Assembly: GCA_017448245.1 (NCBI GenBank)
Contig: JAFSLV010000006.1
Location: 1 to 59,760 of the forward strand
DNA from: Lachnospiraceae bacterium
GTDB lineage: Bacteria > Bacillota > Clostridia > Lachnospirales > Lachnospiraceae
Reading direction: 5' to 3'
Length of the DNA stretch: 59,760 nt
In this document: positions 1 to 59,760 of the stretch, in pieces
Layout: each line of letters begins with the position of its first letter
Position numbering within the stretch: position 1 is the first letter of the stretch
Translations under genes and position numbers: made by a program
The notes under the pieces: generated by a model
Told to the model about the DNA's origin: nothing
What the model saw: the letters and a program-made list of their open reading frames with translations, nothing else
The model's database searches: none

Positions 1-1
1 A

Positions 2-140
2 AACACTGGCCATCCGGGAGCAGATCGGCAATATTTGACGGGAACAGAAAAACTGGATAAGATGAATGCGGCAACAGTTCAAAGCCATTCTCAAGGGAGA
101 ATTCTCGTTTTATCCAACTGACAGTGAGCTTACACCATCA
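2..140. repeat. Left copy of terminal inverted repeat
   Basis: These 139 bases are the exact reverse complement of 59622-59760; identity stops abruptly at base 140. One frame reads T-L-A-I-R-E-Q-I-G-N-I followed by a stop near base 38, which could be the tail of a truncated protein, so the repeat may be the end of an insertion sequence whose remainder lies outside the window. The IS family is not recognised. An assembly breaking at a multicopy element is the simplest reading. Confidence 0.85.
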
Positions 141-175
141 TACCTTAAGTTTTAATTCCATCAGCGCTTATATTT

Positions 176-184
176 TGGTATAAT
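176..184 (+). promoter_or_regulatory. Extended -10 promoter of the 206-457 gene
   Basis: TGG followed by TATAAT (179-184) forms an extended -10 element; no good -35 is visible 17 bases upstream (TTCCAT). A GGGAG ribosome site at 196-200 lies five bases before the ATG at 206. The control region of the downstream gene therefore looks intact although the gene is not. Confidence 0.55.
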
Positions 185-205
185 ATCGGTATAAAGGGAG
201 CCAAT

Positions 206-457
206 ATGATTGATGTTTGGATTGATGATTTAACGCCCTGTTTGAAGGATAACGACACCGGCGAATCGGTGGAATACGGTTATGGCGGTGTTGTTACCGG
301 GTATGCATCCAATATGGACTTAGTAAAGCACTATTGTTCAGTTTTTCACGCTGAGCACCTGGCGATGCTTCACTCCTATCAGATTGCAATCTATGAAGAT
401 GAAGCTGCGGAATTGAGGGATATTTATGATTTCGAATGGACAGACGAGGAAGTTTAA
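206..457 (+). pseudogene. Acetyltransferase-like protein with probable internal deletion
   Basis: This 83-codon frame begins MIDVWIDDLTPCL and ends with FEWTDEEV. From memory, both ends belong to a clostridial GNAT-like family of roughly 180 residues, in which a long central part separates the N-terminal DLTPCLKD block from the C-terminal W/YGYGG-VTG-A block. Here the two blocks join at about residue 20 without the centre, so I read it as an in-frame deletion product rather than a complete protein. Promoter and ribosome site are normal. It overlaps the next gene by 32 bases. The family assignment is recollection, not a search. Confidence 0.5.
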
Positions 458-680
458 TACAAAGCGTTATCAGGAACTCCTGGCTGATGTTCCTGACATC
501 TCTGAAATGACAAACATCAATAGGGTCAAGGTGGATCTTAGAGGTGTTCGCGAATATGCGCGAAAAAGAGGGATGTCTGTTGCCGATCTCTCTGATCAGG
601 AAAAAAAGATGTTGATTACCGGAATGCGCATCACCACAAAACGTCTATCCCGTATTTTGGCATGTTTTCATCTTTTGTGA
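426..680 (+). CDS. Small hypothetical protein, probably altered at the C-terminus
   Basis: An 84-residue frame starting inside the end of the preceding gene, with a GAGGG ribosome site upstream. The centre (VDLRGVREYARKRG then MSVADLSDQEKKM) looks like a conserved small charged protein that accompanies the acetyltransferase-like gene in related bacteria, so the two were probably one translationally coupled unit. The last 15-20 residues run antisense into the end of the PIN toxin gene and look unrelated to the rest, which suggests that the natural 3' end was lost at about 620 when the toxin locus became joined. Function unknown. Confidence 0.45.
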   Translation: MISNGQTRKFNTKRYQELLADVPDISEMTNINRVKVDLRGVREYARKRGMSVADLSDQEKKMLITGMRITTKRLSRILACFHLL

Positions 681-1008
681 TGAGAGTCGCTTCTATGCAC
701 TTAACCTGTGATATGATCAGCCGATCAAACGGATCGCCATGAATATGCGACAGATGTTTCACTCCTTCCATATGCTCGGGCGTGATGTTGAGAAGCGATA
801 TATACTCTTTGGAACAGCTTTCGGCAATCTCCTGTATGGTGCTTTCTATATCCAACTTGCCGATGCTTTGCTTGATGGCAATTTCCCACAAAGAGGCAAC
901 ACTTACAAATACATCGTCACTTTCATGGATTGCCTTCTTTGCTGGCTCGGATAGTTTCTCTTCGTCCATCAAAAACCAAATCAAAGTGTGTGTATCAAGA
1001 ATGATCAT
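631..1008 (-). CDS. PIN-domain toxin (VapC-like) of a type II toxin-antitoxin pair
   Basis: The 125-residue protein is a typical single PIN domain, a Mg-dependent RNase fold. It starts MIILDTHTLIW with the first acidic residue at D5. E42 lies in SLWEIAIK, D92 and D95 in GDPFDRLI, and D113 in the TKDENM segment, giving the usual acidic cluster. Length is normal for the family. It begins four bases inside the end of the upstream antitoxin gene (ATGA-type overlap), the standard antitoxin-first coupling. The specific RNA target cannot be inferred. Its 3' end faces and overlaps the hypothetical gene at 426-680. Confidence 0.85.
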   Translation of the reverse strand: MIILDTHTLIWFLMDEEKLSEPAKKAIHESDDVFVSVASLWEIAIKQSIGKLDIESTIQEIAESCSKEYISLLNITPEHMEGVKHLSHIHGDPFDRLIISQVKCIEATLITKDENMPKYGIDVLW

Positions 1009-1229
1009 CCGACGTACTCCTTAAAGCACTCCGGGGTCTCATCAAAATCATCTGCCATATATTTCAGCTTTCCGGCAAGGATATTCCCCCTACGTGTAAC
1101 GGTTTTAGATGTTTTTCCACGCGTGTTGTCATTTTGGGGGATTAACAGTGCATAGATAAGATTTAGCACTTTCTCCTGCCCCTCCTCAGGCAATTTCTTA
1201 GCCTCTTCAATGATCGTATCATATACCAT
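1005..1229 (-). CDS. Antitoxin partner of the PIN toxin (VapB/DUF2281-like)
   Basis: A 74-residue protein immediately upstream of, and overlapping, the PIN toxin. The N-terminal half (IIEEAKKLPEEGQEKVLNLI) resembles the short helical DUF2281-type antitoxins, and the C-terminal half is basic then acidic, as expected for a tail that wraps the toxin. No clear ribbon-helix-helix or AbrB motif is visible, so DNA binding and autoregulation are only presumed. The 167 bases upstream to the HtrA gene hold no further recognisable feature. Confidence 0.7.
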   Translation of the reverse strand: MVYDTIIEEAKKLPEEGQEKVLNLIYALLIPQNDNTRGKTSKTVTRRGNILAGKLKYMADDFDETPECFKEYVG

Positions 1230-1396
1230 GTCTTGTTCCTCGTTCCGAGCGGATTGTCACCGACTTGTTTCGCCTATCAATACTGATTTTACCACGATAA
1301 CACTCGTAATTGAAGATGTAATCCACCATTTTCCGCATTTTCTCCCTTTTCCCCTTTTCCCCGTCTTCCGTGGCAAGTCAATCCCTTTTTTGGTAT

Positions 1397-2719
1397 TCAT
1401 ATCCCGTCTATTTGTTTGTTTTGAGCCAGGATAATGTCAAATGACATCATCCGGTTTTCGCGTTCGACTGAGACAGAAACAGCATCGCCCGGTTCATAAA
1501 CCGATAATTGTTTGCTGAGATCCTCCAGACTCTTTATTGTATTGCCATTCAGGGCGATCAATCTGTCTCCCTGTTCAAGCTTGCCGGACGATGCACCACC
1601 GTCAGTTACCGACTGAACATAAACACCGGCATCCATCCGGTAGGCTGCCGCCATCGACTGATCAATCTCCGTTACCATGATGTCCAAAATTGCCCGGTTT
1701 GCGGTTTCACTGGTGAAAGACGGGACATACTGTCCGTTTTCGATTAAAGATTGTGCGATTTCAAGCGCTGTATTTACCGGTATCGCAAATCCAAGTCCCT
1801 CCTGGTCGGTTCCGCTGCTTTTTGCATTGACGATTCCTATCAGCTCGCCATAAGCGTTAAACAATCCACCACCGGAATTCCCCGGTGATACCGCCGCAGA
1901 TGTCTGCAAAACATTAATTGAAACCGCTCGTTGCTGAGAATAAGCTCCTCCAAAGGGTGCTGCGGCAGCCTGATCAAGGCCGATTGTGATCGTACGGTTT
2001 ACCGAACTGATAATCCCTTCCGTGACTGTACCATTCAAATCGCCGCCCGGATTCCCGACAGCATATACCGGTTCTCCCAGAGCCACGCTTTCCGAATTGC
2101 CCGGCTGTACCGGCGTCAAATTATCCGCATCGATCTTGATTACGGCAATATCTCCATCCTCGTAACTTCCGATTATCCTGGCAGGATAAATAATTCCATC
2201 GTTTGTCGTCACGCTGATTGTGCTTGCACCGGATACCACATGCGCGCAGGTCAGAATATACCCGTCCTCCGAAAGAATTACACCGCTTCCTGCTCCCGAA
2301 ACGATCTGCGGACCAAACCAAAACTGATTGACCTGCATCTGCTCGGTAGTAATCGATACCACACACGGACTGATCTGCGCAGCCACCTCAACCGATGAAA
2401 GCATTTCCCCGGAAGACACGGATACGGTATGCATTTCCGTATTTGTCGAGGATGCATTTTTACCATCTGTTGCGGTGGTCGCGAGGCTGTTTATCGCGTA
2501 ATGACTTCCCGCCACACCACCTCCTATGGCAATCGCGGCCATTAATAAAAGCATGCCGGCTGTTTTTATCATTTTTCTGAAGACACTTTTTTTCTTCTTT
2601 GCAGGCACTGGTGATATCTCCCTGAACTCTGCATTCGGAATATAATAACTCCTATCTTGTGACCCTTGATATGTGTTGTTCGATGTCTGGTTCCGCATGG
2701 ATATATCGCCGTTGCTCAT
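1397..2719 (-). CDS. htrA: HtrA/DegP-like membrane-anchored serine protease
   Basis: Start chosen at MSNGD (2719) because GGAGG abuts an ATG three codons upstream but sits nine bases before this one. The order is a cytoplasmic Ser/Asn-rich leader, a KKKK stretch, one membrane helix at about 51-73, a trypsin-like S1C domain and a C-terminal PDZ domain (about 345-440). The catalytic triad is visible as H160 (TCAHVV), D190 (DIAVIKID) and S282 (PGNSGGG). The family degrades or chaperones damaged exported proteins outside the membrane. It is the last gene of the leftward two-component operon, 97 bases after the kinase, suggesting that envelope stress is what the kinase senses. Confidence 0.93.
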   Translation of the reverse strand: MSNGDISMRNQTSNNTYQGSQDRSYYIPNAEFREISPVPAKKKKSVFRKMIKTAGMLLLMAAIAIGGGVAGSHYAINSLATTATDGKNASSTNTEMHTVSVSSGEMLSSVEVAAQISPCVVSITTEQMQVNQFWFGPQIVSGAGSGVILSEDGYILTCAHVVSGASTISVTTNDGIIYPARIIGSYEDGDIAVIKIDADNLTPVQPGNSESVALGEPVYAVGNPGGDLNGTVTEGIISSVNRTITIGLDQAAAAPFGGAYSQQRAVSINVLQTSAAVSPGNSGGGLFNAYGELIGIVNAKSSGTDQEGLGFAIPVNTALEIAQSLIENGQYVPSFTSETANRAILDIMVTEIDQSMAAAYRMDAGVYVQSVTDGGASSGKLEQGDRLIALNGNTIKSLEDLSKQLSVYEPGDAVSVSVERENRMMSFDIILAQNKQIDGI

Positions 2720-2825
2720 TTTCTGCATCCTCCATTTTCTTTATTCTTCTAATCTGGTATCAATCCTATCTTATCGCGGGAACCTCAAATCAAACTGAAA
2801 TGATATCGGCTTATCTAAATCGTTT

Positions 2826-4049
2826 TTACAATGTTACTTCAAATATAATTGTATTCCCGTCCAAAAGCTTTGCTTCAATCTTTCCTTCGTGCTTTTCAGC
2901 CACCGCTTTTGCGATGGACAATCCGATGCCCGTTCCCCCTGTTTGGACATTCCTGGAGCTGTCCGGTCTGTAAAAGCGTTCAAACAGTCTACTCAAATCA
3001 GGCGGATTGTCAAACACGCAGTTATTTGAAACGGAAATAGTAATCTTCTTTTCTTTACGCAGCGAAAAAGCAATTGTCCCCTGTTCCGCAGAATAACGGA
3101 TCGCATTATCCAGAAGAACGGACAGCATTTTCTGAATCTGTGACTTGTCACCGTTGTAGGTTACTTCATCCTGTATGCTGATATCTATGGTTTTTCCGTT
3201 TGCCTTAGCCTGAGGCTGCAGGGTTTCAGCAATCTCCCATGCAGCGTCACTCAGAGAGAAAGACTCCTTATGCAACACACTCCCTGCTTCGTCCAATCTC
3301 GAAAGTGTGATCAGTTCCCCGACCAGTTTTGACATACGTTTTGTCTGTGTCCGTATATTATCTGTCCATTCATTATCCCCGTATTCCATTTCGAGAATTT
3401 CCGTGCTTGTCGTAATGGATGTCAATGGTGTCTTTAATTCGTGTCCGGCATCCGTAATAAACTGTTTCTGGTTTTCAACATTTTTGACAAACGGGCGAAT
3501 TGCATTTGCCGATAAAAACCACACAATAACAAAAACAAGGATCAGGCTTCCGCACGCTACAAGTGAAGAAATCAGGAGAAGAGATGCCATCTGTTCCAGT
3601 TCTCTCTTTGTATTCAAAAAGATAACGGCCTTCCCTTTCGCGGTTGTATAAACATTAAACCGGTAAACATCAAGATATCCCTTTTCTCTTCCGCCCTCCA
3701 AGGCCCTGCCGGCATAGGAAAGTGCCTCATCCGCATCAACCGCCGCAATATAGTCTGTTGAAATAAACGGATGTTCTCCTTCTTCGTCGTAACGCACGGT
3801 AAAAAAACGCGTCATAAAATTTGCTTCTCTGTCCGGCAGTTCCATAAACTGATGCGGATCCCGGTTGCCGGCTTCCCTGTGTTCCTGTTCTGCCTGCTCA
3901 AACGCAAGGACGGAAAGGATGGTATTGTCAACATGCTTCGTAATGACGATATAGCTGATACTGTTTACAAGTAAAAGAACCAGCAATATCACCGCAAAAA
4001 AAGCCGTCATCGACATCCAGATGACCCGCCACCGCATCCGTTTCAGCAT
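2826..4049 (-). CDS. Two-component sensor histidine kinase
   Basis: Start set at MLKRMRWRV (4049), whose ATG overlaps the regulator stop codon; a longer upstream frame would overlap the regulator by over 100 bases. The 407-residue protein has a membrane helix at about 10-36, an extracellular loop of about 115 residues, a second helix at about 155-180, the H-box ITDAGHELKTPLTS with phosphorylated H203, an N-box (LDNAIRYSA) and a C-terminal ATPase with the GTGIGLSIAKAV glycine box. No clear HAMP domain is needed to explain the linker. It presumably phosphorylates one or both upstream OmpR-type regulators. The loop signal is unknown. Confidence 0.93.
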   Translation of the reverse strand: MLKRMRWRVIWMSMTAFFAVILLVLLLVNSISYIVITKHVDNTILSVLAFEQAEQEHREAGNRDPHQFMELPDREANFMTRFFTVRYDEEGEHPFISTDYIAAVDADEALSYAGRALEGGREKGYLDVYRFNVYTTAKGKAVIFLNTKRELEQMASLLLISSLVACGSLILVFVIVWFLSANAIRPFVKNVENQKQFITDAGHELKTPLTSITTSTEILEMEYGDNEWTDNIRTQTKRMSKLVGELITLSRLDEAGSVLHKESFSLSDAAWEIAETLQPQAKANGKTIDISIQDEVTYNGDKSQIQKMLSVLLDNAIRYSAEQGTIAFSLRKEKKITISVSNNCVFDNPPDLSRLFERFYRPDSSRNVQTGGTGIGLSIAKAVAEKHEGKIEAKLLDGNTIIFEVTL

Positions 4050-4720
4050 CGATTTACCTCCAGCGAATAACCGGCGCCGCGGATTGTTTTGATCTCCACA
4101 TCCGCCTTCAGATGACGAAGTTTTTTTCTTACAAATCCGATATGTGTCCATACAACCCCGATGTCCGACTCCGAATCATATCCCCAGATTGTCTCCATCA
4201 GATGTTCGGTTGAAAAAACCATTCCCGGATGCCTTACAAAAAGCTCCATCAGCTGGTATTCTTTATTCGTCAGGCGTTCATTTTGATCGTGAACCGACAT
4301 TTCAAAACGATTTCCGTCCAGTAAAAGATTCCCGATTTGAAGAACCGTGTCCATATATCTGTCACCGCGCCTTAGCAACGCTTTCAGACGCGCAACCAGC
4401 TCCCTTGTGGCGAAGGGTTTCGGAAGATAATCGTCAGCGCCTGACTCCAACCCCTCGATGCGATCCTCCAGTTCCGCTTTTGCCGTGAGCATCAGTACCG
4501 GTGTGTTCATTTTTTGTTTCCGGATTTTTACGAGCACATCCATTCCCGACATCCCCGGCATCATGATGTCCAAAATAATCCCGTCATATGCACCTGAACT
4601 GATATAATCCCAGGCTTCATTTCCGTTATGAACGATGTCCACAGCATAGCCGGATTTTTCCAGCAGCACTTTTAAGGCTTTTGCCGTTGAAATTTCGTCC
4701 TCCGCTATCAGAATACGCAT
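4043..4720 (-). CDS. OmpR-family response regulator (second of two)
   Basis: 225 residues: receiver domain with acidic pocket (AEDE), phospho-acceptor D51 in ILDIMMPG, conserved T/S (LMLTAK) and K (LPKPF), then a winged-helix DNA-binding domain with LTNKEYQLMELF and IRGAGYSLE. The start overlaps the preceding regulator by 13 bases and the end overlaps the kinase start by 7, so it is translationally coupled to both. It is the usual cognate position for the kinase. Having a second full regulator directly upstream is unusual. Confidence 0.92.
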   Translation of the reverse strand: MRILIAEDEISTAKALKVLLEKSGYAVDIVHNGNEAWDYISSGAYDGIILDIMMPGMSGMDVLVKIRKQKMNTPVLMLTAKAELEDRIEGLESGADDYLPKPFATRELVARLKALLRRGDRYMDTVLQIGNLLLDGNRFEMSVHDQNERLTNKEYQLMELFVRHPGMVFSTEHLMETIWGYDSESDIGVVWTHIGFVRKKLRHLKADVEIKTIRGAGYSLEVNRC

Positions 4721-5409
4721 CCTGTCCCTCCAAAGGAAGTCTTCAACTGAAAGCTGCCGCCTCTTTCACCGGTAATGATTGTCGATGAATGAATCACGGA
4801 GAGCTTTCTTTTCAGATAAGATATATACAGCCAGACGGTATCTCCCTGTGCATCCTTCTCATTTCTCCATACATGTTGCAAAAGAAAGTCTGTTGACAAA
4901 CCGATATCCCGGTTTGTCATAAGAAACAACATAAGCTCGAGCTCTTTATTTGAAAGGCGCACCGTGCTCGAAGATGTCATTTCAAAGTTGCCGCAGTTGA
5001 TCGAAACGTCACCAAAGTGATAGCTCTCCTCCGTTTCGGATGTCCGGCGCCTTGTAAGAGCTCGAATCCTTGCCATCAGTTCTTTTGCGTCAAACGGCTT
5101 AGCCAGATAATCATCCGCCCCTGCATCCAGTCCGGATATTTTGTCCGCTACCTCGGACTTGGCTGTCAGGAGAAGAACGGGGGTGATTATATGCCTTGTT
5201 CTCAACTCGCGCAAAACTGTTATGCCATCCACGCGCGGCATCATAATGTCCAGGATAATACAATCGTAACCATTCTCTTTTAAAAACGCAAGCGCTTCCG
5301 CACCGTCATATGCGCTGTCTACCTTGTACTCTTCATGTTCAAGCAGATATGTGATACCCCTGTTTAAATCACGTGTATCTTCAGCAAGCAAAACTTTCAT
5401 TTTCTTCAA
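4708..5409 (-). CDS. OmpR-family response regulator (first of two)
   Basis: 233 residues with an intact receiver (AEDT pocket, D54 in ILDIMMPR, LLLTAK, LAKPF) and a winged-helix domain. The C-terminal domain is less canonical than that of its neighbour: the recognition region reads STIITGERGGSFQLK rather than the common RGxGY. The two regulators are paralogous in the receiver but clearly diverged in the DNA-binding part, so they probably bind different sites. The ATG overlaps the stop of the alarmone synthetase gene by four bases. Confidence 0.9.
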   Translation of the reverse strand: MKKMKVLLAEDTRDLNRGITYLLEHEEYKVDSAYDGAEALAFLKENGYDCIILDIMMPRVDGITVLRELRTRHIITPVLLLTAKSEVADKISGLDAGADDYLAKPFDAKELMARIRALTRRRTSETEESYHFGDVSINCGNFEMTSSSTVRLSNKELELMLFLMTNRDIGLSTDFLLQHVWRNEKDAQGDTVWLYISYLKRKLSVIHSSTIITGERGGSFQLKTSFGGTGCVF

Positions 5410-5999
5410 ATCTCTCCGTTAACCATATGCCGTATTGTCTGAAGGGTTACGTCTGTGGAGGCAAGTTCGTCCGCACATCGTTTCAGTTCGTCGAATATCA
5501 ATAACCGGTTCCCCTGAATAACCTTCTTGTACCGGATATGATGCTCTAAAGCCGCCCATGTATCCATGGAGATCGTCCGTATCTGAATTTCCGCCGGATA
5601 ACTATCCAGCCTGACAATCAGGTGAAGACTACGGTAACCGTTTTCTTTCACATGCCTGATATAGTCCTTTTCTTCAAGAATATCAATATCATGCTTCTTT
5701 GATAAAAAATCCCTGATCAGATACACGTCATCCAAAAAGGGGCAGACCACTCTTAAACCAATCACATCATGAAGATTTTCCATGATACTCTCTGTTGTTT
5801 CGGGAATCCCGAGACGTCTGCATTTTTCCCGAATGCTTTTCTCTGACTTTATTCGCGCCTTCAGATGTTCAACCGGATTCATACCGGTTTTCTCCTGAAT
5901 GATCGTCCCGCCTTCAAGAATGTATTTCTCCAGTCTTCCGGACACTTTTGCCAATTGTGCGGCATGATTGCCGTATATGGAAACCGTTTTCATTCTCAA
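5406..5999 (-). CDS. Small alarmone synthetase ((p)ppGpp synthetase, RelA/SpoT domain)
   Basis: A 197-residue protein consisting of a single RelA_SpoT synthetase domain; no HD hydrolase, TGS or ACT domain is present. The substrate loop RIKSEKSIREK (49-59), the catalytic aspartate D78 in HDVIGLRVV, KENGYRSLHL (118-127) and the E137-Q139-R141 motif followed by a W-A-x-L-E-H helix are all intact, so it should transfer pyrophosphate from ATP to GTP or GDP. Expression inside a two-component operon, coupled by four-base overlaps on both sides, ties alarmone production to the signal handled by the kinase. Family assignment is firm; regulatory meaning is inference. Confidence 0.9.
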   Translation of the reverse strand: MRMKTVSIYGNHAAQLAKVSGRLEKYILEGGTIIQEKTGMNPVEHLKARIKSEKSIREKCRRLGIPETTESIMENLHDVIGLRVVCPFLDDVYLIRDFLSKKHDIDILEEKDYIRHVKENGYRSLHLIVRLDSYPAEIQIRTISMDTWAALEHHIRYKKVIQGNRLLIFDELKRCADELASTDVTLQTIRHMVNGEI

Positions 6000-6487
6000 A
6001 CCATTTCTTTCATCTCAATTTCATGATTGGGGATCAGGGTATTTGTGACCTGATCGTCAGTATACATGTTCCCTGCATTTCTCTCTGCACTTGTTCTTTT
6101 TGTCTTAAAGGGCAAAACCAGAAGAACCGCAATACCGTACAATGTCATGGATATAACCGGATAAATAAACAATAAACGATTGGTCGTTCCATATATGTCA
6201 AGTATACCCTTGAGTAGACAACCAACCGTAAGCGTAATTGTTCCATAATTCCAAAGCTTCAGAAATGCTCTGTGCGGAATACCCTTTCCTCTCACTACGA
6301 TTACAAGTAATGGGAGTACTGCCAGTACTAACGGAATGGCAAAGGCATAAATCATATAGTAAGAATACACCTCATGGCTGAAGCATTCGTATATTGCGCC
6401 AAACAGTGCGCAAAACAGGGCAAAACACAATTGTGCCAAAATGTTTTTTAGTGCCGGTACCATCTCATCCGATATAAACAATGTCAC
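5996..6487 (-). CDS. Multi-pass membrane protein of unknown function
   Basis: 163 residues with about four membrane helices (approximately 14-34, 42-65, 78-97 and 105-127) and a soluble acidic tail. GTG at 6487 is preferred because AAAGGA lies six bases upstream; ATG at 6463 is the alternative, directly after the stop of the phosphodiester glycosidase remnant. It ends four bases inside the alarmone synthetase gene, so it is the first intact gene of that operon. I do not recognise the family. Confidence 0.7.
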   Translation of the reverse strand: MTLFISDEMVPALKNILAQLCFALFCALFGAIYECFSHEVYSYYMIYAFAIPLVLAVLPLLVIVVRGKGIPHRAFLKLWNYGTITLTVGCLLKGILDIYGTTNRLLFIYPVISMTLYGIAVLLVLPFKTKRTSAERNAGNMYTDDQVTNTLIPNHEIEMKEMV

Positions 6488-6671
6488 TCACCTTCCTTTC
6501 CTTGATACTGTTTCCGCTGGACGTGGGGTTGTTGATGACCTCGTTTTGAAAAACCATTGTGGAGGATCCGCCACCATCCAGGTTATATGCTGTTGTCGCT
6601 CCGAGTTCCTTCATGAAAGACGCCGGTTCATACAGCGACAGCCCTTCACTTTCCTCTGCATGCTGTTTGTT
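6465..6671 (-). pseudogene. C-terminal remnant of a phosphodiester glycosidase (NAGPA domain)
   Basis: The minus strand reads EESEGLSLYEPASFMKELGA, then TTAYNLDGGGSSTMVF, then EVINNPTSSGNSIKERKVSD and stops at 6465. LDGGGSSTM-x-F with the following NNP and R-VSD is the signature end of the NAGPA / exopolysaccharide N-acetylglucosaminidase family. No start or N-terminal part exists: an in-frame stop lies just upstream at 6672-6674. This gene once preceded the membrane-protein gene of the operon. Confidence 0.75.
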
Positions 6672-6754
6672 TCAGTATCACTTTCGGTTGAATGGCGTTC
6701 CGGTTTACCCCTTCCTGCTCCGTCCCGTCTGCTTCCGCCTGGACGCTTATCCCG

Positions 6755-7040
6755 CTGGGATGCATTGTCATCAATGTAAACAGTCTCAATCCAGACCTCC
6801 CGAATGGTTCTGTTTTCCTTCGCAAATGTCATCAGCACATTCATTTCATATTCATAGCGCTCCCCTTTTATATCATACAGACGTTTTGCTATTGTTTCAG
6901 AAAAAGCTCTCAGTCCGGTCTGCGTGTCATGTATCCTGACGCCGCTTACGATTCTGTAAACAAGCCGCGTGATCGTATTGCCCGCACGGCTTCTTAATGG
7001 AACGTTTCCCGTGAATCAGGACAACCGCTTTATGTTTCAT
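6755..7040 (-). pseudogene. GT2 (dolichyl-phosphate-sugar synthase-like) glycosyltransferase remnant
   Basis: An ATG at 7040 begins MKHKAVVLI, the start expected of this family, but the frame then jumps: a second frame carries VPLRSRAGNTITRLVYRIVS, DTQTGLRAF and RYEYEMNVLM, ending VETVYIDDN-like (WIETVYIDDNASQ). DTQTGLRAF and the YEYEMNVL block are hallmarks of DPM1-type transferases that are usually followed by a GtrA membrane domain. The middle of the catalytic domain and the whole C-terminus are missing, and the next recognisable sequence downstream is the end of the glycosidase gene. A deletion therefore joined two adjacent operon genes. Confidence 0.75.
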
Positions 7041-7131
7041 AATACAACATCCTTTCTTTTCTTGTTACTCTACACCATGAACCTGAAATGTACCTAAAAA
7101 ACGACACTGTTACCCGGTAATGAACGGATAA

Positions 7132-7882
7132 TCATTCCTTTTCTGCGAACTTCAGTTTTGCAATATCCATTCCGCGTGCGACGAGGAAACCTGCCGCGAA
7201 ACAGACAATTGAAAACGCGCCGCTTAGTATAGAGCCATAATCAGATGGCAGTATCATCAGCGTAGAAGCAAGCATTATGCCGATAATGATACGGGAAAAA
7301 AGACCATAATGAAGTTCAATCATCTGATTGACGCCTCTGGCCGTCAATGCTACCGTTGCGAGTAAACCTCCCAAAAGCGGAATAATAACTCCAAAATCCA
7401 GCGACGCGATACCTGCCGTCATTGGTTCATATAAGCCCATATAAATTAGTATAGACGATGAGCTGAGTCCCGGTATCACAAGACTGAGTCCCCACACAAG
7501 GCCACAAAACAAGTACCAGCCTCCTGTTGCCTGAATGGATGTGCCCACTCCAGATTTGACTAATTGAAAAAAGATATAGGATAGCGCCAGTGATACAATT
7601 AATGGAGACCAGCTTTTCTTTTCAGTGTGCCTTGCGCTACTGATCATCATATCCGGGATCGTCCCAAGGATCAGCCCAGCGAAGAGCATCAACGCAATCT
7701 CTGCGGAGACAGCAAAAAGCCTTTCCACCAATCCGGCAAGCAGCACAAAGTACACCTCCGCTAACACCGGGCAGAATCGCACCGGTTCCAACCACAGCGC
7801 CTTTGAAAAATAATAGCGATAGCGTATACAGTTTTCTGTTCATGGCGTCATCTGTCTTTTGTTGACTGATAATCGTGTTCAC
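7132..7882 (-). pseudogene. DUF368 membrane protein gene, frameshifted by an internal deletion
   Basis: The upstream frame gives KGAVVGTGAILPGVSGGVLC, the signature first helix of DUF368 (a polyprenyl-lipid flippase-related membrane family). It continues out of frame with VLLAGLVERLFAVSAE, ALMLFAGLILGTIPDM and further helices to the stop at 7132. Compared with the usual layout, roughly 45 residues between the signature helix and the LLAG segment are absent and the frame changes near 7750-7770. The C-terminal part is otherwise well conserved, suggesting recent damage. Confidence 0.8.
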
Positions 7883-8020
7883 GGAAGCTATGCGAAGCTA
7901 ATGAAGGCATATGTTAACAAAGTTGGTAATGCCTCTGCGTTAAAATCATTCCAGGAATCCGGAACAACGGTCAGCGATTTATCTGATAATGCAGACAGTT
8001 CTCTTGATATGTTCGTTTAA
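7871..8020 (+). pseudogene. C-terminal reading-frame remnant of an unrecognised protein
   Basis: The plus frame reads HGSYAKLMKAYVNKVGNASA and continues to SLDMFV with a stop at 8020. The composition looks coding and AT-rich like its surroundings, but there is no ribosome site before the internal ATG at 7901, so it appears to be the tail of a longer protein cut by the deletion that also ends the DUF368 gene region. No family recognised. Confidence 0.35.
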
Positions 8021-8076
8021 ATACAAATGCATACGACCTTACAGCGCCATCGATCTCGTTATGAAGGAGAGAAGGA

Positions 8077-8253
8077 ATGAATGTTTTACCATTGAGTCAG
8101 AATAGTGACAGGAATCAGCGTAATCATGATATGCACAAAAAAGAAAAGAAGAAAACGGAGGAAAAGCAGAAGCCAGCCAAAAGAGATAGTTATACATCAA
8201 TGGGCAGAAAAACACTGAGCGGTACATACGATTGTCATGGTAACATAACCTAA
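8077..8253 (+). CDS. Small lysine-rich hypothetical protein
   Basis: A 58-residue frame starting MNVLPLSQNS with a strong ribosome site (AAGGAG at 8064-8069, about seven bases before the ATG). The middle is a charged KKEKKKTEEKQKPAKR stretch and the end reads GTYDCHGNIT. The strong initiation signal argues for a real or formerly real gene; it may be the first part of a truncated protein, since coding-looking sequence ends near the composition border. No function can be proposed. Confidence 0.4.
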   Translation: MNVLPLSQNSDRNQRNHDMHKKEKKKTEEKQKPAKRDSYTSMGRKTLSGTYDCHGNIT

Positions 8254-8374
8254 CTTGTGTTATTTACAGGTTCGACGGACAGCTACTATCAGTTATGTCA
8301 TTTGATCGAAAAGAACTATTTTGATAAGCGTATTTCTGTCCTCTGTGTCCTGTACCTATAACCCTGCGGCGATT

Positions 8375-8492
8375 TCGAAAGCGCTTCGCGCTTCCTCGCT
8401 GTCGTTTCTCGGAGAATACCTCGCAAAACGGATAAGCGGACACTGCGTGTCCTGCGGAAAAGAAAAAGCCGCTGCCTGCAAGCAAGCTTGCG
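8375..8492. repeat. 118-bp direct repeat, copy 1
   Basis: Identical by eye to 8527-8644, offset by 152 bases. It contains short inverted motifs (AGCGCTTCGCGCTT, GCAAGCTTGC). It marks the place where AT-rich sequence on the left gives way to GC-rich sequence on the right. Confidence 0.9.
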
Positions 8493-8526
8493 CGGGCGGG
8501 CGCGTGAGAACCTGACGAGCACATGC

Positions 8527-8644
8527 TCGAAAGCGCTTCGCGCTTCCTCGCTGTCGTTTCTCGGAGAATACCTCGCAAAACGGATAAGCGGACACTGCGT
8601 GTCCTGCGGAAAAGAAAAAGCCGCTGCCTGCAAGCAAGCTTGCG
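8527..8644. repeat. 118-bp direct repeat, copy 2
   Basis: Second copy of the 118-bp repeat, separated from copy 1 by 34 bases rich in GCGGGCGG. Its right end supplies half of a terminator-like hairpin downstream of groEL. Confidence 0.9.
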
Positions 8645-8652
8645 TCAGCGAC
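8613..8652 (-). terminator. Probable groEL terminator
   Basis: On the minus strand GTCGCTG (8646-8652) pairs with CAGCGGC (8620-8626), with an inner GCAAGCTTGC hairpin in the loop, followed by CTTTTTCTTTT. A second, very stable GC hairpin without a T-run lies at 8666-8685, closer to the groEL stop. Confidence 0.55.
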
Positions 8653-8718
8653 TTTCTCTTTCCCGCGGCGCGCAAGTGCGCGCCGCTTATCCTCCGTGAG
8701 GTGCTCTCCTCACTTTCG

Positions 8719-10410
<1,692 letters not shown>

Positions 10411-10698
10411 TTATTTGATCACGCACAAAATATCGCTCTGCTTGACAATAATATAGGTAACATCGTCATCCAGCTTGACCTCCGTGCCGGAGTATTTGCT
10501 GTAAATGACATGGTCGCCCTTCTTGACTTCCATCTTGACCTCTTTGCCGTCCACGACGCCGCCGGGGCCGACCGCGATCACTTCCGCCTGCTGCGGTTTT
10601 TCTTTTTCCTTGCCGGGCAAAACGATCCCGGACTTGGTGGTTTCTTCTGCCTCGAGTTGCTTTAAGACAACTCTGTCTGCCAACGGTTGTAACTTCAT
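10411..10698 (-). CDS. groES: Co-chaperonin GroES (Hsp10)
   Basis: 95 residues, normal length. MKLQPLADRVVLKQLEAEET is the standard N-terminus; the mobile-loop region (KSGIVLPGKEKEKPQ) and the DGKEVKMEVKKGDHVIYSKY core are present. Seven copies cap the GroEL ring. First gene of the groES-groEL operon, directly downstream of a CIRCE element and a consensus-like promoter. Confidence 0.99.
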   Translation of the reverse strand: MKLQPLADRVVLKQLEAEETTKSGIVLPGKEKEKPQQAEVIAVGPGGVVDGKEVKMEVKKGDHVIYSKYSGTEVKLDDDVTYIIVKQSDILCVIK

Positions 10699-10753
10699 CT
10701 TCTTTCCTCCTTATACCTGTTGTTTCTTTATAAAAAACAGCCCTTTTGGGTGG

Positions 10754-10780
10754 TTAGCACTCACTTGCCAAGAGTGCTAA
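10754..10780 (-). promoter_or_regulatory. CIRCE operator (HrcA-binding site) of groES-groEL
   Basis: TTAGCACTC, nine bases, GAGTGCTAA: an exact match to the CIRCE consensus, placed just downstream of the -10 box, so bound HrcA would block initiation until heat shock. A further half-site-like TTAGCACTT lies at 10792-10800. Confidence 0.96.
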
Positions 10781-10788
10781 CAAATGCT

Positions 10789-10817
10789 ATCTTAGCACTT
10801 CTCCATAGCCCTGTCAA
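10789..10817 (-). promoter_or_regulatory. groES-groEL promoter
   Basis: On the minus strand TTGACA (10812-10817), 17 bases, TAAGAT (10789-10794). The expected start point falls at the edge of the CIRCE element. Confidence 0.85.
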
Positions 10818-10833
10818 GGGTAGTGCAAAAATA

Positions 10834-11733
10834 TCAGTCGGATTTGCGGGGCGGGACGGGGATGTCGCGGCCGTTTAAGTCGATCCGGCGCTCGCGCAGG
10901 GCAAACGCCCAGAAGATCTCCGGGATATCGGGCCATTTGGCTTCGCCCCGTTCCTCCTTGCACAGCTGCATCGCGCGCAGCATCACGGTCTCGTTGAGAT
11001 CGACCCCCGTGCGCAGCGTATGCATCGTCAGCGCACACCAGGCCGGCGCCCGTTCCATGATGCCGGACTCCTCGAATTCCTTAAACAGTGCCTCCCTGTC
11101 ATACTCGAGCTGCACATGCTCGTATTCCCAGCTCTCCCCGTCGCCGTGCAGGATCATAAACTGCGTCTTGCCGCCGTGCTCCCACGGAATCCCGATCGAG
11201 CCCGGATTCCAGCAGCGCTTGCCGCGGTACTCATAGGCCTCCTGGATATGATTGTGCCCGTGGAGCAGATACTCCGTCTTGAGCTGCGTAAGGATCTTTC
11301 TCGTATTGCGCTTGTCCCGAAACATCAGCTCGGAGACGCTTGCGGGCGAACCGTGGCAGATCTCAAAGGGCACCATTCCCTGCTCCTTGACCTCCGCGGT
11401 CGTGGGCATCACGTCAAAAAAATTGAGATCGCGCACCGTCAGATTTTCGTACGTATACAAAAGCGCGCCCGATGCCGAACCGTTTTTCCAGCCCTTTTCC
11501 CCTTTTTTGCGGTAATCCAGAAGATACTGTTCACGATTGCCGCGGATAAAATGGCAGGTAAAATACTGACGGAGCATGTACAGAATCTCCATCGTCTTTT
11601 CGGGATACGGACAGTCCGTCACATAATCGCCGAGCATCACAAACCGCGTGATCCCTCTCGATACGCAATAATCAAAGCATGTCTGCAATGCGATATGATT
11701 GGAATGTATGTCTGAAAAAACCGCGAGATCCAT
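10834..11733 (-). CDS. Metallophosphoesterase family protein
   Basis: 299 residues of the calcineurin-like phosphoesterase fold. Metal ligands are visible in order: D8 and H10 (FSDIHSNH), D36 (MLGDYV), N of IRGNRE, H of EICHGSP and the HGHNH motif, so two-metal catalysis should be intact. Related proteins hydrolyse phosphodiesters or phosphomonoesters; the substrate is not predictable. The C-terminal 100 residues form a helical extension typical of YfcE/DUF-type firmicute members. It is transcribed toward groES and has its own promoter; no terminator is obvious between it and the groES promoter. Confidence 0.85.
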   Translation of the reverse strand: MDLAVFSDIHSNHIALQTCFDYCVSRGITRFVMLGDYVTDCPYPEKTMEILYMLRQYFTCHFIRGNREQYLLDYRKKGEKGWKNGSASGALLYTYENLTVRDLNFFDVMPTTAEVKEQGMVPFEICHGSPASVSELMFRDKRNTRKILTQLKTEYLLHGHNHIQEAYEYRGKRCWNPGSIGIPWEHGGKTQFMILHGDGESWEYEHVQLEYDREALFKEFEESGIMERAPAWCALTMHTLRTGVDLNETVMLRAMQLCKEERGEAKWPDIPEIFWAFALRERRIDLNGRDIPVPPRKSD

Positions 11734-11752
11734 GCTTTCCCCCTATCGCAAC

Positions 11753-11783
11753 AGTATACCACAATTCCGTGCATTTTTTTCAA
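11753..11783 (-). promoter_or_regulatory. Probable promoter of the metallophosphoesterase gene
   Basis: TATACT (11753-11758) preceded by TGTGG on the minus strand; TTGAAA at 11778-11783 gives a longish 19-base spacer. Confidence 0.45.
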
Positions 11784-11894
11784 AAAATCCTGTAAGATTT
11801 GTGTTTCGTTTCCTGTCTGAGAGGATGAGGCACCAATGACCGGGAAAAAACACCGGAAAAACCCACAATAAGACATGAGAAGGGAGACACTGAC

Positions 11895-13532
11895 ATGAAA
11901 AAGAACACCTGCCACATCCTCACGGCCCTGGCCCTTTGCACCGCACTCTTTGCAGGCTGCGCGGCAAAAACAGGCAGCACGGACACCGTAACCGTACGTC
12001 CCGGCCAGAAAGGCCTCCCGCAGGAGGCGGGCGCACCGATGATGAGTCTCGGGGGAAACGCTTCGGAAGATGTCCTCGTCGAATCCTATGCCTCCGAGAC
12101 GGAATGTTATGATGCGTTCTTTGCCCCCGGCCCCGGAGAGACCTATGAAAAAGCGCCGGAAAACGGTTATTTTCTCACACGGACCGCGCCGCTTTCGACC
12201 TTTTCCGCGAGCGTCGATACGGCTTCCTATACCAATGTGCGCCGCATGATCGAAAACGGTTACCGCCTGCAGGACATTCCGCAGAGTGCGGTGCGTCCGG
12301 AAGAATTTGTCAATTATTTCCGCTATGATCTGCAGGGACCCGCAGACGGCGCGGTCTTTGGCGTCACGACACAGATGGCACCCTGTCCCTGGAACGAGTC
12401 GCACGATCTGCTCTTTGTGGGACTCGCAACCAAAGCGATCGACATGTCGGAGCGCCCCGCCTCCAATCTCGTCTTCCTCGTCGACGTATCCGGTTCGATG
12501 GACGACGCCGGTAAGCTCCCCCTCCTCGTGCGCAGCTTCAACGAGATGACCGCGCATCTGACACAACGGGATACCGTCTCGATCGTCACCTACGCAAACG
12601 GTGTGGAGACTGTCCTTGCCGGCGCGTCCGGCGACGATACCCATGCCATCCGTGCCGCCTTTGACTCCCTTACGGCCTCCGGCGGCACCAACGGGGAAGG
12701 CGGCATCCAGCGCGCCTATGAGCTCGCGGAAAGATATCATATCGAAGGCGGCATCAACCGCGTAATCCTCGCAACCGACGGCGACTTCAACATCGGCGTC
12801 TCCGATCCCGATACGCTGCAGCGTCTCATCGAAGGAAAACGCGCAAGCGGAACGTATCTGTCGGTCCTTGGCTTTGGCATGGGCAATTACCGCGACGACA
12901 TGATGGAGCGCCTTTCGCAATACGGCAACGGCAACTACGCCTATATCGATTCCCTGCTCGAGGCCAGAAGGGTCCTCGTTGAGGAGATGGGCGCGACGCT
13001 CGTTACCGTCGCCGACGATGTCAAGCTGCAGATCGAATTCAATCCGGCATACGTCAGCGCGTACCGCCTCGTCGGTTACGAAAACCGGATGCTCGATGCC
13101 GCGGATTTTACCGACGATACCAAAGACGCCGCGGAGATCGGCGCGGGACATCAGGTCGTTGCGCTCTATGAAATCGTGCGCACGGATTCCGAAGAAGCGA
13201 TTGACTTGCGCTACGGCACACAGGACGGCACGGACGCGGGAAATGCGTTTGACAGCGAGATCGCGTTCTTAAAAATCCGCTGCAAGGCACCCGGCGAAAG
13301 CGCGTCCCGGGAGGTCACGCACGTCATCGACGCGGACGTATACACGGATACGCCGGATGACAATTTCCGGCTGGCCAGCGCCGCCGCCGAATTTGCGCTC
13401 GTCCTTTCAGGAAGCGCACACAGGGGAGACGCGACCCTTGACACGGTACTTGCGCATCTTGGCACACCCGACGCCGGCGACGAATACCAGATCGAATTTA
13501 GCTATCTCGTCCGCAGGCTTTCCGGCCGCTGA
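11895..13532 (+). CDS. von Willebrand factor A domain lipoprotein (YfbK-like)
   Basis: 545 residues. A lipoprotein signal ends in LFAGC with the lipid-bearing C22. A conserved pre-vWFA region follows (STFSASVDTASYTNVRRMI, RPEEFVNYF). The vWFA domain has the MIDAS motif D197-x-S199-x-S201 (LVDVSGSM), further TNGEGG and ATDGDFN blocks, and a C-terminal beta-rich DUF3520-like region. The protein should sit on the outer face of the membrane and bind a ligand or partner through a divalent metal. The role of this family is not established. A GGGAG site lies eight bases before the ATG. First gene of a rightward run of three. Confidence 0.88.
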   Translation: MKKNTCHILTALALCTALFAGCAAKTGSTDTVTVRPGQKGLPQEAGAPMMSLGGNASEDVLVESYASETECYDAFFAPGPGETYEKAPENGYFLTRTAPLSTFSASVDTASYTNVRRMIENGYRLQDIPQSAVRPEEFVNYFRYDLQGPADGAVFGVTTQMAPCPWNESHDLLFVGLATKAIDMSERPASNLVFLVDVSGSMDDAGKLPLLVRSFNEMTAHLTQRDTVSIVTYANGVETVLAGASGDDTHAIRAAFDSLTASGGTNGEGGIQRAYELAERYHIEGGINRVILATDGDFNIGVSDPDTLQRLIEGKRASGTYLSVLGFGMGNYRDDMMERLSQYGNGNYAYIDSLLEARRVLVEEMGATLVTVADDVKLQIEFNPAYVSAYRLVGYENRMLDAADFTDDTKDAAEIGAGHQVVALYEIVRTDSEEAIDLRYGTQDGTDAGNAFDSEIAFLKIRCKAPGESASREVTHVIDADVYTDTPDDNFRLASAAAEFALVLSGSAHRGDATLDTVLAHLGTPDAGDEYQIEFSYLVRRLSGR

Positions 13533-13537
13533 ACGGT

Positions 13538-13600
13538 TTGCCATCCGCGTCCTCTTCCTGTACAATGGATAGCGTACCTGAGCTACCGGGAAGAGGACGC
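13538..13600 (+). promoter_or_regulatory. Promoter enclosed by a 12-bp perfect inverted repeat
   Basis: TTGCCA (13538-13543), 17 bases, TACAAT (13561-13566) makes a good promoter for the next gene. GCGTCCTCTTCC (13547-13558) is the exact reverse complement of GGAAGAGGACGC (13589-13600), which contains the ribosome site two bases before the ATG at 13602. Transcripts reading through from the vWFA gene would fold and hide the ribosome site; transcripts from the local promoter lack the left arm. Confidence 0.7.
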
Positions 13601-13601
13601 C

Positions 13602-15161
13602 ATGCCCCTGACAAATCGACAAAAAAACATCCTTACGGCATCCGCGACATCACTCTTTTTCTTTCTGATGCACGGATACCGTTTTTTTCATCCGCTGCTT
13701 GCGGGAGATTCGCTCTACATGCTCTATCAGGACGACATCGCCTGGCAGATTTCGCTCGGCCGTTTCGCTCAGCCGCTCTTTCTTTTGCTGCGCGGTTCCT
13801 TCCCCTCTCCGTTTCTGACAAGCCTCCTGTCCGTGTCCGCGGTCGCGGCATCGGCCGTTCTGTGCACGCGATTTTTGTCCCTTGAGGATCCCGTCTCCCT
13901 TGTGATGACGGGGGCCGTGATGAGCTGCAACCTCACGCTCCTTGTTGCGGGGAGCGGTTTTCTGCCGTGGTTTGATCTCTATGCCTTTGCGCTCCTTAGT
14001 GCGGTCGCGGGCACCCTGCTCCTTACGCACAAAAAAAAATCGCATCTTGTGTGCGGCGTCTTGCTGCTCGTCCTTTCCCTGGGGCTCTATCAGGCCTATA
14101 TCTGCGTGGCAACGGGACTCGTGATGCTTACGTTTCTTGCGGATGCCGCGAAAGGAGAAGACATCCGCGCCTTACTCAAAAAACTCTTCCGCACCGTTCT
14201 GCTTTTTTTCTGTGCGGCACTTTTGTATGTCCTTGTGTGGCGCTTCCTGCAGGGTGCGCTGCGGATCGCGACGGCCGAGTCTTACCACGGCCTTTCTTCT
14301 CTCGGTGATTTTTCGGAAACTTCCGTGGCGGAGGCATTATTTGTGACCTACCGGAATGTATTCCGTTATTTCTTTGCACAGACCCCCTTCCTTACACCCG
14401 ACGTATCGGGGCTGAGCCTCGGCATCCTCTGGTCCGTTCTTCTTGCCGCATGTTGCGCACTGATGCTACTGCTGTCGGTTATGTATCTGGCGCAACTCAA
14501 TCGCGCACAAAAGACTGCCCCTCTCTCCCGCATCCTGCAGCTTGTGACAATTCTCCTCTTTCCGCTCGGCATCAACCTCGTCTGTTTCCTTTCGCGCGGC
14601 ATGGAGCACGCGCTGATGATGTACGCTTGCCAGCTCGTCTTTCTTGCCGCAGTCTGCATCAGAGAGCTTGCACTGCCCGGGCGGGATGACACTACGGCAC
14701 CATCCGGTACATCCCTGATCCAAAAGACGCGCCGTCTCCTGCCCCTGCTCCTTGCCGTCATCACGTGGTCGCAGATCGTCTTCGGCAACCAGATCTACTA
14801 CCGCAGGGACCAGACGGAGCGCGCTTCCTTTGCGCTCATGAACCGCATCGTCGACCGCATCGAAGAGACGCCCGGTTACGAACCGGGCACAACGCCCGTC
14901 GCCTTTTGCGGCTCCTTTGCCAAAAATCCCCACACCGCAAGACCCGCCGTGTTTTCGGAAGCGGACGATATCCTGCCGGGACATACGGCCTTCAGCTATC
15001 CCGGAACGGAAGCGACGTATCTTTCCTTTTTTGAAAGCATGGACCTGACCGTCATACGCTTCGACGAAGACAACGGGGCGGTACGCGCGATGCCTCTCTT
15101 TCCCGCGGAGGGCAGTGTTGCCCTCATCGACGGCGTGATCGTGGTCAAAGTATCCGATTGA
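13602..15161 (+). CDS. GtrII-like (glucosyltransferase domain) polytopic membrane protein
   Basis: 519 residues with about ten hydrophobic segments and an early short loop GDSLYMLYQDDIAWQISLGR. This is characteristic of the Glucos_trans_II / GtrII family, in which acidic residues of the first outer loop are thought to act in sugar transfer from a lipid-linked donor. A hydrophilic C-terminal domain of about 120 residues follows the last helix, ending VIVVKVSD. Such proteins glycosylate envelope polymers at the outer membrane face. Acceptor unknown. It sits between a vWFA lipoprotein and an HD-domain protein, each with its own promoter. Confidence 0.8.
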   Translation: MPLTNRQKNILTASATSLFFFLMHGYRFFHPLLAGDSLYMLYQDDIAWQISLGRFAQPLFLLLRGSFPSPFLTSLLSVSAVAASAVLCTRFLSLEDPVSLVMTGAVMSCNLTLLVAGSGFLPWFDLYAFALLSAVAGTLLLTHKKKSHLVCGVLLLVLSLGLYQAYICVATGLVMLTFLADAAKGEDIRALLKKLFRTVLLFFCAALLYVLVWRFLQGALRIATAESYHGLSSLGDFSETSVAEALFVTYRNVFRYFFAQTPFLTPDVSGLSLGILWSVLLAACCALMLLLSVMYLAQLNRAQKTAPLSRILQLVTILLFPLGINLVCFLSRGMEHALMMYACQLVFLAAVCIRELALPGRDDTTAPSGTSLIQKTRRLLPLLLAVITWSQIVFGNQIYYRRDQTERASFALMNRIVDRIEETPGYEPGTTPVAFCGSFAKNPHTARPAVFSEADDILPGHTAFSYPGTEATYLSFFESMDLTVIRFDEDNGAVRAMPLFPAEGSVALIDGVIVVKVSD

Positions 15162-15186
15162 GAATGCTGCTGTTTGGTGGTAAAAT
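15158..15186 (+). promoter_or_regulatory. Promoter of the HD-domain gene
   Basis: TTGAGA (15158-15163), 17 bases, TAAAAT with an upstream TGG (15181-15186). The expected start point near 15193 is too close to the ATG at 15196, supporting initiation at 15223. Confidence 0.65.
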
Positions 15187-15222
15187 AAATGCGGTATGGT
15201 CTTTTACGGAAAGGAACGGGAC

Positions 15223-17121
15223 ATGCCCGATACCATTACGGCCCAACAACTGAAACGGTACATCTCTCTCACGCTCAAAGTCCGTGAGCTGTCATCACCG
15301 GTCATCGAAGAGATCAAAGGCGCCGAAGACTACCGGCAGACACTGCTGAGAAACTTCGCGCGCATCGGCACCTTCGCGCGGGAAAATAACAAAATCCTCG
15401 CCGACTACTGGTGGCCGCTCATCCGCAAGGATACGCCGCTCCTGCCGGAGGAGTCCGCGGCACTCAAAGGATTTTCGACCGCGCTCCTTGACGCGTACAG
15501 CATGGAAAATCTCGATCTTCCGATGCGGTATCTGCAGACGACGCGCCTTTTGCGCGATGCCGATGAAAAAAAAGACGAAGCGGACATCCTCCGGATGCTC
15601 GACGCCCAGATCGAGGCGATCTTTGCGATGATGCACATGACGCAGCGTTTTCATTTCTGTGCGCCGATCTGTTATGAATACCGCGACGAGGGGCTCTCCG
15701 CCGCACTCCGTCTGCTTTCCTATCTGCATCATGACCGTTTTCAGGAGCTTGCGGGTGACCGGGAAAAAGAAATCGTTCTCATCAACGCGCGTTACATGAG
15801 CGCACTCTTTGACCGGAGCGACGCGTACGGGGATGCGGATATCAACAAAAAAGACCTCGACCATCTCCTGATGGCGCTGCATCTTTCGGAGGATCCTTTT
15901 TATATCGAAAACGCACCGTCCTATGACTGGACCTATCACAACTTCCGCACGCTGCAATATATCTCGCAGCTCCTTTACTCCGGCAATGTCCGTGGCTTTA
16001 CGCCTGAGGAGGTCGGGGTGATCCATGACCATACCGTGCGTCTGAAGGAGCTGTGGCAAAAAGAACATGACAGGCTCTCCGCGCATTCGTCCGACGATCT
16101 GATCGATCTGCACCTGCTGCGCGCTTCCTACAAGGCAGGCCGGATGGATGCCGCCGCCTATAAAGAGCGTCTCCTTTCGCTGTATGAAAAATGCATTCCG
16201 GACGATTATTCCTTCTTTAACAGTTCGCTCTATCTGCTGGTACCGATGGAACTCTTCATGCTGTTCAGGGGAAGGGAAATCCCTCCCGCAGACAGCGCGG
16301 GACTTGAGGCCTATTACGCAGGCCTCATCTCCTATGTGCACCGGATGCCCAAAAAGGGCAGCCTGTCGTTTTTCCTCACGTATCTGTCGGACATCCTGCA
16401 AAACTTTGTGCATGTGCCGGGGGGCATCGATTTTGAGACCTTCTGTCTCAGGCTCATGGTATCGCTCCATCCGCCGACCTATGTGCACACACTCTCCGTG
16501 TCCGATTTCAGCGTCTGCATGACCGGACATCTCATCCTCAGAAAGCCGGAGCTGTTTGTCGGCGTATGCGGAACCGAAAACACGGATGATGTTCTCGCAC
16601 ATAAGGAAGAGATTGTGGATTTTGCAAAACACGCCGCGCTGTGCCATGACTTTGGCAAGCTCTTCATCACGGAGGTCATCATGACCTACGGGAGAAATCT
16701 GTTTGACGAGGAATTCCTTCTGATCAGGCAGCATCCGCTGATCGGAGCCTTTTTGCTCGAACATCATGAAGAGACGGCGCGGTATGCCAATGTCGCCCGC
16801 TTCCATCATCAGTGGTATGACGGATCCGCCGGCTATCCGGTCAATACTTCCTGCGCACATCTGCCGGAAAAAGCGATCATCGACATCGTCACCTGCGCCG
16901 ACTGCCTCGACGCTTCCACCGACGACGTCGGCCGCAGTTATAAAAAAGGAAAAACTCTGGACGATTATATCAGTGAAGTCTTTGAAGGACGCGGCACACG
17001 CTACGCACCGTATCTCGCGGAGCTCTTGAGCAATACGGAGGTGCGCACGGACATCGAACAGATCCTTGCAAGCGGCCGCGACGAAAATTACCGCCGCGCC
17101 TACCGGATTCTCGCCTCCTGA
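15223..17121 (+). CDS. HD-GYP-like phosphohydrolase with long N-terminal helical domain
   Basis: Start chosen at MPDTITAQQL (15223), preceded by AAAGGAAC; an in-frame ATG at 15196 lies on the promoter start site. The first 400 or so residues are helical and without a recognised domain. The C-terminal third contains an HD domain: CHDFGKLF with the HD pair at about 475-476, then HPLIGAFLLEHH, and HHQWYDGSAGYP at about 528, the HD-GYP-type third motif. The last signature is relaxed compared with true HHExxDGxGYP, so cyclic-di-GMP hydrolysis is possible but not certain. It converges with the methyltransferase gene seven bases away. Confidence 0.78.
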   Translation: MPDTITAQQLKRYISLTLKVRELSSPVIEEIKGAEDYRQTLLRNFARIGTFARENNKILADYWWPLIRKDTPLLPEESAALKGFSTALLDAYSMENLDLPMRYLQTTRLLRDADEKKDEADILRMLDAQIEAIFAMMHMTQRFHFCAPICYEYRDEGLSAALRLLSYLHHDRFQELAGDREKEIVLINARYMSALFDRSDAYGDADINKKDLDHLLMALHLSEDPFYIENAPSYDWTYHNFRTLQYISQLLYSGNVRGFTPEEVGVIHDHTVRLKELWQKEHDRLSAHSSDDLIDLHLLRASYKAGRMDAAAYKERLLSLYEKCIPDDYSFFNSSLYLLVPMELFMLFRGREIPPADSAGLEAYYAGLISYVHRMPKKGSLSFFLTYLSDILQNFVHVPGGIDFETFCLRLMVSLHPPTYVHTLSVSDFSVCMTGHLILRKPELFVGVCGTENTDDVLAHKEEIVDFAKHAALCHDFGKLFITEVIMTYGRNLFDEEFLLIRQHPLIGAFLLEHHEETARYANVARFHHQWYDGSAGYPVNTSCAHLPEKAIIDIVTCADCLDASTDDVGRSYKKGKTLDDYISEVFEGRGTRYAPYLAELLSNTEVRTDIEQILASGRDENYRRAYRILAS

Positions 17122-17128
17122 GGAAGTC

Positions 17129-17713
17129 TCAGCGCATACCCGTCAGCTGAAACATCTCCTCCGTATCGATCACTACGGTGACGTCAAGATACTCCCGTAA
17201 ATAAGAAATCAGTTCTTTCGTCGGCGGCAGCGGCACGGACACGTCGCTTGCCGTATTGCGGTGATGATCGTCCAGTTTTTTCCTGCCAAAGCCGTGCGCC
17301 ACCGTCAGCGTGCCGCCCGGCGCGAGCATCCTGCCCAGATGCGCAAAGAGCGCTGCGGGCGAAACAAAATGCGGCAACGCGTTATAGATCATGATGCGGT
17401 CATAACACCGGTCAACGGGAAGCGTGCAGGCATCCGCACACAGGATCTCAACGCGCGGATCGGAAGCGTATTTGTCACGTGCGATCCGTGCCATTTCCGG
17501 CGACAGATCGATCCCCGTCACATGCGCGACACCGCGTGCAAGATAATCCGGGATCAGGACACCCGTTCCCGTTGCAACATCGAGCACGCGGTCTCCTTCC
17601 CCTACACCCGCACCGTCGAGGATCCGCGTGATGATCCGGTCATCGCGAATCATCTGCGCATCCCAGGACGGTGCAAGCGTATTAAAAAAATCGATGACTG
17701 CTTCCTGTTTCAT
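17129..17713 (-). CDS. Class I SAM-dependent methyltransferase
   Basis: 194 residues with the Rossmann-type core: motif I RVLDVATGTGVL, acidic end of strand 2 in GIDLSPEMARIA, then ILCADACTLP and a YNALPHF motif. It resembles UbiE-type small-molecule methyltransferases. The substrate is unknown. It begins 22 bases after the ECF S-component stop and is probably co-transcribed with it, so the substrate may be related to the imported compound. Only a weak ribosome site (AAAGGA immediately before the ATG) is seen. Confidence 0.85.
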   Translation of the reverse strand: MKQEAVIDFFNTLAPSWDAQMIRDDRIITRILDGAGVGEGDRVLDVATGTGVLIPDYLARGVAHVTGIDLSPEMARIARDKYASDPRVEILCADACTLPVDRCYDRIMIYNALPHFVSPAALFAHLGRMLAPGGTLTVAHGFGRKKLDDHHRNTASDVSVPLPPTKELISYLREYLDVTVVIDTEEMFQLTGMR

Positions 17714-17735
17714 TTCCTTTGAAAAATGCAGCCTT

Positions 17736-18284
17736 TCATGCTGCGGGCTGTACGCGCGCGGGGACGAGATGTGCCTTCATCAGCGCAAAGACGATCCCCG
17801 GCACGATCGCGAGCTGGATCAGGATCCCCGGCAGCGCCGTGACAAAGTAACCGCTCATCCATGCGGCGATCGCATACTCCCCCGGCGTCCATATCAGGGC
17901 CCGGAAGACGCCCGCAATCACGCGTCCGAGCGCCATCGCAAGGATGAGGCTCAGATAGAGATCCGCATAGCTTTTTCCCGTACGGATGAAGCGCATAAAG
18001 AGTCCGGTGAGCAGGCCGTAGGCCGCAAGCTCCACCATCATCACCGGCAGATACCCCGCACCCGGCATGCCTGTCAGCACCGAGGAGAGAAAAGGTCCCG
18101 CAAGGCCGCAGACGAGTCCGTGTACGGGGCCGCAGGAAAGGCCGCAGATGAGCACAGGGATGTGCATCGGCGCAAAGATGCTGCCGGCATTGGGAATCGC
18201 GTGAAATGCCATCGGCAGCACCACGCACAGCGCCATGCAGGCAGCGCTCATCGTGAGTCGTTTGAGATCGGTCAGTTCTTTCAT
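17736..18284 (-). CDS. ECF transporter S component (substrate-binding membrane subunit)
   Basis: Start placed at MKELTDLKR (18284), seven bases after GGAGGTG. The 182-residue protein has about six membrane helices and the small-residue-rich segments (FAPMHIPVLICGLSCGPVHG, GYLPVMMVELAAYGLLTGLF) of the ECF_trnsprt superfamily. S components bind a vitamin or other trace nutrient and use a shared EcfA-EcfA'-EcfT module encoded elsewhere. The exact vitamin cannot be read from the sequence. It has its own strong promoter and a long structured leader, and is followed by a methyltransferase gene. Confidence 0.82.
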   Translation of the reverse strand: MKELTDLKRLTMSAACMALCVVLPMAFHAIPNAGSIFAPMHIPVLICGLSCGPVHGLVCGLAGPFLSSVLTGMPGAGYLPVMMVELAAYGLLTGLFMRFIRTGKSYADLYLSLILAMALGRVIAGVFRALIWTPGEYAIAAWMSGYFVTALPGILIQLAIVPGIVFALMKAHLVPARVQPAA

Positions 18285-18427
18285 AAAAAAACACCTCCAA
18301 GGGCGGGACACCATTCCGGGATCCCAAGCACCTTCGAAGGTACCTCATGTTCTGCGGATTATTGTCTTTTGCTGTTTCGTATTACGGCGCTTCTGCGCGT
18401 TACGGCTCCTTCCTGAAGCCGTTATCT
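18285..18427 (-). promoter_or_regulatory. Structured 5' leader, candidate riboswitch
   Basis: About 135 transcribed bases precede the S-component gene. Visible elements in transcript order are hairpin ACGGCT/AGCCGT, hairpin GCGC-AGAA-GCGC, an A-rich linker, a hairpin around ACCTTCGAAGGT, and a GGGA/TCCC helix. The segment ACCTTCGA of the third hairpin can instead pair with TTGGAGGT, which holds the ribosome site, giving two exclusive states. No consensus of THF, TPP, cobalamin, preQ1, FMN, ZTP or yybP-ykoY aptamers was recognised. Confidence 0.45.
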
Positions 18428-18457
18428 ATTGTAGCGCAGCCGGTGCGGGTGTGTCAA
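18428..18457 (-). promoter_or_regulatory. Promoter of the ECF S-component gene
   Basis: Minus-strand TTGACA (18452-18457), 18 bases, TACAAT (18428-18433). It lies just beyond the stop of the DUF3842 gene. Confidence 0.75.
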
Positions 18458-18494
18458 GCTGCGGAGCAGGTATGTACCCGCCTGCAGGCGCTGC

Positions 18495-18893
18495 TCAACC
18501 CCGCAGCTCCGACACCGCCTCCGCGATCAGCTGCGCCGTCTTCTTTTTTCCGACGCCCACCACATGCGTATTGCAGTTATTGTACGGGATCAGTATGCGC
18601 TTTGCCTGCGATCTGCCGACGGCGACCGCCATCTTTCTGGTGATCTCTCCGCCCATGGCATCGGTGATGCAGATACCGACGGGACCCATGATCACATCGG
18701 CCGACGCACAAGCCACCTTGACGGCGTTTTCGCCGGTGGCCGCCTGATCGGCACCTTCCTTAAACATCGCGGCGGTCGCGGTCGCGTTCGTCCCGACCGC
18801 CGTGATGTCTGCTTCTTTGACCTGTTCTTTGATCGCGCGGATCAGCTGTCTTCCGAGACCGCCGCCCTGCGCGTCAATCACAAGGATCCGCAT
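18495..18893 (-). CDS. DUF3842 family protein
   Basis: 132 residues, full length for the family. It starts with a nucleotide-binding-like glycine pattern, ILVIDAQGGGLGRQL, and contains VGTNATATAAM, DQAATGENAV, GPVGICITDAMGGEIT and an ending PYNNCNTHVVGVG, all conserved in DUF3842. The family has no established function; the Rossmann-like start suggests binding of a nucleotide or phosphate. It begins 19 bases after the PPDK stop with a good AGGAGAAGGA site, so it is likely co-transcribed with PPDK. Confidence 0.88.
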   Translation of the reverse strand: MRILVIDAQGGGLGRQLIRAIKEQVKEADITAVGTNATATAAMFKEGADQAATGENAVKVACASADVIMGPVGICITDAMGGEITRKMAVAVGRSQAKRILIPYNNCNTHVVGVGKKKTAQLIAEAVSELRG

Positions 18894-18912
18894 GCTTCCT
18901 TCTCCTGCCTGC

Positions 18913-21900
18913 TTATCTCTTTCTTCTGATCGGCTTCCCGGCGGCAGTCTTCTTTGCGGCGGTCACCGTCTTCTTTGCCGCCTTTGCGCTGGTTGCCTTT
19001 TTTGCGAGCTTCCTTGCGCTCCTGACGGCCTTGGCGGTTTCCTTACGCGCCTTGCTCTGTGCGGCCTTAACGGCCTTCTTTGCGGCGCTCGTTTCCTTCT
19101 TTACGATCTTTTTGACCGACTTCTTTGCGGTCGTGACCTTCTTTGCCGCCTTCTTTTCCGCACTCTTTACGTTCTTTGCGACCTTCTTCTCCGCCTTTTT
19201 CACGGTCTTTTTCGCGGCGCTTGCTTTCTTTGCCACGGTCTTTTCCGCCTTCTTTACGGTCTTTTTCACCGCGGCCGCTTTCTTTGCGGCGGGCTTTCTC
19301 CTTGCGCGCGCAGCTTCGATTGCGCTCTGCGCCGCGGCAAGACGCGCGATCGGCACGCGGAAGGGCGAGCAGGACACGTAGTCGAGACCCGTGCGGTCAC
19401 AGAACATAACGGACGAAGGATCGCCGCCGTGCTCGCCGCAGATCCCTAAGTGGATCTGACGGTTTGCCTTTTTGCCCTTTTCGCAGGCCATCGCGACGAG
19501 CTGTCCGACGCCGGTCTGGTCGAGATGCGCAAAAGGATCCGACTCGTAGATGCCGGTCTTGTAGTAGCTGTCAAGGAACTTGCCCGCGTCATCGCGCGAG
19601 AAGCCGAAGGTCATCTGCGTGAGGTCGTTGGTGCCGAAGGAGAAGAAGTCCGCTTCTTTTCCGATCGCATCCGCCGTCAGCGCCGCTCTCGGGATCTCGA
19701 TCATCGTGCCGACGAGATATCTGATGTTGGAGCCCTTTTCCTTCTTGACCTGCTCCGCCGTGCGGACCACGATCTCTTTGACAAACTTAAACTCCTTCAC
19801 CTCGCCGGTCAGAGGGATCATCATTTCGGGCACAATATTGTAGCCCTTGCGCTTTTTGACGTCGATCGCGGCTTCCATGATCGCGCGTGTCTGCATCTCG
19901 GCGATCTCCGGATACGTGACCGCCAGACGGCAGCCGCGGTGACCCATCATCGGATTGAATTCATGCAGCGCGTCGCAGGTCGCCTGTACCTTTTTGACGG
20001 AGAGCTTCATCTCCTTTGCAAGCGCGATGATGTCCTCCTTTTCGGTCGGGACAAATTCGTGCAGCGGCGGATCGAGGAAGCGGATGGTCACGGGACGTGC
20101 GCCCATCGCCTCGTAGATGCCGATAAAGTCGTCTCTCTGGAAGGGAATCAGTTCCTCGAGCGCGGCCTTCCTCTGCTCCTGCGTCGTCGAAAGGATCATC
20201 TTGCGGATCTTGGGGATGCGCTCCGGTTCAAAGAACATGTGCTCCGTGCGGCAAAGGCCGATGCCCTCCGCGCCGAATTTGACCGCCTGCTGCGCATCGA
20301 CAGGCGTATCCGCGTTGGTGCGGACCTTTAAGCGTCTCTTCGCGTCCGCCCACTTCATGATGCGGCCGAAATTCTTGTCGATCGAAGCGTCCACCGTTTT
20401 GACATCGCCCAGATAGATCTTGCCGGTCGAGCCGTCGAGGGAAATATAGTCGCCTTCATGTACCGTGACGCCGCCGAGCGTAAAGGTGCCCTGCGCCTCC
20501 TGGAAGGTGATCTCTCCGCAGCCGGACACACAGCAGGTGCCCATGCCCCTGGCCACGACCGCCGCGTGGCTCGTCATGCCGCCTCTGGCGGTCAAAATCC
20601 CCTGCGATGCATGCATGCCCTCGATATCCTCGGGGCTCGTTTCCTGTCTGACCAAAATGACACGCTCGCCCTTCTTTGCGTGCTCGACCGCGGCATCCGC
20701 CGTGTAATAGACACGGCCGGCGGCGGCACCGGGAGACGCCGGAAGCGCAGAACCGATTTCCTTTGCGGCCTTTAAGGCGGCGGCATCAAAGACGGGATGC
20801 AGGAGCTGATCGAGGGACTTGGGCTCGATGCGCATGACCGCCTCATCCTGCGAGATCATCCTCTCGTCAACCAGGTCACAGGCGATCTGGATCGCCGCCT
20901 GCGCGGTGCGCTTGCCGTTTCTCGTCTGCAGGAAGTAGAGCTTGCCTTCCTGGATCGTGAATTCCATGTCCTGCATATCCTTGTAATGCTTTTCGAGCTT
21001 GTTGGCAAGCGCCATAAACTCTTCATAGCACTTGGGCAGATCCTTCTTTAACTGCGCAATCGGTGCGGGCGTGCGGATACCGGCGACGACGTCCTCGCCC
21101 TGCGCGTTGATCAGATACTCACCGAAGATCCCCTTCTTTCCGGTCGCGGGATCTCTCGTAAAGGCAACACCCGTGCCGCTCGTCATGCCCATATTGCCGA
21201 AGACCATCGTCTGCACGTTGACGGCGGTGCCCCAGTCGGAGGGGATGTCATTCATGCGGCGGTAGTAGATCGCGCGGTCATTGTTCCAGGAACGGAAGAC
21301 GGCCTTGACGGATTCCATGAGCTGGATCTTGGGATCCTGCGGAAACTCGACGCCCATCTCCTTTTTGTAGATGCGCTTGTAGCGGCGGATGACCTCCGCC
21401 ATGTCATCGGCATCGAGATCGAGATCGTATTTGACGCCCTTCTTTTTCTTGATGTCGTCTAAGACCTTTTCAAATTTCTGCTTGTCGATCTCCATGACAA
21501 CATCCGAAAACATCTGGATGAAACGGCGATACGAGTCACGCGCAAAGCGCGGATTTTTGGTCTTTTTCGCAAAGCCCGCACAGGTCATGTCGTTCATGCC
21601 GAGGTTTAAGATCGTGTCCATCATGCCGGGCATCGATGCACGCGCACCCGAGCGGACCGATACGAGAAGGGGATTTTCCGGATCGCCAAAAGAGCGCTCA
21701 TTGACCTTTTCGAGCCATTTGACGGCCTCTAAGATCTGGCGCTCCGTATCCTTGTTGATCGTCTCTCCCTGGTTGTAGTAGTCCGTGCAGGCCTCGGTCG
21801 TGACCGTAAAGCCCTGCGGGATCGGCATTCCGAGCCCCGTCATTTCGGCGAGGTTGGCACCTTTGCCGCCGAGCAGCGCACGCATGTCGGCGTTTCCTTC

Positions 21901-21927
21901 GTGAAACTTGTACACTCGTTTCGCCAT
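18913..21927 (-). CDS. ppdK: Pyruvate, phosphate dikinase with a Lys/Ala-rich histone-like tail
   Basis: The enzyme interconverts pyruvate, ATP and Pi with PEP, AMP and PPi. Residues 1 to about 875 are a complete PPDK: N-terminal ATP-grasp region, phospho-histidine H454 in GGMTSHAAVVARG, TIM-barrel domain with FGTNDLTQMTFGFSRDD, and the catalytic cysteine C830 in LGICGEHGGDP. Members of the family normally end near this point (SPFRVPIARLAAAQ). Here about 127 further residues (878-1004) consist almost only of Lys, Ala, Val, Thr and a few Arg, in AKKTVKKAEKKVAKN-type repeats ending RRKR, like histone H1 or bacterial Hc1-type proteins. The tail is in frame and free of stops. DUF3842 follows in the same operon. 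Confidence 0.95.
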   Translation of the reverse strand: MAKRVYKFHEGNADMRALLGGKGANLAEMTGLGMPIPQGFTVTTEACTDYYNQGETINKDTERQILEAVKWLEKVNERSFGDPENPLLVSVRSGARASMPGMMDTILNLGMNDMTCAGFAKKTKNPRFARDSYRRFIQMFSDVVMEIDKQKFEKVLDDIKKKKGVKYDLDLDADDMAEVIRRYKRIYKKEMGVEFPQDPKIQLMESVKAVFRSWNNDRAIYYRRMNDIPSDWGTAVNVQTMVFGNMGMTSGTGVAFTRDPATGKKGIFGEYLINAQGEDVVAGIRTPAPIAQLKKDLPKCYEEFMALANKLEKHYKDMQDMEFTIQEGKLYFLQTRNGKRTAQAAIQIACDLVDERMISQDEAVMRIEPKSLDQLLHPVFDAAALKAAKEIGSALPASPGAAAGRVYYTADAAVEHAKKGERVILVRQETSPEDIEGMHASQGILTARGGMTSHAAVVARGMGTCCVSGCGEITFQEAQGTFTLGGVTVHEGDYISLDGSTGKIYLGDVKTVDASIDKNFGRIMKWADAKRRLKVRTNADTPVDAQQAVKFGAEGIGLCRTEHMFFEPERIPKIRKMILSTTQEQRKAALEELIPFQRDDFIGIYEAMGARPVTIRFLDPPLHEFVPTEKEDIIALAKEMKLSVKKVQATCDALHEFNPMMGHRGCRLAVTYPEIAEMQTRAIMEAAIDVKKRKGYNIVPEMMIPLTGEVKEFKFVKEIVVRTAEQVKKEKGSNIRYLVGTMIEIPRAALTADAIGKEADFFSFGTNDLTQMTFGFSRDDAGKFLDSYYKTGIYESDPFAHLDQTGVGQLVAMACEKGKKANRQIHLGICGEHGGDPSSVMFCDRTGLDYVSCSPFRVPIARLAAAQSAIEAARARRKPAAKKAAAVKKTVKKAEKTVAKKASAAKKTVKKAEKKVAKNVKSAEKKAAKKVTTAKKSVKKIVKKETSAAKKAVKAAQSKARKETAKAVRSARKLAKKATSAKAAKKTVTAAKKTAAGKPIRRKR
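18916..19296 (-). repeat. Coding region of the PPDK Lys/Ala tail (degenerate short repeats)
   Basis: Imperfect tandem units on the theme GCC/AAG/AAG/ACC-GTC encode A-K-K-T-V-K-K-A-E-K. The codons are strongly biased to AAG and GCC/GCG. The opposite strand is correspondingly rich in CTTCTTTGC motifs. Confidence 0.85.
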
Positions 21928-21972
21928 ACTGGTTTTCCTCCGATTGCTTGTTTTGTAAAAAGCGTTGGTTAT

Positions 21973-22010
21973 AAAAAAAGAAGCCCTTCTATTTTAATAT
22001 AGAAGGGCTT
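21973..22010 (-). terminator. Intrinsic terminator of the heme operon
   Basis: AAGCCCTTCTAT and its complement ATAGAAGGGCTT (21981-22010) form a long stem, followed on the minus strand by CTTTTTTT. It lies 15 bases beyond the stop of the radical SAM gene and just before the PPDK leader. Confidence 0.85.
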
Positions 22011-22024
22011 GAAAAACAAGTCTG

Positions 22025-23233
22025 TTACAACAACTCCGAAAGCTTCCTTGAAATCGTATTGCCCCAGAAGATCCCCGCATCGGTCAGCCGATAGCCTCCT
22101 TCCTCCGGCTCAATCAGCCCCTCTTCCAGAAGTGACGCGCGCATCTTTTCGTAGGCCTCCCTGTCCCGGTAGAGCGCTTCGTTGCGCGGCAGGCGGCATG
22201 TCTGCAGATCTCCCTTGAACCGCGTCACCTCGTCATACTCTTTCGCAAAGCGCATGCCCTGGCGCTGATCAAAATCCTCCACGTAGGATGCGTATTCGGA
22301 GACCGCAACCGGCGTCATCAGCGCGACGGAGTCCACGCTTCCTCCCGCCCCCGCGCCGAGCGGCAGCGTATCCGCCGCCCTGTGGCGGTTCATGATGTAT
22401 TTGTACCGGTCCCCCTTCACCATCTTGGTGAGTTCGAGAAATTCATATCCTTCACCGCGCATCTTTTGAGCGATCCGCATGAAAAACCGCTCGTCCCTTT
22501 CCTCGTTCTGCGCCTCCCCGATCGACGCCTCCTTCATGTTGATCAGGGAATAGAGGGAAAAACCGTCGAGGGAAAGCGCGGCGATCCGGTCGAGATCACG
22601 CTCGAGATCTTCGTCGGTCTGTCCCGGATAGTTGTAAATGAGATCCATGCTGACCGTCACGTCCTTATACTGCCTGAGGGCGGCGAGTCTTTTGTAGGCC
22701 GCATCTCCGGTCCCCGTGCGGTTCATGCTTTTTCTTCCCCTGTCGTCAAAGGTCTGAACGCCCACGGAAAAACGGTTGACGCCGGCCGCAACCAGCGCGT
22801 CCGATTTGTCCTGTGTCAGCTCCGTCACTGTCGTTTCGATCGTAAACTCCGCATCCTCCGTGAAATGCAGATGCTCCCTCATCGCGGAAAGAATACTCAC
22901 CAGCTCCTCTGCGGACAGCGTTGTCGGCGTACCGCCCCCGAAATAGACCGCGTCAAAACGCGTATCCCTGATGTAGGGAAGTGACGCGTACTGCGCGATA
23001 TCCCGCACAATCAGCGGTGCAAGCTCCCTGTCGGGTGTCTGCAGGGTACGGCGCATGTTGCAAAAGCTGCAGATCTTGCTGCAATAAGGCACATGCACAT
23101 AGATCGTCGCATTCCCCGGATCGTCAAGGCGTCCCTCAGAAAGCGCTTCCTTTACTCCTGCCACTCCGCGCACATATTTTTTTCCTTCGCTCATCGCGCT
23201 GTGGTGGGTCTTGATGCGCTCCTTAAACATCAT
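22025..23233 (-). CDS. HemN-like radical SAM protein (ChuW/HutW-type candidate)
   Basis: Start at MMFKERIK (23233), with GGAAAGGA six bases upstream; the ATG overlaps the flavodoxin stop. The 402-residue protein has the radical SAM CxxxCxxC at C51, C55 and C58 (VPYCSKICSFCNM), YFGGGTPTTLS, and the HemN-type SVGVQTFDD and MDLIYNYPGQTDEDL blocks, with a winged-helix C-terminal domain (LTDAGIFWGNTISRKL). Because it is encoded with an IsdE-like heme-binding protein, an ABC transporter and a flavodoxin, anaerobic heme opening (ChuW/HutW activity) is more likely than coproporphyrinogen oxidation. That role is inference from context. Confidence 0.85.
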   Translation of the reverse strand: MMFKERIKTHHSAMSEGKKYVRGVAGVKEALSEGRLDDPGNATIYVHVPYCSKICSFCNMRRTLQTPDRELAPLIVRDIAQYASLPYIRDTRFDAVYFGGGTPTTLSAEELVSILSAMREHLHFTEDAEFTIETTVTELTQDKSDALVAAGVNRFSVGVQTFDDRGRKSMNRTGTGDAAYKRLAALRQYKDVTVSMDLIYNYPGQTDEDLERDLDRIAALSLDGFSLYSLINMKEASIGEAQNEERDERFFMRIAQKMRGEGYEFLELTKMVKGDRYKYIMNRHRAADTLPLGAGAGGSVDSVALMTPVAVSEYASYVEDFDQRQGMRFAKEYDEVTRFKGDLQTCRLPRNEALYRDREAYEKMRASLLEEGLIEPEEGGYRLTDAGIFWGNTISRKLSELL

Positions 23234-23738
23234 AGGCAATCCTTTCCGAAAACATCTGCGCCGCACACGCGATGTCTTCCGCCGACGGATGGTTTTCGGA
23301 GATCCGGTAGCGCTTTCTCTTTTCCGGCGTCGGCTTGTGCGGATTGTCGTCCGGCATTTTTTCAAAGACTTTGATCAGTTCCGGATCGATTCTCCCCTGG
23401 CAGTGAAACTTGCCGATCACATGATTTTGTTCTTTGACCAGCGCCTCGCCCGCAAGAATCGCTCCGTATCCGTGCTCCGAATCGGGCCAGAACGCGAGCG
23501 TGCAGAACAGTCCCACCTTCTTTCCGGAGAGTGCGCCAAGATACTCCTTTGCTTCCGCGCAGGGGCCTCCTTTGTCGACCCAGTAGCCCGCAAGGATCAC
23601 GTCATAGTCTTTCGTATCCCGCGCCTCTTCCATCGGCAGGATCGTCTTGTCCGCATCCTGCAGCCCGTCATAAATCCCCTCGGCGAGTTTTTTGGTATTT
23701 CCCGTTTTTGAAGCATATGTGACCAGTACTTTTTTCAT
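23223..23738 (-). CDS. Flavodoxin family protein
   Basis: Start at MKKVLVTY (23738), five bases after AGGAGG. 171 residues. The FMN phosphate loop TYASKTGNTKKLAEGI, the 50s-loop AGYWVDKGGP and the 90s region FCTLAFWPDSEHGYG mark a flavodoxin/BilS-like fold. Members of this subfamily supply single electrons to partner reductases. Its position between the transporter ATPase and the radical SAM enzyme, overlapping the latter by 11 bases, suggests that it is the reductant for heme breakdown. Confidence 0.88.
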   Translation of the reverse strand: MKKVLVTYASKTGNTKKLAEGIYDGLQDADKTILPMEEARDTKDYDVILAGYWVDKGGPCAEAKEYLGALSGKKVGLFCTLAFWPDSEHGYGAILAGEALVKEQNHVIGKFHCQGRIDPELIKVFEKMPDDNPHKPTPEKRKRYRISENHPSAEDIACAAQMFSERIAYDV

Positions 23739-23764
23739 GATTCCTCCTGTGTGGTTGACTGCCC

Positions 23765-24583
23765 TTAGGGACACCGGTTGTCCCCCGGGGGTTCCTTTGT
23801 GTCATCGGTTGCATCCTCCACGATCGGAATGATATACGGACAGTTGTTTTCTCCTGACCAGCAGACCACGGAGCGGATGCCGTAGACCTCTTGCAGTCTC
23901 TCCTTCGTGATACCCTCCTCCACGTCGCCCGCATAGACGATCTCACCTTCGTGCATCATGATCAGACTGTCGGAAAACTGGATCGCATGATTGATATCAT
24001 GCAATACCATCACGATCGTCATGCCGAACTCCCGGTTGAGCCTGCGGATCAAAGACAATACCTCGAGCTGGTAAAAAATATCGAGATAGGTCGTCGGCTC
24101 GTCCAGAAAGAGCGTATTGGTTTTCTGTGCCAGCGCCATCGCGATCCATGCGCGCTGTCTCTCTCCTCCCGAGAGCTGCCCCACGCGCTTGTCCGCCATC
24201 TCTTTGAGATTGGTCACGCCAAGTGCCCAGTCCACCACTTCCTCCGCGTCCTCGTCATGCGCAGAAAACATGGTCTGATGCGGCATCCTGCCAAAGCGCA
24301 CGAGCCGCTCGACGCTGAGATCGTTCGGCGCCGTATTCTGCTGATGCACCATGGCGATCTTTTTGGCGATCTGTCTGGTGCTCATACTGCTCAAATCGGT
24401 TCCCTCGATCAGGATGGAACCGCCCTGCGGCCTGAGCTGCCTGACCAGAAGATTTAAGAGCGTGGACTTGCCGCTGCCGTTCGGACCGAGGATCGAAGTC
24501 ACTCTTCCCAGAAGGATTTTACCGCACAGATGACGGATCAGCGGCCGCTCGTCATAAGAAAAATCCAGATCCTTAATCTCCAT
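23765..24583 (-). CDS. ABC transporter ATP-binding protein (FecE/HmuV-like)
   Basis: 272 residues. Walker A GPNGSGKSTLL, Q-loop near MVHQQNT, signature LSGGERQRAWIAMAL, Walker B TLFLDEPTTYLD and H-loop MVLHDINHA are all intact. It powers import by the FecCD-type permease encoded upstream, with an 11-base gene overlap. The last 25 residues are acidic and extend beyond the usual end. Iron-siderophore, heme and cobalamin transporters share this subunit type. Confidence 0.92.
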   Translation of the reverse strand: MEIKDLDFSYDERPLIRHLCGKILLGRVTSILGPNGSGKSTLLNLLVRQLRPQGGSILIEGTDLSSMSTRQIAKKIAMVHQQNTAPNDLSVERLVRFGRMPHQTMFSAHDEDAEEVVDWALGVTNLKEMADKRVGQLSGGERQRAWIAMALAQKTNTLFLDEPTTYLDIFYQLEVLSLIRRLNREFGMTIVMVLHDINHAIQFSDSLIMMHEGEIVYAGDVEEGITKERLQEVYGIRSVVCWSGENNCPYIIPIVEDATDDTKEPPGDNRCP

Positions 24584-25571
24584 ATCCCGAGCTGTCCTTT
24601 CTGAGCAGATAGAGAAAAAACGGTCCGCCGCTGACCGTCGTAATCACGCCGACCGGAATCTCATAGGGTGATATGATGATACGGCCGACGGTATCCGCGG
24701 CCAAAAGCATCGTCGCGCCGAGGAGTGCGGCAAAGGGCAAAAGCCTGCGGTGCTCCGATCCCATCAGCATCCTCGATATGTGCGGCACGACCAGACCGAT
24801 AAATCCGATCACTCCGACAAAGGAGGTCGAGACTCCCGCCAGAAAAACGGCACCTGCGGAAATGACGACCCGCAGGAGATTGGGATTGTAGCCGAGGCTT
24901 CTCGTATTTTTATCACCGAGTGCGAGGATGTCGCAGCTTCTCGACATCGCAAACGCGAATGCAAGACCGAAAACGGAATACACCGCCATGTAGACCACCT
25001 GCTGCCAGCTCTTTTTCCCGAGCTCCCCGTTCATCCAGGACAGGACGCCCGAGAGCTGTTCGCTGTTGAAGAGATAGATGAGGCTCGTGACGCCGCCGAG
25101 GACCGAGTTGACCGCGACACCCGCGAGCACGATGCGGACGGCGCTGAGGCCGTGCTTCCACGCCAGCGAATAGATCATCAGACAGGCAAGAATCCCGCCG
25201 GCAAACCCGAACAGCGGACGCGAGGCATTGAGCCCGGGCAGATACAGCATGATCGTGATTACGACGACGCTCGCACCGGATGAGATTCCCGTGATGCCGG
25301 GATCCGCCATCGGATTGTGCATGACGCTCTGCAGCAGCACGCCCGAAACCGCGAGATTGGCACCCGTCATGACCGCCATCAGGATCCGCGGGATGCGGAT
25401 ATCCCGGATGATACCGCTCGTTCCGGAAGCGTCTGCGGAAAAAGCGGCCGCAATCTCGCGGTAGGGTACGCGCACGCTGCCCAGTGTGAGCGCAAGAAGC
25501 ATGACGCTAAGAAGCAGTACACCGAGCAGCGTGCAGGCAAAAACAGCAGAAATGCGCCGCCTGTTATTCAT
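24573..25571 (-). CDS. FecCD-family ABC transporter permease
   Basis: 332 residues with about ten membrane helices. Family marks include RIPRILMAVMTGANLAVSGV, QSVMHNPMADPGITGISSGA and GFIGLVVPHISRML. It forms the homodimeric channel of a type II importer for heme, siderophore or cobalamin. It overlaps the binding-protein gene by eight bases and the ATPase gene by eleven, so all three are translationally coupled. Confidence 0.94.
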   Translation of the reverse strand: MNNRRRISAVFACTLLGVLLLSVMLLALTLGSVRVPYREIAAAFSADASGTSGIIRDIRIPRILMAVMTGANLAVSGVLLQSVMHNPMADPGITGISSGASVVVITIMLYLPGLNASRPLFGFAGGILACLMIYSLAWKHGLSAVRIVLAGVAVNSVLGGVTSLIYLFNSEQLSGVLSWMNGELGKKSWQQVVYMAVYSVFGLAFAFAMSRSCDILALGDKNTRSLGYNPNLLRVVISAGAVFLAGVSTSFVGVIGFIGLVVPHISRMLMGSEHRRLLPFAALLGATMLLAADTVGRIIISPYEIPVGVITTVSGGPFFLYLLRKDSSGYGD

Positions 25572-26520
25572 ACAGGATCGCGGCCATTTTTTCCATGGCT
25601 TCCGGCGCTGACAGATTGGCGCTCATGCCAAAGACGCCGGTCTCGAGCGCAACGACCCTGCCGTTTTGGACGGCATCAAAATTTTGCCACGCGGCATTGG
25701 TATCAAACTCCGCCTGCAGCGCCTGCATCGACGCCTCCGGATTGGCATGCGCCATCAGCAAAATGAAATCCGGATTTTTGTCGGCGAGATACTCCATGTC
25801 CACGGGAGAAAAGGGTGCCGGCGCATCGGTGATGACATTGGTCGCGCCCGCACGTTTTGCGATGTCCCCGACATAGGTATTTTCCGAGGCCACCATAAAG
25901 GAATCTCCCGCACCAAAGATGATCAGCACACTCGGGCTGTCCTTGCCGGAAGCAAGATCCTGCACGGCAGCCTCCCTGGTCTCGATATCCGCAATGAGCG
26001 CCTGCGCCTCGTCCTCCACGCCAAAGCGCGCACCGAGCGTCGTGATCGTCTCCTTGAGATCATCGACACCGGACAGCGTGACAAATAACGCCTCTGCGCC
26101 GAGCGCTTCGATCCCGGCGCGCAGATCCTCCTCGAGCGACTGCACCGATACCACCACCGTGGGCTCGAGGGACGCGATGACCTCCATGTCCGGCTCCATC
26201 GGATTGCCGATCCTCGTTGCGTCCGCAACGCTCTCGGGCAGATCGTAGGCGGAGGTCGGCACACCGACCATCGGCACGCCCATTGCATCGAGGATCTCCA
26301 CGATGGCAACGGCACCCGCGATGATTCTTTCATCCGTCACCGCACCCGGTTCCTCCTGCGTGGTCTCTTCCTGTGTCTCCTCCGCGGTTTCCTCAGGCGC
26401 CGCCGCCTCCTGCGTCGTCTCCTGTGTGCTCTGCGCCGCAGGCGCAGACGAAGAACATGCGGCCAGAAGCGCGCATACGCAAAGCACCGCTGCCGCGGCT
26501 TTCCAACTCTTTTTTCTCAT
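25564..26520 (-). CDS. IsdE-like heme/iron substrate-binding lipoprotein
   Basis: 318 residues: lipoprotein signal ending LLAACSSS (lipid-bearing C22), a Glu/Thr/Gln-rich linker to about 60, then a Peripla_BP_2 two-lobe domain. The sequence VGVPTS, then GNPMEPDMEVIASLEPT, and later LLMAHANPEASMQ parallels IsdE, where one Met and one His coordinate heme; M108 and H258 are the candidate ligands here. It should deliver heme or another iron complex to the FecCD permease. First gene of the five-gene operon and preceded by its promoter and a dyad. Confidence 0.88.
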   Translation of the reverse strand: MRKKSWKAAAAVLCVCALLAACSSSAPAAQSTQETTQEAAAPEETAEETQEETTQEEPGAVTDERIIAGAVAIVEILDAMGVPMVGVPTSAYDLPESVADATRIGNPMEPDMEVIASLEPTVVVSVQSLEEDLRAGIEALGAEALFVTLSGVDDLKETITTLGARFGVEDEAQALIADIETREAAVQDLASGKDSPSVLIIFGAGDSFMVASENTYVGDIAKRAGATNVITDAPAPFSPVDMEYLADKNPDFILLMAHANPEASMQALQAEFDTNAAWQNFDAVQNGRVVALETGVFGMSANLSAPEAMEKMAAILYE

Positions 26521-26552
26521 GATTGTCCCCCCTTTTTAGATGTAAGACTTGA

Positions 26553-26584
26553 CTAATTATAGTTAGCCGCTTTTAACTTATCAA
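26553..26584 (-). promoter_or_regulatory. Promoter and overlapping dyad operator of the heme operon
   Basis: Minus-strand TTGATA (26579-26584), 17 bases, TATAAT (26556-26561). The dyad CTAA-N6-TTAG (26553-26566) encloses the -10 box, so a bound repressor would block it. An iron-responsive regulator is expected, but neither a Fur nor a DtxR consensus is matched well. Confidence 0.7.
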
Positions 26585-26620
26585 CCTTATCATCTTTTCC
26601 CGTGGACGTCAAGGGCATGC

Positions 26621-26656
26621 CAAGGGGGACGGTTCTCATTGGCTTGTTTCCGGTCA
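26621..26656 (-). repeat. Dispersed repeat (GGGACGGTTCTC family), copy a
   Basis: The minus-strand unit reads TGACCGGAAACAAGCCA, a short variable part, then GAGAACCGTCCCCCTTG. Tandem with copy b directly downstream of the giant gene. Confidence 0.85.
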
Positions 26657-26696
26657 AGGGGGACGGTTCTCAGTGGCTTGTTTCCGGTCAGTGGGG
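26655..26696 (-). repeat. Dispersed repeat, copy b
   Basis: Same unit as copy a, starting at the base after the stop codon of the giant surface-protein gene. Confidence 0.85.
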
Positions 26697-29600
26697 TCAG
26701 AGGCGCTTCCCGTGTCCGGCGGCGAGCAGCAGGATCATGGAAAACAGCGCGCACAGGAGTATCAGATGATTCCGGAGCAGATCCTCCTCGCCCGTATTGC
26801 CGCCGCGCGACGCATACTGCGCGGTCTCTCTTGTGCGCACGCCGGAGAGCACCTCGCCGTTGACCCTTGCCGGCTCGCTCGTCGAATAGTTCCTGCCGTC
26901 GAGCTCCATCGTCGCATTGTTGTCCACATTGTATCTCGTATAGGCGCTTAAGTCCGCACCCGGTTTAAACTCTGTCGTGATCTGTATCTTGATCGTCTTG
27001 CCGCGATAAGGCGCAGCGTCTTCGATCGACATCGTCACGTTCTGTCCGCGGTTCGTGAGCACCTGCTCGGAAATGACCTGTCCGTCGACGATCACGAGCA
27101 TGCCGGTCACCTGCAGCACCTCCGGCACCTCATCCGTGATCGAAAACTTCTTCGCATCCTGCGGGATCGTCGTCATGATCTCATAGGTCAGCGTCTCTTC
27201 CGCCGCCTGCAGCTTGTAGGTCTGCTGTCCGTTCACGGTCTTGGTCAGTCCCGGCGGGTCCTCCTTCGGCGGTTTCACGGTGACCTCGTTGGAGGTCTTT
27301 GACGTATTGTCAAAACGGTATGTCGCCGTGTTCGGCACCTTCTCGTCCGTATAAGCCGCAAGAGAAGCGCCCGCGCGGATCCTTGCCCGGAAGGTCACGA
27401 TGACCTCTTCTCCGCCGTGCCCCGTCAGATACGCCGCAGGTAAAGAAACCGTGAGCGTCCGGTTGTTGTCGGAAAACGCAACCATGCTGACCTCCGTGCC
27501 GGAAGGACTCATCCCCGTCGTCTCCGTGACGCGCGCACCGTTCACCGTCACCGTCACATCCGACTGCGAAAGCGAAGACACCGTGATCCCCTGCGTCGTC
27601 GCGCTCGTGCCGGCGATCTCGAGCACGCTCTCGAGCGTGTCCGTGATGACAAAATGCGTCAGCGTCCCCGCCGTCGTCAGCGGCAGCTGCGTGACGATCT
27701 TGTAGGTAAAGACCTCGTCTCTGAGCGCGAGATCCGCATGGGTCTTGTCATTGACCGTCTTGATGATCGGCGGCTCATCCGGTCTGACCGTATTGGTGAT
27801 CACGGTCTCACCGTCCGCCGGATTGCCGGTCGCAGTCAGAATCACCTGCACGTTTGCCCCCGTCACGTCGGCATACGTCGCCGTATAGGCCGCCGTGAGA
27901 TCGGTGCCGCCCGTGCCCGTGACCCGGGTCTCCACGACCGTATACTCGTAAGGGACGCCGGCCCCGTCCGTCTGTTCCAGATCCGTAAAGACATACGCCC
28001 AGGCTTCAGACGTACCCTGTCCTGTCTTTGTGAGGGTCGCCGTCTTTCCGGGCACGTCCGTAAAGGCACCGCTTGTCCCCGCACGACGCCTCAGCTGCAC
28101 GGTAACGGAGGATATCGTGCTCTCGAGTGCCGCAAGCTGCTGCGCATCCATGTCCGTTCCGTTCGCGTTCTTCCAGACCTTGCGCACGGCGATGTCGACC
28201 GAAGGGATTTTGGTATTGGTCACGGTCATCTGTGCCGCCGCAGCCGTACCTGTCCCTGCGCCGGAAACTGCGGTACCCTCCAGGATGCCGTCCGTGACAC
28301 TGTACGTAGGCGTATAGCCCGCAACCGCCTCCTCTCTCACCTGATACCGCATGACTCTGCCGAGCAGATCATATTTCGGCAGATCCCTGAAGAAATTCTT
28401 TTCCTCCGTCCCGCTCCATGGATTGACCGACGTCGCGTAATCTGCGGCCCGTAATACAACCGTCTTTTGCGTCGCCGCATCCGGATAGGGCACATAGGAC
28501 GTGCCGTTATGATAGTACAGACGGAAGGTGACGTCGGACCGTTTGTCCTCTTCCCCGGTATCGTCCGCCCAGAGCTTGGTCATCCGGATATCGACAAACT
28601 CCGGCGTCTGCTGCCTGTTGGTCACGGTCGAGGTAAAGTTGCCGGTGCCGCCCGTTGTGTTGTCATGCTGCGTTACGACACCGGTTGCGGCGTCATGCGT
28701 AAAGCGGATGGTGGAAAGATCCGTCGCCGTCATGCCGGCCGGAAGATTGGTATCCGCCGCCGTCGCCTCACGCACCGTATATTCGTAAAGCGTCGTCTTA
28801 TTAAGATCGGTGTGCTTTTCAAGTCCCGTGAAGGACGCCGTCCAGTTGTTGGACGCGTTGAGCTCGAGTGCGACGAGCTTGCCTGTTGCCGTTCCATCCT
28901 CTGTGACATCCTTCCAGGTCGTCGTCCCCATCTCCCTTTCCTGCAGCACCACGACCACCGCGGGCAGGCCGTTTAAGTCAACCCCGGTGATTTCCGTATT
29001 GTCATAACGCAGCCACTTCTTGGTCACGGTCAGCGACACCTGCTCCGGCTGCGGCAGGGCATTGGAGACGTTGTAGGTGATGAGGTTATTTGTTCCCACA
29101 GCAGACGAAGCCGCAGGCGTCTGGGTCTCGACGTTGGTATAGCCGGAGGTTGCGATTTCTTTTCCGTCGACCTTGATCTCCTCAATCGTGTAGTAGACAT
29201 CTTCACCGTTCCACTTCTTCGGCAGATCGGGAAGTGCGCTGTTCGTCGCGGGATCGCCGTTGATCGTGAAAGTCCAGTTGTCACCGGATGCGGTCATCGT
29301 AATGACATTTCCGCTTGCGGCGATGGTGTCATCCTTACGGATCACATACTCCACGGGGCCGACGACCTCCGTCGTGCCGTCTGCAAGCTTACCCGTCACC
29401 TGCACGGTGATCGTGTCGGGGATCGTCGTGTTTTGCTGCACGGAGGCACCCAGCGGCCGCATCACAACCGGCGCCCTGAGCATCTGCGCCGCGATATCGA
29501 CCGTCTGCAACGCGGGCAACTCATAGATGTTATAGAGTACATAATCCATCACCGCATTGCCGTTTGTTTCATAAGACAGGGTAAAGGATTCCGTGTCGCG

Positions 29601-32600
29601 GACATAGTCCGTATCCGGATCCGTGATCTGCATGACCGTATACGTGATTTTTTCGTCGTTGTCGTTGTAGAGCTTCAGCCCCGGAATCACAAAGCTCCAC
29701 ACACCGCCCGCTTCATATGCCTGCACACCACCCGCAATCCGCACCGCGTCATCGATCGTCACGGTATAATACATATCGCTCTCGATCGCCGATACGCTCT
29801 CTCCCGTCACATGCAGCAGGATCGTGCGCGGAATATCCGCTTCGTTATTGTCCCCATGGTCAAAGAAGATCTCGCCGCGCACCGACATCACCTCTACGCG
29901 GTCGCCCAGCACGCCGTCCTGCGCCCCCGTCCCCGCATCATCCGAAGCGTCCGGTGTGCCTTCCTGCGTCATGCCGCTCTCCGTTCCGCTCTCTTTCCCC
30001 GTGCCGGTGCCTGTGCCGCTCTCTCCCGTCGCGCCGCTAAATCCGGTTGTGCCCGCTTCCGTACCGCTCGAACTGCCGGGCATCACGGGAACGGCATCCT
30101 CCGGCATCACCGTCGGCACAGGGTCCGTCGGCACAGTATCCGCCGGCACCGCTTCCGGGATCTCCTCCGTCAACGGATCTTCCAAAGTGTCTTCGGGATC
30201 CGCCCCGGGCTCCGTCATATCCTGCGGTTCGTAGTGGTTGTCTGCCGTCGCGGCATCGCCCGTATACGTCCACGCGCCCTGCCAAAGCAGTGTCTCGTCA
30301 TCGCGGTACGTGACCGTCCCCTGCATCTGTTCATACGCATCAATGCGCGCCTGCACGGTATAATCGAGAACCCTGCCGCCGTACGTCGCATCGAGATGCG
30401 CGATCGTAAAGTGCCACGCGCCGTGGATGTCCACCGTCGCATCGATATGATACGGCGAGTGTGCCTGCTCCGATTCATACGGCGTCACCGCATAGACCGC
30501 TTCGTAGACGGTATCTCTTCCGGACAATGCGCGCACGCGCAGATATACGGTGTCCGGACGTTTTGCGGGATCACTGTCCGCATGCGACCATTCGATCACG
30601 CCCGCAAGATCGATCTTTTCCGCGATCTCCTCAAGTGCGAATATCTCCGTATCCGTCACGGTATAAGTCAGCGAATCCCGTGCGGGTGCGGGCTGCGGTG
30701 CATCCTCCCGTGCCGCATGTGCGGGCGGCGTTTCTTCCGTCGCCTGCATCTCCTGCGTCTCCACCGGCGTCACATCCTCGAGCTCGTAGATGATCTCTTC
30801 TCCGTCGTCGTCATACTTGGGCTGTTCGGGCAGGGTAAAGGAGATTTCTTCCGGTTCTTCTTCACTGCCTGCCGCCGTCACATCTGCAACGATCTTGTTT
30901 TCACTCTCATCCGCCAGATACTCCTCGCTCGTTGCGTCGCTGTACACGCTGAAGAGCTGCACCGGCTCCTCGACATTGGCCTCCGTCGTGCCGCCGTTTA
31001 CGGGATCCTCCACCGTCGCCGACATCTGCAACATCACGGGCGCGGAGGAACGCATGCTCATCGCGGACATCGACCGCGTACGCAGCGGGTTGATGATCCA
31101 GGTCTTGGTGCCGGAGATGGAGACGTACTCATTGGTTGTGGTATAGGTGTTTTTGATCGTCACATCCGTATTTGCTCCCGTCGCATTGACTCTGCCGTTT
31201 TCCGGTGTATACGTCTGCTCATACGCTGTCACCGTGCTTTCCGTCACTGTCCATGTAATCGGATTGCCCAGATAATACTTCGGCAAATTCTTAATCGTTA
31301 CCGCACTCCAGTTGCCGTCTGTACCGACCGTTGTTGTAAGCGTCCTCGGATTTGCGCTCAGGTTATCCGTCAGACCCGGTCCGATTTTGTAGGTAAAGGT
31401 CGCATTCGGGATTGCCAGACCGTTGTTGTAGGTGCCGGTCACGGTCACCGTAATCTCCGCAGGCCTTGCACTCAGCGGACTGGCATTGGGTGCCGTCCCG
31501 TGATCCCACTCCTTGGTCAGCGTAATGTCAGTCGTATCAAGCGTGTTGGTCAGACCTGCGGCAAAGCTGTTGGTTGCAGATAAGTCCACATAATTTGTTG
31601 CCGTTCCATCCGCCGTATTCGTCGCCACATAGCCCTGCGGTACCGCTTCCGTGACACGGTATGTGATGGCCGTTCCGCCAATCGTCGTCTTCGGCAGATT
31701 CTCCCATGTATACACCGGATTGCCGTTTGTGTCTGTCGTTTCGACCGGCTGCGGATCGCCGTCGACCGCCGTCCATGTCGTTCCGCCATCCACCGACTGC
31801 GTCAGCGTAAGCGTCAGCGACGACGGGCGTCCCGCGCTGTAATCGACCCAGCCGATATCGGTATCCGCCCAGGTCTTGGTAAAGACGATATCCGTCGGAT
31901 CCGGACGATTGATCGTATTGGTGATGGTTACATTGTGCGTAGTTGCCGTCGTCCCGTCAATCTCTGCGGGCGAACCGCTCACCGTGTAAGCCGGTGTCCA
32001 TGTTGAAGGATCATCCACCTCTTCCACGCGCCAGATGATCTTCTTTCCTTCATGATACTGCGGAAGATCGGTGAATATCACACTCCAGTCCGCGCTGTCG
32101 CTAAGGTCCGTACCTCCGCCTTCTGGCAAGGTCTTCGTCTGCACGCTGCCGGCTAACAGCGTGCCGTCCACGTAGCCTTCCAGTTGTATCGTGATCTGCT
32201 TTCTTGTATTGTGGCCATTGTTTTCGTCGCCCACCCAGCTCTTATTGACCGTTATTTCCGTCGTTCCCGGCGTATGCGTATTGGTTGCCGTAAAGGTGAT
32301 CGTGGCGGCGGTGCTGCCATCAATTGTGACAGGCGCAGGCTGCTGTGTCGGCGTATAGCCGGCCGCCACGTCGACCTCGATCAGACGGTAGGTATAGGCA
32401 TGCTGCGTGCCGTTGACAAAGGCATACTTCGGCAGGTTTCTGATCTCGGCATACGTCCATGATGCCGCGTTATTATCGGTATCCGTATCATCCTTTTTGA
32501 TCGTGATGTGGTACTTCCTCTTATTGGTATCCGACATATTGTCATAATAGTCAAACAGCGTATCGCCGCTTCCAAGGCGGTAATCCCAGGCAATCGAGGG

Positions 32601-35600
32601 ATCCAGCGGATTGGTGACATCGACCATATAGAACGCGCTGTCCGCCCCCGCAGGATTAAGACCCGCGACCAGAATAAAGGTCGCCTCCGTCGGCCGGATG
32701 CCGTCCTGATTGCTGTTATCAGACCAGTTCTTCGTAAGCGATAATCCGACCGTGCCGGTGTCATAGCGCCTGTTGGTGATCGTCTCGGCCTGTGCGGCGA
32801 CGGTATGTGTCTTTGCATAGCCCTGCGAAGGCGTGCCGGGATAGATTGGCGCAAAGTATCCGAGCGATGTAAAGGCATCCGCTTTTTCTTTCACGACGTA
32901 GGTGCATTTTTCACCCGGATACAGCAGTCCGTTCCATGTGATTATACGGTCATTGCCCGTGCCGGTCACGAGAGGCTGCCCGGACGGAATCAACGCCGCA
33001 TCCACCGCTGTTTCCACGGGATTTGCCGGATCCGTTTCATCCAGCACATAAAGCGTGAGCGCCGCCTTCAGTTCTTCATCCGAAGGACGTCCGCTGTAGT
33101 TGTCATCATCCCATGCCTTCTTCACACTGACATTGATCTCCAGCGTGTTTTTGATTTGCACCGTATGGTAGCTGCCGTCCGTCTGTTTTGCGGCAGGCGT
33201 CGTCAGTTCATACGCATATTTCGCGGAAACGCCTGTCTCTGTCACGCTGTAGGTCACGGCCTTTCCTTCAAAGGTCTTCGGAAGATCCGTAAACGTATAG
33301 GACCATGTGGTATCACCCGCGCCGACTGTCACGCCGGTGGAGTTCTTTTTCAGCGTAACCGGTCCCGTTACATTCGGGATATCGATCACAGTTCCATCTT
33401 CATCGCGCGTTGCCGTGAGCGTCAGCGTGATTTCCGTATCCGCATCCCTTGCGGCTCCGAGACCGTCTTCCCAGGTCTTTGTCACGGGGATTTCGGTCTT
33501 TTCCGGCGTGTGCTCATTTTCGACCGCGGCAAACGCAATCGGTGTGGACGCACTGCCGGTGGTTGCCGCAATATCCGCAGGCGTTGCAGTCGCATTTGTC
33601 ACCGCATATCCGGTACCGGTCAGATCCGTCACCTCGCGCAACCGATAGGTATAGGCGGTCTGCGTACCCGCAACGGAAAGATCATACTGCGGCAGATTGC
33701 CGACGTTCATCGTCCACCGATTATCATTGCCCGTTACCGCATCGGTCGTCTTCAAAACGATATCAAAATCGTCCTTTGCACTTGTTCCAAGTGTATTATT
33801 TTTGTAATCCTCCTCCGTATAGGTCGTCACCTCCGGCATGCCGCTTGCGGTATTCTTAACCTGCACCAGGCGGAAGGAGGTCGCATCGCCCGGCTGCGTT
33901 GTCGCATACAGATGGAAGGTCACGGACGGAAGCCTTGATCCGTCGAGATTGCTCTCATCGCTCCAGTCCTTGGTGACAGACGCGGAGATCCTTGTCGCAT
34001 CCTGCTGCCTGTTGGTGATCGTGCCGTTTGCCGGCGCGTGTGCAGAGACAGCATTTGCGCCGTCTTTGTATGTGCCGGTCATGTATCCGGTCAGCGGTGC
34101 CTTTTCCTTTACGCCGTAGGTCGCGCCATTATTATAAGGAAGCCCCTCAAAGGTCAGACTCCAGGAGGATGCAGACCAATACTTCTCAGGCGTTCCTGTC
34201 GCGGGTGCGCCGGTATTAATCTTCAGTGTGATGCTATCCGTTCCGTCACTCCAGACCACCGTCCACGTCGTATCGGCAGGTGGCGATAAAGTCGTATCGG
34301 GCGGCGTGATCACAGGCGTTGTACTGATTGCCGCAAGCAGATCGGTCTCCGGTGCTGCCGTGTTAAACAGCATCAGATTTTCCGCAAACGCACGGACATA
34401 GGTCTCAACCTCCGTATCCGTAACTCCTGCTGCAAGCGAAGGTGCCGCTGCATTCCCCGCCGCATCCTGCCAGGCCTTCGTCAGTGAAAGCGTTGTCTTG
34501 TCCTGTGTATTGGTTACGTGAATCTCTACATTGCCGCTCACATCCACCACCGGTGTTCCGACCGTCGTGATGTAATTATCCGTCGTCGTTGTCTCTCGTA
34601 CCGTATAGTCGATCGATACGGAACGGTTACCGACAATGATGTATTTCGGAAGGCCGCTCCAGGAAGCCTCCCATGCCGTCGTTTCGATTGTATCCACGGT
34701 GCCGTCAAGCGTCCGCGGCGCGGTATCGATGGTGCTACCCGCGTGAATAAACACCGGATGCAGCACCTCGCCCGTTCCCGGATTTGTGATGAGTGTTACG
34801 GTATTCGTACCGTTCTGATACGAAGCGACCAGCTCCAGCGTGATCTGCGCACCGGATGGCGCCGAAGGGTTCCAGGACTTTATCGCTTTAACGCTCACGC
34901 TCTCCCAGGTCTCCCTGTTGGTGATCGTGGTCGCGGCAGACGCACCGCTTAAGCCCGCGGTATTGGCGCTGTCATAGATAACCTCATAGAAGGACGGATT
35001 GGTTATGCCGACCACCACACGGTTCGAATCCACCGCGGATTCCGTGCCGTTCGTCATCGTTACCTTTGTTTCCGCCACGCTGTATTTGATCTCCGCGTAG
35101 GACGTGCCCGTATCGATTCTGGACGGCAAATGCTCCCATTTTGCCTGCCAGCTTTCTGATGCGCCACAAGTTTTTTCTATGAGCAATGCCTGCAGTGCTG
35201 TCTGCGCGGCGTCAGGTGTTGCCACAACCGTTCCGTTATCTGTCGCCGTATCTTTGGTAATGACCACGGTATGTGCCGTCGCGGGTGTTGTCGACGGGTC
35301 ATCATAGGTATAGGTTGCCGTCAGCTCGGCAGAGACACTCTCGGCGTCTGTCGGAGCCGCCACGGAATTGCCGCTGCTGTCCTGCCATGCCTTTGTGACT
35401 GTGATATCGGTCTCCTGCGTATTGACGATCCTGCCTTCGTGATAGGCGCCGTCCTCGACCGCCCCCGTTACCGCAGACGCACTATTGTCATAGTAGGCAT
35501 TCTGGTAGCCGATGAATGCATGATCCTTCTCTGTCACATAGTAATCGAGGCCCGTGATCAGAGGCAGACCGCTGAAGATGATCTTCCACGGATCGTTGGT

Positions 35601-38600
35601 ACTGCTGTCACCGTCCGGATCCGTATCCACAACAACGCTGCGCACATCCGCAGGATCAAGATGCTGCGTCACACCGGTCTTCGGCTCCATTTTTACGATG
35701 TATTTGGTCGTGCTGCCGGTCATAAGGGAAACCGTTGTCCACTGATAGGTCTGCTCCGGGGCGGTTGCATCATAATCTGCCGATCCCCACAGATACGCGT
35801 CCGCTTCGTGATCCGACCGGTGCAGGACGAAATTGGAGAGGAAGGTTTGGATATATGTCTCGTCTATCGACGCAGGCACGGTCCCCTGCCACTCCTTCGT
35901 CACCGTGACCGATGTCACCGGCGGGTCGACCGTGACAATGTTGGAATCTTCGTCATAAGCGGCTGATGCAGCGTTGTCAAACCATATCTCATAATGCGCC
36001 CCGTTGATCGCGCCGGTGTGGTTATGCTCCACCGTCGGATCTGTCCCGTAATCAACCGGACGGTATGTCATCGTATAAGGCCATGTGGACACATTAAGCC
36101 TGTTCATCTTGGCGTCTTCGACGGGTTCGTCCTCTGTCTGCTGCACCAGGCGATATCCGTCCACGTTTGCCAACACATCGCCCTGTATGCCGACAAGTGC
36201 CTCCGGCGTTAAGTAGGACGGCTTAATCCGTGCGTTAAAGGTGATGTGGATCCACTTGCCGCGCAGCGCATCGCGTTCTTCATCAGAAGCAAACGTATCG
36301 GATAACAGATTGATTTCAACGCTGAGCTTCTGGAATTCCTTACCGGAGACACTGGTAACCACGGTCATGGTCTTCGTGATCGCACCTGCGGGCAGTCCAA
36401 AGCCGCCCTCCGCCACATAGCCCGTGCGGGAAGAGAGCGCCGGTGCCGAGCCGTCCGCATTGCCGTCCTTGGCGGCGACATGAATCTCTGTAGTAAGATT
36501 TCCCGCGACCACGGCAGCACCTGTCACATCCACCAGCATGATCGCTTCATTTAAGGTATCCGTGATGACGACACGGTCCGCATCGTGCGTCACGTAGGCC
36601 TGGACATCATAGGTAAAGACCTCGTTAAAGGCGTTAAGGTCCGTATGGACGCCGCCGTCGTCGCCGCTGTACTGTGTGACAAGACCCGTAACCGGATCCG
36701 TCGGATTGGGACGCGCGGACGCATCCACCGGACGCTCGAGATTGACATACTTTTCGATCGCGGGTTTGGCATTGATCAGTGTGACGGTCTTTGCGTTATC
36801 ACCTGTCGTCGACACCATTTCTATCGGTTCCTTTGCCGTATAACCCGTTGCGGTCATCTGCGTTTCTATCACCGTGTAGGATACCGGCAACAGGGTATTG
36901 GTGCTGTCTCCCGCCCTGACAACACCGCGTGGCAGATCGTTCCACTCCGCCGTCATGGAAGGATCACTTGCGTAATCGAGTGTTTTCTCCCAGCCACCGG
37001 CAACACTAACCGCATCCCTCAAATCCGGATAGTTGTCCTGTTCCGTTGTACAGTTGGTATTATCGATCCGCACATCTCCCGACGCCGTCGTAATCGTTGC
37101 GACCAGATGCACCTTGACATTTCTTTGTGTCGCCTCCGTCGGCAGCGGGCTCCAGATTTTTTCCACACGGACCCTGGTTGTCGCAACCTTGGTATTGGTG
37201 ATGGCGACGCTGTCCGCCCCATCCGCCGGAATCACGCCGGTGCTTTCCGGTGTGGCGCGGTAGCCGTCCGGCACGACCTCCGTCACGGTATAGGTGATTC
37301 GTTGTCCGTCGGTATGGTGTGTCTTTAAGTCCGGAATCGTAATCCCCGTCCAGACGGTTCCGCTCGTAGTGTCCTCCGTCGCAAGGATGTCCGTATTTTC
37401 ATCCACGCCCGCCGGCGCGTCAGTTCCGCGTTTTACATACGCCTTATACGTAGTCTCCGGGAAGACCGTGAGCGTGCTTCCTCCCTCTCCCGTCACGGTA
37501 CCCGTCACCTTAAAGGTCAGTACCTCGGGGAATGCGGTCGTGTCTGAAGGATCCGCCTTTGCCCATGTCTTCGTAATCTTAAGCGTCGTCTCCGCCGTAT
37601 TGGTGAAGGAGACCGTACCGTTCACAACATTCTGTCCGGTTGTGTACGTATTGGGCGACATCACCCAGGTCACACCGTCCGCCGTCGCCTTACCGTCCGC
37701 ATTAAACTCAGCGACGTCACTGCCCTTTTTCACACTGTATTCTTTGACATAATAATTGAGGACAAGTCCCGTATCCGGCGCATATTTCGGAAGGCCGCTT
37801 ATGGTCTCTGACCAGGTATCCGCAGCTGTGGCAGGAGGTGTCAGCTCAACCACATACATTGTATTGCCCTGTTGCACGGAATAGCCGTTCGCCGGGTCAC
37901 TTGTAATCGCATATTGCGTGATTGTGGAAGGATCCGACGGATCGGTCGCCGGCGTAACGGTGGTGGCGTATACATGGAAGACCACCTTGTCCGCCTGCGT
38001 TGCGGCATGCCAGGTTTTGTTGATCGTGAGATCCGTCAACTCTTCATTGGTCAGCTCCGCCTTCCAGGCGCCGGGATTTGTCGTATCAGCCTCCGCCTCT
38101 GCGGTCGCCTCTCCCACGATCCGGTAATCCGTGGGAAGACTCGTAAGAACCTCTTCCACCGTATACTTCACCGGTGTCTGATTGTCATCGCAATACTTCG
38201 GAAGTCCCGTCAGCGTGTAGGTCCAGCCGAGCGTCTCACTCTCCGTCAGAACAGTTGCCGTTTGCGTGCCGTTATATACAAGAGCATGCGTATTCGGATT
38301 CGTGCCGCGCACAATTACCTCGATCGAGGAAGGGCGCCTTCCGGCGGCATTGTCCGCATCGCGCCAGTTCTTGATGATGCGAAGCTGTGTTTCCTCCGTA
38401 TTGTAGAGCGTGACCGGGCGGGAAGCGTCTCCGGCGGCACCGCTAACAGGTATATCCAGACCGGTTCCGGTCAGAACATTGCCATCTGCATCCGTCGGCA
38501 GATAGCCGGAGACGGAGGCTTCCCTGACGGTGTACGTATAAAGATGCCAGGTCTTTTCTCCCGCGTCGTAGAAGTACATCGGAAGCCCCGTAATCGTCGC

Positions 38601-41600
38601 AACCGAACCGGAATCCGGCCATGTATAGGTATAGACAGGATTATTCGGATCCGTATTGTCGATAACAGGCGTCGGTCCGATCACCGCCTCTTTTGTTACC
38701 GTATGCGTAAACTGGTTGGTAGACCCGTATGTCGCAGTTCCCGTCACGATGAGACGGATGCTGTCCGGACGGTCCGAAGGCGTCGTATCCCGCCAGAGCT
38801 TGGTCACCGGGATTTCGACTTCTCTTTGTGTATTGACGATATCGCCGTTGGAAGCGGCTTCCTCGCCAAGCGTAAAGCCGGTCAGCGACGTATCGCTGTT
38901 ATCATACGCGGTGACATAGCCGTCCAGCGCATTTTCCGTCACCGTGTAGTAATGCGTGTTGTTGAGCCTCGGCAGACCGGACCACACCGCCTCCCAGCGG
39001 TTAGGATTAGAGGCACTTTCTCTTATTGTGAGTGTGACCGTAACGTTGGTGCTGCCGGGCAGTGTCACCTCTCCGGTCCAGGTATCCGGTGTAGCGCCCG
39101 GAGTCATCTCCTTTGCTTCCAGCTCATAATCCTGCACTGCACCGTTTAACGTCAGCTTGCTGTGCAGAACAAGACTGTCCTTCCATGTTTCCTTTGAAGG
39201 GCGCTGTACACTTCCCGTCTCCGCCCAGAGCTTGTCGACCGTAAGCTCTTCCGTGAACGGCACAACCGTTACGGTGTTGGAATAAACTGCCCGCGCGTTG
39301 TTGTTGATCGCAAGTGACGCATAATTGCCCTCGCCCGCATGGATATTTGCAAGCGGCGTGTACGCACCGGATGCTGTTTGCATGTGCGCGTTGGTCACCG
39401 TTCCGTCGCCGTCAACCATTTCCATGTGATTATTTTCGACGGTCCCGTCACTTGCGACGATCGCCCAGCCGAGTGCGGGATCCGTTGCGCTGATAAAGGT
39501 CTCGTGATCCTCCGTGATGCGCGTAACTATTCTCGCGTAATACTCCGGACGGATGCGCGCCGCAAAATGGATCTGTACCCACCGGGTGTCATAGCGGTTG
39601 ACAAAGCTAAAGAAGTCCGCGTCGTCCGTCCCGTTGAGCGTAATCGTCATGGTTTGTGCGGCATCTTTGTCCGTGGCAGTCACCTGCACCGCACCGTCAC
39701 GCAGTGCCATCGTTCCCTTCATGGCGCCCGCATCCGCTTCATGCTGCGTGACATTGCCGATATGGCCGTTCCCCGAACCGTCATGATCAAAGACAATCCA
39801 CAGATCCGCGCTTCCTGCCTGCGGATTTTCTCCCCGCACGCTTCGGATCAGGGAATTGCCGGCATTAAAACCGGTATTTTGTGTTCGAATGGCATTGCCT
39901 CCGGCATCCGTGCCGCCGTACGTATACAGCGTGCGGCCCTGCGTGTCGACATATTCGAGCGCCGTCGGCAGTGTGTCCGTGATCGTGAGACTTGTCGCAT
40001 CCGCCGGAACATAGACCATCAGATCATATTCAAATACATCGTCGAACTGCGGGATCTCGGCATGCACCGCGCTGTTGACATATTTTTCGATAACTTCCTT
40101 TTCATTGATGATTGTATACCCGTCACCTGCAGCATTGTCCGTCACACGCGAGGTAAAGCCGGTAATCTCCACTCCATTGTCGACTGCTCTTTTTTCCACG
40201 ACGCTGTAGGAAATCTCCTGTGCGAGATGTCCCTGATAATAACGCGGCAGATTTTCAAAGGCGTCTTCCCAGCTGCCCTCCGGAATGAGCTTCAACGTCC
40301 CGGTCACATTCTTTGACGCAAAGAACGCATCGGATGCAATATCCGTAATCGTCACTTTCGTGCCATCCGGTGCCGTATAGGTTGCGACCAGCCCCACCTC
40401 GACGTACGTCGTCGGATTGGACGGATCCGGATTATTGCCGGAGGGCGAGATATTGCGCCACTGTTTGTTCACCGCAACGCGCGTTGTATCGTCATGGATC
40501 CTGATATTGGTAACACTGCCACCTGCGGTTGCCGCGCCTGCCAGGATATTGTCCTCCGTATCCTTGTAGACAGGTGTGTCATACGTAATCCGATTGCCTG
40601 CGGCGATATAGGAAAACGCACCGTTTTCAGCGACATTCCAAGGCAGGATAGCGCCCGTTGCCGGGTTTTCCAACATAGGCAGTCCGCTCCAGGTAAAGGT
40701 CCAGCAGATGCCCGTATTGCCGTCCGCAAAGGTGCGCGGCGTGATGTCCGTCCGGATCAACAGCTTAACCGGCGCAGTGACGGTCTGTCCGTTCTCCGTT
40801 CTCGACCAGGTGATCGTCCAGTTGCTCCAGTCGCTGCCCGAGCGAACCGGATCATTCATCGTCCATGTGCCGCCGTATTTTGTGATATCCGGCACGTTTG
40901 CGGAAGATACGATAAAGTGCTCCGCAAGTGCTTTGATGTACGGAATACCCTTCGCAAGCTCCACATAACCGCTTTGCAGGAAGAAATGATCCGCGGCACT
41001 CGTGCCGATCCAGCGCTTGTCGATCACGATGTCCGTTGTCTTCGGGACAACCGTCACGGTATTGGAATAAATCTCCGGCTGATTGTCCACGACCAGCTCG
41101 GCGTAATTGCCCTCGCCCTCATGTCTCGTGCCGTAGGAGACATAGGTGCCCTCTGCCGTCTGCTTTCTTCCCTGGATGACGGTGCCGTCACCGTCCGTCT
41201 TTTCTCCCGCCAAATAGCCGTCGTTGCTTACAATGGCCCAGCCAAGCGCCGGATCCGTCGTCGTATTGTATCCACCGGACGTCAGTGCCATCCGGTTGAT
41301 GATCGCCAGATAGTATTCCGGGCGGATCCGTGCGTTGAAGCGCAGATGGATCCAGACGCCGTGATTGTCATTGCTGTCCTTAACAAGCCGGCCATGATTA
41401 CTGCCGAGATTGATCGTAAGCGTCTGTGCGGAAGCGCCGTCCGCGGCGGTAATGTCCATGTTACTGTCACCGATCGTATAGGTCTGCATCCTGGCGCCGT
41501 CATTTTCATGCGCCTGCAGATTGGCCACATACCCCTCGCCGCTTCCGATATGATCATTGGTTTTCCATCCGTCGATCTTGTTATATTCCGTACCGACCGG

Positions 41601-44600
41601 GCTGTAGACCACGCGGTTTTTGTTAAACGACGTGTTTCTGGTATAACTGCCGTTCGCGATATTGTATGTATACATGGAGTTGCCCGCGCTGTCGACAAAC
41701 TCCAGTGCAGCAGGCAAAGGATCACGGATCGTGATCGTAGTATATCCCTCCGGCACATAGGCCACGATGTCATAGGTAAAGATGTCATTAAAGGCAGGCA
41801 GCTCCGCGTGTACCGCCTGGTTGACGTATTTTTCGATTGCGGGCTTTTCGTTGACCAGCGTATAGTCGTAGTTGGTAACAGTTGCATCCCCGAAGGTGAT
41901 GTTTGTGTCGTTTGCCGTGCCGTTGCGGTTGATGACCTTGCCCGTGGCGTTGTCCCTGACACTCCACGAATAGCCGCTGCCCGTACTCACCGGCTGTCCG
42001 TCCTGCGTATAGGAAACCTCCTCGACGGTGTAGGTGATCAGATTATCCGCAAGCTTTTGCGAGTCATTGCGGTAGTATTTCGGAAGCAGGGGCCAGCCGC
42101 CCTCCCAGCCGTTTGCGGCATTCAGCGTGATGTTGCTGATATTAAAAGGCTGTCCGCCGTTGCCCTGCGTGAAGGTAATATCATCCGCAGGGATGATTGT
42201 GCCGTCCGCCTTCCTCGCCACAAGCCTCACGACAACACTCGTATTGTTTGCATTGCCTGGATTGATATTGACCCATTCCTTATGCACGTCGACATAGAGT
42301 CTTTCATCATTTAAGCGTGTGTTGCGGATACCTCCGCCGTTTGTCGCATATCCTTTTCCCGCGGAGCTTTCCGGATGCACGGGTGCATCAAAACCGGTCA
42401 GCTGTGTTTCCGTGACATGATACGTCCTGCCGTTATCGGGGAGGTTGTACCAAACCAGCTTCCAGCGGTAGGTGTCCGCGCTTCCCGTACCGAGATAATC
42501 TCCCTTCACATGATCGGTTAAAATAACAAGCACCGACGGATGTGTCTCTCCCTGTGCGTTTTTCCATGTGACATACCACGGCTTTCTTTCTCCTGTTCCG
42601 GATGGCCTGGCGCTTCCCGCGTATGCGGTTCTCGAGGGATCAGCCGCAAGATATTCCATTTCGCGGACAGGAGCCTGCATCGTCCATCCTTCAAAATAAT
42701 CCGCATACACGGCCGTCTGTGAGACGGGATCGTCGGACAGCATAAAGGAGTTTGCGAGTGCCGTCATAAATGCGATACCATCCGCGCCGTTCGGATCCGT
42801 GCCGTAAGGCACATTGGAATTGTAAATAAACCGGCTGTCCGTGTAATTGTAATATCCGATCTGATCCGGGGTCTCGATGTCGCGCCAGTATTTATAGACC
42901 AGAATTTCCGTCGTCTTCGGCGTGACCGTGACGGTGTTGGAGTACACGATGTCCGGATAATTGCTGACCTGAAGCGAGGTATAATTGCTGATACCCGCAT
43001 GCGCGCTGCCATATCCGAAATAGGACTTGTTGCTTTCCGCAAGGCCGCCCTTTACGGTACCGTCGCCGTCGACCTTTTCATAGGTTCCCAGTGTATTGTC
43101 CTTGCTGATCGTATCCCAGTTGAGCGAAGCATGGGGCGTGCCGGAAGCAAGGCTTGCGATCACCTCGTCATAGTATTCCGGACGGATGCGTACATTGAAG
43201 CGGATGTGGACCCATCGCTTTCCTTCATCAAGCGCATTAAAGACCCATTGATTACCATCCGTATTGAGCGCAATCGTCAGGGTCTGCGGCGCATCTTTAT
43301 TCGTGGCTTCGATCAGAACACCCGCAGCTGTTTTTGTCGCAACATCATAATTGACAGCGCTTGCCGCAAAGCTTGAAACGTTGCCGGCATTCGTCCCGGA
43401 CGCCGTCCCCGCGCCGTTTCCGAGATGGTCATTGTTGCTGACGAGATTATATCTGCCGACGCCGTTGCCGTAGGCGCTATAGATGACATTGTTTTTGTTG
43501 AAGTTGCCGTTTACCGTATCCGATCTCCCGGTGCTTTCGTTATAGGCATAGAGCGTCCGGTTCTGATCGTCGACAAACTCGAGCGCGACGGGCAGTGTAT
43601 CGGTGATGACGGCGCTCTCTGCGTCCGCAGGGATGTAGGCGAGGATATCGTATGTGAATACATCATCGAAGGCCGGCAGTTCCGCGTGTACGGCCTGGTT
43701 GACGTATTTTTCCACGACCGTCTTTTCGTTGGTCAGGGTATAGTTATAGACGGTCTCCGGATTGCCCTGCTCATTGGTGACCGTGATCTTACCGCCCGTG
43801 ACGCTGTAGGTATAATCCTTTCCCCTGTTGTAAAAGAGGAAGTCGCTGAAATTATTTTCATTACCGCCGACACGGTAAAACGCGGAGTCCGAGTTTCCTC
43901 CCGGCCACGCGTTTAAGGAGCCCTCGCGGACCTCGTAGGTGATCGGCCTCGTCTCGTCGCCGTTCAGATACAGGGGCAGTCCCGTCCAGTAGCCCTTCCA
44001 GTTGAGATCAGGATCGTTGCTCGGTCCGATCTGCATCCAGGCACGCCCGTCATCTCCGCTGTGGAAGGCACTGTATCTTTTGATGGTATTCGGGAAATAA
44101 TTACCGTAATCACTCCAGTCAGCTTTCCCCTGTGCACCGGCGTTTTGCCCGGTCTGGCCCTGGGAGTCAATGGCCATAATGACTTCGCTGCCATTATCTC
44201 CCGTGAAGCGTGCAAAAAGTACGAGGGAAACCCAGTCCTTTTGCAAATCGTCCGCATTGACCCATTTCTTTTCCACATAGACGGAGGTCGTCTCGTCGTT
44301 TTTGTGCGTATTGCTGATGCGGTCTCCCTGCGCCGCATACGTCAGGCTCTGTCCGGTTCCCGTGTCTATGCCGCTGTAGACGGGTGCTTCAAAGCCATCA
44401 TTCTCCATGCGTGTTTCCGTGACCTGCCAGGTGCCGTTGCTGAGCTTGGGCAGGTTTTCCCATTTCAGTTCCCAGGAGATGCGCGTGGTACCCTGTGAGG
44501 TAAAGACGCCGTTGGAGGTCGTGATCGTGAGGGTAATCGGACTCTCATCCTGCTCCGCGGTGGTTCCTTTCTTGCGATACGTGATCACCCAGTGACGCGC

Positions 44601-47600
44601 GTCGGTATCCGTCCCCGCCTGACCGTTCAGACGCGCGACATCTGCGATCTCGTACGTATCACCAAAGCCCAGCTGCTCCGGCGTTTTTTCGCCGTTGCCG
44701 TTGTCATTGCCGCTCTGTGTAACCTGCAACGCCATGCTGTTTGCAAAGGCCCGCATGAAGGCGATGCCGTCCTCATTGTACGGCACATAATCGCCTTCAA
44801 AGTGCAGCTGCGCCGTCGTCGTATTGAGCCAGTCCTTGGTCACGGAAAGCGATGTCATCTCCGGCTTTACCGTGACGGTATTGGATTCGTATTGTCCCGT
44901 CGCGGAGCTCGCGGCGTTGGTGACGGTGACGCGCATCTGTGCGTTGTTGAGCTCGCCCGCGTGCGTGCCGCCGTTTGCGTAATCGATGACAGACGGCGTG
45001 CCTCCCGCGCCCTGTCTTGCGGCGCCGCTTAAGACCGTGCCGTCCGTATCGATCACATCCCAGCCGATCGCGGTGTTTGCTGAGAGATCTCCGCCCTTTA
45101 ATTTATTTGCGATCTCCGTATAATACTCCGGACGGATCCTTGCCTTAAAGCTGAAGTGGATCCAGCGGGCGCCATTTCTGTCCATCGCCTCAAAGACCTC
45201 ATTGGCGTTGCCCTCCGTCCCGCTTGTCAGATGCAGGGTCAGGCGCTGCCTCCCGTCGGTGGTCTCTTCGATTTGGAGACGGCCGTTGCCTGTCACGGTA
45301 CCGTTTGTCATCGTCGCGTCAAAGGTCGCGCTGACGCCGTTCCGGTTGCTGACGGTTCCCTGACCGTTTCCGAGATGATCGTTGGTCGTGCGGATGTCAA
45401 AGCGGTTATTCTGGTTCTGGCTGTTAAAGATAACATTGTTGAAGTTGGTACTGTCGGGCACACGCGCACCGCCCTCGTCCCTGAACGAAACGGCCATACC
45501 GCCCCTGCCGCAAAACTCGAGCTCTCTGATCAGCGTGTCCGTGATGACAACTTCGGTCGCCCCCTCCGGCACGTAGGCGATGATGTCATAGGTAAAGTTT
45601 TCGTTGAAATTGGCGAGGTCCGCGTGCACGACATCGTTGACGTACTTTTCGATCGTCGGCTCCTTGGGCTTGACCGTGACGGTGTTGGAGTCCTGCTCCA
45701 CCGTGACGCCGTTGCCGTAGTTGATATAGAGGTGTGCGTGGTTTTCGACACCGGTGTGCTCTTCCTGCGCGGGAAGGACGCTCGTCAGCGGTGCGTTGTC
45801 CGTGACATTTCGCCAGTAGACACGCTCGTTCGCGCCCGTCCCCTCCGAGAGATCGGCATAGCCGCTTGCAGCCTGGTTCTCTGCATTGGTCAGTGCCTTT
45901 TGATAAGAGGCGCTGTCCTTGAAGCGCGCGTAGAATCGGATGCGGACCCATTTGCCCGGAAGCTTCCAGTTTTCATTCAGCCGGTTCGGGATAAATCCGA
46001 CCGTCAGGGTCTGCCCACTGATTTCCTTTCTGGTGATGAGCGCCGCGTTGCCAATATAGGCACCCTCGTTGTTCACAACACTTCCGTTTCCCGTTCCGTC
46101 ATGATCGGAGGGTTCCATCCAGTAGATATCACGCACCACACTGTTGAAGTCAGTCGTGATATTACCGTTTACGTCACAAAACGTAAGCTCATCCTGCAGG
46201 GTGTCGGTGATGATAAAGGACGTCGTCTCACGCTGCGCATAGTCCTCCATCTTTGCCATGATTTCAAACTCGAAAACTTCGTTTTCGGCGATGACATCAT
46301 GGTGGACGACGTTGTTGATATATTTTTCTATTTCCGCGGGCGGAATGTTTTTCACATTCTGGCTGAAGGTTGCCGTCTTATAGGTGACATTACCCTGCGA
46401 CACAGTAGACATCGCCCCCTTTTGTATCGTGCCAAGCTCAGGCGTCATGACGTCCGTGCTGATCGGATTGCCGTCTTCATCTTTCTCGGTGATGACGATT
46501 TCCCAATTATCGTTCCACGTGCCGGTATCATTAAAGAGTGTGTCATTACCCGGCAGCCTGTGCGGCAGGCCGAAGGTTACCTTGTAGCCCGCTTCGTACA
46601 GCGTCGGGTCCTCCGCCTGTTTGCTTTCATTGTAGGCTGCGGCGGTCGCCGCGTCCTTTGCCAGCGGATATTCGCCGACGGCAACGGTTGTGCCGTTTGT
46701 CTTATGGCGCAGCGCAACCTCAATGCGGATGCTTTGCTCGGTGACACCAACAAACTCCTTTTGTAACATCATCTGCCCCTGCATGATCACGGGCTTTGTC
46801 GTATCATCCTTGGAAAAGACGATCGTTCCGTCGGCGCCGAGGCCTCCGCCTCTGCGCGCGGTGTTATTATAAAAATTGAGCTCGCCCGCGCCGTAGGATG
46901 CGGGGTTTTCGCTGTGGAGCTTTAAGGACGCGGAAGCGGTAAAATCAGAAACGATAAATTTGTTTGTATTGTCCCAGGTATGTCTTGCTCTCTGCTGGTT
47001 GTCCGTATAGCCCTGTCCGTCCTTTACCGGTGCGTCCAGATACCATCCGCTGTCCCAGTAGGCATTGGTGCCGTCGCCGAAGAGGATACCGCCGTCGGCG
47101 CCGTTGTCCTTCATAAAGTCGTCGCCCTGAACCTCGGCGTGGTTTGATCCGATGTGCACCACCGTGCCGCGGTCCGCGCCCATAAATACGCTTCCTGCGG
47201 GACACAGCCAGATGCCGCCGCCGGAGCCGGTCGTATACTTGTCGACGTTGTTTTTGCCGCCGTTATTTAAATAGTCGCTTGTCTGATTGTTATTGCGGAT
47301 ATCCTGCCAGGACCTGCCATAAGTCGTCACGTCGCGCGTGGTAGGGTCCTTGTGGATCGATGAGGAACGGACGGCACCAATGTCGATGCCGCTTGATGTC
47401 GCCCAGTTTTCATAGATGTTTGTCGCGTGATGTAAGTAGAGCGTACGCGCCATGGTGGAAGCGTGTCCCCTGACGTAGACACCGCCGCCACAGTCTGCAG
47501 CGGTGTTTTCATAAATGTCGCCCGAGACCAGATGGACGTTGTTGGAACCCACAAAGATACCGCCGCCGCACTGCAGGGTATCGTTGCCGGCAATGCGCGG

Positions 47601-49496
47601 CACGCCGCCGTTTTTACATTCAAAATTGACCGTACCCTCTCCGAGGACATTGATCGCACCGCCGACCCAGTTGAAATTGCCGACGAGCTTGCCGCCGTAG
47701 AAATTGAAGGTGGAATTGCCGGTGACAAACACGGTGCCGTTGACGCTGCCCGCGTTCCCTGCGATCGCGGGATATTCCGCGCCGCCCTGCATGGTCAGGA
47801 CGGAGCTGCCTTTTAGTATGACGGCGCCCGCTGAGCCGCGGTTGCCGTCAAAGGTATCGGTCGCAAGAAAGTTTCTTGCGTAGTGGAGTCTTGCCGTGTC
47901 ATTTTCCGCCGCCGTCGGTGTACCGATGATGCCGTCCGTGATCGTGCCGGTACCGCCGTTCATGATGATTGCGCCGGCAGTTCCCGTTTTTTGTCTGTTG
48001 TTTGAAGCCATGCCCGACGCGTCATAAAAGGTCGGCGTCGTTGCGCCGCTTTGATCGTTTTGACCGGTGGATACGATATGACTCTCATCCGCGAGATACC
48101 CGACGTTGTTATTATAAAACTTACCGCCGGACATGTTAAACTCACCGGCGTTGATGACGATGGGCGCCGCATCATTATAGCCTTCGGGGAGATACAGATT
48201 GAAAAACTCCGGTGCGTTGGCACCGCGTCCGCCGCGGATATTGAGTTTGCCGCTGCTGGTGATAAAATATCCTTTTCCGTTACTGTCATTAAAGTGATCC
48301 CCCGGAGATGTTCCGAGGTTGCGCGGGGGATACGTCTGCCAGCGTTGCGTGGTGCCGGGGGACGTCGATGTCGTGGTCTGCACACCGAGATGGAAGACGC
48401 CGTCGTCCGTCGTATAGGTGATGAGCTTGCCGCTCGATACATTGCGCAGCTGCACCTTTCCACCGCCGATATCCTCACAATACCAGATATACTGGTTTTT
48501 TTCCGCAGCGGACAGGGTGTCCAGCTGCCGCTGCAGATGAGTCTGGGTCGGATCGACGCCGTTGATCGCGCGGTTGCCCCAGTTGGCGTCATAGCCGAGA
48601 GTATAGTAGCGGCCGGCGATAAACGAGGGGCTGCCGTTGATCTGGCGCCCTCCGTTGCTCATGTCAAACGCAAGGAGAGGTTTCCACCAGGAGCTTAATG
48701 ATGCAGTGTATCGCTGATCGCTCACAACAAACTTTTCACCGTCTCCGGTATTGTAGTACAGATACTTGTCCCCGAGAATGACATAATCATTAAGGACATA
48801 GCGGATGTCCGAACGGTACGGTCTGGTGGTGGTCGTCGTCGTGGTCGTTTCCACCTCAACCATGGAGATATCGACCAGCTGTCCCGAGAAACGGACGCCG
48901 GTATCGATCGTCAGCTCGGCATTTTCCGGGACGATAAAGAACGGACCGAAATCGGAATCGTTTCCGCGGTCGTTGCCCTGTCTGTAAATTGTGGATCCGT
49001 TTCCGATCAGGCGGACAGGATGGTTGGTCGGGACGGTCAATGACGTCCACGCGGTCAGATCGCCGTTGATATAGATCGTGACCGGCGCACCTGCAGCGAT
49101 ACCGATATTGTTTGCGAGCACATCCTCGAAGAGCCATTTCAGGGAGGTCCAGTTGTTGGCCCTGACCTGTCCGTTCTGAATCAGGTTGCTCATCGAGTAA
49201 TAACCGGCCTGTCCCGCATTGGGATAAACCGTATCATCCGCCGCCTCCACCTCCCCGGGCAGCATATCACTCCGCACCGTATCATCAACGCGCGCCCACA
49301 GGTCAAAAATCCCAGCACTTTCCGGCCATCTCGTAACAACGCCGGACAGCACCATCACGACCGTCAGCAACAACGCCGCCGCCCTGCCAAAAGGGACGGT
49401 TCTCCCTGGCTTGTTTCCGGTCAGTCGGGACAGATCTCCGCCTCCCGTCCCGTGCCTCTTATGCGTTTTTTCCGCGTGATTGTCGTCGAAATGCAT
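26697..49496 (-). CDS. Giant surface protein: beta-helix head, 8 D2 and about 30 Cna_B modules
   Basis: ATG at 49496 (GGGAGAG five bases upstream) gives about 7,600 residues; an in-frame ATG at 49607 lies inside a terminator. In order: a basic leader, a hydrophobic export segment (RAAALLLTVVMVLSGVV), a head of about 1,000 residues with beta-helix-type repeats (GGGIFVGSN, GGGVYVRG, RRGGGLGADG) and a possible trefoil-like insert, then isopeptide modules. Eight D2-type modules begin with EKYVN-VHA-like blocks near 46,335, 45,660, 43,720, 41,840, 40,095, 36,765, 27,770 and 27,250. About 27 Cna_B modules begin K-x-W and three more lack the Lys. The Lys and the Asn/Glu needed for internal isopeptide bonds recur. 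The C-terminus is a membrane helix plus HGKRL, preceded by RGGNTGEEDLL rather than LPXTG. It is probably a long stalk displaying an adhesive head. Confidence 0.92.
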   Translation of the reverse strand: MHFDDNHAEKTHKRHGTGGGDLSRLTGNKPGRTVPFGRAAALLLTVVMVLSGVVTRWPESAGIFDLWARVDDTVRSDMLPGEVEAADDTVYPNAGQAGYYSMSNLIQNGQVRANNWTSLKWLFEDVLANNIGIAAGAPVTIYINGDLTAWTSLTVPTNHPVRLIGNGSTIYRQGNDRGNDSDFGPFFIVPENAELTIDTGVRFSGQLVDISMVEVETTTTTTTTRPYRSDIRYVLNDYVILGDKYLYYNTGDGEKFVVSDQRYTASLSSWWKPLLAFDMSNGGRQINGSPSFIAGRYYTLGYDANWGNRAINGVDPTQTHLQRQLDTLSAAEKNQYIWYCEDIGGGKVQLRNVSSGKLITYTTDDGVFHLGVQTTTSTSPGTTQRWQTYPPRNLGTSPGDHFNDSNGKGYFITSSGKLNIRGGRGANAPEFFNLYLPEGYNDAAPIVINAGEFNMSGGKFYNNNVGYLADESHIVSTGQNDQSGATTPTFYDASGMASNNRQKTGTAGAIIMNGGTGTITDGIIGTPTAAENDTARLHYARNFLATDTFDGNRGSAGAVILKGSSVLTMQGGAEYPAIAGNAGSVNGTVFVTGNSTFNFYGGKLVGNFNWVGGAINVLGEGTVNFECKNGGVPRIAGNDTLQCGGGIFVGSNNVHLVSGDIYENTAADCGGGVYVRGHASTMARTLYLHHATNIYENWATSSGIDIGAVRSSSIHKDPTTRDVTTYGRSWQDIRNNNQTSDYLNNGGKNNVDKYTTGSGGGIWLCPAGSVFMGADRGTVVHIGSNHAEVQGDDFMKDNGADGGILFGDGTNAYWDSGWYLDAPVKDGQGYTDNQQRARHTWDNTNKFIVSDFTASASLKLHSENPASYGAGELNFYNNTARRGGGLGADGTIVFSKDDTTKPVIMQGQMMLQKEFVGVTEQSIRIEVALRHKTNGTTVAVGEYPLAKDAATAAAYNESKQAEDPTLYEAGYKVTFGLPHRLPGNDTLFNDTGTWNDNWEIVITEKDEDGNPISTDVMTPELGTIQKGAMSTVSQGNVTYKTATFSQNVKNIPPAEIEKYINNVVHHDVIAENEVFEFEIMAKMEDYAQRETTSFIITDTLQDELTFCDVNGNITTDFNSVVRDIYWMEPSDHDGTGNGSVVNNEGAYIGNAALITRKEISGQTLTVGFIPNRLNENWKLPGKWVRIRFYARFKDSASYQKALTNAENQAASGYADLSEGTGANERVYWRNVTDNAPLTSVLPAQEEHTGVENHAHLYINYGNGVTVEQDSNTVTVKPKEPTIEKYVNDVVHADLANFNENFTYDIIAYVPEGATEVVITDTLIRELEFCGRGGMAVSFRDEGGARVPDSTNFNNVIFNSQNQNNRFDIRTTNDHLGNGQGTVSNRNGVSATFDATMTNGTVTGNGRLQIEETTDGRQRLTLHLTSGTEGNANEVFEAMDRNGARWIHFSFKARIRPEYYTEIANKLKGGDLSANTAIGWDVIDTDGTVLSGAARQGAGGTPSVIDYANGGTHAGELNNAQMRVTVTNAASSATGQYESNTVTVKPEMTSLSVTKDWLNTTTAQLHFEGDYVPYNEDGIAFMRAFANSMALQVTQSGNDNGNGEKTPEQLGFGDTYEIADVARLNGQAGTDTDARHWVITYRKKGTTAEQDESPITLTITTSNGVFTSQGTTRISWELKWENLPKLSNGTWQVTETRMENDGFEAPVYSGIDTGTGQSLTYAAQGDRISNTHKNDETTSVYVEKKWVNADDLQKDWVSLVLFARFTGDNGSEVIMAIDSQGQTGQNAGAQGKADWSDYGNYFPNTIKRYSAFHSGDDGRAWMQIGPSNDPDLNWKGYWTGLPLYLNGDETRPITYEVREGSLNAWPGGNSDSAFYRVGGNENNFSDFLFYNRGKDYTYSVTGGKITVTNEQGNPETVYNYTLTNEKTVVEKYVNQAVHAELPAFDDVFTYDILAYIPADAESAVITDTLPVALEFVDDQNRTLYAYNESTGRSDTVNGNFNKNNVIYSAYGNGVGRYNLVSNNDHLGNGAGTASGTNAGNVSSFAASAVNYDVATKTAAGVLIEATNKDAPQTLTIALNTDGNQWVFNALDEGKRWVHIRFNVRIRPEYYDEVIASLASGTPHASLNWDTISKDNTLGTYEKVDGDGTVKGGLAESNKSYFGYGSAHAGISNYTSLQVSNYPDIVYSNTVTVTPKTTEILVYKYWRDIETPDQIGYYNYTDSRFIYNSNVPYGTDPNGADGIAFMTALANSFMLSDDPVSQTAVYADYFEGWTMQAPVREMEYLAADPSRTAYAGSARPSGTGERKPWYVTWKNAQGETHPSVLVILTDHVKGDYLGTGSADTYRWKLVWYNLPDNGRTYHVTETQLTGFDAPVHPESSAGKGYATNGGGIRNTRLNDERLYVDVHKEWVNINPGNANNTSVVVRLVARKADGTIIPADDITFTQGNGGQPFNISNITLNAANGWEGGWPLLPKYYRNDSQKLADNLITYTVEEVSYTQDGQPVSTGSGYSWSVRDNATGKVINRNGTANDTNITFGDATVTNYDYTLVNEKPAIEKYVNQAVHAELPAFNDIFTYDIVAYVPEGYTTITIRDPLPAALEFVDSAGNSMYTYNIANGSYTRNTSFNKNRVVYSPVGTEYNKIDGWKTNDHIGSGEGYVANLQAHENDGARMQTYTIGDSNMDITAADGASAQTLTINLGSNHGRLVKDSNDNHGVWIHLRFNARIRPEYYLAIINRMALTSGGYNTTTDPALGWAIVSNDGYLAGEKTDGDGTVIQGRKQTAEGTYVSYGTRHEGEGNYAELVVDNQPEIYSNTVTVVPKTTDIVIDKRWIGTSAADHFFLQSGYVELAKGIPYIKALAEHFIVSSANVPDITKYGGTWTMNDPVRSGSDWSNWTITWSRTENGQTVTAPVKLLIRTDITPRTFADGNTGICWTFTWSGLPMLENPATGAILPWNVAENGAFSYIAAGNRITYDTPVYKDTEDNILAGAATAGGSVTNIRIHDDTTRVAVNKQWRNISPSGNNPDPSNPTTYVEVGLVATYTAPDGTKVTITDIASDAFFASKNVTGTLKLIPEGSWEDAFENLPRYYQGHLAQEISYSVVEKRAVDNGVEITGFTSRVTDNAAGDGYTIINEKEVIEKYVNSAVHAEIPQFDDVFEYDLMVYVPADATSLTITDTLPTALEYVDTQGRTLYTYGGTDAGGNAIRTQNTGFNAGNSLIRSVRGENPQAGSADLWIVFDHDGSGNGHIGNVTQHEADAGAMKGTMALRDGAVQVTATDKDAAQTMTITLNGTDDADFFSFVNRYDTRWVQIHFAARIRPEYYARIVTRITEDHETFISATDPALGWAIVASDGTVENNHMEMVDGDGTVTNAHMQTASGAYTPLANIHAGEGNYASLAINNNARAVYSNTVTVVPFTEELTVDKLWAETGSVQRPSKETWKDSLVLHSKLTLNGAVQDYELEAKEMTPGATPDTWTGEVTLPGSTNVTVTLTIRESASNPNRWEAVWSGLPRLNNTHYYTVTENALDGYVTAYDNSDTSLTGFTLGEEAASNGDIVNTQREVEIPVTKLWRDTTPSDRPDSIRLIVTGTATYGSTNQFTHTVTKEAVIGPTPVIDNTDPNNPVYTYTWPDSGSVATITGLPMYFYDAGEKTWHLYTYTVREASVSGYLPTDADGNVLTGTGLDIPVSGAAGDASRPVTLYNTEETQLRIIKNWRDADNAAGRRPSSIEVIVRGTNPNTHALVYNGTQTATVLTESETLGWTYTLTGLPKYCDDNQTPVKYTVEEVLTSLPTDYRIVGEATAEAEADTTNPGAWKAELTNEELTDLTINKTWHAATQADKVVFHVYATTVTPATDPSDPSTITQYAITSDPANGYSVQQGNTMYVVELTPPATAADTWSETISGLPKYAPDTGLVLNYYVKEYSVKKGSDVAEFNADGKATADGVTWVMSPNTYTTGQNVVNGTVSFTNTAETTLKITKTWAKADPSDTTAFPEVLTFKVTGTVTGEGGSTLTVFPETTYKAYVKRGTDAPAGVDENTDILATEDTTSGTVWTGITIPDLKTHHTDGQRITYTVTEVVPDGYRATPESTGVIPADGADSVAITNTKVATTRVRVEKIWSPLPTEATQRNVKVHLVATITTASGDVRIDNTNCTTEQDNYPDLRDAVSVAGGWEKTLDYASDPSMTAEWNDLPRGVVRAGDSTNTLLPVSYTVIETQMTATGYTAKEPIEMVSTTGDNAKTVTLINAKPAIEKYVNLERPVDASARPNPTDPVTGLVTQYSGDDGGVHTDLNAFNEVFTYDVQAYVTHDADRVVITDTLNEAIMLVDVTGAAVVAGNLTTEIHVAAKDGNADGSAPALSSRTGYVAEGGFGLPAGAITKTMTVVTSVSGKEFQKLSVEINLLSDTFASDEERDALRGKWIHITFNARIKPSYLTPEALVGIQGDVLANVDGYRLVQQTEDEPVEDAKMNRLNVSTWPYTMTYRPVDYGTDPTVEHNHTGAINGAHYEIWFDNAASAAYDEDSNIVTVDPPVTSVTVTKEWQGTVPASIDETYIQTFLSNFVLHRSDHEADAYLWGSADYDATAPEQTYQWTTVSLMTGSTTKYIVKMEPKTGVTQHLDPADVRSVVVDTDPDGDSSTNDPWKIIFSGLPLITGLDYYVTEKDHAFIGYQNAYYDNSASAVTGAVEDGAYHEGRIVNTQETDITVTKAWQDSSGNSVAAPTDAESVSAELTATYTYDDPSTTPATAHTVVITKDTATDNGTVVATPDAAQTALQALLIEKTCGASESWQAKWEHLPSRIDTGTSYAEIKYSVAETKVTMTNGTESAVDSNRVVVGITNPSFYEVIYDSANTAGLSGASAATTITNRETWESVSVKAIKSWNPSAPSGAQITLELVASYQNGTNTVTLITNPGTGEVLHPVFIHAGSTIDTAPRTLDGTVDTIETTAWEASWSGLPKYIIVGNRSVSIDYTVRETTTTDNYITTVGTPVVDVSGNVEIHVTNTQDKTTLSLTKAWQDAAGNAAAPSLAAGVTDTEVETYVRAFAENLMLFNTAAPETDLLAAISTTPVITPPDTTLSPPADTTWTVVWSDGTDSITLKINTGAPATGTPEKYWSASSWSLTFEGLPYNNGATYGVKEKAPLTGYMTGTYKDGANAVSAHAPANGTITNRQQDATRISASVTKDWSDESNLDGSRLPSVTFHLYATTQPGDATSFRLVQVKNTASGMPEVTTYTEEDYKNNTLGTSAKDDFDIVLKTTDAVTGNDNRWTMNVGNLPQYDLSVAGTQTAYTYRLREVTDLTGTGYAVTNATATPADIAATTGSASTPIAFAAVENEHTPEKTEIPVTKTWEDGLGAARDADTEITLTLTATRDEDGTVIDIPNVTGPVTLKKNSTGVTVGAGDTTWSYTFTDLPKTFEGKAVTYSVTETGVSAKYAYELTTPAAKQTDGSYHTVQIKNTLEINVSVKKAWDDDNYSGRPSDEELKAALTLYVLDETDPANPVETAVDAALIPSGQPLVTGTGNDRIITWNGLLYPGEKCTYVVKEKADAFTSLGYFAPIYPGTPSQGYAKTHTVAAQAETITNRRYDTGTVGLSLTKNWSDNSNQDGIRPTEATFILVAGLNPAGADSAFYMVDVTNPLDPSIAWDYRLGSGDTLFDYYDNMSDTNKRKYHITIKKDDTDTDNNAASWTYAEIRNLPKYAFVNGTQHAYTYRLIEVDVAAGYTPTQQPAPVTIDGSTAATITFTATNTHTPGTTEITVNKSWVGDENNGHNTRKQITIQLEGYVDGTLLAGSVQTKTLPEGGGTDLSDSADWSVIFTDLPQYHEGKKIIWRVEEVDDPSTWTPAYTVSGSPAEIDGTTATTHNVTITNTINRPDPTDIVFTKTWADTDIGWVDYSAGRPSSLTLTLTQSVDGGTTWTAVDGDPQPVETTDTNGNPVYTWENLPKTTIGGTAITYRVTEAVPQGYVATNTADGTATNYVDLSATNSFAAGLTNTLDTTDITLTKEWDHGTAPNASPLSARPAEITVTVTGTYNNGLAIPNATFTYKIGPGLTDNLSANPRTLTTTVGTDGNWSAVTIKNLPKYYLGNPITWTVTESTVTAYEQTYTPENGRVNATGANTDVTIKNTYTTTNEYVSISGTKTWIINPLRTRSMSAMSMRSSAPVMLQMSATVEDPVNGGTTEANVEEPVQLFSVYSDATSEEYLADESENKIVADVTAAGSEEEPEEISFTLPEQPKYDDDGEEIIYELEDVTPVETQEMQATEETPPAHAAREDAPQPAPARDSLTYTVTDTEIFALEEIAEKIDLAGVIEWSHADSDPAKRPDTVYLRVRALSGRDTVYEAVYAVTPYESEQAHSPYHIDATVDIHGAWHFTIAHLDATYGGRVLDYTVQARIDAYEQMQGTVTYRDDETLLWQGAWTYTGDAATADNHYEPQDMTEPGADPEDTLEDPLTEEIPEAVPADTVPTDPVPTVMPEDAVPVMPGSSSGTEAGTTGFSGATGESGTGTGTGKESGTESGMTQEGTPDASDDAGTGAQDGVLGDRVEVMSVRGEIFFDHGDNNEADIPRTILLHVTGESVSAIESDMYYTVTIDDAVRIAGGVQAYEAGGVWSFVIPGLKLYNDNDEKITYTVMQITDPDTDYVRDTESFTLSYETNGNAVMDYVLYNIYELPALQTVDIAAQMLRAPVVMRPLGASVQQNTTIPDTITVQVTGKLADGTTEVVGPVEYVIRKDDTIAASGNVITMTASGDNWTFTINGDPATNSALPDLPKKWNGEDVYYTIEEIKVDGKEIATSGYTNVETQTPAASSAVGTNNLITYNVSNALPQPEQVSLTVTKKWLRYDNTEITGVDLNGLPAVVVVLQEREMGTTTWKDVTEDGTATGKLVALELNASNNWTASFTGLEKHTDLNKTTLYEYTVREATAADTNLPAGMTATDLSTIRFTHDAATGVVTQHDNTTGGTGNFTSTVTNRQQTPEFVDIRMTKLWADDTGEEDKRSDVTFRLYYHNGTSYVPYPDAATQKTVVLRAADYATSVNPWSGTEEKNFFRDLPKYDLLGRVMRYQVREEAVAGYTPTYSVTDGILEGTAVSGAGTGTAAAAQMTVTNTKIPSVDIAVRKVWKNANGTDMDAQQLAALESTISSVTVQLRRRAGTSGAFTDVPGKTATLTKTGQGTSEAWAYVFTDLEQTDGAGVPYEYTVVETRVTGTGGTDLTAAYTATYADVTGANVQVILTATGNPADGETVITNTVRPDEPPIIKTVNDKTHADLALRDEVFTYKIVTQLPLTTAGTLTHFVITDTLESVLEIAGTSATTQGITVSSLSQSDVTVTVNGARVTETTGMSPSGTEVSMVAFSDNNRTLTVSLPAAYLTGHGGEEVIVTFRARIRAGASLAAYTDEKVPNTATYRFDNTSKTSNEVTVKPPKEDPPGLTKTVNGQQTYKLQAAEETLTYEIMTTIPQDAKKFSITDEVPEVLQVTGMLVIVDGQVISEQVLTNRGQNVTMSIEDAAPYRGKTIKIQITTEFKPGADLSAYTRYNVDNNATMELDGRNYSTSEPARVNGEVLSGVRTRETAQYASRGGNTGEEDLLRNHLILLCALFSMILLLAAGHGKRL
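27250..27790 (-). other. C-terminal D2-type module pair of the giant protein
   Basis: Two modules begin with PPIIKTVNDKTHADLALRD and PPGLTKTVNGQQTYKLQAAE, each followed by a D-E-x-(F/L)-T-Y-(K/E)-I strand and FVITDTLESVL- or FSITDEVPEVL-type blocks. They separate the Cna_B array from the membrane helix, as a base module would; the second continues to about 26,900. Confidence 0.65.
29905..30225 (-). other. Low-complexity Pro/Glu/Thr then Ser/Gly/Thr linker inside the giant protein
   Basis: The encoded segment runs from TEPGADPEDTLEDP through VPADTVPTDPVPTVMPEDAV to GTEAGTTGFSGATGESGTGT and then an acidic end. It interrupts the module array and is flanked by the three Cna_B-like modules that lack the Lys of K-x-W. 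It could be a flexible hinge or cell-wall-spanning segment. Confidence 0.7.
48825..48848 (-). repeat. Trinucleotide run coding for eight threonines
   Basis: ACG/ACC codons in a row encode T8 between METVEVE-like and RPYRSD sequence in the head of the giant protein. Such a run could change length by slippage without loss of frame. Confidence 0.8.
49387..49439 (-). repeat. Dispersed repeat, copy c, inside the giant gene
   Basis: The minus strand reads GATCTGTCCC, then ACTGACCGGAAACAAGCCA, then GAGAACCGTCCCTTTTGG, matching the copy at 49745-49799. Translated, it supplies DLSRLTGNKPGRTVPFG immediately before the export segment of the giant protein. Confidence 0.85.
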
Positions 49497-49567
49497 CCGC
49501 TCTCCCGCATGGGCACCGCAGGCCCTTAAAACACCATTCTTATTTATATCGGTTGCGATGCCGCGGA

Positions 49568-49597
49568 ATATTAGGAAATTCGGGCGTTTCATGGCAA
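49568..49597 (-). promoter_or_regulatory. Probable promoter of the giant gene
   Basis: Minus-strand TTGCCA (49592-49597), 18 bases, TAATAT (49568-49573), downstream of the DUF3160 terminator. A TATAAAT-like box nearer the start codon is an alternative. Confidence 0.5.
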
Positions 49598-49603
49598 ACA
49601 TAT

Positions 49604-49640
49604 ACAAAAAAAGCCCCCCGGAAAGCCGCTTCCGGGGGTT
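49604..49640 (-). terminator. Intrinsic terminator after the DUF3160 gene
   Basis: CCCCCGGAAGCGG and its complement form a strong stem (about 49613-49640) followed on the minus strand by GCTTTTTTT. It separates the DUF3160 transcript from the giant gene. Confidence 0.88.
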
Positions 49641-49675
49641 GTGTTTTTTGTGTGCAGGGATTCTGTTGTTACCTT

Positions 49676-49698
49676 GTTGTGACCTCTTTGGTCACAAC
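49676..49698. other. Perfect 9-bp hairpin, role unknown
   Basis: GTTGTGACC, five bases, GGTCACAAC. No T-run follows on either strand. It lies in the 200-base gap between the DUF3160 gene and its terminator. Confidence 0.6.
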
Positions 49699-49744
49699 CA
49701 TATCTTGTGTTGTTGACTATGCCGGTTCTGTGGTGGTGTGCCAC

Positions 49745-49799
49745 CGGGATCTGTCCCCTTTGACCGAAAACAAGCCACTGAGAACCGTCCCTTTTGGCT
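49745..49799 (+). repeat. Dispersed repeat, copy d
   Basis: CGGGATCTGTCCCC, TTTGACCGAAAACAAGCCA, GAGAACCGTCCCTTTTGG. Inverted relative to copy c 300 bases away. Confidence 0.85.
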
Positions 49800-49814
49800 T
49801 ACCGTCCCCTTGGC

Positions 49815-52121
49815 CTACCACAGATATGGCACGGTTTCCAGCCGGTAGGAAAGCGTCCATGCCGGCTTGTCGTTCGGACCGACGGTATTGACTTCCTGTG
49901 ATGACGCATTCGTCCCTCCGTCCGGAGACGCTGCGGTAAAGTCATACCTGAGACCGAGCCGCCTCTGCCAGGTGTGGTCCGTCAGACGCTCCGTATCCGT
50001 GATCTCATAATAACTGTAAACTGTCCCCACCGCGATGCGCAATGTCCCGTCCACCGGCACGACAACGTAGATCGTTGACACACCGCCGGTCGCGATATGC
50101 AGGATCTCACCGTTGCTGCCGTCGGTCGCGATATCCGCAATCAGCGCCGCAGGAAAGTCGTGTTCGTCGATCCATCCTGAAAAGGAATCCCCGTAAAGAC
50201 GCATCGCATCTTCGGTGTACGCAAGATTCCAGAAGTAGGACAACGACTCCCCATACAAACGAATCAGCTCAAACTCCTCGTCCGACGGCAGCTCATTACG
50301 CAGCTCCTTTTCGGCAATCACCGACAGACTTTCCGCAAGCGAGGACAGCTTTTCCAGATCGGCACGGTCATCGTCGGAAAGCATCCCGAAGGCATCAAGC
50401 CCCCGGATTGTCTCGCCCGTCAGATGCGCGAGTCTCGCAAAGACCACCGGCTCCGCTTCCACATATCCCCGGTCGTCATACTCGATGATCTCGATCCCGT
50501 CACCCGCGCCGCCGTAATCCTGCCTTGCATAGAGGACCGTATCATGCTTGAGCTCCGCAAAGCTCGCGAGAAACGTTTCCAGGCTCTTGAGCGCCCACGC
50601 ATCCGTCTGCATAAAGAAAGGATATCCCGTGCCCTTATCTGTCAATAGCGGCCGCAGCGTATCAAGCCAGCCGGCATACAGGGAGCCTGTCCAGAAATTG
50701 TCCTCAGACGCCGCGATATATGTGCGCATCGTCTCCATCTGCTCCGTATATCCTTCAAATGCCGTGTCTTTGTTTTCCGAAAGCAGACGAAGTGCCGCAT
50801 CGGAGCCGATGGCCGCGGGCACATCAAGCGGCGAAGGCATGGTGCGCAGCCGCCCCTCCGCATCCGGCCCCACACGGTCAAAGATCAGATTGTGAAAGAT
50901 CATCGCATCCAGTGTAAATCGCTGACCTAAAAACCGGAAGCCTTCCTCTCCGTTCGTCGTCACCGCTCCCGCATCCGGCGCCGGGATCATGTTGTTATGC
51001 AGGGGTGCGCTGTTTGCAGTCAGTTCGCGGTATGTCGCAAACGCATCCTCTTTTTCCGGAAGGTCCGCGGTCTTTACGCCTTCACCGAATGCCTCCGCAA
51101 GCAACGGCCGGTAATCGTAGTAGAGATGGTCCAGACTCTCTCCCGCAAAAAAAGAGGTGACGGCATAAACCGTCTCCCAGTCGGACAGCACTTCCTCCGG
51201 CAGGCTCTCATCGTTCAGTGCCAGCACCATCAGCAGCGCGCTGCGTTCAAGCGATTCATCGGACTGCGCAAAGTGCCGCCTCCCGTACCACATCATCATC
51301 CGGAAATAGCTTTCCAACGCTTCATCACCCTCATAGTAACCGCGCGGCAGGTACTGGCTGTAGTCCTCCTCCCCGGAAAACAGCGGAGACGCCGCAAATC
51401 CGGATGCGGACATAACCAGCGCAAGCTCCTCATCTGCAAGCCGTCTCTCCTCTTCGGAAAGAAAGGACAGCTCTGCCTGCGGGTCATACAGTCTGAGGGC
51501 GACCGAGAAAAAAACAAGATTTCTGCGGGCCGCTTCTTCCCAGACGCTTCCGGCAAGCATTTCCAGTTGCACCAGACTGTTTTCAACCATCCCCTCGCTC
51601 AGACGTCCCAGCGCCTCATGAAGATAATCGCGCTCCGTATGCCTGAGCAGATAAGAAAACATCAGATGATACGTATGCATCATGCTGTCGACCGTCACAA
51701 AACTCGGGATGTATTGCGGTTGATTGCGTATATATTCTCTGTGAAAGGTCCTCTCCATCCCGCGATCCACGACAAAGCCGTTTTGTGCAAGCATCCGGCT
51801 CGCATCCCCCGGTTTTGTAAACATGGGAAAGAGATACAGCGGTTCTCCGTCATACACATCCCTGTGTGCGTAATGCAGATTGATGACATTGGAAAGATCC
51901 TGCGCCGGCGCGGTCTCGTCCGCCGCGGCATAGGTTGTCGGATCCGTGACGCTTGCGGGGGAGGCGTAGATGCTTTCACGCCCGGACTCTGTGATCTCAT
52001 TAAGCAGAGCACCGTCATCCCGCGTGCCTGTTTTTTCTCCTCCGCTTTGCTGTGCGCCCCCCTGCGCGCATCCTGCCAGCAATATGATCGTCATAAGTGC
52101 CGCAACTACTCTTTTTTTCAT
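49815..52121 (-). CDS. DUF3160 domain lipoprotein
   Basis: 768 residues. The lipoprotein signal ends LLAGCAQ with lipid-bearing C18, followed by a low-complexity Gly/Gln/Glu linker. The remainder matches DUF3160 in pattern: a start with NLHYAHRDVYDG, FVTVDSMMHTYHLMFSYLL, many helices rich in Glu and Leu, then FRFLGQRFTLDAMIFHNLIF, LPSPLDVPAAIGSDAAL-type and a beta-rich end with GNGEILHIATGGVSTIYVVV-like strands. It is expected outside the membrane. The function of the family is unknown. It ends upstream of a strong terminator and is expressed independently of the giant gene. Confidence 0.87.
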   Translation of the reverse strand: MKKRVVAALMTIILLAGCAQGGAQQSGGEKTGTRDDGALLNEITESGRESIYASPASVTDPTTYAAADETAPAQDLSNVINLHYAHRDVYDGEPLYLFPMFTKPGDASRMLAQNGFVVDRGMERTFHREYIRNQPQYIPSFVTVDSMMHTYHLMFSYLLRHTERDYLHEALGRLSEGMVENSLVQLEMLAGSVWEEAARRNLVFFSVALRLYDPQAELSFLSEEERRLADEELALVMSASGFAASPLFSGEEDYSQYLPRGYYEGDEALESYFRMMMWYGRRHFAQSDESLERSALLMVLALNDESLPEEVLSDWETVYAVTSFFAGESLDHLYYDYRPLLAEAFGEGVKTADLPEKEDAFATYRELTANSAPLHNNMIPAPDAGAVTTNGEEGFRFLGQRFTLDAMIFHNLIFDRVGPDAEGRLRTMPSPLDVPAAIGSDAALRLLSENKDTAFEGYTEQMETMRTYIAASEDNFWTGSLYAGWLDTLRPLLTDKGTGYPFFMQTDAWALKSLETFLASFAELKHDTVLYARQDYGGAGDGIEIIEYDDRGYVEAEPVVFARLAHLTGETIRGLDAFGMLSDDDRADLEKLSSLAESLSVIAEKELRNELPSDEEFELIRLYGESLSYFWNLAYTEDAMRLYGDSFSGWIDEHDFPAALIADIATDGSNGEILHIATGGVSTIYVVVPVDGTLRIAVGTVYSYYEITDTERLTDHTWQRRLGLRYDFTAASPDGGTNASSQEVNTVGPNDKPAWTLSYRLETVPYLW

Positions 52122-52156
52122 GCTTCCCCCTTTTTATCTCACCGCCCGCTGCCGGC

Positions 52157-53164
52157 TCACCGCATTTCGTACTCCGCAAGCATCTTTTTGCGGTAAGCGC
52201 TGTCCTGCATAACCCTGAGTGCATCATCGCTGCGTCCTTCGGCGATCAAAGCGCTGCACAGAGCTGCAAGGCGGTCTTCCCCTTGTTCTATTCCTTGTTC
52301 TATTCCTTGTTCTATTCCTTGTTCTATTCCTTGTTCTATTCCTTGTTCTATTCCTTGTTCTATTCCTTGTTCTATTCCTTGTTCTATTCCCTGTTCTATT
52401 CCTTGTTCTATTCCCTGTTCTATTCCCTGTTCAAGGCCATCCTCAAAAAACATCTCGGCAATCTCTTCTTCCGTGTATTCTTTTGTCAGCATACCGATCA
52501 CCTCCGCCTTGTGTGCAGACAGGTACTCTGTCAGGATCCCGTCTGTGATACATTCGTCAACAGCCTTTTCTATTGCCTCTTCCAGAGGCATTTTTTTTGC
52601 CAGGCCCCTTACCCTGTCGATAAACTGTGCGTAATCCTTGAGTGTCCGTGAACGCTCCATCAGTTCACGATTTCTGCCGTGGTTGATATTGAGCATCGTC
52701 GCTGTTACTTCCACACTGCTCTGTGACGGATACCGGAATGAATCCGTCAGCTTCAATTCCACGCTGTCCTCTGCGTCCATCTTTCCGTTGTAAAAAACGA
52801 TATACTTCGGCGTGGGCAGCTCCATCCGGCGTGTGCCGTACGGGCGCAGCTCCCGGTGCTCCTCGATGTACTTCGCATACAGTTTTCCGAAATACATCAG
52901 CCCGCGTACCGGCATATTGGGGTTGTACGTGCTCTGATGCTCGTACAGATTCATGGTGCTGGCGATCACAAAGGAGATGTCATTTTGCATCCCGAGATAA
53001 ATCGCGTCTTCAATCGTCGTGATCGTTATGTCGTCTTCGTTGGTATAATCCGTATGATTGATCGCATTATACAATTCCAACGTGTTTTTCTTCCGCGCTT
53101 CATCTCCGAACAGGGCGCGAAACAGCCTGTCCTTGTGTTTCTCGTTTACATTTGTCACTGTCAT
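52157..53164 (-). CDS. Rpn-family PD-(D/E)XK nuclease/putative transposase with EQGI repeats
   Basis: Start chosen at MTVTNVNEKHKD (53164), preceded by GGAGGAGAAA. About 335 residues. The N-terminal half resembles Rpn/PDDEXK transposase-like proteins (DRLFRALFGDEARKKNTLEL, NDISFVIASTMNLYEHQST, PKYIVFYNGKMD), with a candidate acidic D and the E-x-Q site in the order expected. The C-terminal part contains 13 EQG(I) units followed by EDRLAALCSALIAEGR. Rpn proteins promote RecA-independent recombination in other bacteria; activity here is not shown. A decayed paralogue of this cassette lies at 55186-56015. Confidence 0.82.
   Translation of the reverse strand: MTVTNVNEKHKDRLFRALFGDEARKKNTLELYNAINHTDYTNEDDITITTIEDAIYLGMQNDISFVIASTMNLYEHQSTYNPNMPVRGLMYFGKLYAKYIEEHRELRPYGTRRMELPTPKYIVFYNGKMDAEDSVELKLTDSFRYPSQSSVEVTATMLNINHGRNRELMERSRTLKDYAQFIDRVRGLAKKMPLEEAIEKAVDECITDGILTEYLSAHKAEVIGMLTKEYTEEEIAEMFFEDGLEQGIEQGIEQGIEQGIEQGIEQGIEQGIEQGIEQGIEQGIEQGIEQGIEQGEDRLAALCSALIAEGRSDDALRVMQDSAYRKKMLAEYEMR
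52280..52435 (-). repeat. 12-bp tandem repeat in the Rpn-like gene (13 units)
   Basis: Units of GAACAAGGAATA (a few with GAACAGGGAATA) encode E-Q-G-I thirteen times. The period is a multiple of three, so copy-number change would lengthen or shorten the linker without frameshift. Confidence 0.95.
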
Positions 53165-53206
53165 TTTTCTCCTCCATTTTACCACATTATTCATTGCCAT
53201 GCTGTA

Positions 53207-53366
53207 GGGATTGTCCTGTCCGGGATACTCCGGAGATTTTCACAGACGGATCGCAGATACCGGCCGATCCTAAAAAAAAGACTGCATCCCGCGGGGCCTT
53301 TGACGGCTGACCCACAGGATGCAGTGTAACGCATTGTTTATATTTTGTCAATATTTTTTATATTTA
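53207..53366 (-). repeat. 160-bp repeat with terminator-like hairpin, copy 1
   Basis: Similar over its length to 55855-56015: TGTCCGGGATA, CCGGAGATTTT, ACAGACGGATCG, then a hairpin, then an AT-rich end with TTTATATTTTGTCAATATT. On the minus strand CTGCATCC (53317-53324) pairs with GGATGCAG (53282-53289) and is followed by TCTTTTTTTT, a good intrinsic terminator. No minus-strand gene ends directly before it, so here it acts as the leader of the Rpn-like gene. Confidence 0.8.
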
Positions 53367-53391
53367 GATTATTTTTTGGTGAGGCGACGCG

Positions 53392-53450
53392 CCGGGATCT
53401 GTCCCTTTTGACCGAAAACAAGCCAAGGAGAACCGTCCCCTTTGACTTCG
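53392..53450 (+). repeat. Dispersed repeat, copy e
   Basis: GCCGGGATCTGTCCC, TTTTGACCGAAAACAAGCCA, GGAGAACCGTCCCCTTTG, followed by a partial repetition CTTCGTCCCCTTTGACTT. Same orientation as copy d. Together with 53207-53366 it fills the gap before the RelBE-like promoter. Confidence 0.85.
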
Positions 53451-53499
53451 TCCCCTTTGACTTACCCAAATTCCTGTCGAGCGATGGCCTCCTTCTTTA

Positions 53500-53539
53500 T
53501 TGACATTACGATCTTTATCGTCTATACTGTAATGTACAG
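53500..53539 (+). promoter_or_regulatory. Promoter and operator palindrome of the RelBE-like pair
   Basis: TTGACA (53500-53505), 17 bases, TATACT (53523-53528), then CTGTA-ATG-TACAG (53527-53539) overlapping the -10 box and start point. The palindrome is the likely binding site of the antitoxin or toxin-antitoxin complex. AGGAGG follows at 53538-53543. Confidence 0.8.
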
Positions 53540-53550
53540 GAGGATCTGCC

Positions 53551-53820
53551 ATGGCCACAAAAGCAATGAATCTCAAACTGGAGGAAAGCCGTATTAACGA
53601 GGTGAAAACCGTTGCTCATGTATTCCACAAAACCATTACGGACGTCGTAAATGAAGCACTGGACGACTATCTCAAACGTGCAAAACAGGATCCCTTCTAC
53701 CGGCTGACTGCAAATGTGGAAGCCGCCTCCGAAGATGAGACAAACGAAATCCTGTCACAGATAGACAGCCTTTCCGATGACGATTTGAAAATCAGCACGG
53801 TCAAGCGCTTTAAGGCCTGA
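53551..53820 (+). CDS. RelB/ribbon-helix-helix-type antitoxin
   Basis: 89 residues. The start MATKAMNLKLEESRINEVKT followed by HKTITDVVNEALDDYLKRA has the strand-helix-helix pattern of ribbon-helix-helix regulators. The acidic C-terminal half (EDETNEILSQIDSLSDDDL) would bind the toxin. It precedes the toxin gene by 17 bases, under a promoter overlapped by a perfect palindrome that fits autoregulation. The exact antitoxin subfamily is not certain. Confidence 0.82.
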   Translation: MATKAMNLKLEESRINEVKTVAHVFHKTITDVVNEALDDYLKRAKQDPFYRLTANVEAASEDETNEILSQIDSLSDDDLKISTVKRFKA

Positions 53821-53837
53821 TTTTCAAGGGAGACCGT

Positions 53838-54128
53838 ATGTCTTTTACTTATGAAATCCGATACACGAAAGCGGCCGACAAGTTTTTTAAGCGGCATGAA
53901 TCCGTAAGAACACAATTTGAGGATTCTGTCCATGAACTGTTGACCGGCGATCATCCGGAGCGGAGCGATGTCAAAAAAATCAAAGGCAGCCACGCACAAT
54001 ACTACCGTATAAAGCTCAGCGGCTACAGAGTGATCTATACGCTGATCAATGGCAGGATCGTTGTCGTCATGACGCTCCTTGCCGGCGCAAGAGGCGATGT
54101 TTACAAGAAAAAAGGAAAACTGAAATAG
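53838..54128 (+). CDS. RelE/ParE-family toxin
   Basis: 96 residues, full length. FTYEIRYTKAADKFFKRHES, LLTGDHPERSDVKKIKGS, YYRIKLSGYRVIYTLINGRI and a C-terminal basic end (KKKGKLK) follow the RelE/ParE layout. The conserved YRI-x-GxYRVIY block suggests a RelE-type ribosome-dependent mRNA interferase rather than ParE, though this cannot be decided by reading. Co-transcribed with the antitoxin; the GDPD gene starts one base after its stop. Confidence 0.88.
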   Translation: MSFTYEIRYTKAADKFFKRHESVRTQFEDSVHELLTGDHPERSDVKKIKGSHAQYYRIKLSGYRVIYTLINGRIVVVMTLLAGARGDVYKKKGKLK

Positions 54129-54129
54129 C

Positions 54130-55185
54130 ATGCATCCGGTAATGATCATCCTCATCATCGCGGCGCTGGCCGTGTGTTATTTTCTGATGATTATGCCGCG
54201 TATGACGGGAAGGCCGTCGTACGAGGCGCTCTTTCGGGTGCCCGCATGCGACGCGTACAATGCGGCAAGGCGCCCGGGGGCGCTCCTCCCGCCCATGTAC
54301 GCGCACAGAGGACTGCACGACAATCAGACGGATGCCCCGGAAAACTCGCTCGCGGCCTTCCGCAAGGCCGTGGAGGCGGGCTACGGGATCGAGCTCGACG
54401 TGCAGATCACAAAAGACAGACAGCTCGTGGTCTTTCACGACGATACCTTAGCGCGCATGGCGCGTTTTTCGCAGGATGCTGCGTCCGCACAGGATATGCT
54501 GCCGTGCCCGGTGTCTGACATGCTCTCCAGCGAGCGGCTTGTGCGCCATGGAGCGGAGACGACAGACTCCGCGGAGTGTCCGGCGCAATGGAGCGAGGCG
54601 GAGAGCATGCAGCACCGTGGCAGGCAGCCTCAAATTGTTCCCGGCCGCATCCGCGACTACACGCGTAACGAGCTGCAGTCGCGCTTTCAACTCCTCGACA
54701 CAAATGAGCGCATCCCCTCCTTTGAGGATTTTCTGGCGCTGGTGGACGGCAGGGTGCCGCTCATCATCGAAATCAAGGAGGAGTCGACGGCCATGACGGT
54801 CTGCCCCCTGGTCGACGCCGTGCTGCGGGATTACAAGGGCACATACTGCATCGAGTCCTTCAACCCGCTGGCCGTCAAATGGTACAAAAAAAACCGCCCG
54901 GAGGTCATTCGCGGGCAGCTCTCCGATGCATTTCACAAGGACGACCCGACCAAATACAAGCGGCCGGTGTATTTTTTCCTGACGCATCTTTTATTTAATT
55001 TTCTTGTCAAGCCGGACTTTATCGCCTACCATCACAAATACGCGCACGAGCCGTCGCGCATGCTCTGCCGCTCCCTTTATCAGGCGCTCTCTGTCGCGTG
55101 GACGATCCGCTCCCGCGAGCAGCTTGAGAAAAACCGTGCGAAATTCGATCTTTTTATCTTTGATTCCTTTGATCCGCTCGCGTAG
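54130..55185 (+). CDS. Glycerophosphodiester phosphodiesterase with an in-frame insertion
   Basis: 351 residues. One N-terminal membrane helix (about 5-22), then a GDPD domain: H59-R60 in YAHRG, E71-N72 in PENSLAAF, E88 and D90 in IELDVQ, H103 in VVFHDDTL, and E214/K216 in LIIEIKEE. The metal and catalytic residues are all present. Between HDDTLARM and RDYTRNELQS, however, about 55 extra residues (118-172, rich in Ser, Ala, Glu, Arg) replace the usual short link; their DNA is a large imperfect palindrome. The insertion follows the catalytic His, so activity may survive. The gene starts one base after the toxin stop. Confidence 0.88.
   Translation: MHPVMIILIIAALAVCYFLMIMPRMTGRPSYEALFRVPACDAYNAARRPGALLPPMYAHRGLHDNQTDAPENSLAAFRKAVEAGYGIELDVQITKDRQLVVFHDDTLARMARFSQDAASAQDMLPCPVSDMLSSERLVRHGAETTDSAECPAQWSEAESMQHRGRQPQIVPGRIRDYTRNELQSRFQLLDTNERIPSFEDFLALVDGRVPLIIEIKEESTAMTVCPLVDAVLRDYKGTYCIESFNPLAVKWYKKNRPEVIRGQLSDAFHKDDPTKYKRPVYFFLTHLLFNFLVKPDFIAYHHKYAHEPSRMLCRSLYQALSVAWTIRSREQLEKNRAKFDLFIFDSFDPLA
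54499..54627 (+). repeat. Imperfect palindromic element inserted in frame in the GDPD gene
   Basis: The left part CTGCCGTGCCCGGTGTCTGA followed by CATGCTCTCC (54499-54528) resembles the reverse complement of 54600-54627, and a 12-bp palindrome ACTCCGCGGAGT (54566-54577) lies near the centre. The size and symmetry are like a REP/RPE-type mobile palindrome. Confidence 0.6.
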
Positions 55186-55274
55186 CATCATCGCTGCGCC
55201 CTTCGGCGATCAAAGCGCTGCAATCTCTTTTTCATTGTACTCTTTTGTCAGCATACCGATCACCTCCGCCTTAT
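55186..55274 (-). pseudogene. Remnant of a second Rpn-like gene (3' part)
   Basis: The plus-strand sequence GCATCATCGCTGCGCCCTTC, then GGCGATCAAAGCGCTGCA, then TCTTTTGTCAGCATACCGAT and CACCTCCGCCTT repeats two segments of the intact Rpn-like gene (52223-52262 and 52456-52515). The tandem repeat between them is missing. It lies in the same orientation as the intact gene. Confidence 0.8.
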
Positions 55275-55296
55275 GATTTCCTGCAACCCGTGCCGC

Positions 55297-55590
55297 TTAT
55301 GTAACAATGATAATCGTCTCTTCCTCCAGCATCGAAAACAGCCGGCAGGCGGGGCCTGTCGGTCTGTTTACACCTCTTTCCCATGCTTCTACGGTCTTAA
55401 CGGACACCCCCATAAACAATGCCAGCATTTCCTGCGTCAGTCCCGCGGCCTTTCGTATCCTCTTGATATCCTTTGCCGTATATCGCTTGAGCTCCGGAAT
55501 ACGAATGGTCGTCGCCTTCAGCTTCTTTCCTGACCGATGCGCCTTGATTGCACTATTCAGACCATTTGTGAGTTCTTCATATAAAGTCAT
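55297..55590 (-). CDS. HigA/NadS-like helix-turn-helix antitoxin
   Basis: 97 residues. The helix-turn-helix is clear: KDIKRIRKAAGLTQEMLALF then MGVSVKTVEAWERG and NRPTGPACRLFSML, as in toxin-linked XRE-type antitoxins. The ATG overlaps the toxin remnant stop by four bases, giving the toxin-first order usual for higBA. The antitoxin looks intact although its toxin does not. Confidence 0.85.
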   Translation of the reverse strand: MTLYEELTNGLNSAIKAHRSGKKLKATTIRIPELKRYTAKDIKRIRKAAGLTQEMLALFMGVSVKTVEAWERGVNRPTGPACRLFSMLEEETIIIVT

Positions 55591-55823
55591 GGGTTACTGA
55601 TAATCCTTTCCTCTGCTTTAAGTTTCGCAACCAGTTGCCTGACTGCATTTCTCTCCTGCTGCGTCATATCTTCCTTTACTGCCTTCTTATAGACGGTAAT
55701 CAAATAAATCACTTCATATCTGCGAAAATCCACATAGCATACACGTGCGCTTCCGCTCTTCCCTCTGCCCAAAAAAGCGAAACGTATTTTTCTCACTCCG
55801 CCGGTTCCAACGAAACCTTTCTG
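55587..55823 (-). pseudogene. Truncated RelE/HigB-like toxin
   Basis: A GTG at 55796 gives 69 residues (RKIRFAFLGRGKSGSARVCY then VDFRRYEVIYLITVYKK and a C-terminal helix). The frame is open further upstream with FVGTGG, the expected preceding residues of the family, but meets a stop at 55824-55826. About 45 N-terminal residues of the toxin are therefore missing. The conserved core is well preserved, suggesting recent inactivation. Confidence 0.75.
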
Positions 55824-55854
55824 TTATTTTACTCCTATTTTATAGGGGTGTCAA

Positions 55855-56015
55855 TTCTGTCTGTCCGGGATATTCCGGAGATTTTCTCAGACGGATCGCC
55901 CCTGTCACGCGATCCTGATGAAAAAAACATCCCGCGGGGACCTTTGAGAGGCTGCCCACAGGATGCAGTGTAACACGTTGTTTATAATTAGTCAATATAT
56001 TTTTATATTTTGATA
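55855..56015 (-). repeat. 160-bp repeat with terminator-like hairpin, copy 2
   Basis: Second copy of the element at 53207-53366. The hairpin around 55929-55967 followed on the minus strand by TTTTTTTC lies just beyond the stop of the polysaccharide deacetylase-like gene and can serve as its terminator. A third, AT-rich partial copy is suggested at about 58,340-58,380. Confidence 0.75.
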
Positions 56016-56022
56016 ATATTTT

Positions 56023-56778
56023 CTACATGACTTTTTTTTCGAACTGCTCGCGGAAGGGTGCAAAGTCCTTGCATTCGTTGTCGATGGAGTCGATGAGTTC
56101 GGCGTATTTTTCGTTGACGAGGGTCTTGTAATTATCGAGATTGTCGTAGCCTTTTTTCGTCCAGCCGAAGGGGTGCGTGAGGATCTGGATGCGCTCGTGA
56201 GCGGCAAAAGCGTCCGCGTCGGGATAGCCGTAGCGCCAGATGTGGTTGGCGTCGGAAAAATACTTGACGCGCAGTTTCGAATCCGGTCCGGCCTTTTCGT
56301 CAAAGACGAAAAAGTCGTCCTGGTAGGCATTTAAGAGTCCATCGATTTTGATATTTTCCCTGAGCACGTCGGGCGAAGGGCGGTGGATGGAAAAGGCCTT
56401 TACCTGAAAGCCCAGCATGTCGGAGAGCATGTCCGCCTCTTTTTTGATGCGTTCCCTGATCAGCGCCATGTCGGTCATGCCGTTTAAGGCAAAATGCAGC
56501 CCCACGTGCTGCCCTCTTTCATGCATCTCCGTCAGGATGTCGCGGTTTTTGCGGGATAAAATATTGTAGGAGTTGTTGGTCCACTGGAAAAAGAAATGCG
56601 AGCGCACGTCCATCGACTCCTCGACTTTGGAAAGCGCGAAGGCGCGGTCCACGCTGTACTCGACGTCGTGGCGCAGGATCACCCACTTGTCTCTCGTCAG
56701 CGCCTCCTCGTATGTCGCAAGACGCCCGCTCTCCTTTGCCAGTCGCAATATTTCCCTGTAATCATCAAAAGAAAACAT
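56023..56778 (-). CDS. Polysaccharide deacetylase-like protein
   Basis: Start at MFSFDDYREI (56778), preceded by AGGAGGGGAG. 251 residues. ILRHDVEYSVDRA (H37-D38) is the first metal motif of the NodB-like fold, followed by GQHVGLHF and ITHPFGW-like motifs (LTHPFGWTKKG), as seen in the divergent deacetylases found in surface-glycan clusters. It probably removes an acetyl group from a carbohydrate or acts on a related intermediate. Last gene of the formyltransferase operon, behind a truncated glycosyltransferase. Confidence 0.8.
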   Translation of the reverse strand: MFSFDDYREILRLAKESGRLATYEEALTRDKWVILRHDVEYSVDRAFALSKVEESMDVRSHFFFQWTNNSYNILSRKNRDILTEMHERGQHVGLHFALNGMTDMALIRERIKKEADMLSDMLGFQVKAFSIHRPSPDVLRENIKIDGLLNAYQDDFFVFDEKAGPDSKLRVKYFSDANHIWRYGYPDADAFAAHERIQILTHPFGWTKKGYDNLDNYKTLVNEKYAELIDSIDNECKDFAPFREQFEKKVM

Positions 56779-57052
56779 CTCCCCTCCTGTCTGCCATGGC
56801 AAGCCTGCATTCCGGGCTCTCCATTCGTTTGTATGATTTGGGTGTCAAAAGTACTGTTTCACTATGGATGATATACGGATTGCTCCGTTTCTTCGAAACT
56901 CTCGCAATCCTGCCGCCATTCGGAATCCGCTCCGCGAAGATGCCGTCGATGTCCGTGCGTTTGCGGATTTTTCTGGCCTCCGCGCCGCCCTGCTCGAGGC
57001 AGTTTAAGTGAAAGGCAATGTGCTTCAGAGGATGTGCGGAGGTGACGCTCAC
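56765..57052 (-). pseudogene. Truncated GT4-type glycosyltransferase
   Basis: A GTG at 57052, overlapping the formyltransferase stop, opens HPLKHIAFHLNCLEQGGAE, the standard start of GT4 glycosyltransferases (LxxGGAER). After residue 25 or so the sequence no longer matches the family and the frame ends after about 95 codons, against a normal length of some 370. The frame runs into the start of the deacetylase gene. A deletion has removed most of the enzyme. Confidence 0.7.
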
Positions 57053-58056
57053 GAAAGCACCATCCCTTTTTGCAGAGGAATCTCACACTCGTATTCCGTG
57101 ATCAGCAGCGAACCGTCGACCGTGCGCACGACCGGACGGCCGTCAAAGACGTCGATGATTTCGCCGGGGGCATAGGAACTGAAATCCAGCATTTCATCAA
57201 ACGGCTGCGCAGACCATACTTTACAGATCACGGACTCAGCAGCGGAGTGCTTCGTCCTGATTGAAGGTTGCGGCTGTGATGTCGACGAGCCATGCGGGCA
57301 TTCCAAATCGCCCGCATTCCGCACCTCACACCACGCCCCGGGGAAAGGACGCGACACCGCGCGGATGAGATTGTGGATCTCCCGCGTCCGCGCGTGCCAG
57401 TCGATTTTGCCGTCGGCGGCGGTGCGTTTTTCATACCACGAGTCAAAGTCCTTTGACTCCGTGCGCACTTTGATCTCATCGCCCGACAGATACACGCCGA
57501 TTAAGTCCGCGATCATTTTTTTTGCGGCGATCATGTTTTTGTACTGCGCCGTCCGGATGTCGTCGTGAGGGGTGATCTGAAACATCGTGGTCGCAAAGAC
57601 ATTGGGCGAGTCAGCATGCTCGTCATAACGGAAAAGATTAAGATTAAAGCGCGTGTCTCCGAGCAGAATCGACCAGTTTAAGGGGCTCCTGCCGCGGCCG
57701 AAGGGCAGATATCCGGCGTTGCCGTGAAAGCCGAAGACCCCGTGCCGGAAACGATCGAGCACGGCCTTCGGGATGAGGCGCTGCCATCCCATGCAGATCC
57801 CTAAATCAAAGGTGTTGTCCGCAAAGAAAGACGCCGTCTTTTCATCGTCCAGCGTATAGCTGTCCGCCTCAAAGAGCGTGATATTATGCCGCGTGCAGAC
57901 TTCTTTTAAGGAAGCAACACCCGAAATCTCGTTGCGTCCCTTGACGGCGTCCGACACCGTGACCACAAGCGTCAGCGGCGCGTCAAGTTCCCTGATATAA
58001 CCTATGATTTCCTCCGAGGTGTCCTTGACCCCGAAGACAACGATCTGATAGTGCAT
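57049..58056 (-). CDS. Formyltransferase family protein (sugar N-formyltransferase candidate)
   Basis: Start at MHYQIVVFGV (58056), five bases after GGAG; a long upstream extension is rejected. 335 residues. The formyl-transfer core is visible: GICMGWQRLIP, GFHGNAGYLPFGRGRSPLNW with catalytic-type H111, and YDEHADS downstream. The Asn two residues before that His in Fmt/ArnA (N-x-H) is Gly here, as in a GFH-type subfamily. About 30 residues of low similarity (RNAGDLECPHGSS onward) interrupt the usual FPGA(W/F)-to-W-x-A-x-P link. The operon context with glycosyltransferase and deacetylase suggests formylation of an amino sugar of a surface glycan, not of Met-tRNA. Confidence 0.78.
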   Translation of the reverse strand: MHYQIVVFGVKDTSEEIIGYIRELDAPLTLVVTVSDAVKGRNEISGVASLKEVCTRHNITLFEADSYTLDDEKTASFFADNTFDLGICMGWQRLIPKAVLDRFRHGVFGFHGNAGYLPFGRGRSPLNWSILLGDTRFNLNLFRYDEHADSPNVFATTMFQITPHDDIRTAQYKNMIAAKKMIADLIGVYLSGDEIKVRTESKDFDSWYEKRTAADGKIDWHARTREIHNLIRAVSRPFPGAWCEVRNAGDLECPHGSSTSQPQPSIRTKHSAAESVICKVWSAQPFDEMLDFSSYAPGEIIDVFDGRPVVRTVDGSLLITEYECEIPLQKGMVLS

Positions 58057-58091
58057 GGTGACTCCGTCCGCGCGAATAAAATTACATCGGG

Positions 58092-58259
58092 TTATAGTGT
58101 CAGATCTTCGACATTGATACTCAAAGATGAAAGTTTTGCGGTTACCACTTTGATCCGGTAATCCAGTGTTTTGTTTTCGTGTCCCCCGTTTTCCCTCTTG
58201 ATCTCCTGCAGATTGGAAAACTGCTCGATCAGATTCGTGATCAGCTCTTCTCTTGTCAT
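58092..58259 (-). CDS. Small conserved-looking hypothetical protein upstream of the formyltransferase
   Basis: 55 residues from MTREELITNL (58259), with GGAGG five bases upstream; a second GGAGG precedes an in-frame ATG at 58283. It reads as two helices (LIEQFSNLQEIKRENG, TLDYRIKVVTAKLSSL) with an acidic end. A partly identical copy with a nonsense codon lies at 59455-59538, showing that the gene and its leader were duplicated. The promoter may be the extended -10 TGGTACACT at about 58,300. No family recognised. Confidence 0.6.
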   Translation of the reverse strand: MTREELITNLIEQFSNLQEIKRENGGHENKTLDYRIKVVTAKLSSLSINVEDLTL

Positions 58260-58312
58260 TGTTTCCTCCGTAGGCATCGGCATTCACCTCCTGCCGATAG
58301 TGTACCACGCGT
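58187..58312 (-). repeat. Duplicated leader plus gene start, copy 1
   Basis: Shares with 59464-59592 the GTGTACCACGCG promoter region, both GGAGG sites and the first 25 codons of the small gene, with scattered substitutions. Confidence 0.8.
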
Positions 58313-58454
58313 ACGGAGTAAAATCCATTGCCTTAGGAAGATAACATATGGTTTATATTTTATCAATAAAGTTTTTTATTATTTTATTTTTTGCAGCCTT
58401 GTTCTTCTCTCATATACCCAAATGGGGCCGGTGTAAACCGTCCCTCCCCCCGGC

Positions 58455-59444
58455 TTATTGGGAGGCCCGGCGCATGGCTTCGAGGAGGGCCGCGTAGGCT
58501 TCCGTGTCGGCCGGCATAAAGCCGGTAAAGCCGTAGGCCGCAAAGAAGGGCTGTGCCTGCTCCGCGTAGGCCATGATCTGAAAAACCTCGGTGAGCGCCT
58601 CGCAGAATTTGTCGGAGGAGAGGTCCTCATTTTCCGCGCCGACGCACAGCACGTCCCCGGGCAGTATGCCCGTTGCGGCGATCTGTGTCAGCTCCTCTTC
58701 GATCGGTGTCTGGTGCGCGAGGTCCGTGCTCCACATCGCGGCGTGCGCTTCGAGCGTCGACTCCGCGCAGACGAGGATGTCGATCTGGCCGGCGGCCGCC
58801 CTGCGGATCGCGTCCGTCTCATCGAGTGTCAGGGCAAAAGACAGAGAGGGAATCCCCTTTTGATAATTCTGATACAGCCAGTAATTGGGATAGATATATC
58901 CCGCGAGATCGCTGCTCGAAGCGACCGCCCATACACAGTCGTCGAGGTCCTCCCAGGTGATCTCCGCGCCTGAAGCGGCTTTCTGAGCGATGGCCTGTCC
59001 TCTCTCGGAGGCGGCGGCATAGATGCCCGCCTGCCCGCCGGAGGTCAGATGCTCGGCATCGGTACCCTCCCCGGCCGTCAGCACGCCCTTCACGAGCGAG
59101 TCCGAATAGACGACATACTGTGTCGCGGGAAGCAGGACGATGTCCGCATTGCCGCCGATCAGCGCCTCCGCGCAGCGTGCGGGGTCCGCCGTGGTAAACG
59201 TGACCTCGCCAACCTCGATGCCGTTGGACTGCAGGCCGTTTTTGATAAACGTACCGAGCCCCTCCGTCAGTGCCTCGTCCGCGCCTTCCGTCTGGTAGGT
59301 GACGATCCTGAGCGTCTCTATGGAGACCGGTCCGGCATCCTGTGCGGACGTATCCGGCATATTTCCTCCCGTGTTGCGCCCGCGTGCGCATGCCGCAAGA
59401 AGGCACCCCGTCAGCAGTAATGTGCATAATCTTCGTGTTTTCAT
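58455..59444 (-). CDS. PhnD/SsuA-like substrate-binding lipoprotein
   Basis: Start at MKTRRLCTLL (59444), five bases after AAGGAG. 329 residues. The lipoprotein signal ends LLAAC. The mature part (ETLRIVTYQTEGADEALTEG, GNADIVLLPATQYVVYS, CVWAVASSSDLAGYIYPNYW) follows the periplasmic-binding fold of the phosphonate/alkylsulfonate group, with the PhnD-like AxSxSDLAGY block that binds an anionic group. Permease and ATPase genes are not in the window; if the operon continued it would be downstream, where only an AT-rich 145-base gap is seen. The ligand is unknown. Confidence 0.82.
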   Translation of the reverse strand: MKTRRLCTLLLTGCLLAACARGRNTGGNMPDTSAQDAGPVSIETLRIVTYQTEGADEALTEGLGTFIKNGLQSNGIEVGEVTFTTADPARCAEALIGGNADIVLLPATQYVVYSDSLVKGVLTAGEGTDAEHLTSGGQAGIYAAASERGQAIAQKAASGAEITWEDLDDCVWAVASSSDLAGYIYPNYWLYQNYQKGIPSLSFALTLDETDAIRRAAAGQIDILVCAESTLEAHAAMWSTDLAHQTPIEEELTQIAATGILPGDVLCVGAENEDLSSDKFCEALTEVFQIMAYAEQAQPFFAAYGFTGFMPADTEAYAALLEAMRRASQ

Positions 59445-59454
59445 TGAGACTCCT

Positions 59455-59538
59455 TTATGATTTTCCCGTTTCCCTCTTGATTTCCTAAAGGTTTGAAAAT
59501 TGCTCAATCAGATTGGTAATCCGTTCTTCTCTTGCCAT
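59455..59538 (-). pseudogene. Nonsense-mutated paralogue of the small hypothetical gene
   Basis: MAREERITNLIEQFSNL then TAG, where the intact copy has CAG for Gln; the frame continues EIKRE as in the intact gene, then diverges and stops at 59455. Its ribosome sites are preserved. It directly precedes the lipoprotein gene, as the intact copy precedes the formyltransferase gene. Confidence 0.8.
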
Positions 59539-59592
59539 TGTTTCCTCCGTGGTCATCGGCAATTACCTCCTGCCGATAGTGTACCACGCGGG
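59464..59592 (-). repeat. Duplicated leader plus gene start, copy 2
   Basis: Counterpart of 58187-58312, about 1.28 kb away in the same orientation. Confidence 0.8.
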
Positions 59593-59621
59593 CGCATGAA
59601 TTACCATACCATACGGCAAAC

Positions 59622-59760
59622 TGATGGTGTAAGCTCACTGTCAGTTGGATAAAACGAGAATTCTCCCTTGAGAATGGCTTTGAACTGTTGCCGCATTCAT
59701 CTTATCCAGTTTTTCTGTTCCCGTCAAATATTGCCGATCTGCTCCCGGATGGCCAGTGTT
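59622..59760. repeat. Right copy of terminal inverted repeat
   Basis: Exact reverse complement of bases 2-140. Internal to it at the left lie 29 bases without a visible feature. Confidence 0.85.

Follow-up and report, generated by a model that had tools for sequence, protein, structure and literature searches.

Lysine- and alanine-rich, low-complexity repeats and a high charge characterize the bacterial histone H1-like proteins of the HC2 (PF07382) and hist_H1_lk_Burk (NF038053) models, which are small separate proteins. H1-like domains that are rich in lysine and alanine and appended to another domain have been described in AlgP (+55) and PhaF (+35) (PMC9239181; PMC3574117). AlgP is found at polyphosphate granules, whose normal spacing depends on its C-terminal domain, and the homologous domain of PhaF is believed to anchor PHA granules to the nucleoid (PMC9239181). 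On its own, the PhaF domain is for the most part a random coil (PMC3574117). Both domains feature KPAA-type repeats of 4–5 residues and granule-protein partners. The solved bacterial-type pyruvate, phosphate dikinases (PPDKs), on the other hand, are tail-less enzymes that end at about residue 874.

In the 59,760-nucleotide stretch of DNA analysed here (the window), a PPDK that has the full core in common with TIGR01828 and with the solved enzymes continues to residue 1004, through a chain that displays the Lys/Ala-rich, low-complexity repeats and high charge of the HC2 and NF038053 proteins, and shares the words AAKK, TVAKK and TTAKK with HC2-like proteins. This tail differs from those proteins, which are richer in proline and threonine, in being fused to an enzyme and in matching neither model. 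Its charge is comparable to that of the AlgP and PhaF domains, but its partner is a metabolic enzyme, it contains two prolines in 137 residues, and KPAA tandem repeats are absent. Such a tail, in frame with PPDK at its C-terminus, polycationic and resembling bacterial histone H1-like proteins in type, is present in at least four species of one genus. The initial annotation of the window knew of no description of the fusion, and a literature search at the level of titles likewise found no account of a PPDK tail or of such an extension.

The enzyme and its C-terminal tail

The following features of the window are referred to below.

19309..21927, minus strand: PPDK catalytic core, residues 1-873 (TIGR01828 equivalog over residues 3-870; alignment with PDB PPDKs)
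18916..19308, minus strand: polycationic Lys/Ala tail, residues 874-1004, net charge +48 (composition; tails at the matching place in three relatives)
19172..19288, minus strand: 54-bp direct repeat (18 codons), about 2.2 copies, within the tail (TRF)
19139..19210, minus strand: 33-bp direct repeat (11 codons), about 2.2 copies, within the tail and overlapping the 54-bp repeat (TRF)
18934..19026, minus strand: distal tail block, residues 968-998, common to the relative G1144 (dN/dS 0.06-0.07)
18495..18893, minus strand: next gene, 132 aa, with its own ATG, 19 bp after the PPDK stop and outside the fusion (ORF list)

The PPDK gene (18913-21927, minus strand) is a single intact frame of 1004 amino acids without internal stop. 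It encodes a complete pyruvate, phosphate dikinase, with the NCBIfam model TIGR01828 spanning residues 3-870 at 1413.9 bits (cut-off 843.45 bits), and the alignment with solved PPDKs of 873-874 residues likewise reaches residue 870. H454 and C830, which we take to be the catalytic (phospho)histidine and the C-terminal catalytic cysteine, are invariant across 44 aligned PPDKs. By its full-length TIGR01828 match and conserved His and Cys, the window protein is a PPDK. The initial annotation placed the end of a normal PPDK near residue 875, and most of the PPDKs surveyed end at about residue 874-880.

The tail is placed after the C-terminal PEP-binding domain. Residues 874-1004 (131 residues) comprise 44 Lys, 9 Arg, 35 Ala, 12 Val, 11 Thr, 7 Ser, 5 Glu and no Asp; counted instead from the residue after the RLAAAQ motif, the tail has 137 residues (39% Lys and Arg, 28% Ala, net +47). 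The 127 extra residues first reported are therefore 131 or 137 according to the starting point, with coordinates correct to within about 10-25 bases, and a description as almost only Lys and Ala, apt as to richness in these residues, is slightly strong for a segment in which Lys, Arg and Ala amount to 67%. Lys/Ala-rich, strongly cationic and of low complexity, the tail is as HC2-type sequences are described. Both other reading frames across it contain stops, and we infer that it is made as part of the PPDK protein. That an error of assembly or of reading frame has merged PPDK with another gene lying downstream has a negligible probability: nothing was found in its favour, in-frame tails occur in three further genomes, and the next gene after the stop, presumably of the DUF3842 family, has its own ATG.

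Tailed relatives, other extensions and the ancestry of the enzyme

Those three genomes (G1141, G1144 and G1142) represent three other species of the same genus as the window genome (G000). Their PPDK cores are, respectively, 97.8% (over 765 aligned residues, the start of the G1141 gene being cut by a contig end), 92.1% and 85.9% (over 877 residues each) identical to the window core. After RLAAAQ, the tails measure 137 residues in G000, 101 in G1144, 67 in G1141 and 29 in G1142, with net charges of +47, +36, +26 and +10. All four contain 38-40% Lys and Arg, 27-41% Ala and few acidic residues; composition is thus maintained, and length and sequence change rapidly. Because three relatives have in-frame Lys/Ala tails, the tail is not an assembly error or a chance product, and the single-frame fusion initially reported is confirmed. 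A stop near residue 878, which the initial annotation had named as the sign of a separate downstream gene, does not occur in these three PPDKs, the closest found, though most PPDKs surveyed stop there. The gene that follows PPDK in G1141 and G1144 (loci L310 and L311) resembles, by eye, a membrane protein of the window (13602-15161, plus strand) that lies about 3.7 kb from PPDK on the opposite strand.

A search of 79 genomes of the genus identified 68 with a match to the PPDK C-terminus, and all 68 ends were read: four bear Lys/Ala tails (G000, G1141, G1144 and G1142), 16 have no extension and 48 carry an extension of mixed charge, 67-81 residues long (e.g., KEKLKEAAEKAQVIAKELAETSAEVAKAGLAGLKAGLEEAKKVYNDNRNK in L024), its net charge, calculated in 38 of the 48 cases, lying between -2 and +6. 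An earlier view of the tail as unique to the window genome in its genus was rejected; it rested on partial sampling (60, then 36 other genomes), and the search of all 79 added the three relatives. A search with the window tail alone in a set of 61 genomes, outside which G1141, G1142, G1144 and G439 lie, matched only that tail. Among 80 named contigs chosen by similarity, L055 runs off its contig and L079 is without a PPDK end; the other 78 are readable to the stop and have at most 12 residues after RLAAAQ. Overlapping family-wide (397 genomes, 336 matching) and class-wide (391 genomes, 321 matching) searches added, among the matches listed, only one further Lys/Ala tail, in genome G439 of another genus; part of the tails was read in these searches, and a short Lys/Ala tail on a diverged core may be missed.

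Against eight members of the genus, the GroEL encoded on the window contig shows 85-89% identity, and against 11 genomes of other genera 74-82%, whereas the window PPDK is only 61-66% identical to the enzymes of those eight members and, among the matches listed, up to 77% identical to PPDKs of other genera. In a tree of 131 of 195 distinct cores (all 41 with extensions and 90 of the 154 without, G1141, G1142 and G1144 not being included), the window PPDK falls in a clade of 66, where its nearest group consists of four tail-less PPDKs (0.96), and another clade, of 64, holds the extension-bearing PPDKs of the genus together with that of G439; the two clades are supported at 0.95 and 0.97, and one inner node on the path of the window PPDK at 0.56. 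The PPDK of the window group is thus of different ancestry from that of the rest of the genus, which may have arisen either by replacement or by differential loss.

The PPDK that bears the G439 tail is encoded at a locus with a GC content of 35% and belongs to the other deep clade. From this placement and its lack of specific likeness to H1-like proteins, the G439 tail is probably of separate origin. It weakly resembles the end of the model for another housekeeping enzyme, valine--tRNA ligase (NF011492), a likeness of composition only (21.7 bits over the whole protein, far below the cut-off of 1783 bits), and this model is absent from the matches listed for the window PPDK and its tail.

The mixed-charge, helical extensions form a separate subject. 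They measure about 67-182 residues and are found in many PPDKs of the family and in one of another family (L195); the loci that bear them are as follows.

L006-L014, L016-L021, L024, L026, L028, L029, L129, L130, L145, L195, L196, L205-L209, L212-L216, L218, L226, L234: PPDK with mixed-charge extension

A 55-residue module of the extension at L129 has matches in nine of 11 genomes, with a single match per genome, always at the end of PPDK. Its counterparts in G015 and G053 share 87% and 84% identity with it, yet the PPDK cores of these two genomes are only 67-68% identical to that of L129 and belong to the other deep clade, as if the PPDK end had been swapped. A Pfam scan of three mixed-charge extensions found no family above cut-off in two of them, and the longest (L218) barely passes Cin1_N (28.2 bits, cut-off 27), perhaps by chance. 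Two other genera (L155 in G252 and L197 in G335) have a third type of extension, a short one, in which 35-39 residues follow RLAAAQ and the last part is a helix-like stretch that contains FADDVK. An apparent in-frame insert in the PPDK of L061 was rejected as a run of unread bases.

In G000 the L129 module finds no counterpart at E<=0.1, and the possibility that the Lys/Ala tail is the basic end of a mixed-charge extension was rejected on this ground and because the tail is nearer to H1-like proteins. The same result bears on the proposal that the tail regulates or protects PPDK itself, through surface docking, PPi/ATP binding or a change in oligomer state or stability. A PPDK-specific role is conceivable in that the tail follows the PEP-binding domain and the corresponding position is occupied by helical extensions of other kinds elsewhere in the family, but the module is unmatched in G000 and 154 of the 195 distinct PPDKs have no extension at all, in a non-random sample in which many were chosen for their extensions and loci without a recognizable start or end were dropped; we give this proposal a slim chance.

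Shape of the tail and selection on its sequence

Residues 880-996 of the window tail contain no Gly and no Pro. The tail is clearly periodic in the manner of a helix, peaking at 99 degrees (p 0.001), its hydrophobic residues recur at lag 11 (z 4.0), and its V/I/L residues cluster at 247 degrees, opposite the Lys and Arg residues at 60 degrees. These properties would suit a cationic amphipathic helix that binds an anionic membrane or self-associates, as a hyperbasic counterpart of the mixed-charge extensions, and similar periodicity is seen in the G439 tail (98 degrees) and in the four mixed-charge extensions tested (99 degrees). The non-polar face is, however, mostly Ala and Val, part of the periodicity is produced by the direct repeats of the window tail itself, and the helix-band signal is absent in G1144 (p 0.24) and G1142 (p 0.39) and weak in G1141 (p 0.017). 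An 11-residue helical repeat was accordingly discarded as the defining design of these tails, being strong in the window and in G439 and absent in G1144 and G1142, and because of this pattern the amphipathic helix is not a conserved feature of the lineage. For the window tail such a helix is possible; as an account of what the tails are for, we hold it to be unlikely.

The repeats and lengths of the tails also raise the alternative of a largely neutral low-complexity expansion, in which GCN-AAG repeats near the gene's 3' terminus would have slipped and so generated a tolerated, functionless tail. In its favour are the 33-bp and 54-bp direct repeats, tail lengths that differ greatly even at 98% PPDK identity, and the looser proximal tail. 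Comparable stretches of the tail nevertheless change mainly at synonymous sites. In the distal block, where 29 codons were compared between G000 and G1144, 12 differences are synonymous and four non-synonymous (pS 0.55, pN 0.06), and the dN/dS comparison proposed at the outset as a check on the tail gives 0.063 for this block against 0.072 for the core (last 740 residues) of the same two genes; the proximal tail, compared between G1141 and G1144, is less constrained (0.30). Between two copies of the 54-bp repeat, 6.5 of 13.3 synonymous sites have changed, against 4.5 of 46.7 non-synonymous ones (pS 0.49, pN 0.096; Fisher p 0.009 on rounded counts), and those of the 33-bp repeat show pS 0.57 and pN 0.14. 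These values derive from few sites, and a protein rich in Lys and Ala offers few synonymous choices; small as the counts are, they suggest that purifying selection acts on the tail as a protein sequence. The low dN/dS of the distal block and the pattern between repeat copies, the maintenance of in-frame Lys/Ala composition in four species, and the separate Lys/Ala tail of G439 at a locus of 35% GC all speak against neutral expansion, which we regard as quite unlikely.

Free-standing histone H1-like proteins and the function of the tail

A search of five genomes with the G1144 tail revealed a second Lys/Ala-rich gene in G1144 and a weak match in G1142 (E 0.41). Free-standing H1-like proteins are encoded in all three tailed relatives (241 aa in G1144, 281 aa in G1142 and 239 aa in G1141), and those of G1144 and G1142 consist of KKPAAKK, KKTTAAKK and KKTVAKK repeats.

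L346:2869-3591, plus strand: free-standing HC2-like gene in a relative of the window genome
L347:3099-3815, minus strand: free-standing HC2-like gene in a relative of the window genome
L348:2929-3771, minus strand: free-standing HC2-like gene in a relative of the window genome

All three proteins score above the Pfam HC2 (PF07382) cut-off of 40 bits (84.8 bits for G1142, 82.7 for G1141 and 47.6 for G1144). Those of G1142 and G1144 fall below the NCBIfam cut-offs for H1-like models; for the G1141 protein the scan was with Pfam. They have net charges of +69 to +84, 7-8% Pro and 11-21% Thr. A uppP-like gene with a GIVEGITEWLP motif adjoins the H1-like gene in G1141 and G1142, and many other genomes of the genus have weaker matches to one of the free-standing proteins. 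In G000, no free-standing H1-like gene was found among the 31 of 123 candidates scored, and two weak matches to an H1-like query are, by eye, not H1-like genes.

The initial reading of the tail as histone H1-like stands as a likeness, given that HC2-like proteins with the same words occur in the three relatives, and fails at the level of family models: neither the whole window PPDK nor its tail alone matches Pfam HC2 at E<=1, and NF038053 and the other H1-like models are likewise unmatched. The alignments of the window tail to the three H1-like proteins beat 300 of 300 residue shuffles each, as do those of the G1144 tail; for the G1141 and G1142 tails the likeness is weaker, with 0-10 and 2-3 of 300 shuffles reaching the observed score, and the G439 tail, of similar composition, is not outstanding against shuffles. 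With the Lys and Arg positions of the window tail held, 8, 7 and 0 of 500 shuffles reach the score against the three proteins. When whole K-words are permuted instead, 240, 107 and 52 of 500 do, so that word order adds nothing for the window tail; the equivalent permutations of the G1144 tail give 0 of 500 against its own H1-like protein, a clear result, and 11 of 500 against that of G1142. Judged by these alignments, the tails share the H1-like vocabulary, and only the G1144 tail shares word order as well.

Codon usage carries a further trace. The Ala codon GCA makes up 15 of 35 Ala codons in the window tail versus 9 of 88 in the window core (p 1e-4), and the three H1-like genes use it for 75 of their 167 Ala residues (27/55, 30/60 and 18/52); it is not enriched in the G1141 tail (2/18) and weakly so in that of G1144 (5/29). 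Because all three tailed relatives encode HC2-like proteins of the same short words, the tail was probably captured from a free-standing HC2-like gene of the same lineage, or has exchanged sequence with or been converted by one.

The explanation that we prefer, with confidence somewhat above even, joins three elements: a tail of the H1-like type under selection, its capture from or exchange with an HC2-like gene, and its action as a polycationic tether. By analogy with the described H1-like domains, an electrostatic tether to polyanions, either nucleic acid or polyphosphate, is the most likely function. The tail would be a flexible polycation that is neutralized by the polyanion and may fold on it. 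A chain of +48 on each PPDK subunit should bind DNA, RNA, ribosomes or polyphosphate, and would hold the core on the nucleoid, on ribosomes or RNA, or on polyphosphate, without a role in catalysis; the enzyme would thus be parked much as the H1-like domain of PhaF is believed to attach granules to the nucleoid. Such parking may alter flux, protect the enzyme or benefit the polyanion instead. Several observations count against this explanation, namely the looser proximal tail, an H1 likeness that lies mostly in short words and is weaker for the G1141 and G1142 tails, a GCA signal that is absent in G1141 and weak in G1144, and the lack of a free-standing H1-like gene among the candidates scored in G000. 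Furthermore, the G1142 tail, with its 29 residues and net charge of +10, would make a weak tether.

Across the four genomes, tail length runs inverse to the free-standing H1-like gene: G1142 has the shortest tail and the largest protein, and G000 has the longest tail and no such gene found among the 31 of 123 candidates scored. A bolder proposal, which we deem quite unlikely, is that the lineage is turning PPDK into a nucleoid or polyphosphate protein, the enzyme having taken over the polycationic repeat domain of the lineage's H1-like protein and the fusion substituting in G000 for the free-standing protein. If this were true, the organization of the chromosome or of polyphosphate would be coupled to an enzyme whose substrates and products include PPi, ATP and PEP. 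The tailed PPDKs would be an instance of a histone H1-like domain on an enzyme of central carbon metabolism, present in several species, apparently acquired twice and with a likely donor gene in the lineage. The four orthologues, whose tails measure 29, 67, 101 and 137 residues and whose cores in the relatives are 86-98% identical to that of the window, offer a natural comparison for the effect of tail length and charge on the location of the enzyme.

In the window, the genes directly upstream of PPDK (22025-26520, minus strand) appear by eye to encode a radical-SAM enzyme, a protein like flavodoxin and the components of an ABC transporter that may take up heme or iron; a comparison of four window neighbours with 278 loci yielded only two weak radical-SAM matches. 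Beyond this region, an open frame of 7636 codons (26697-49607, minus strand) possibly encodes a giant surface protein.
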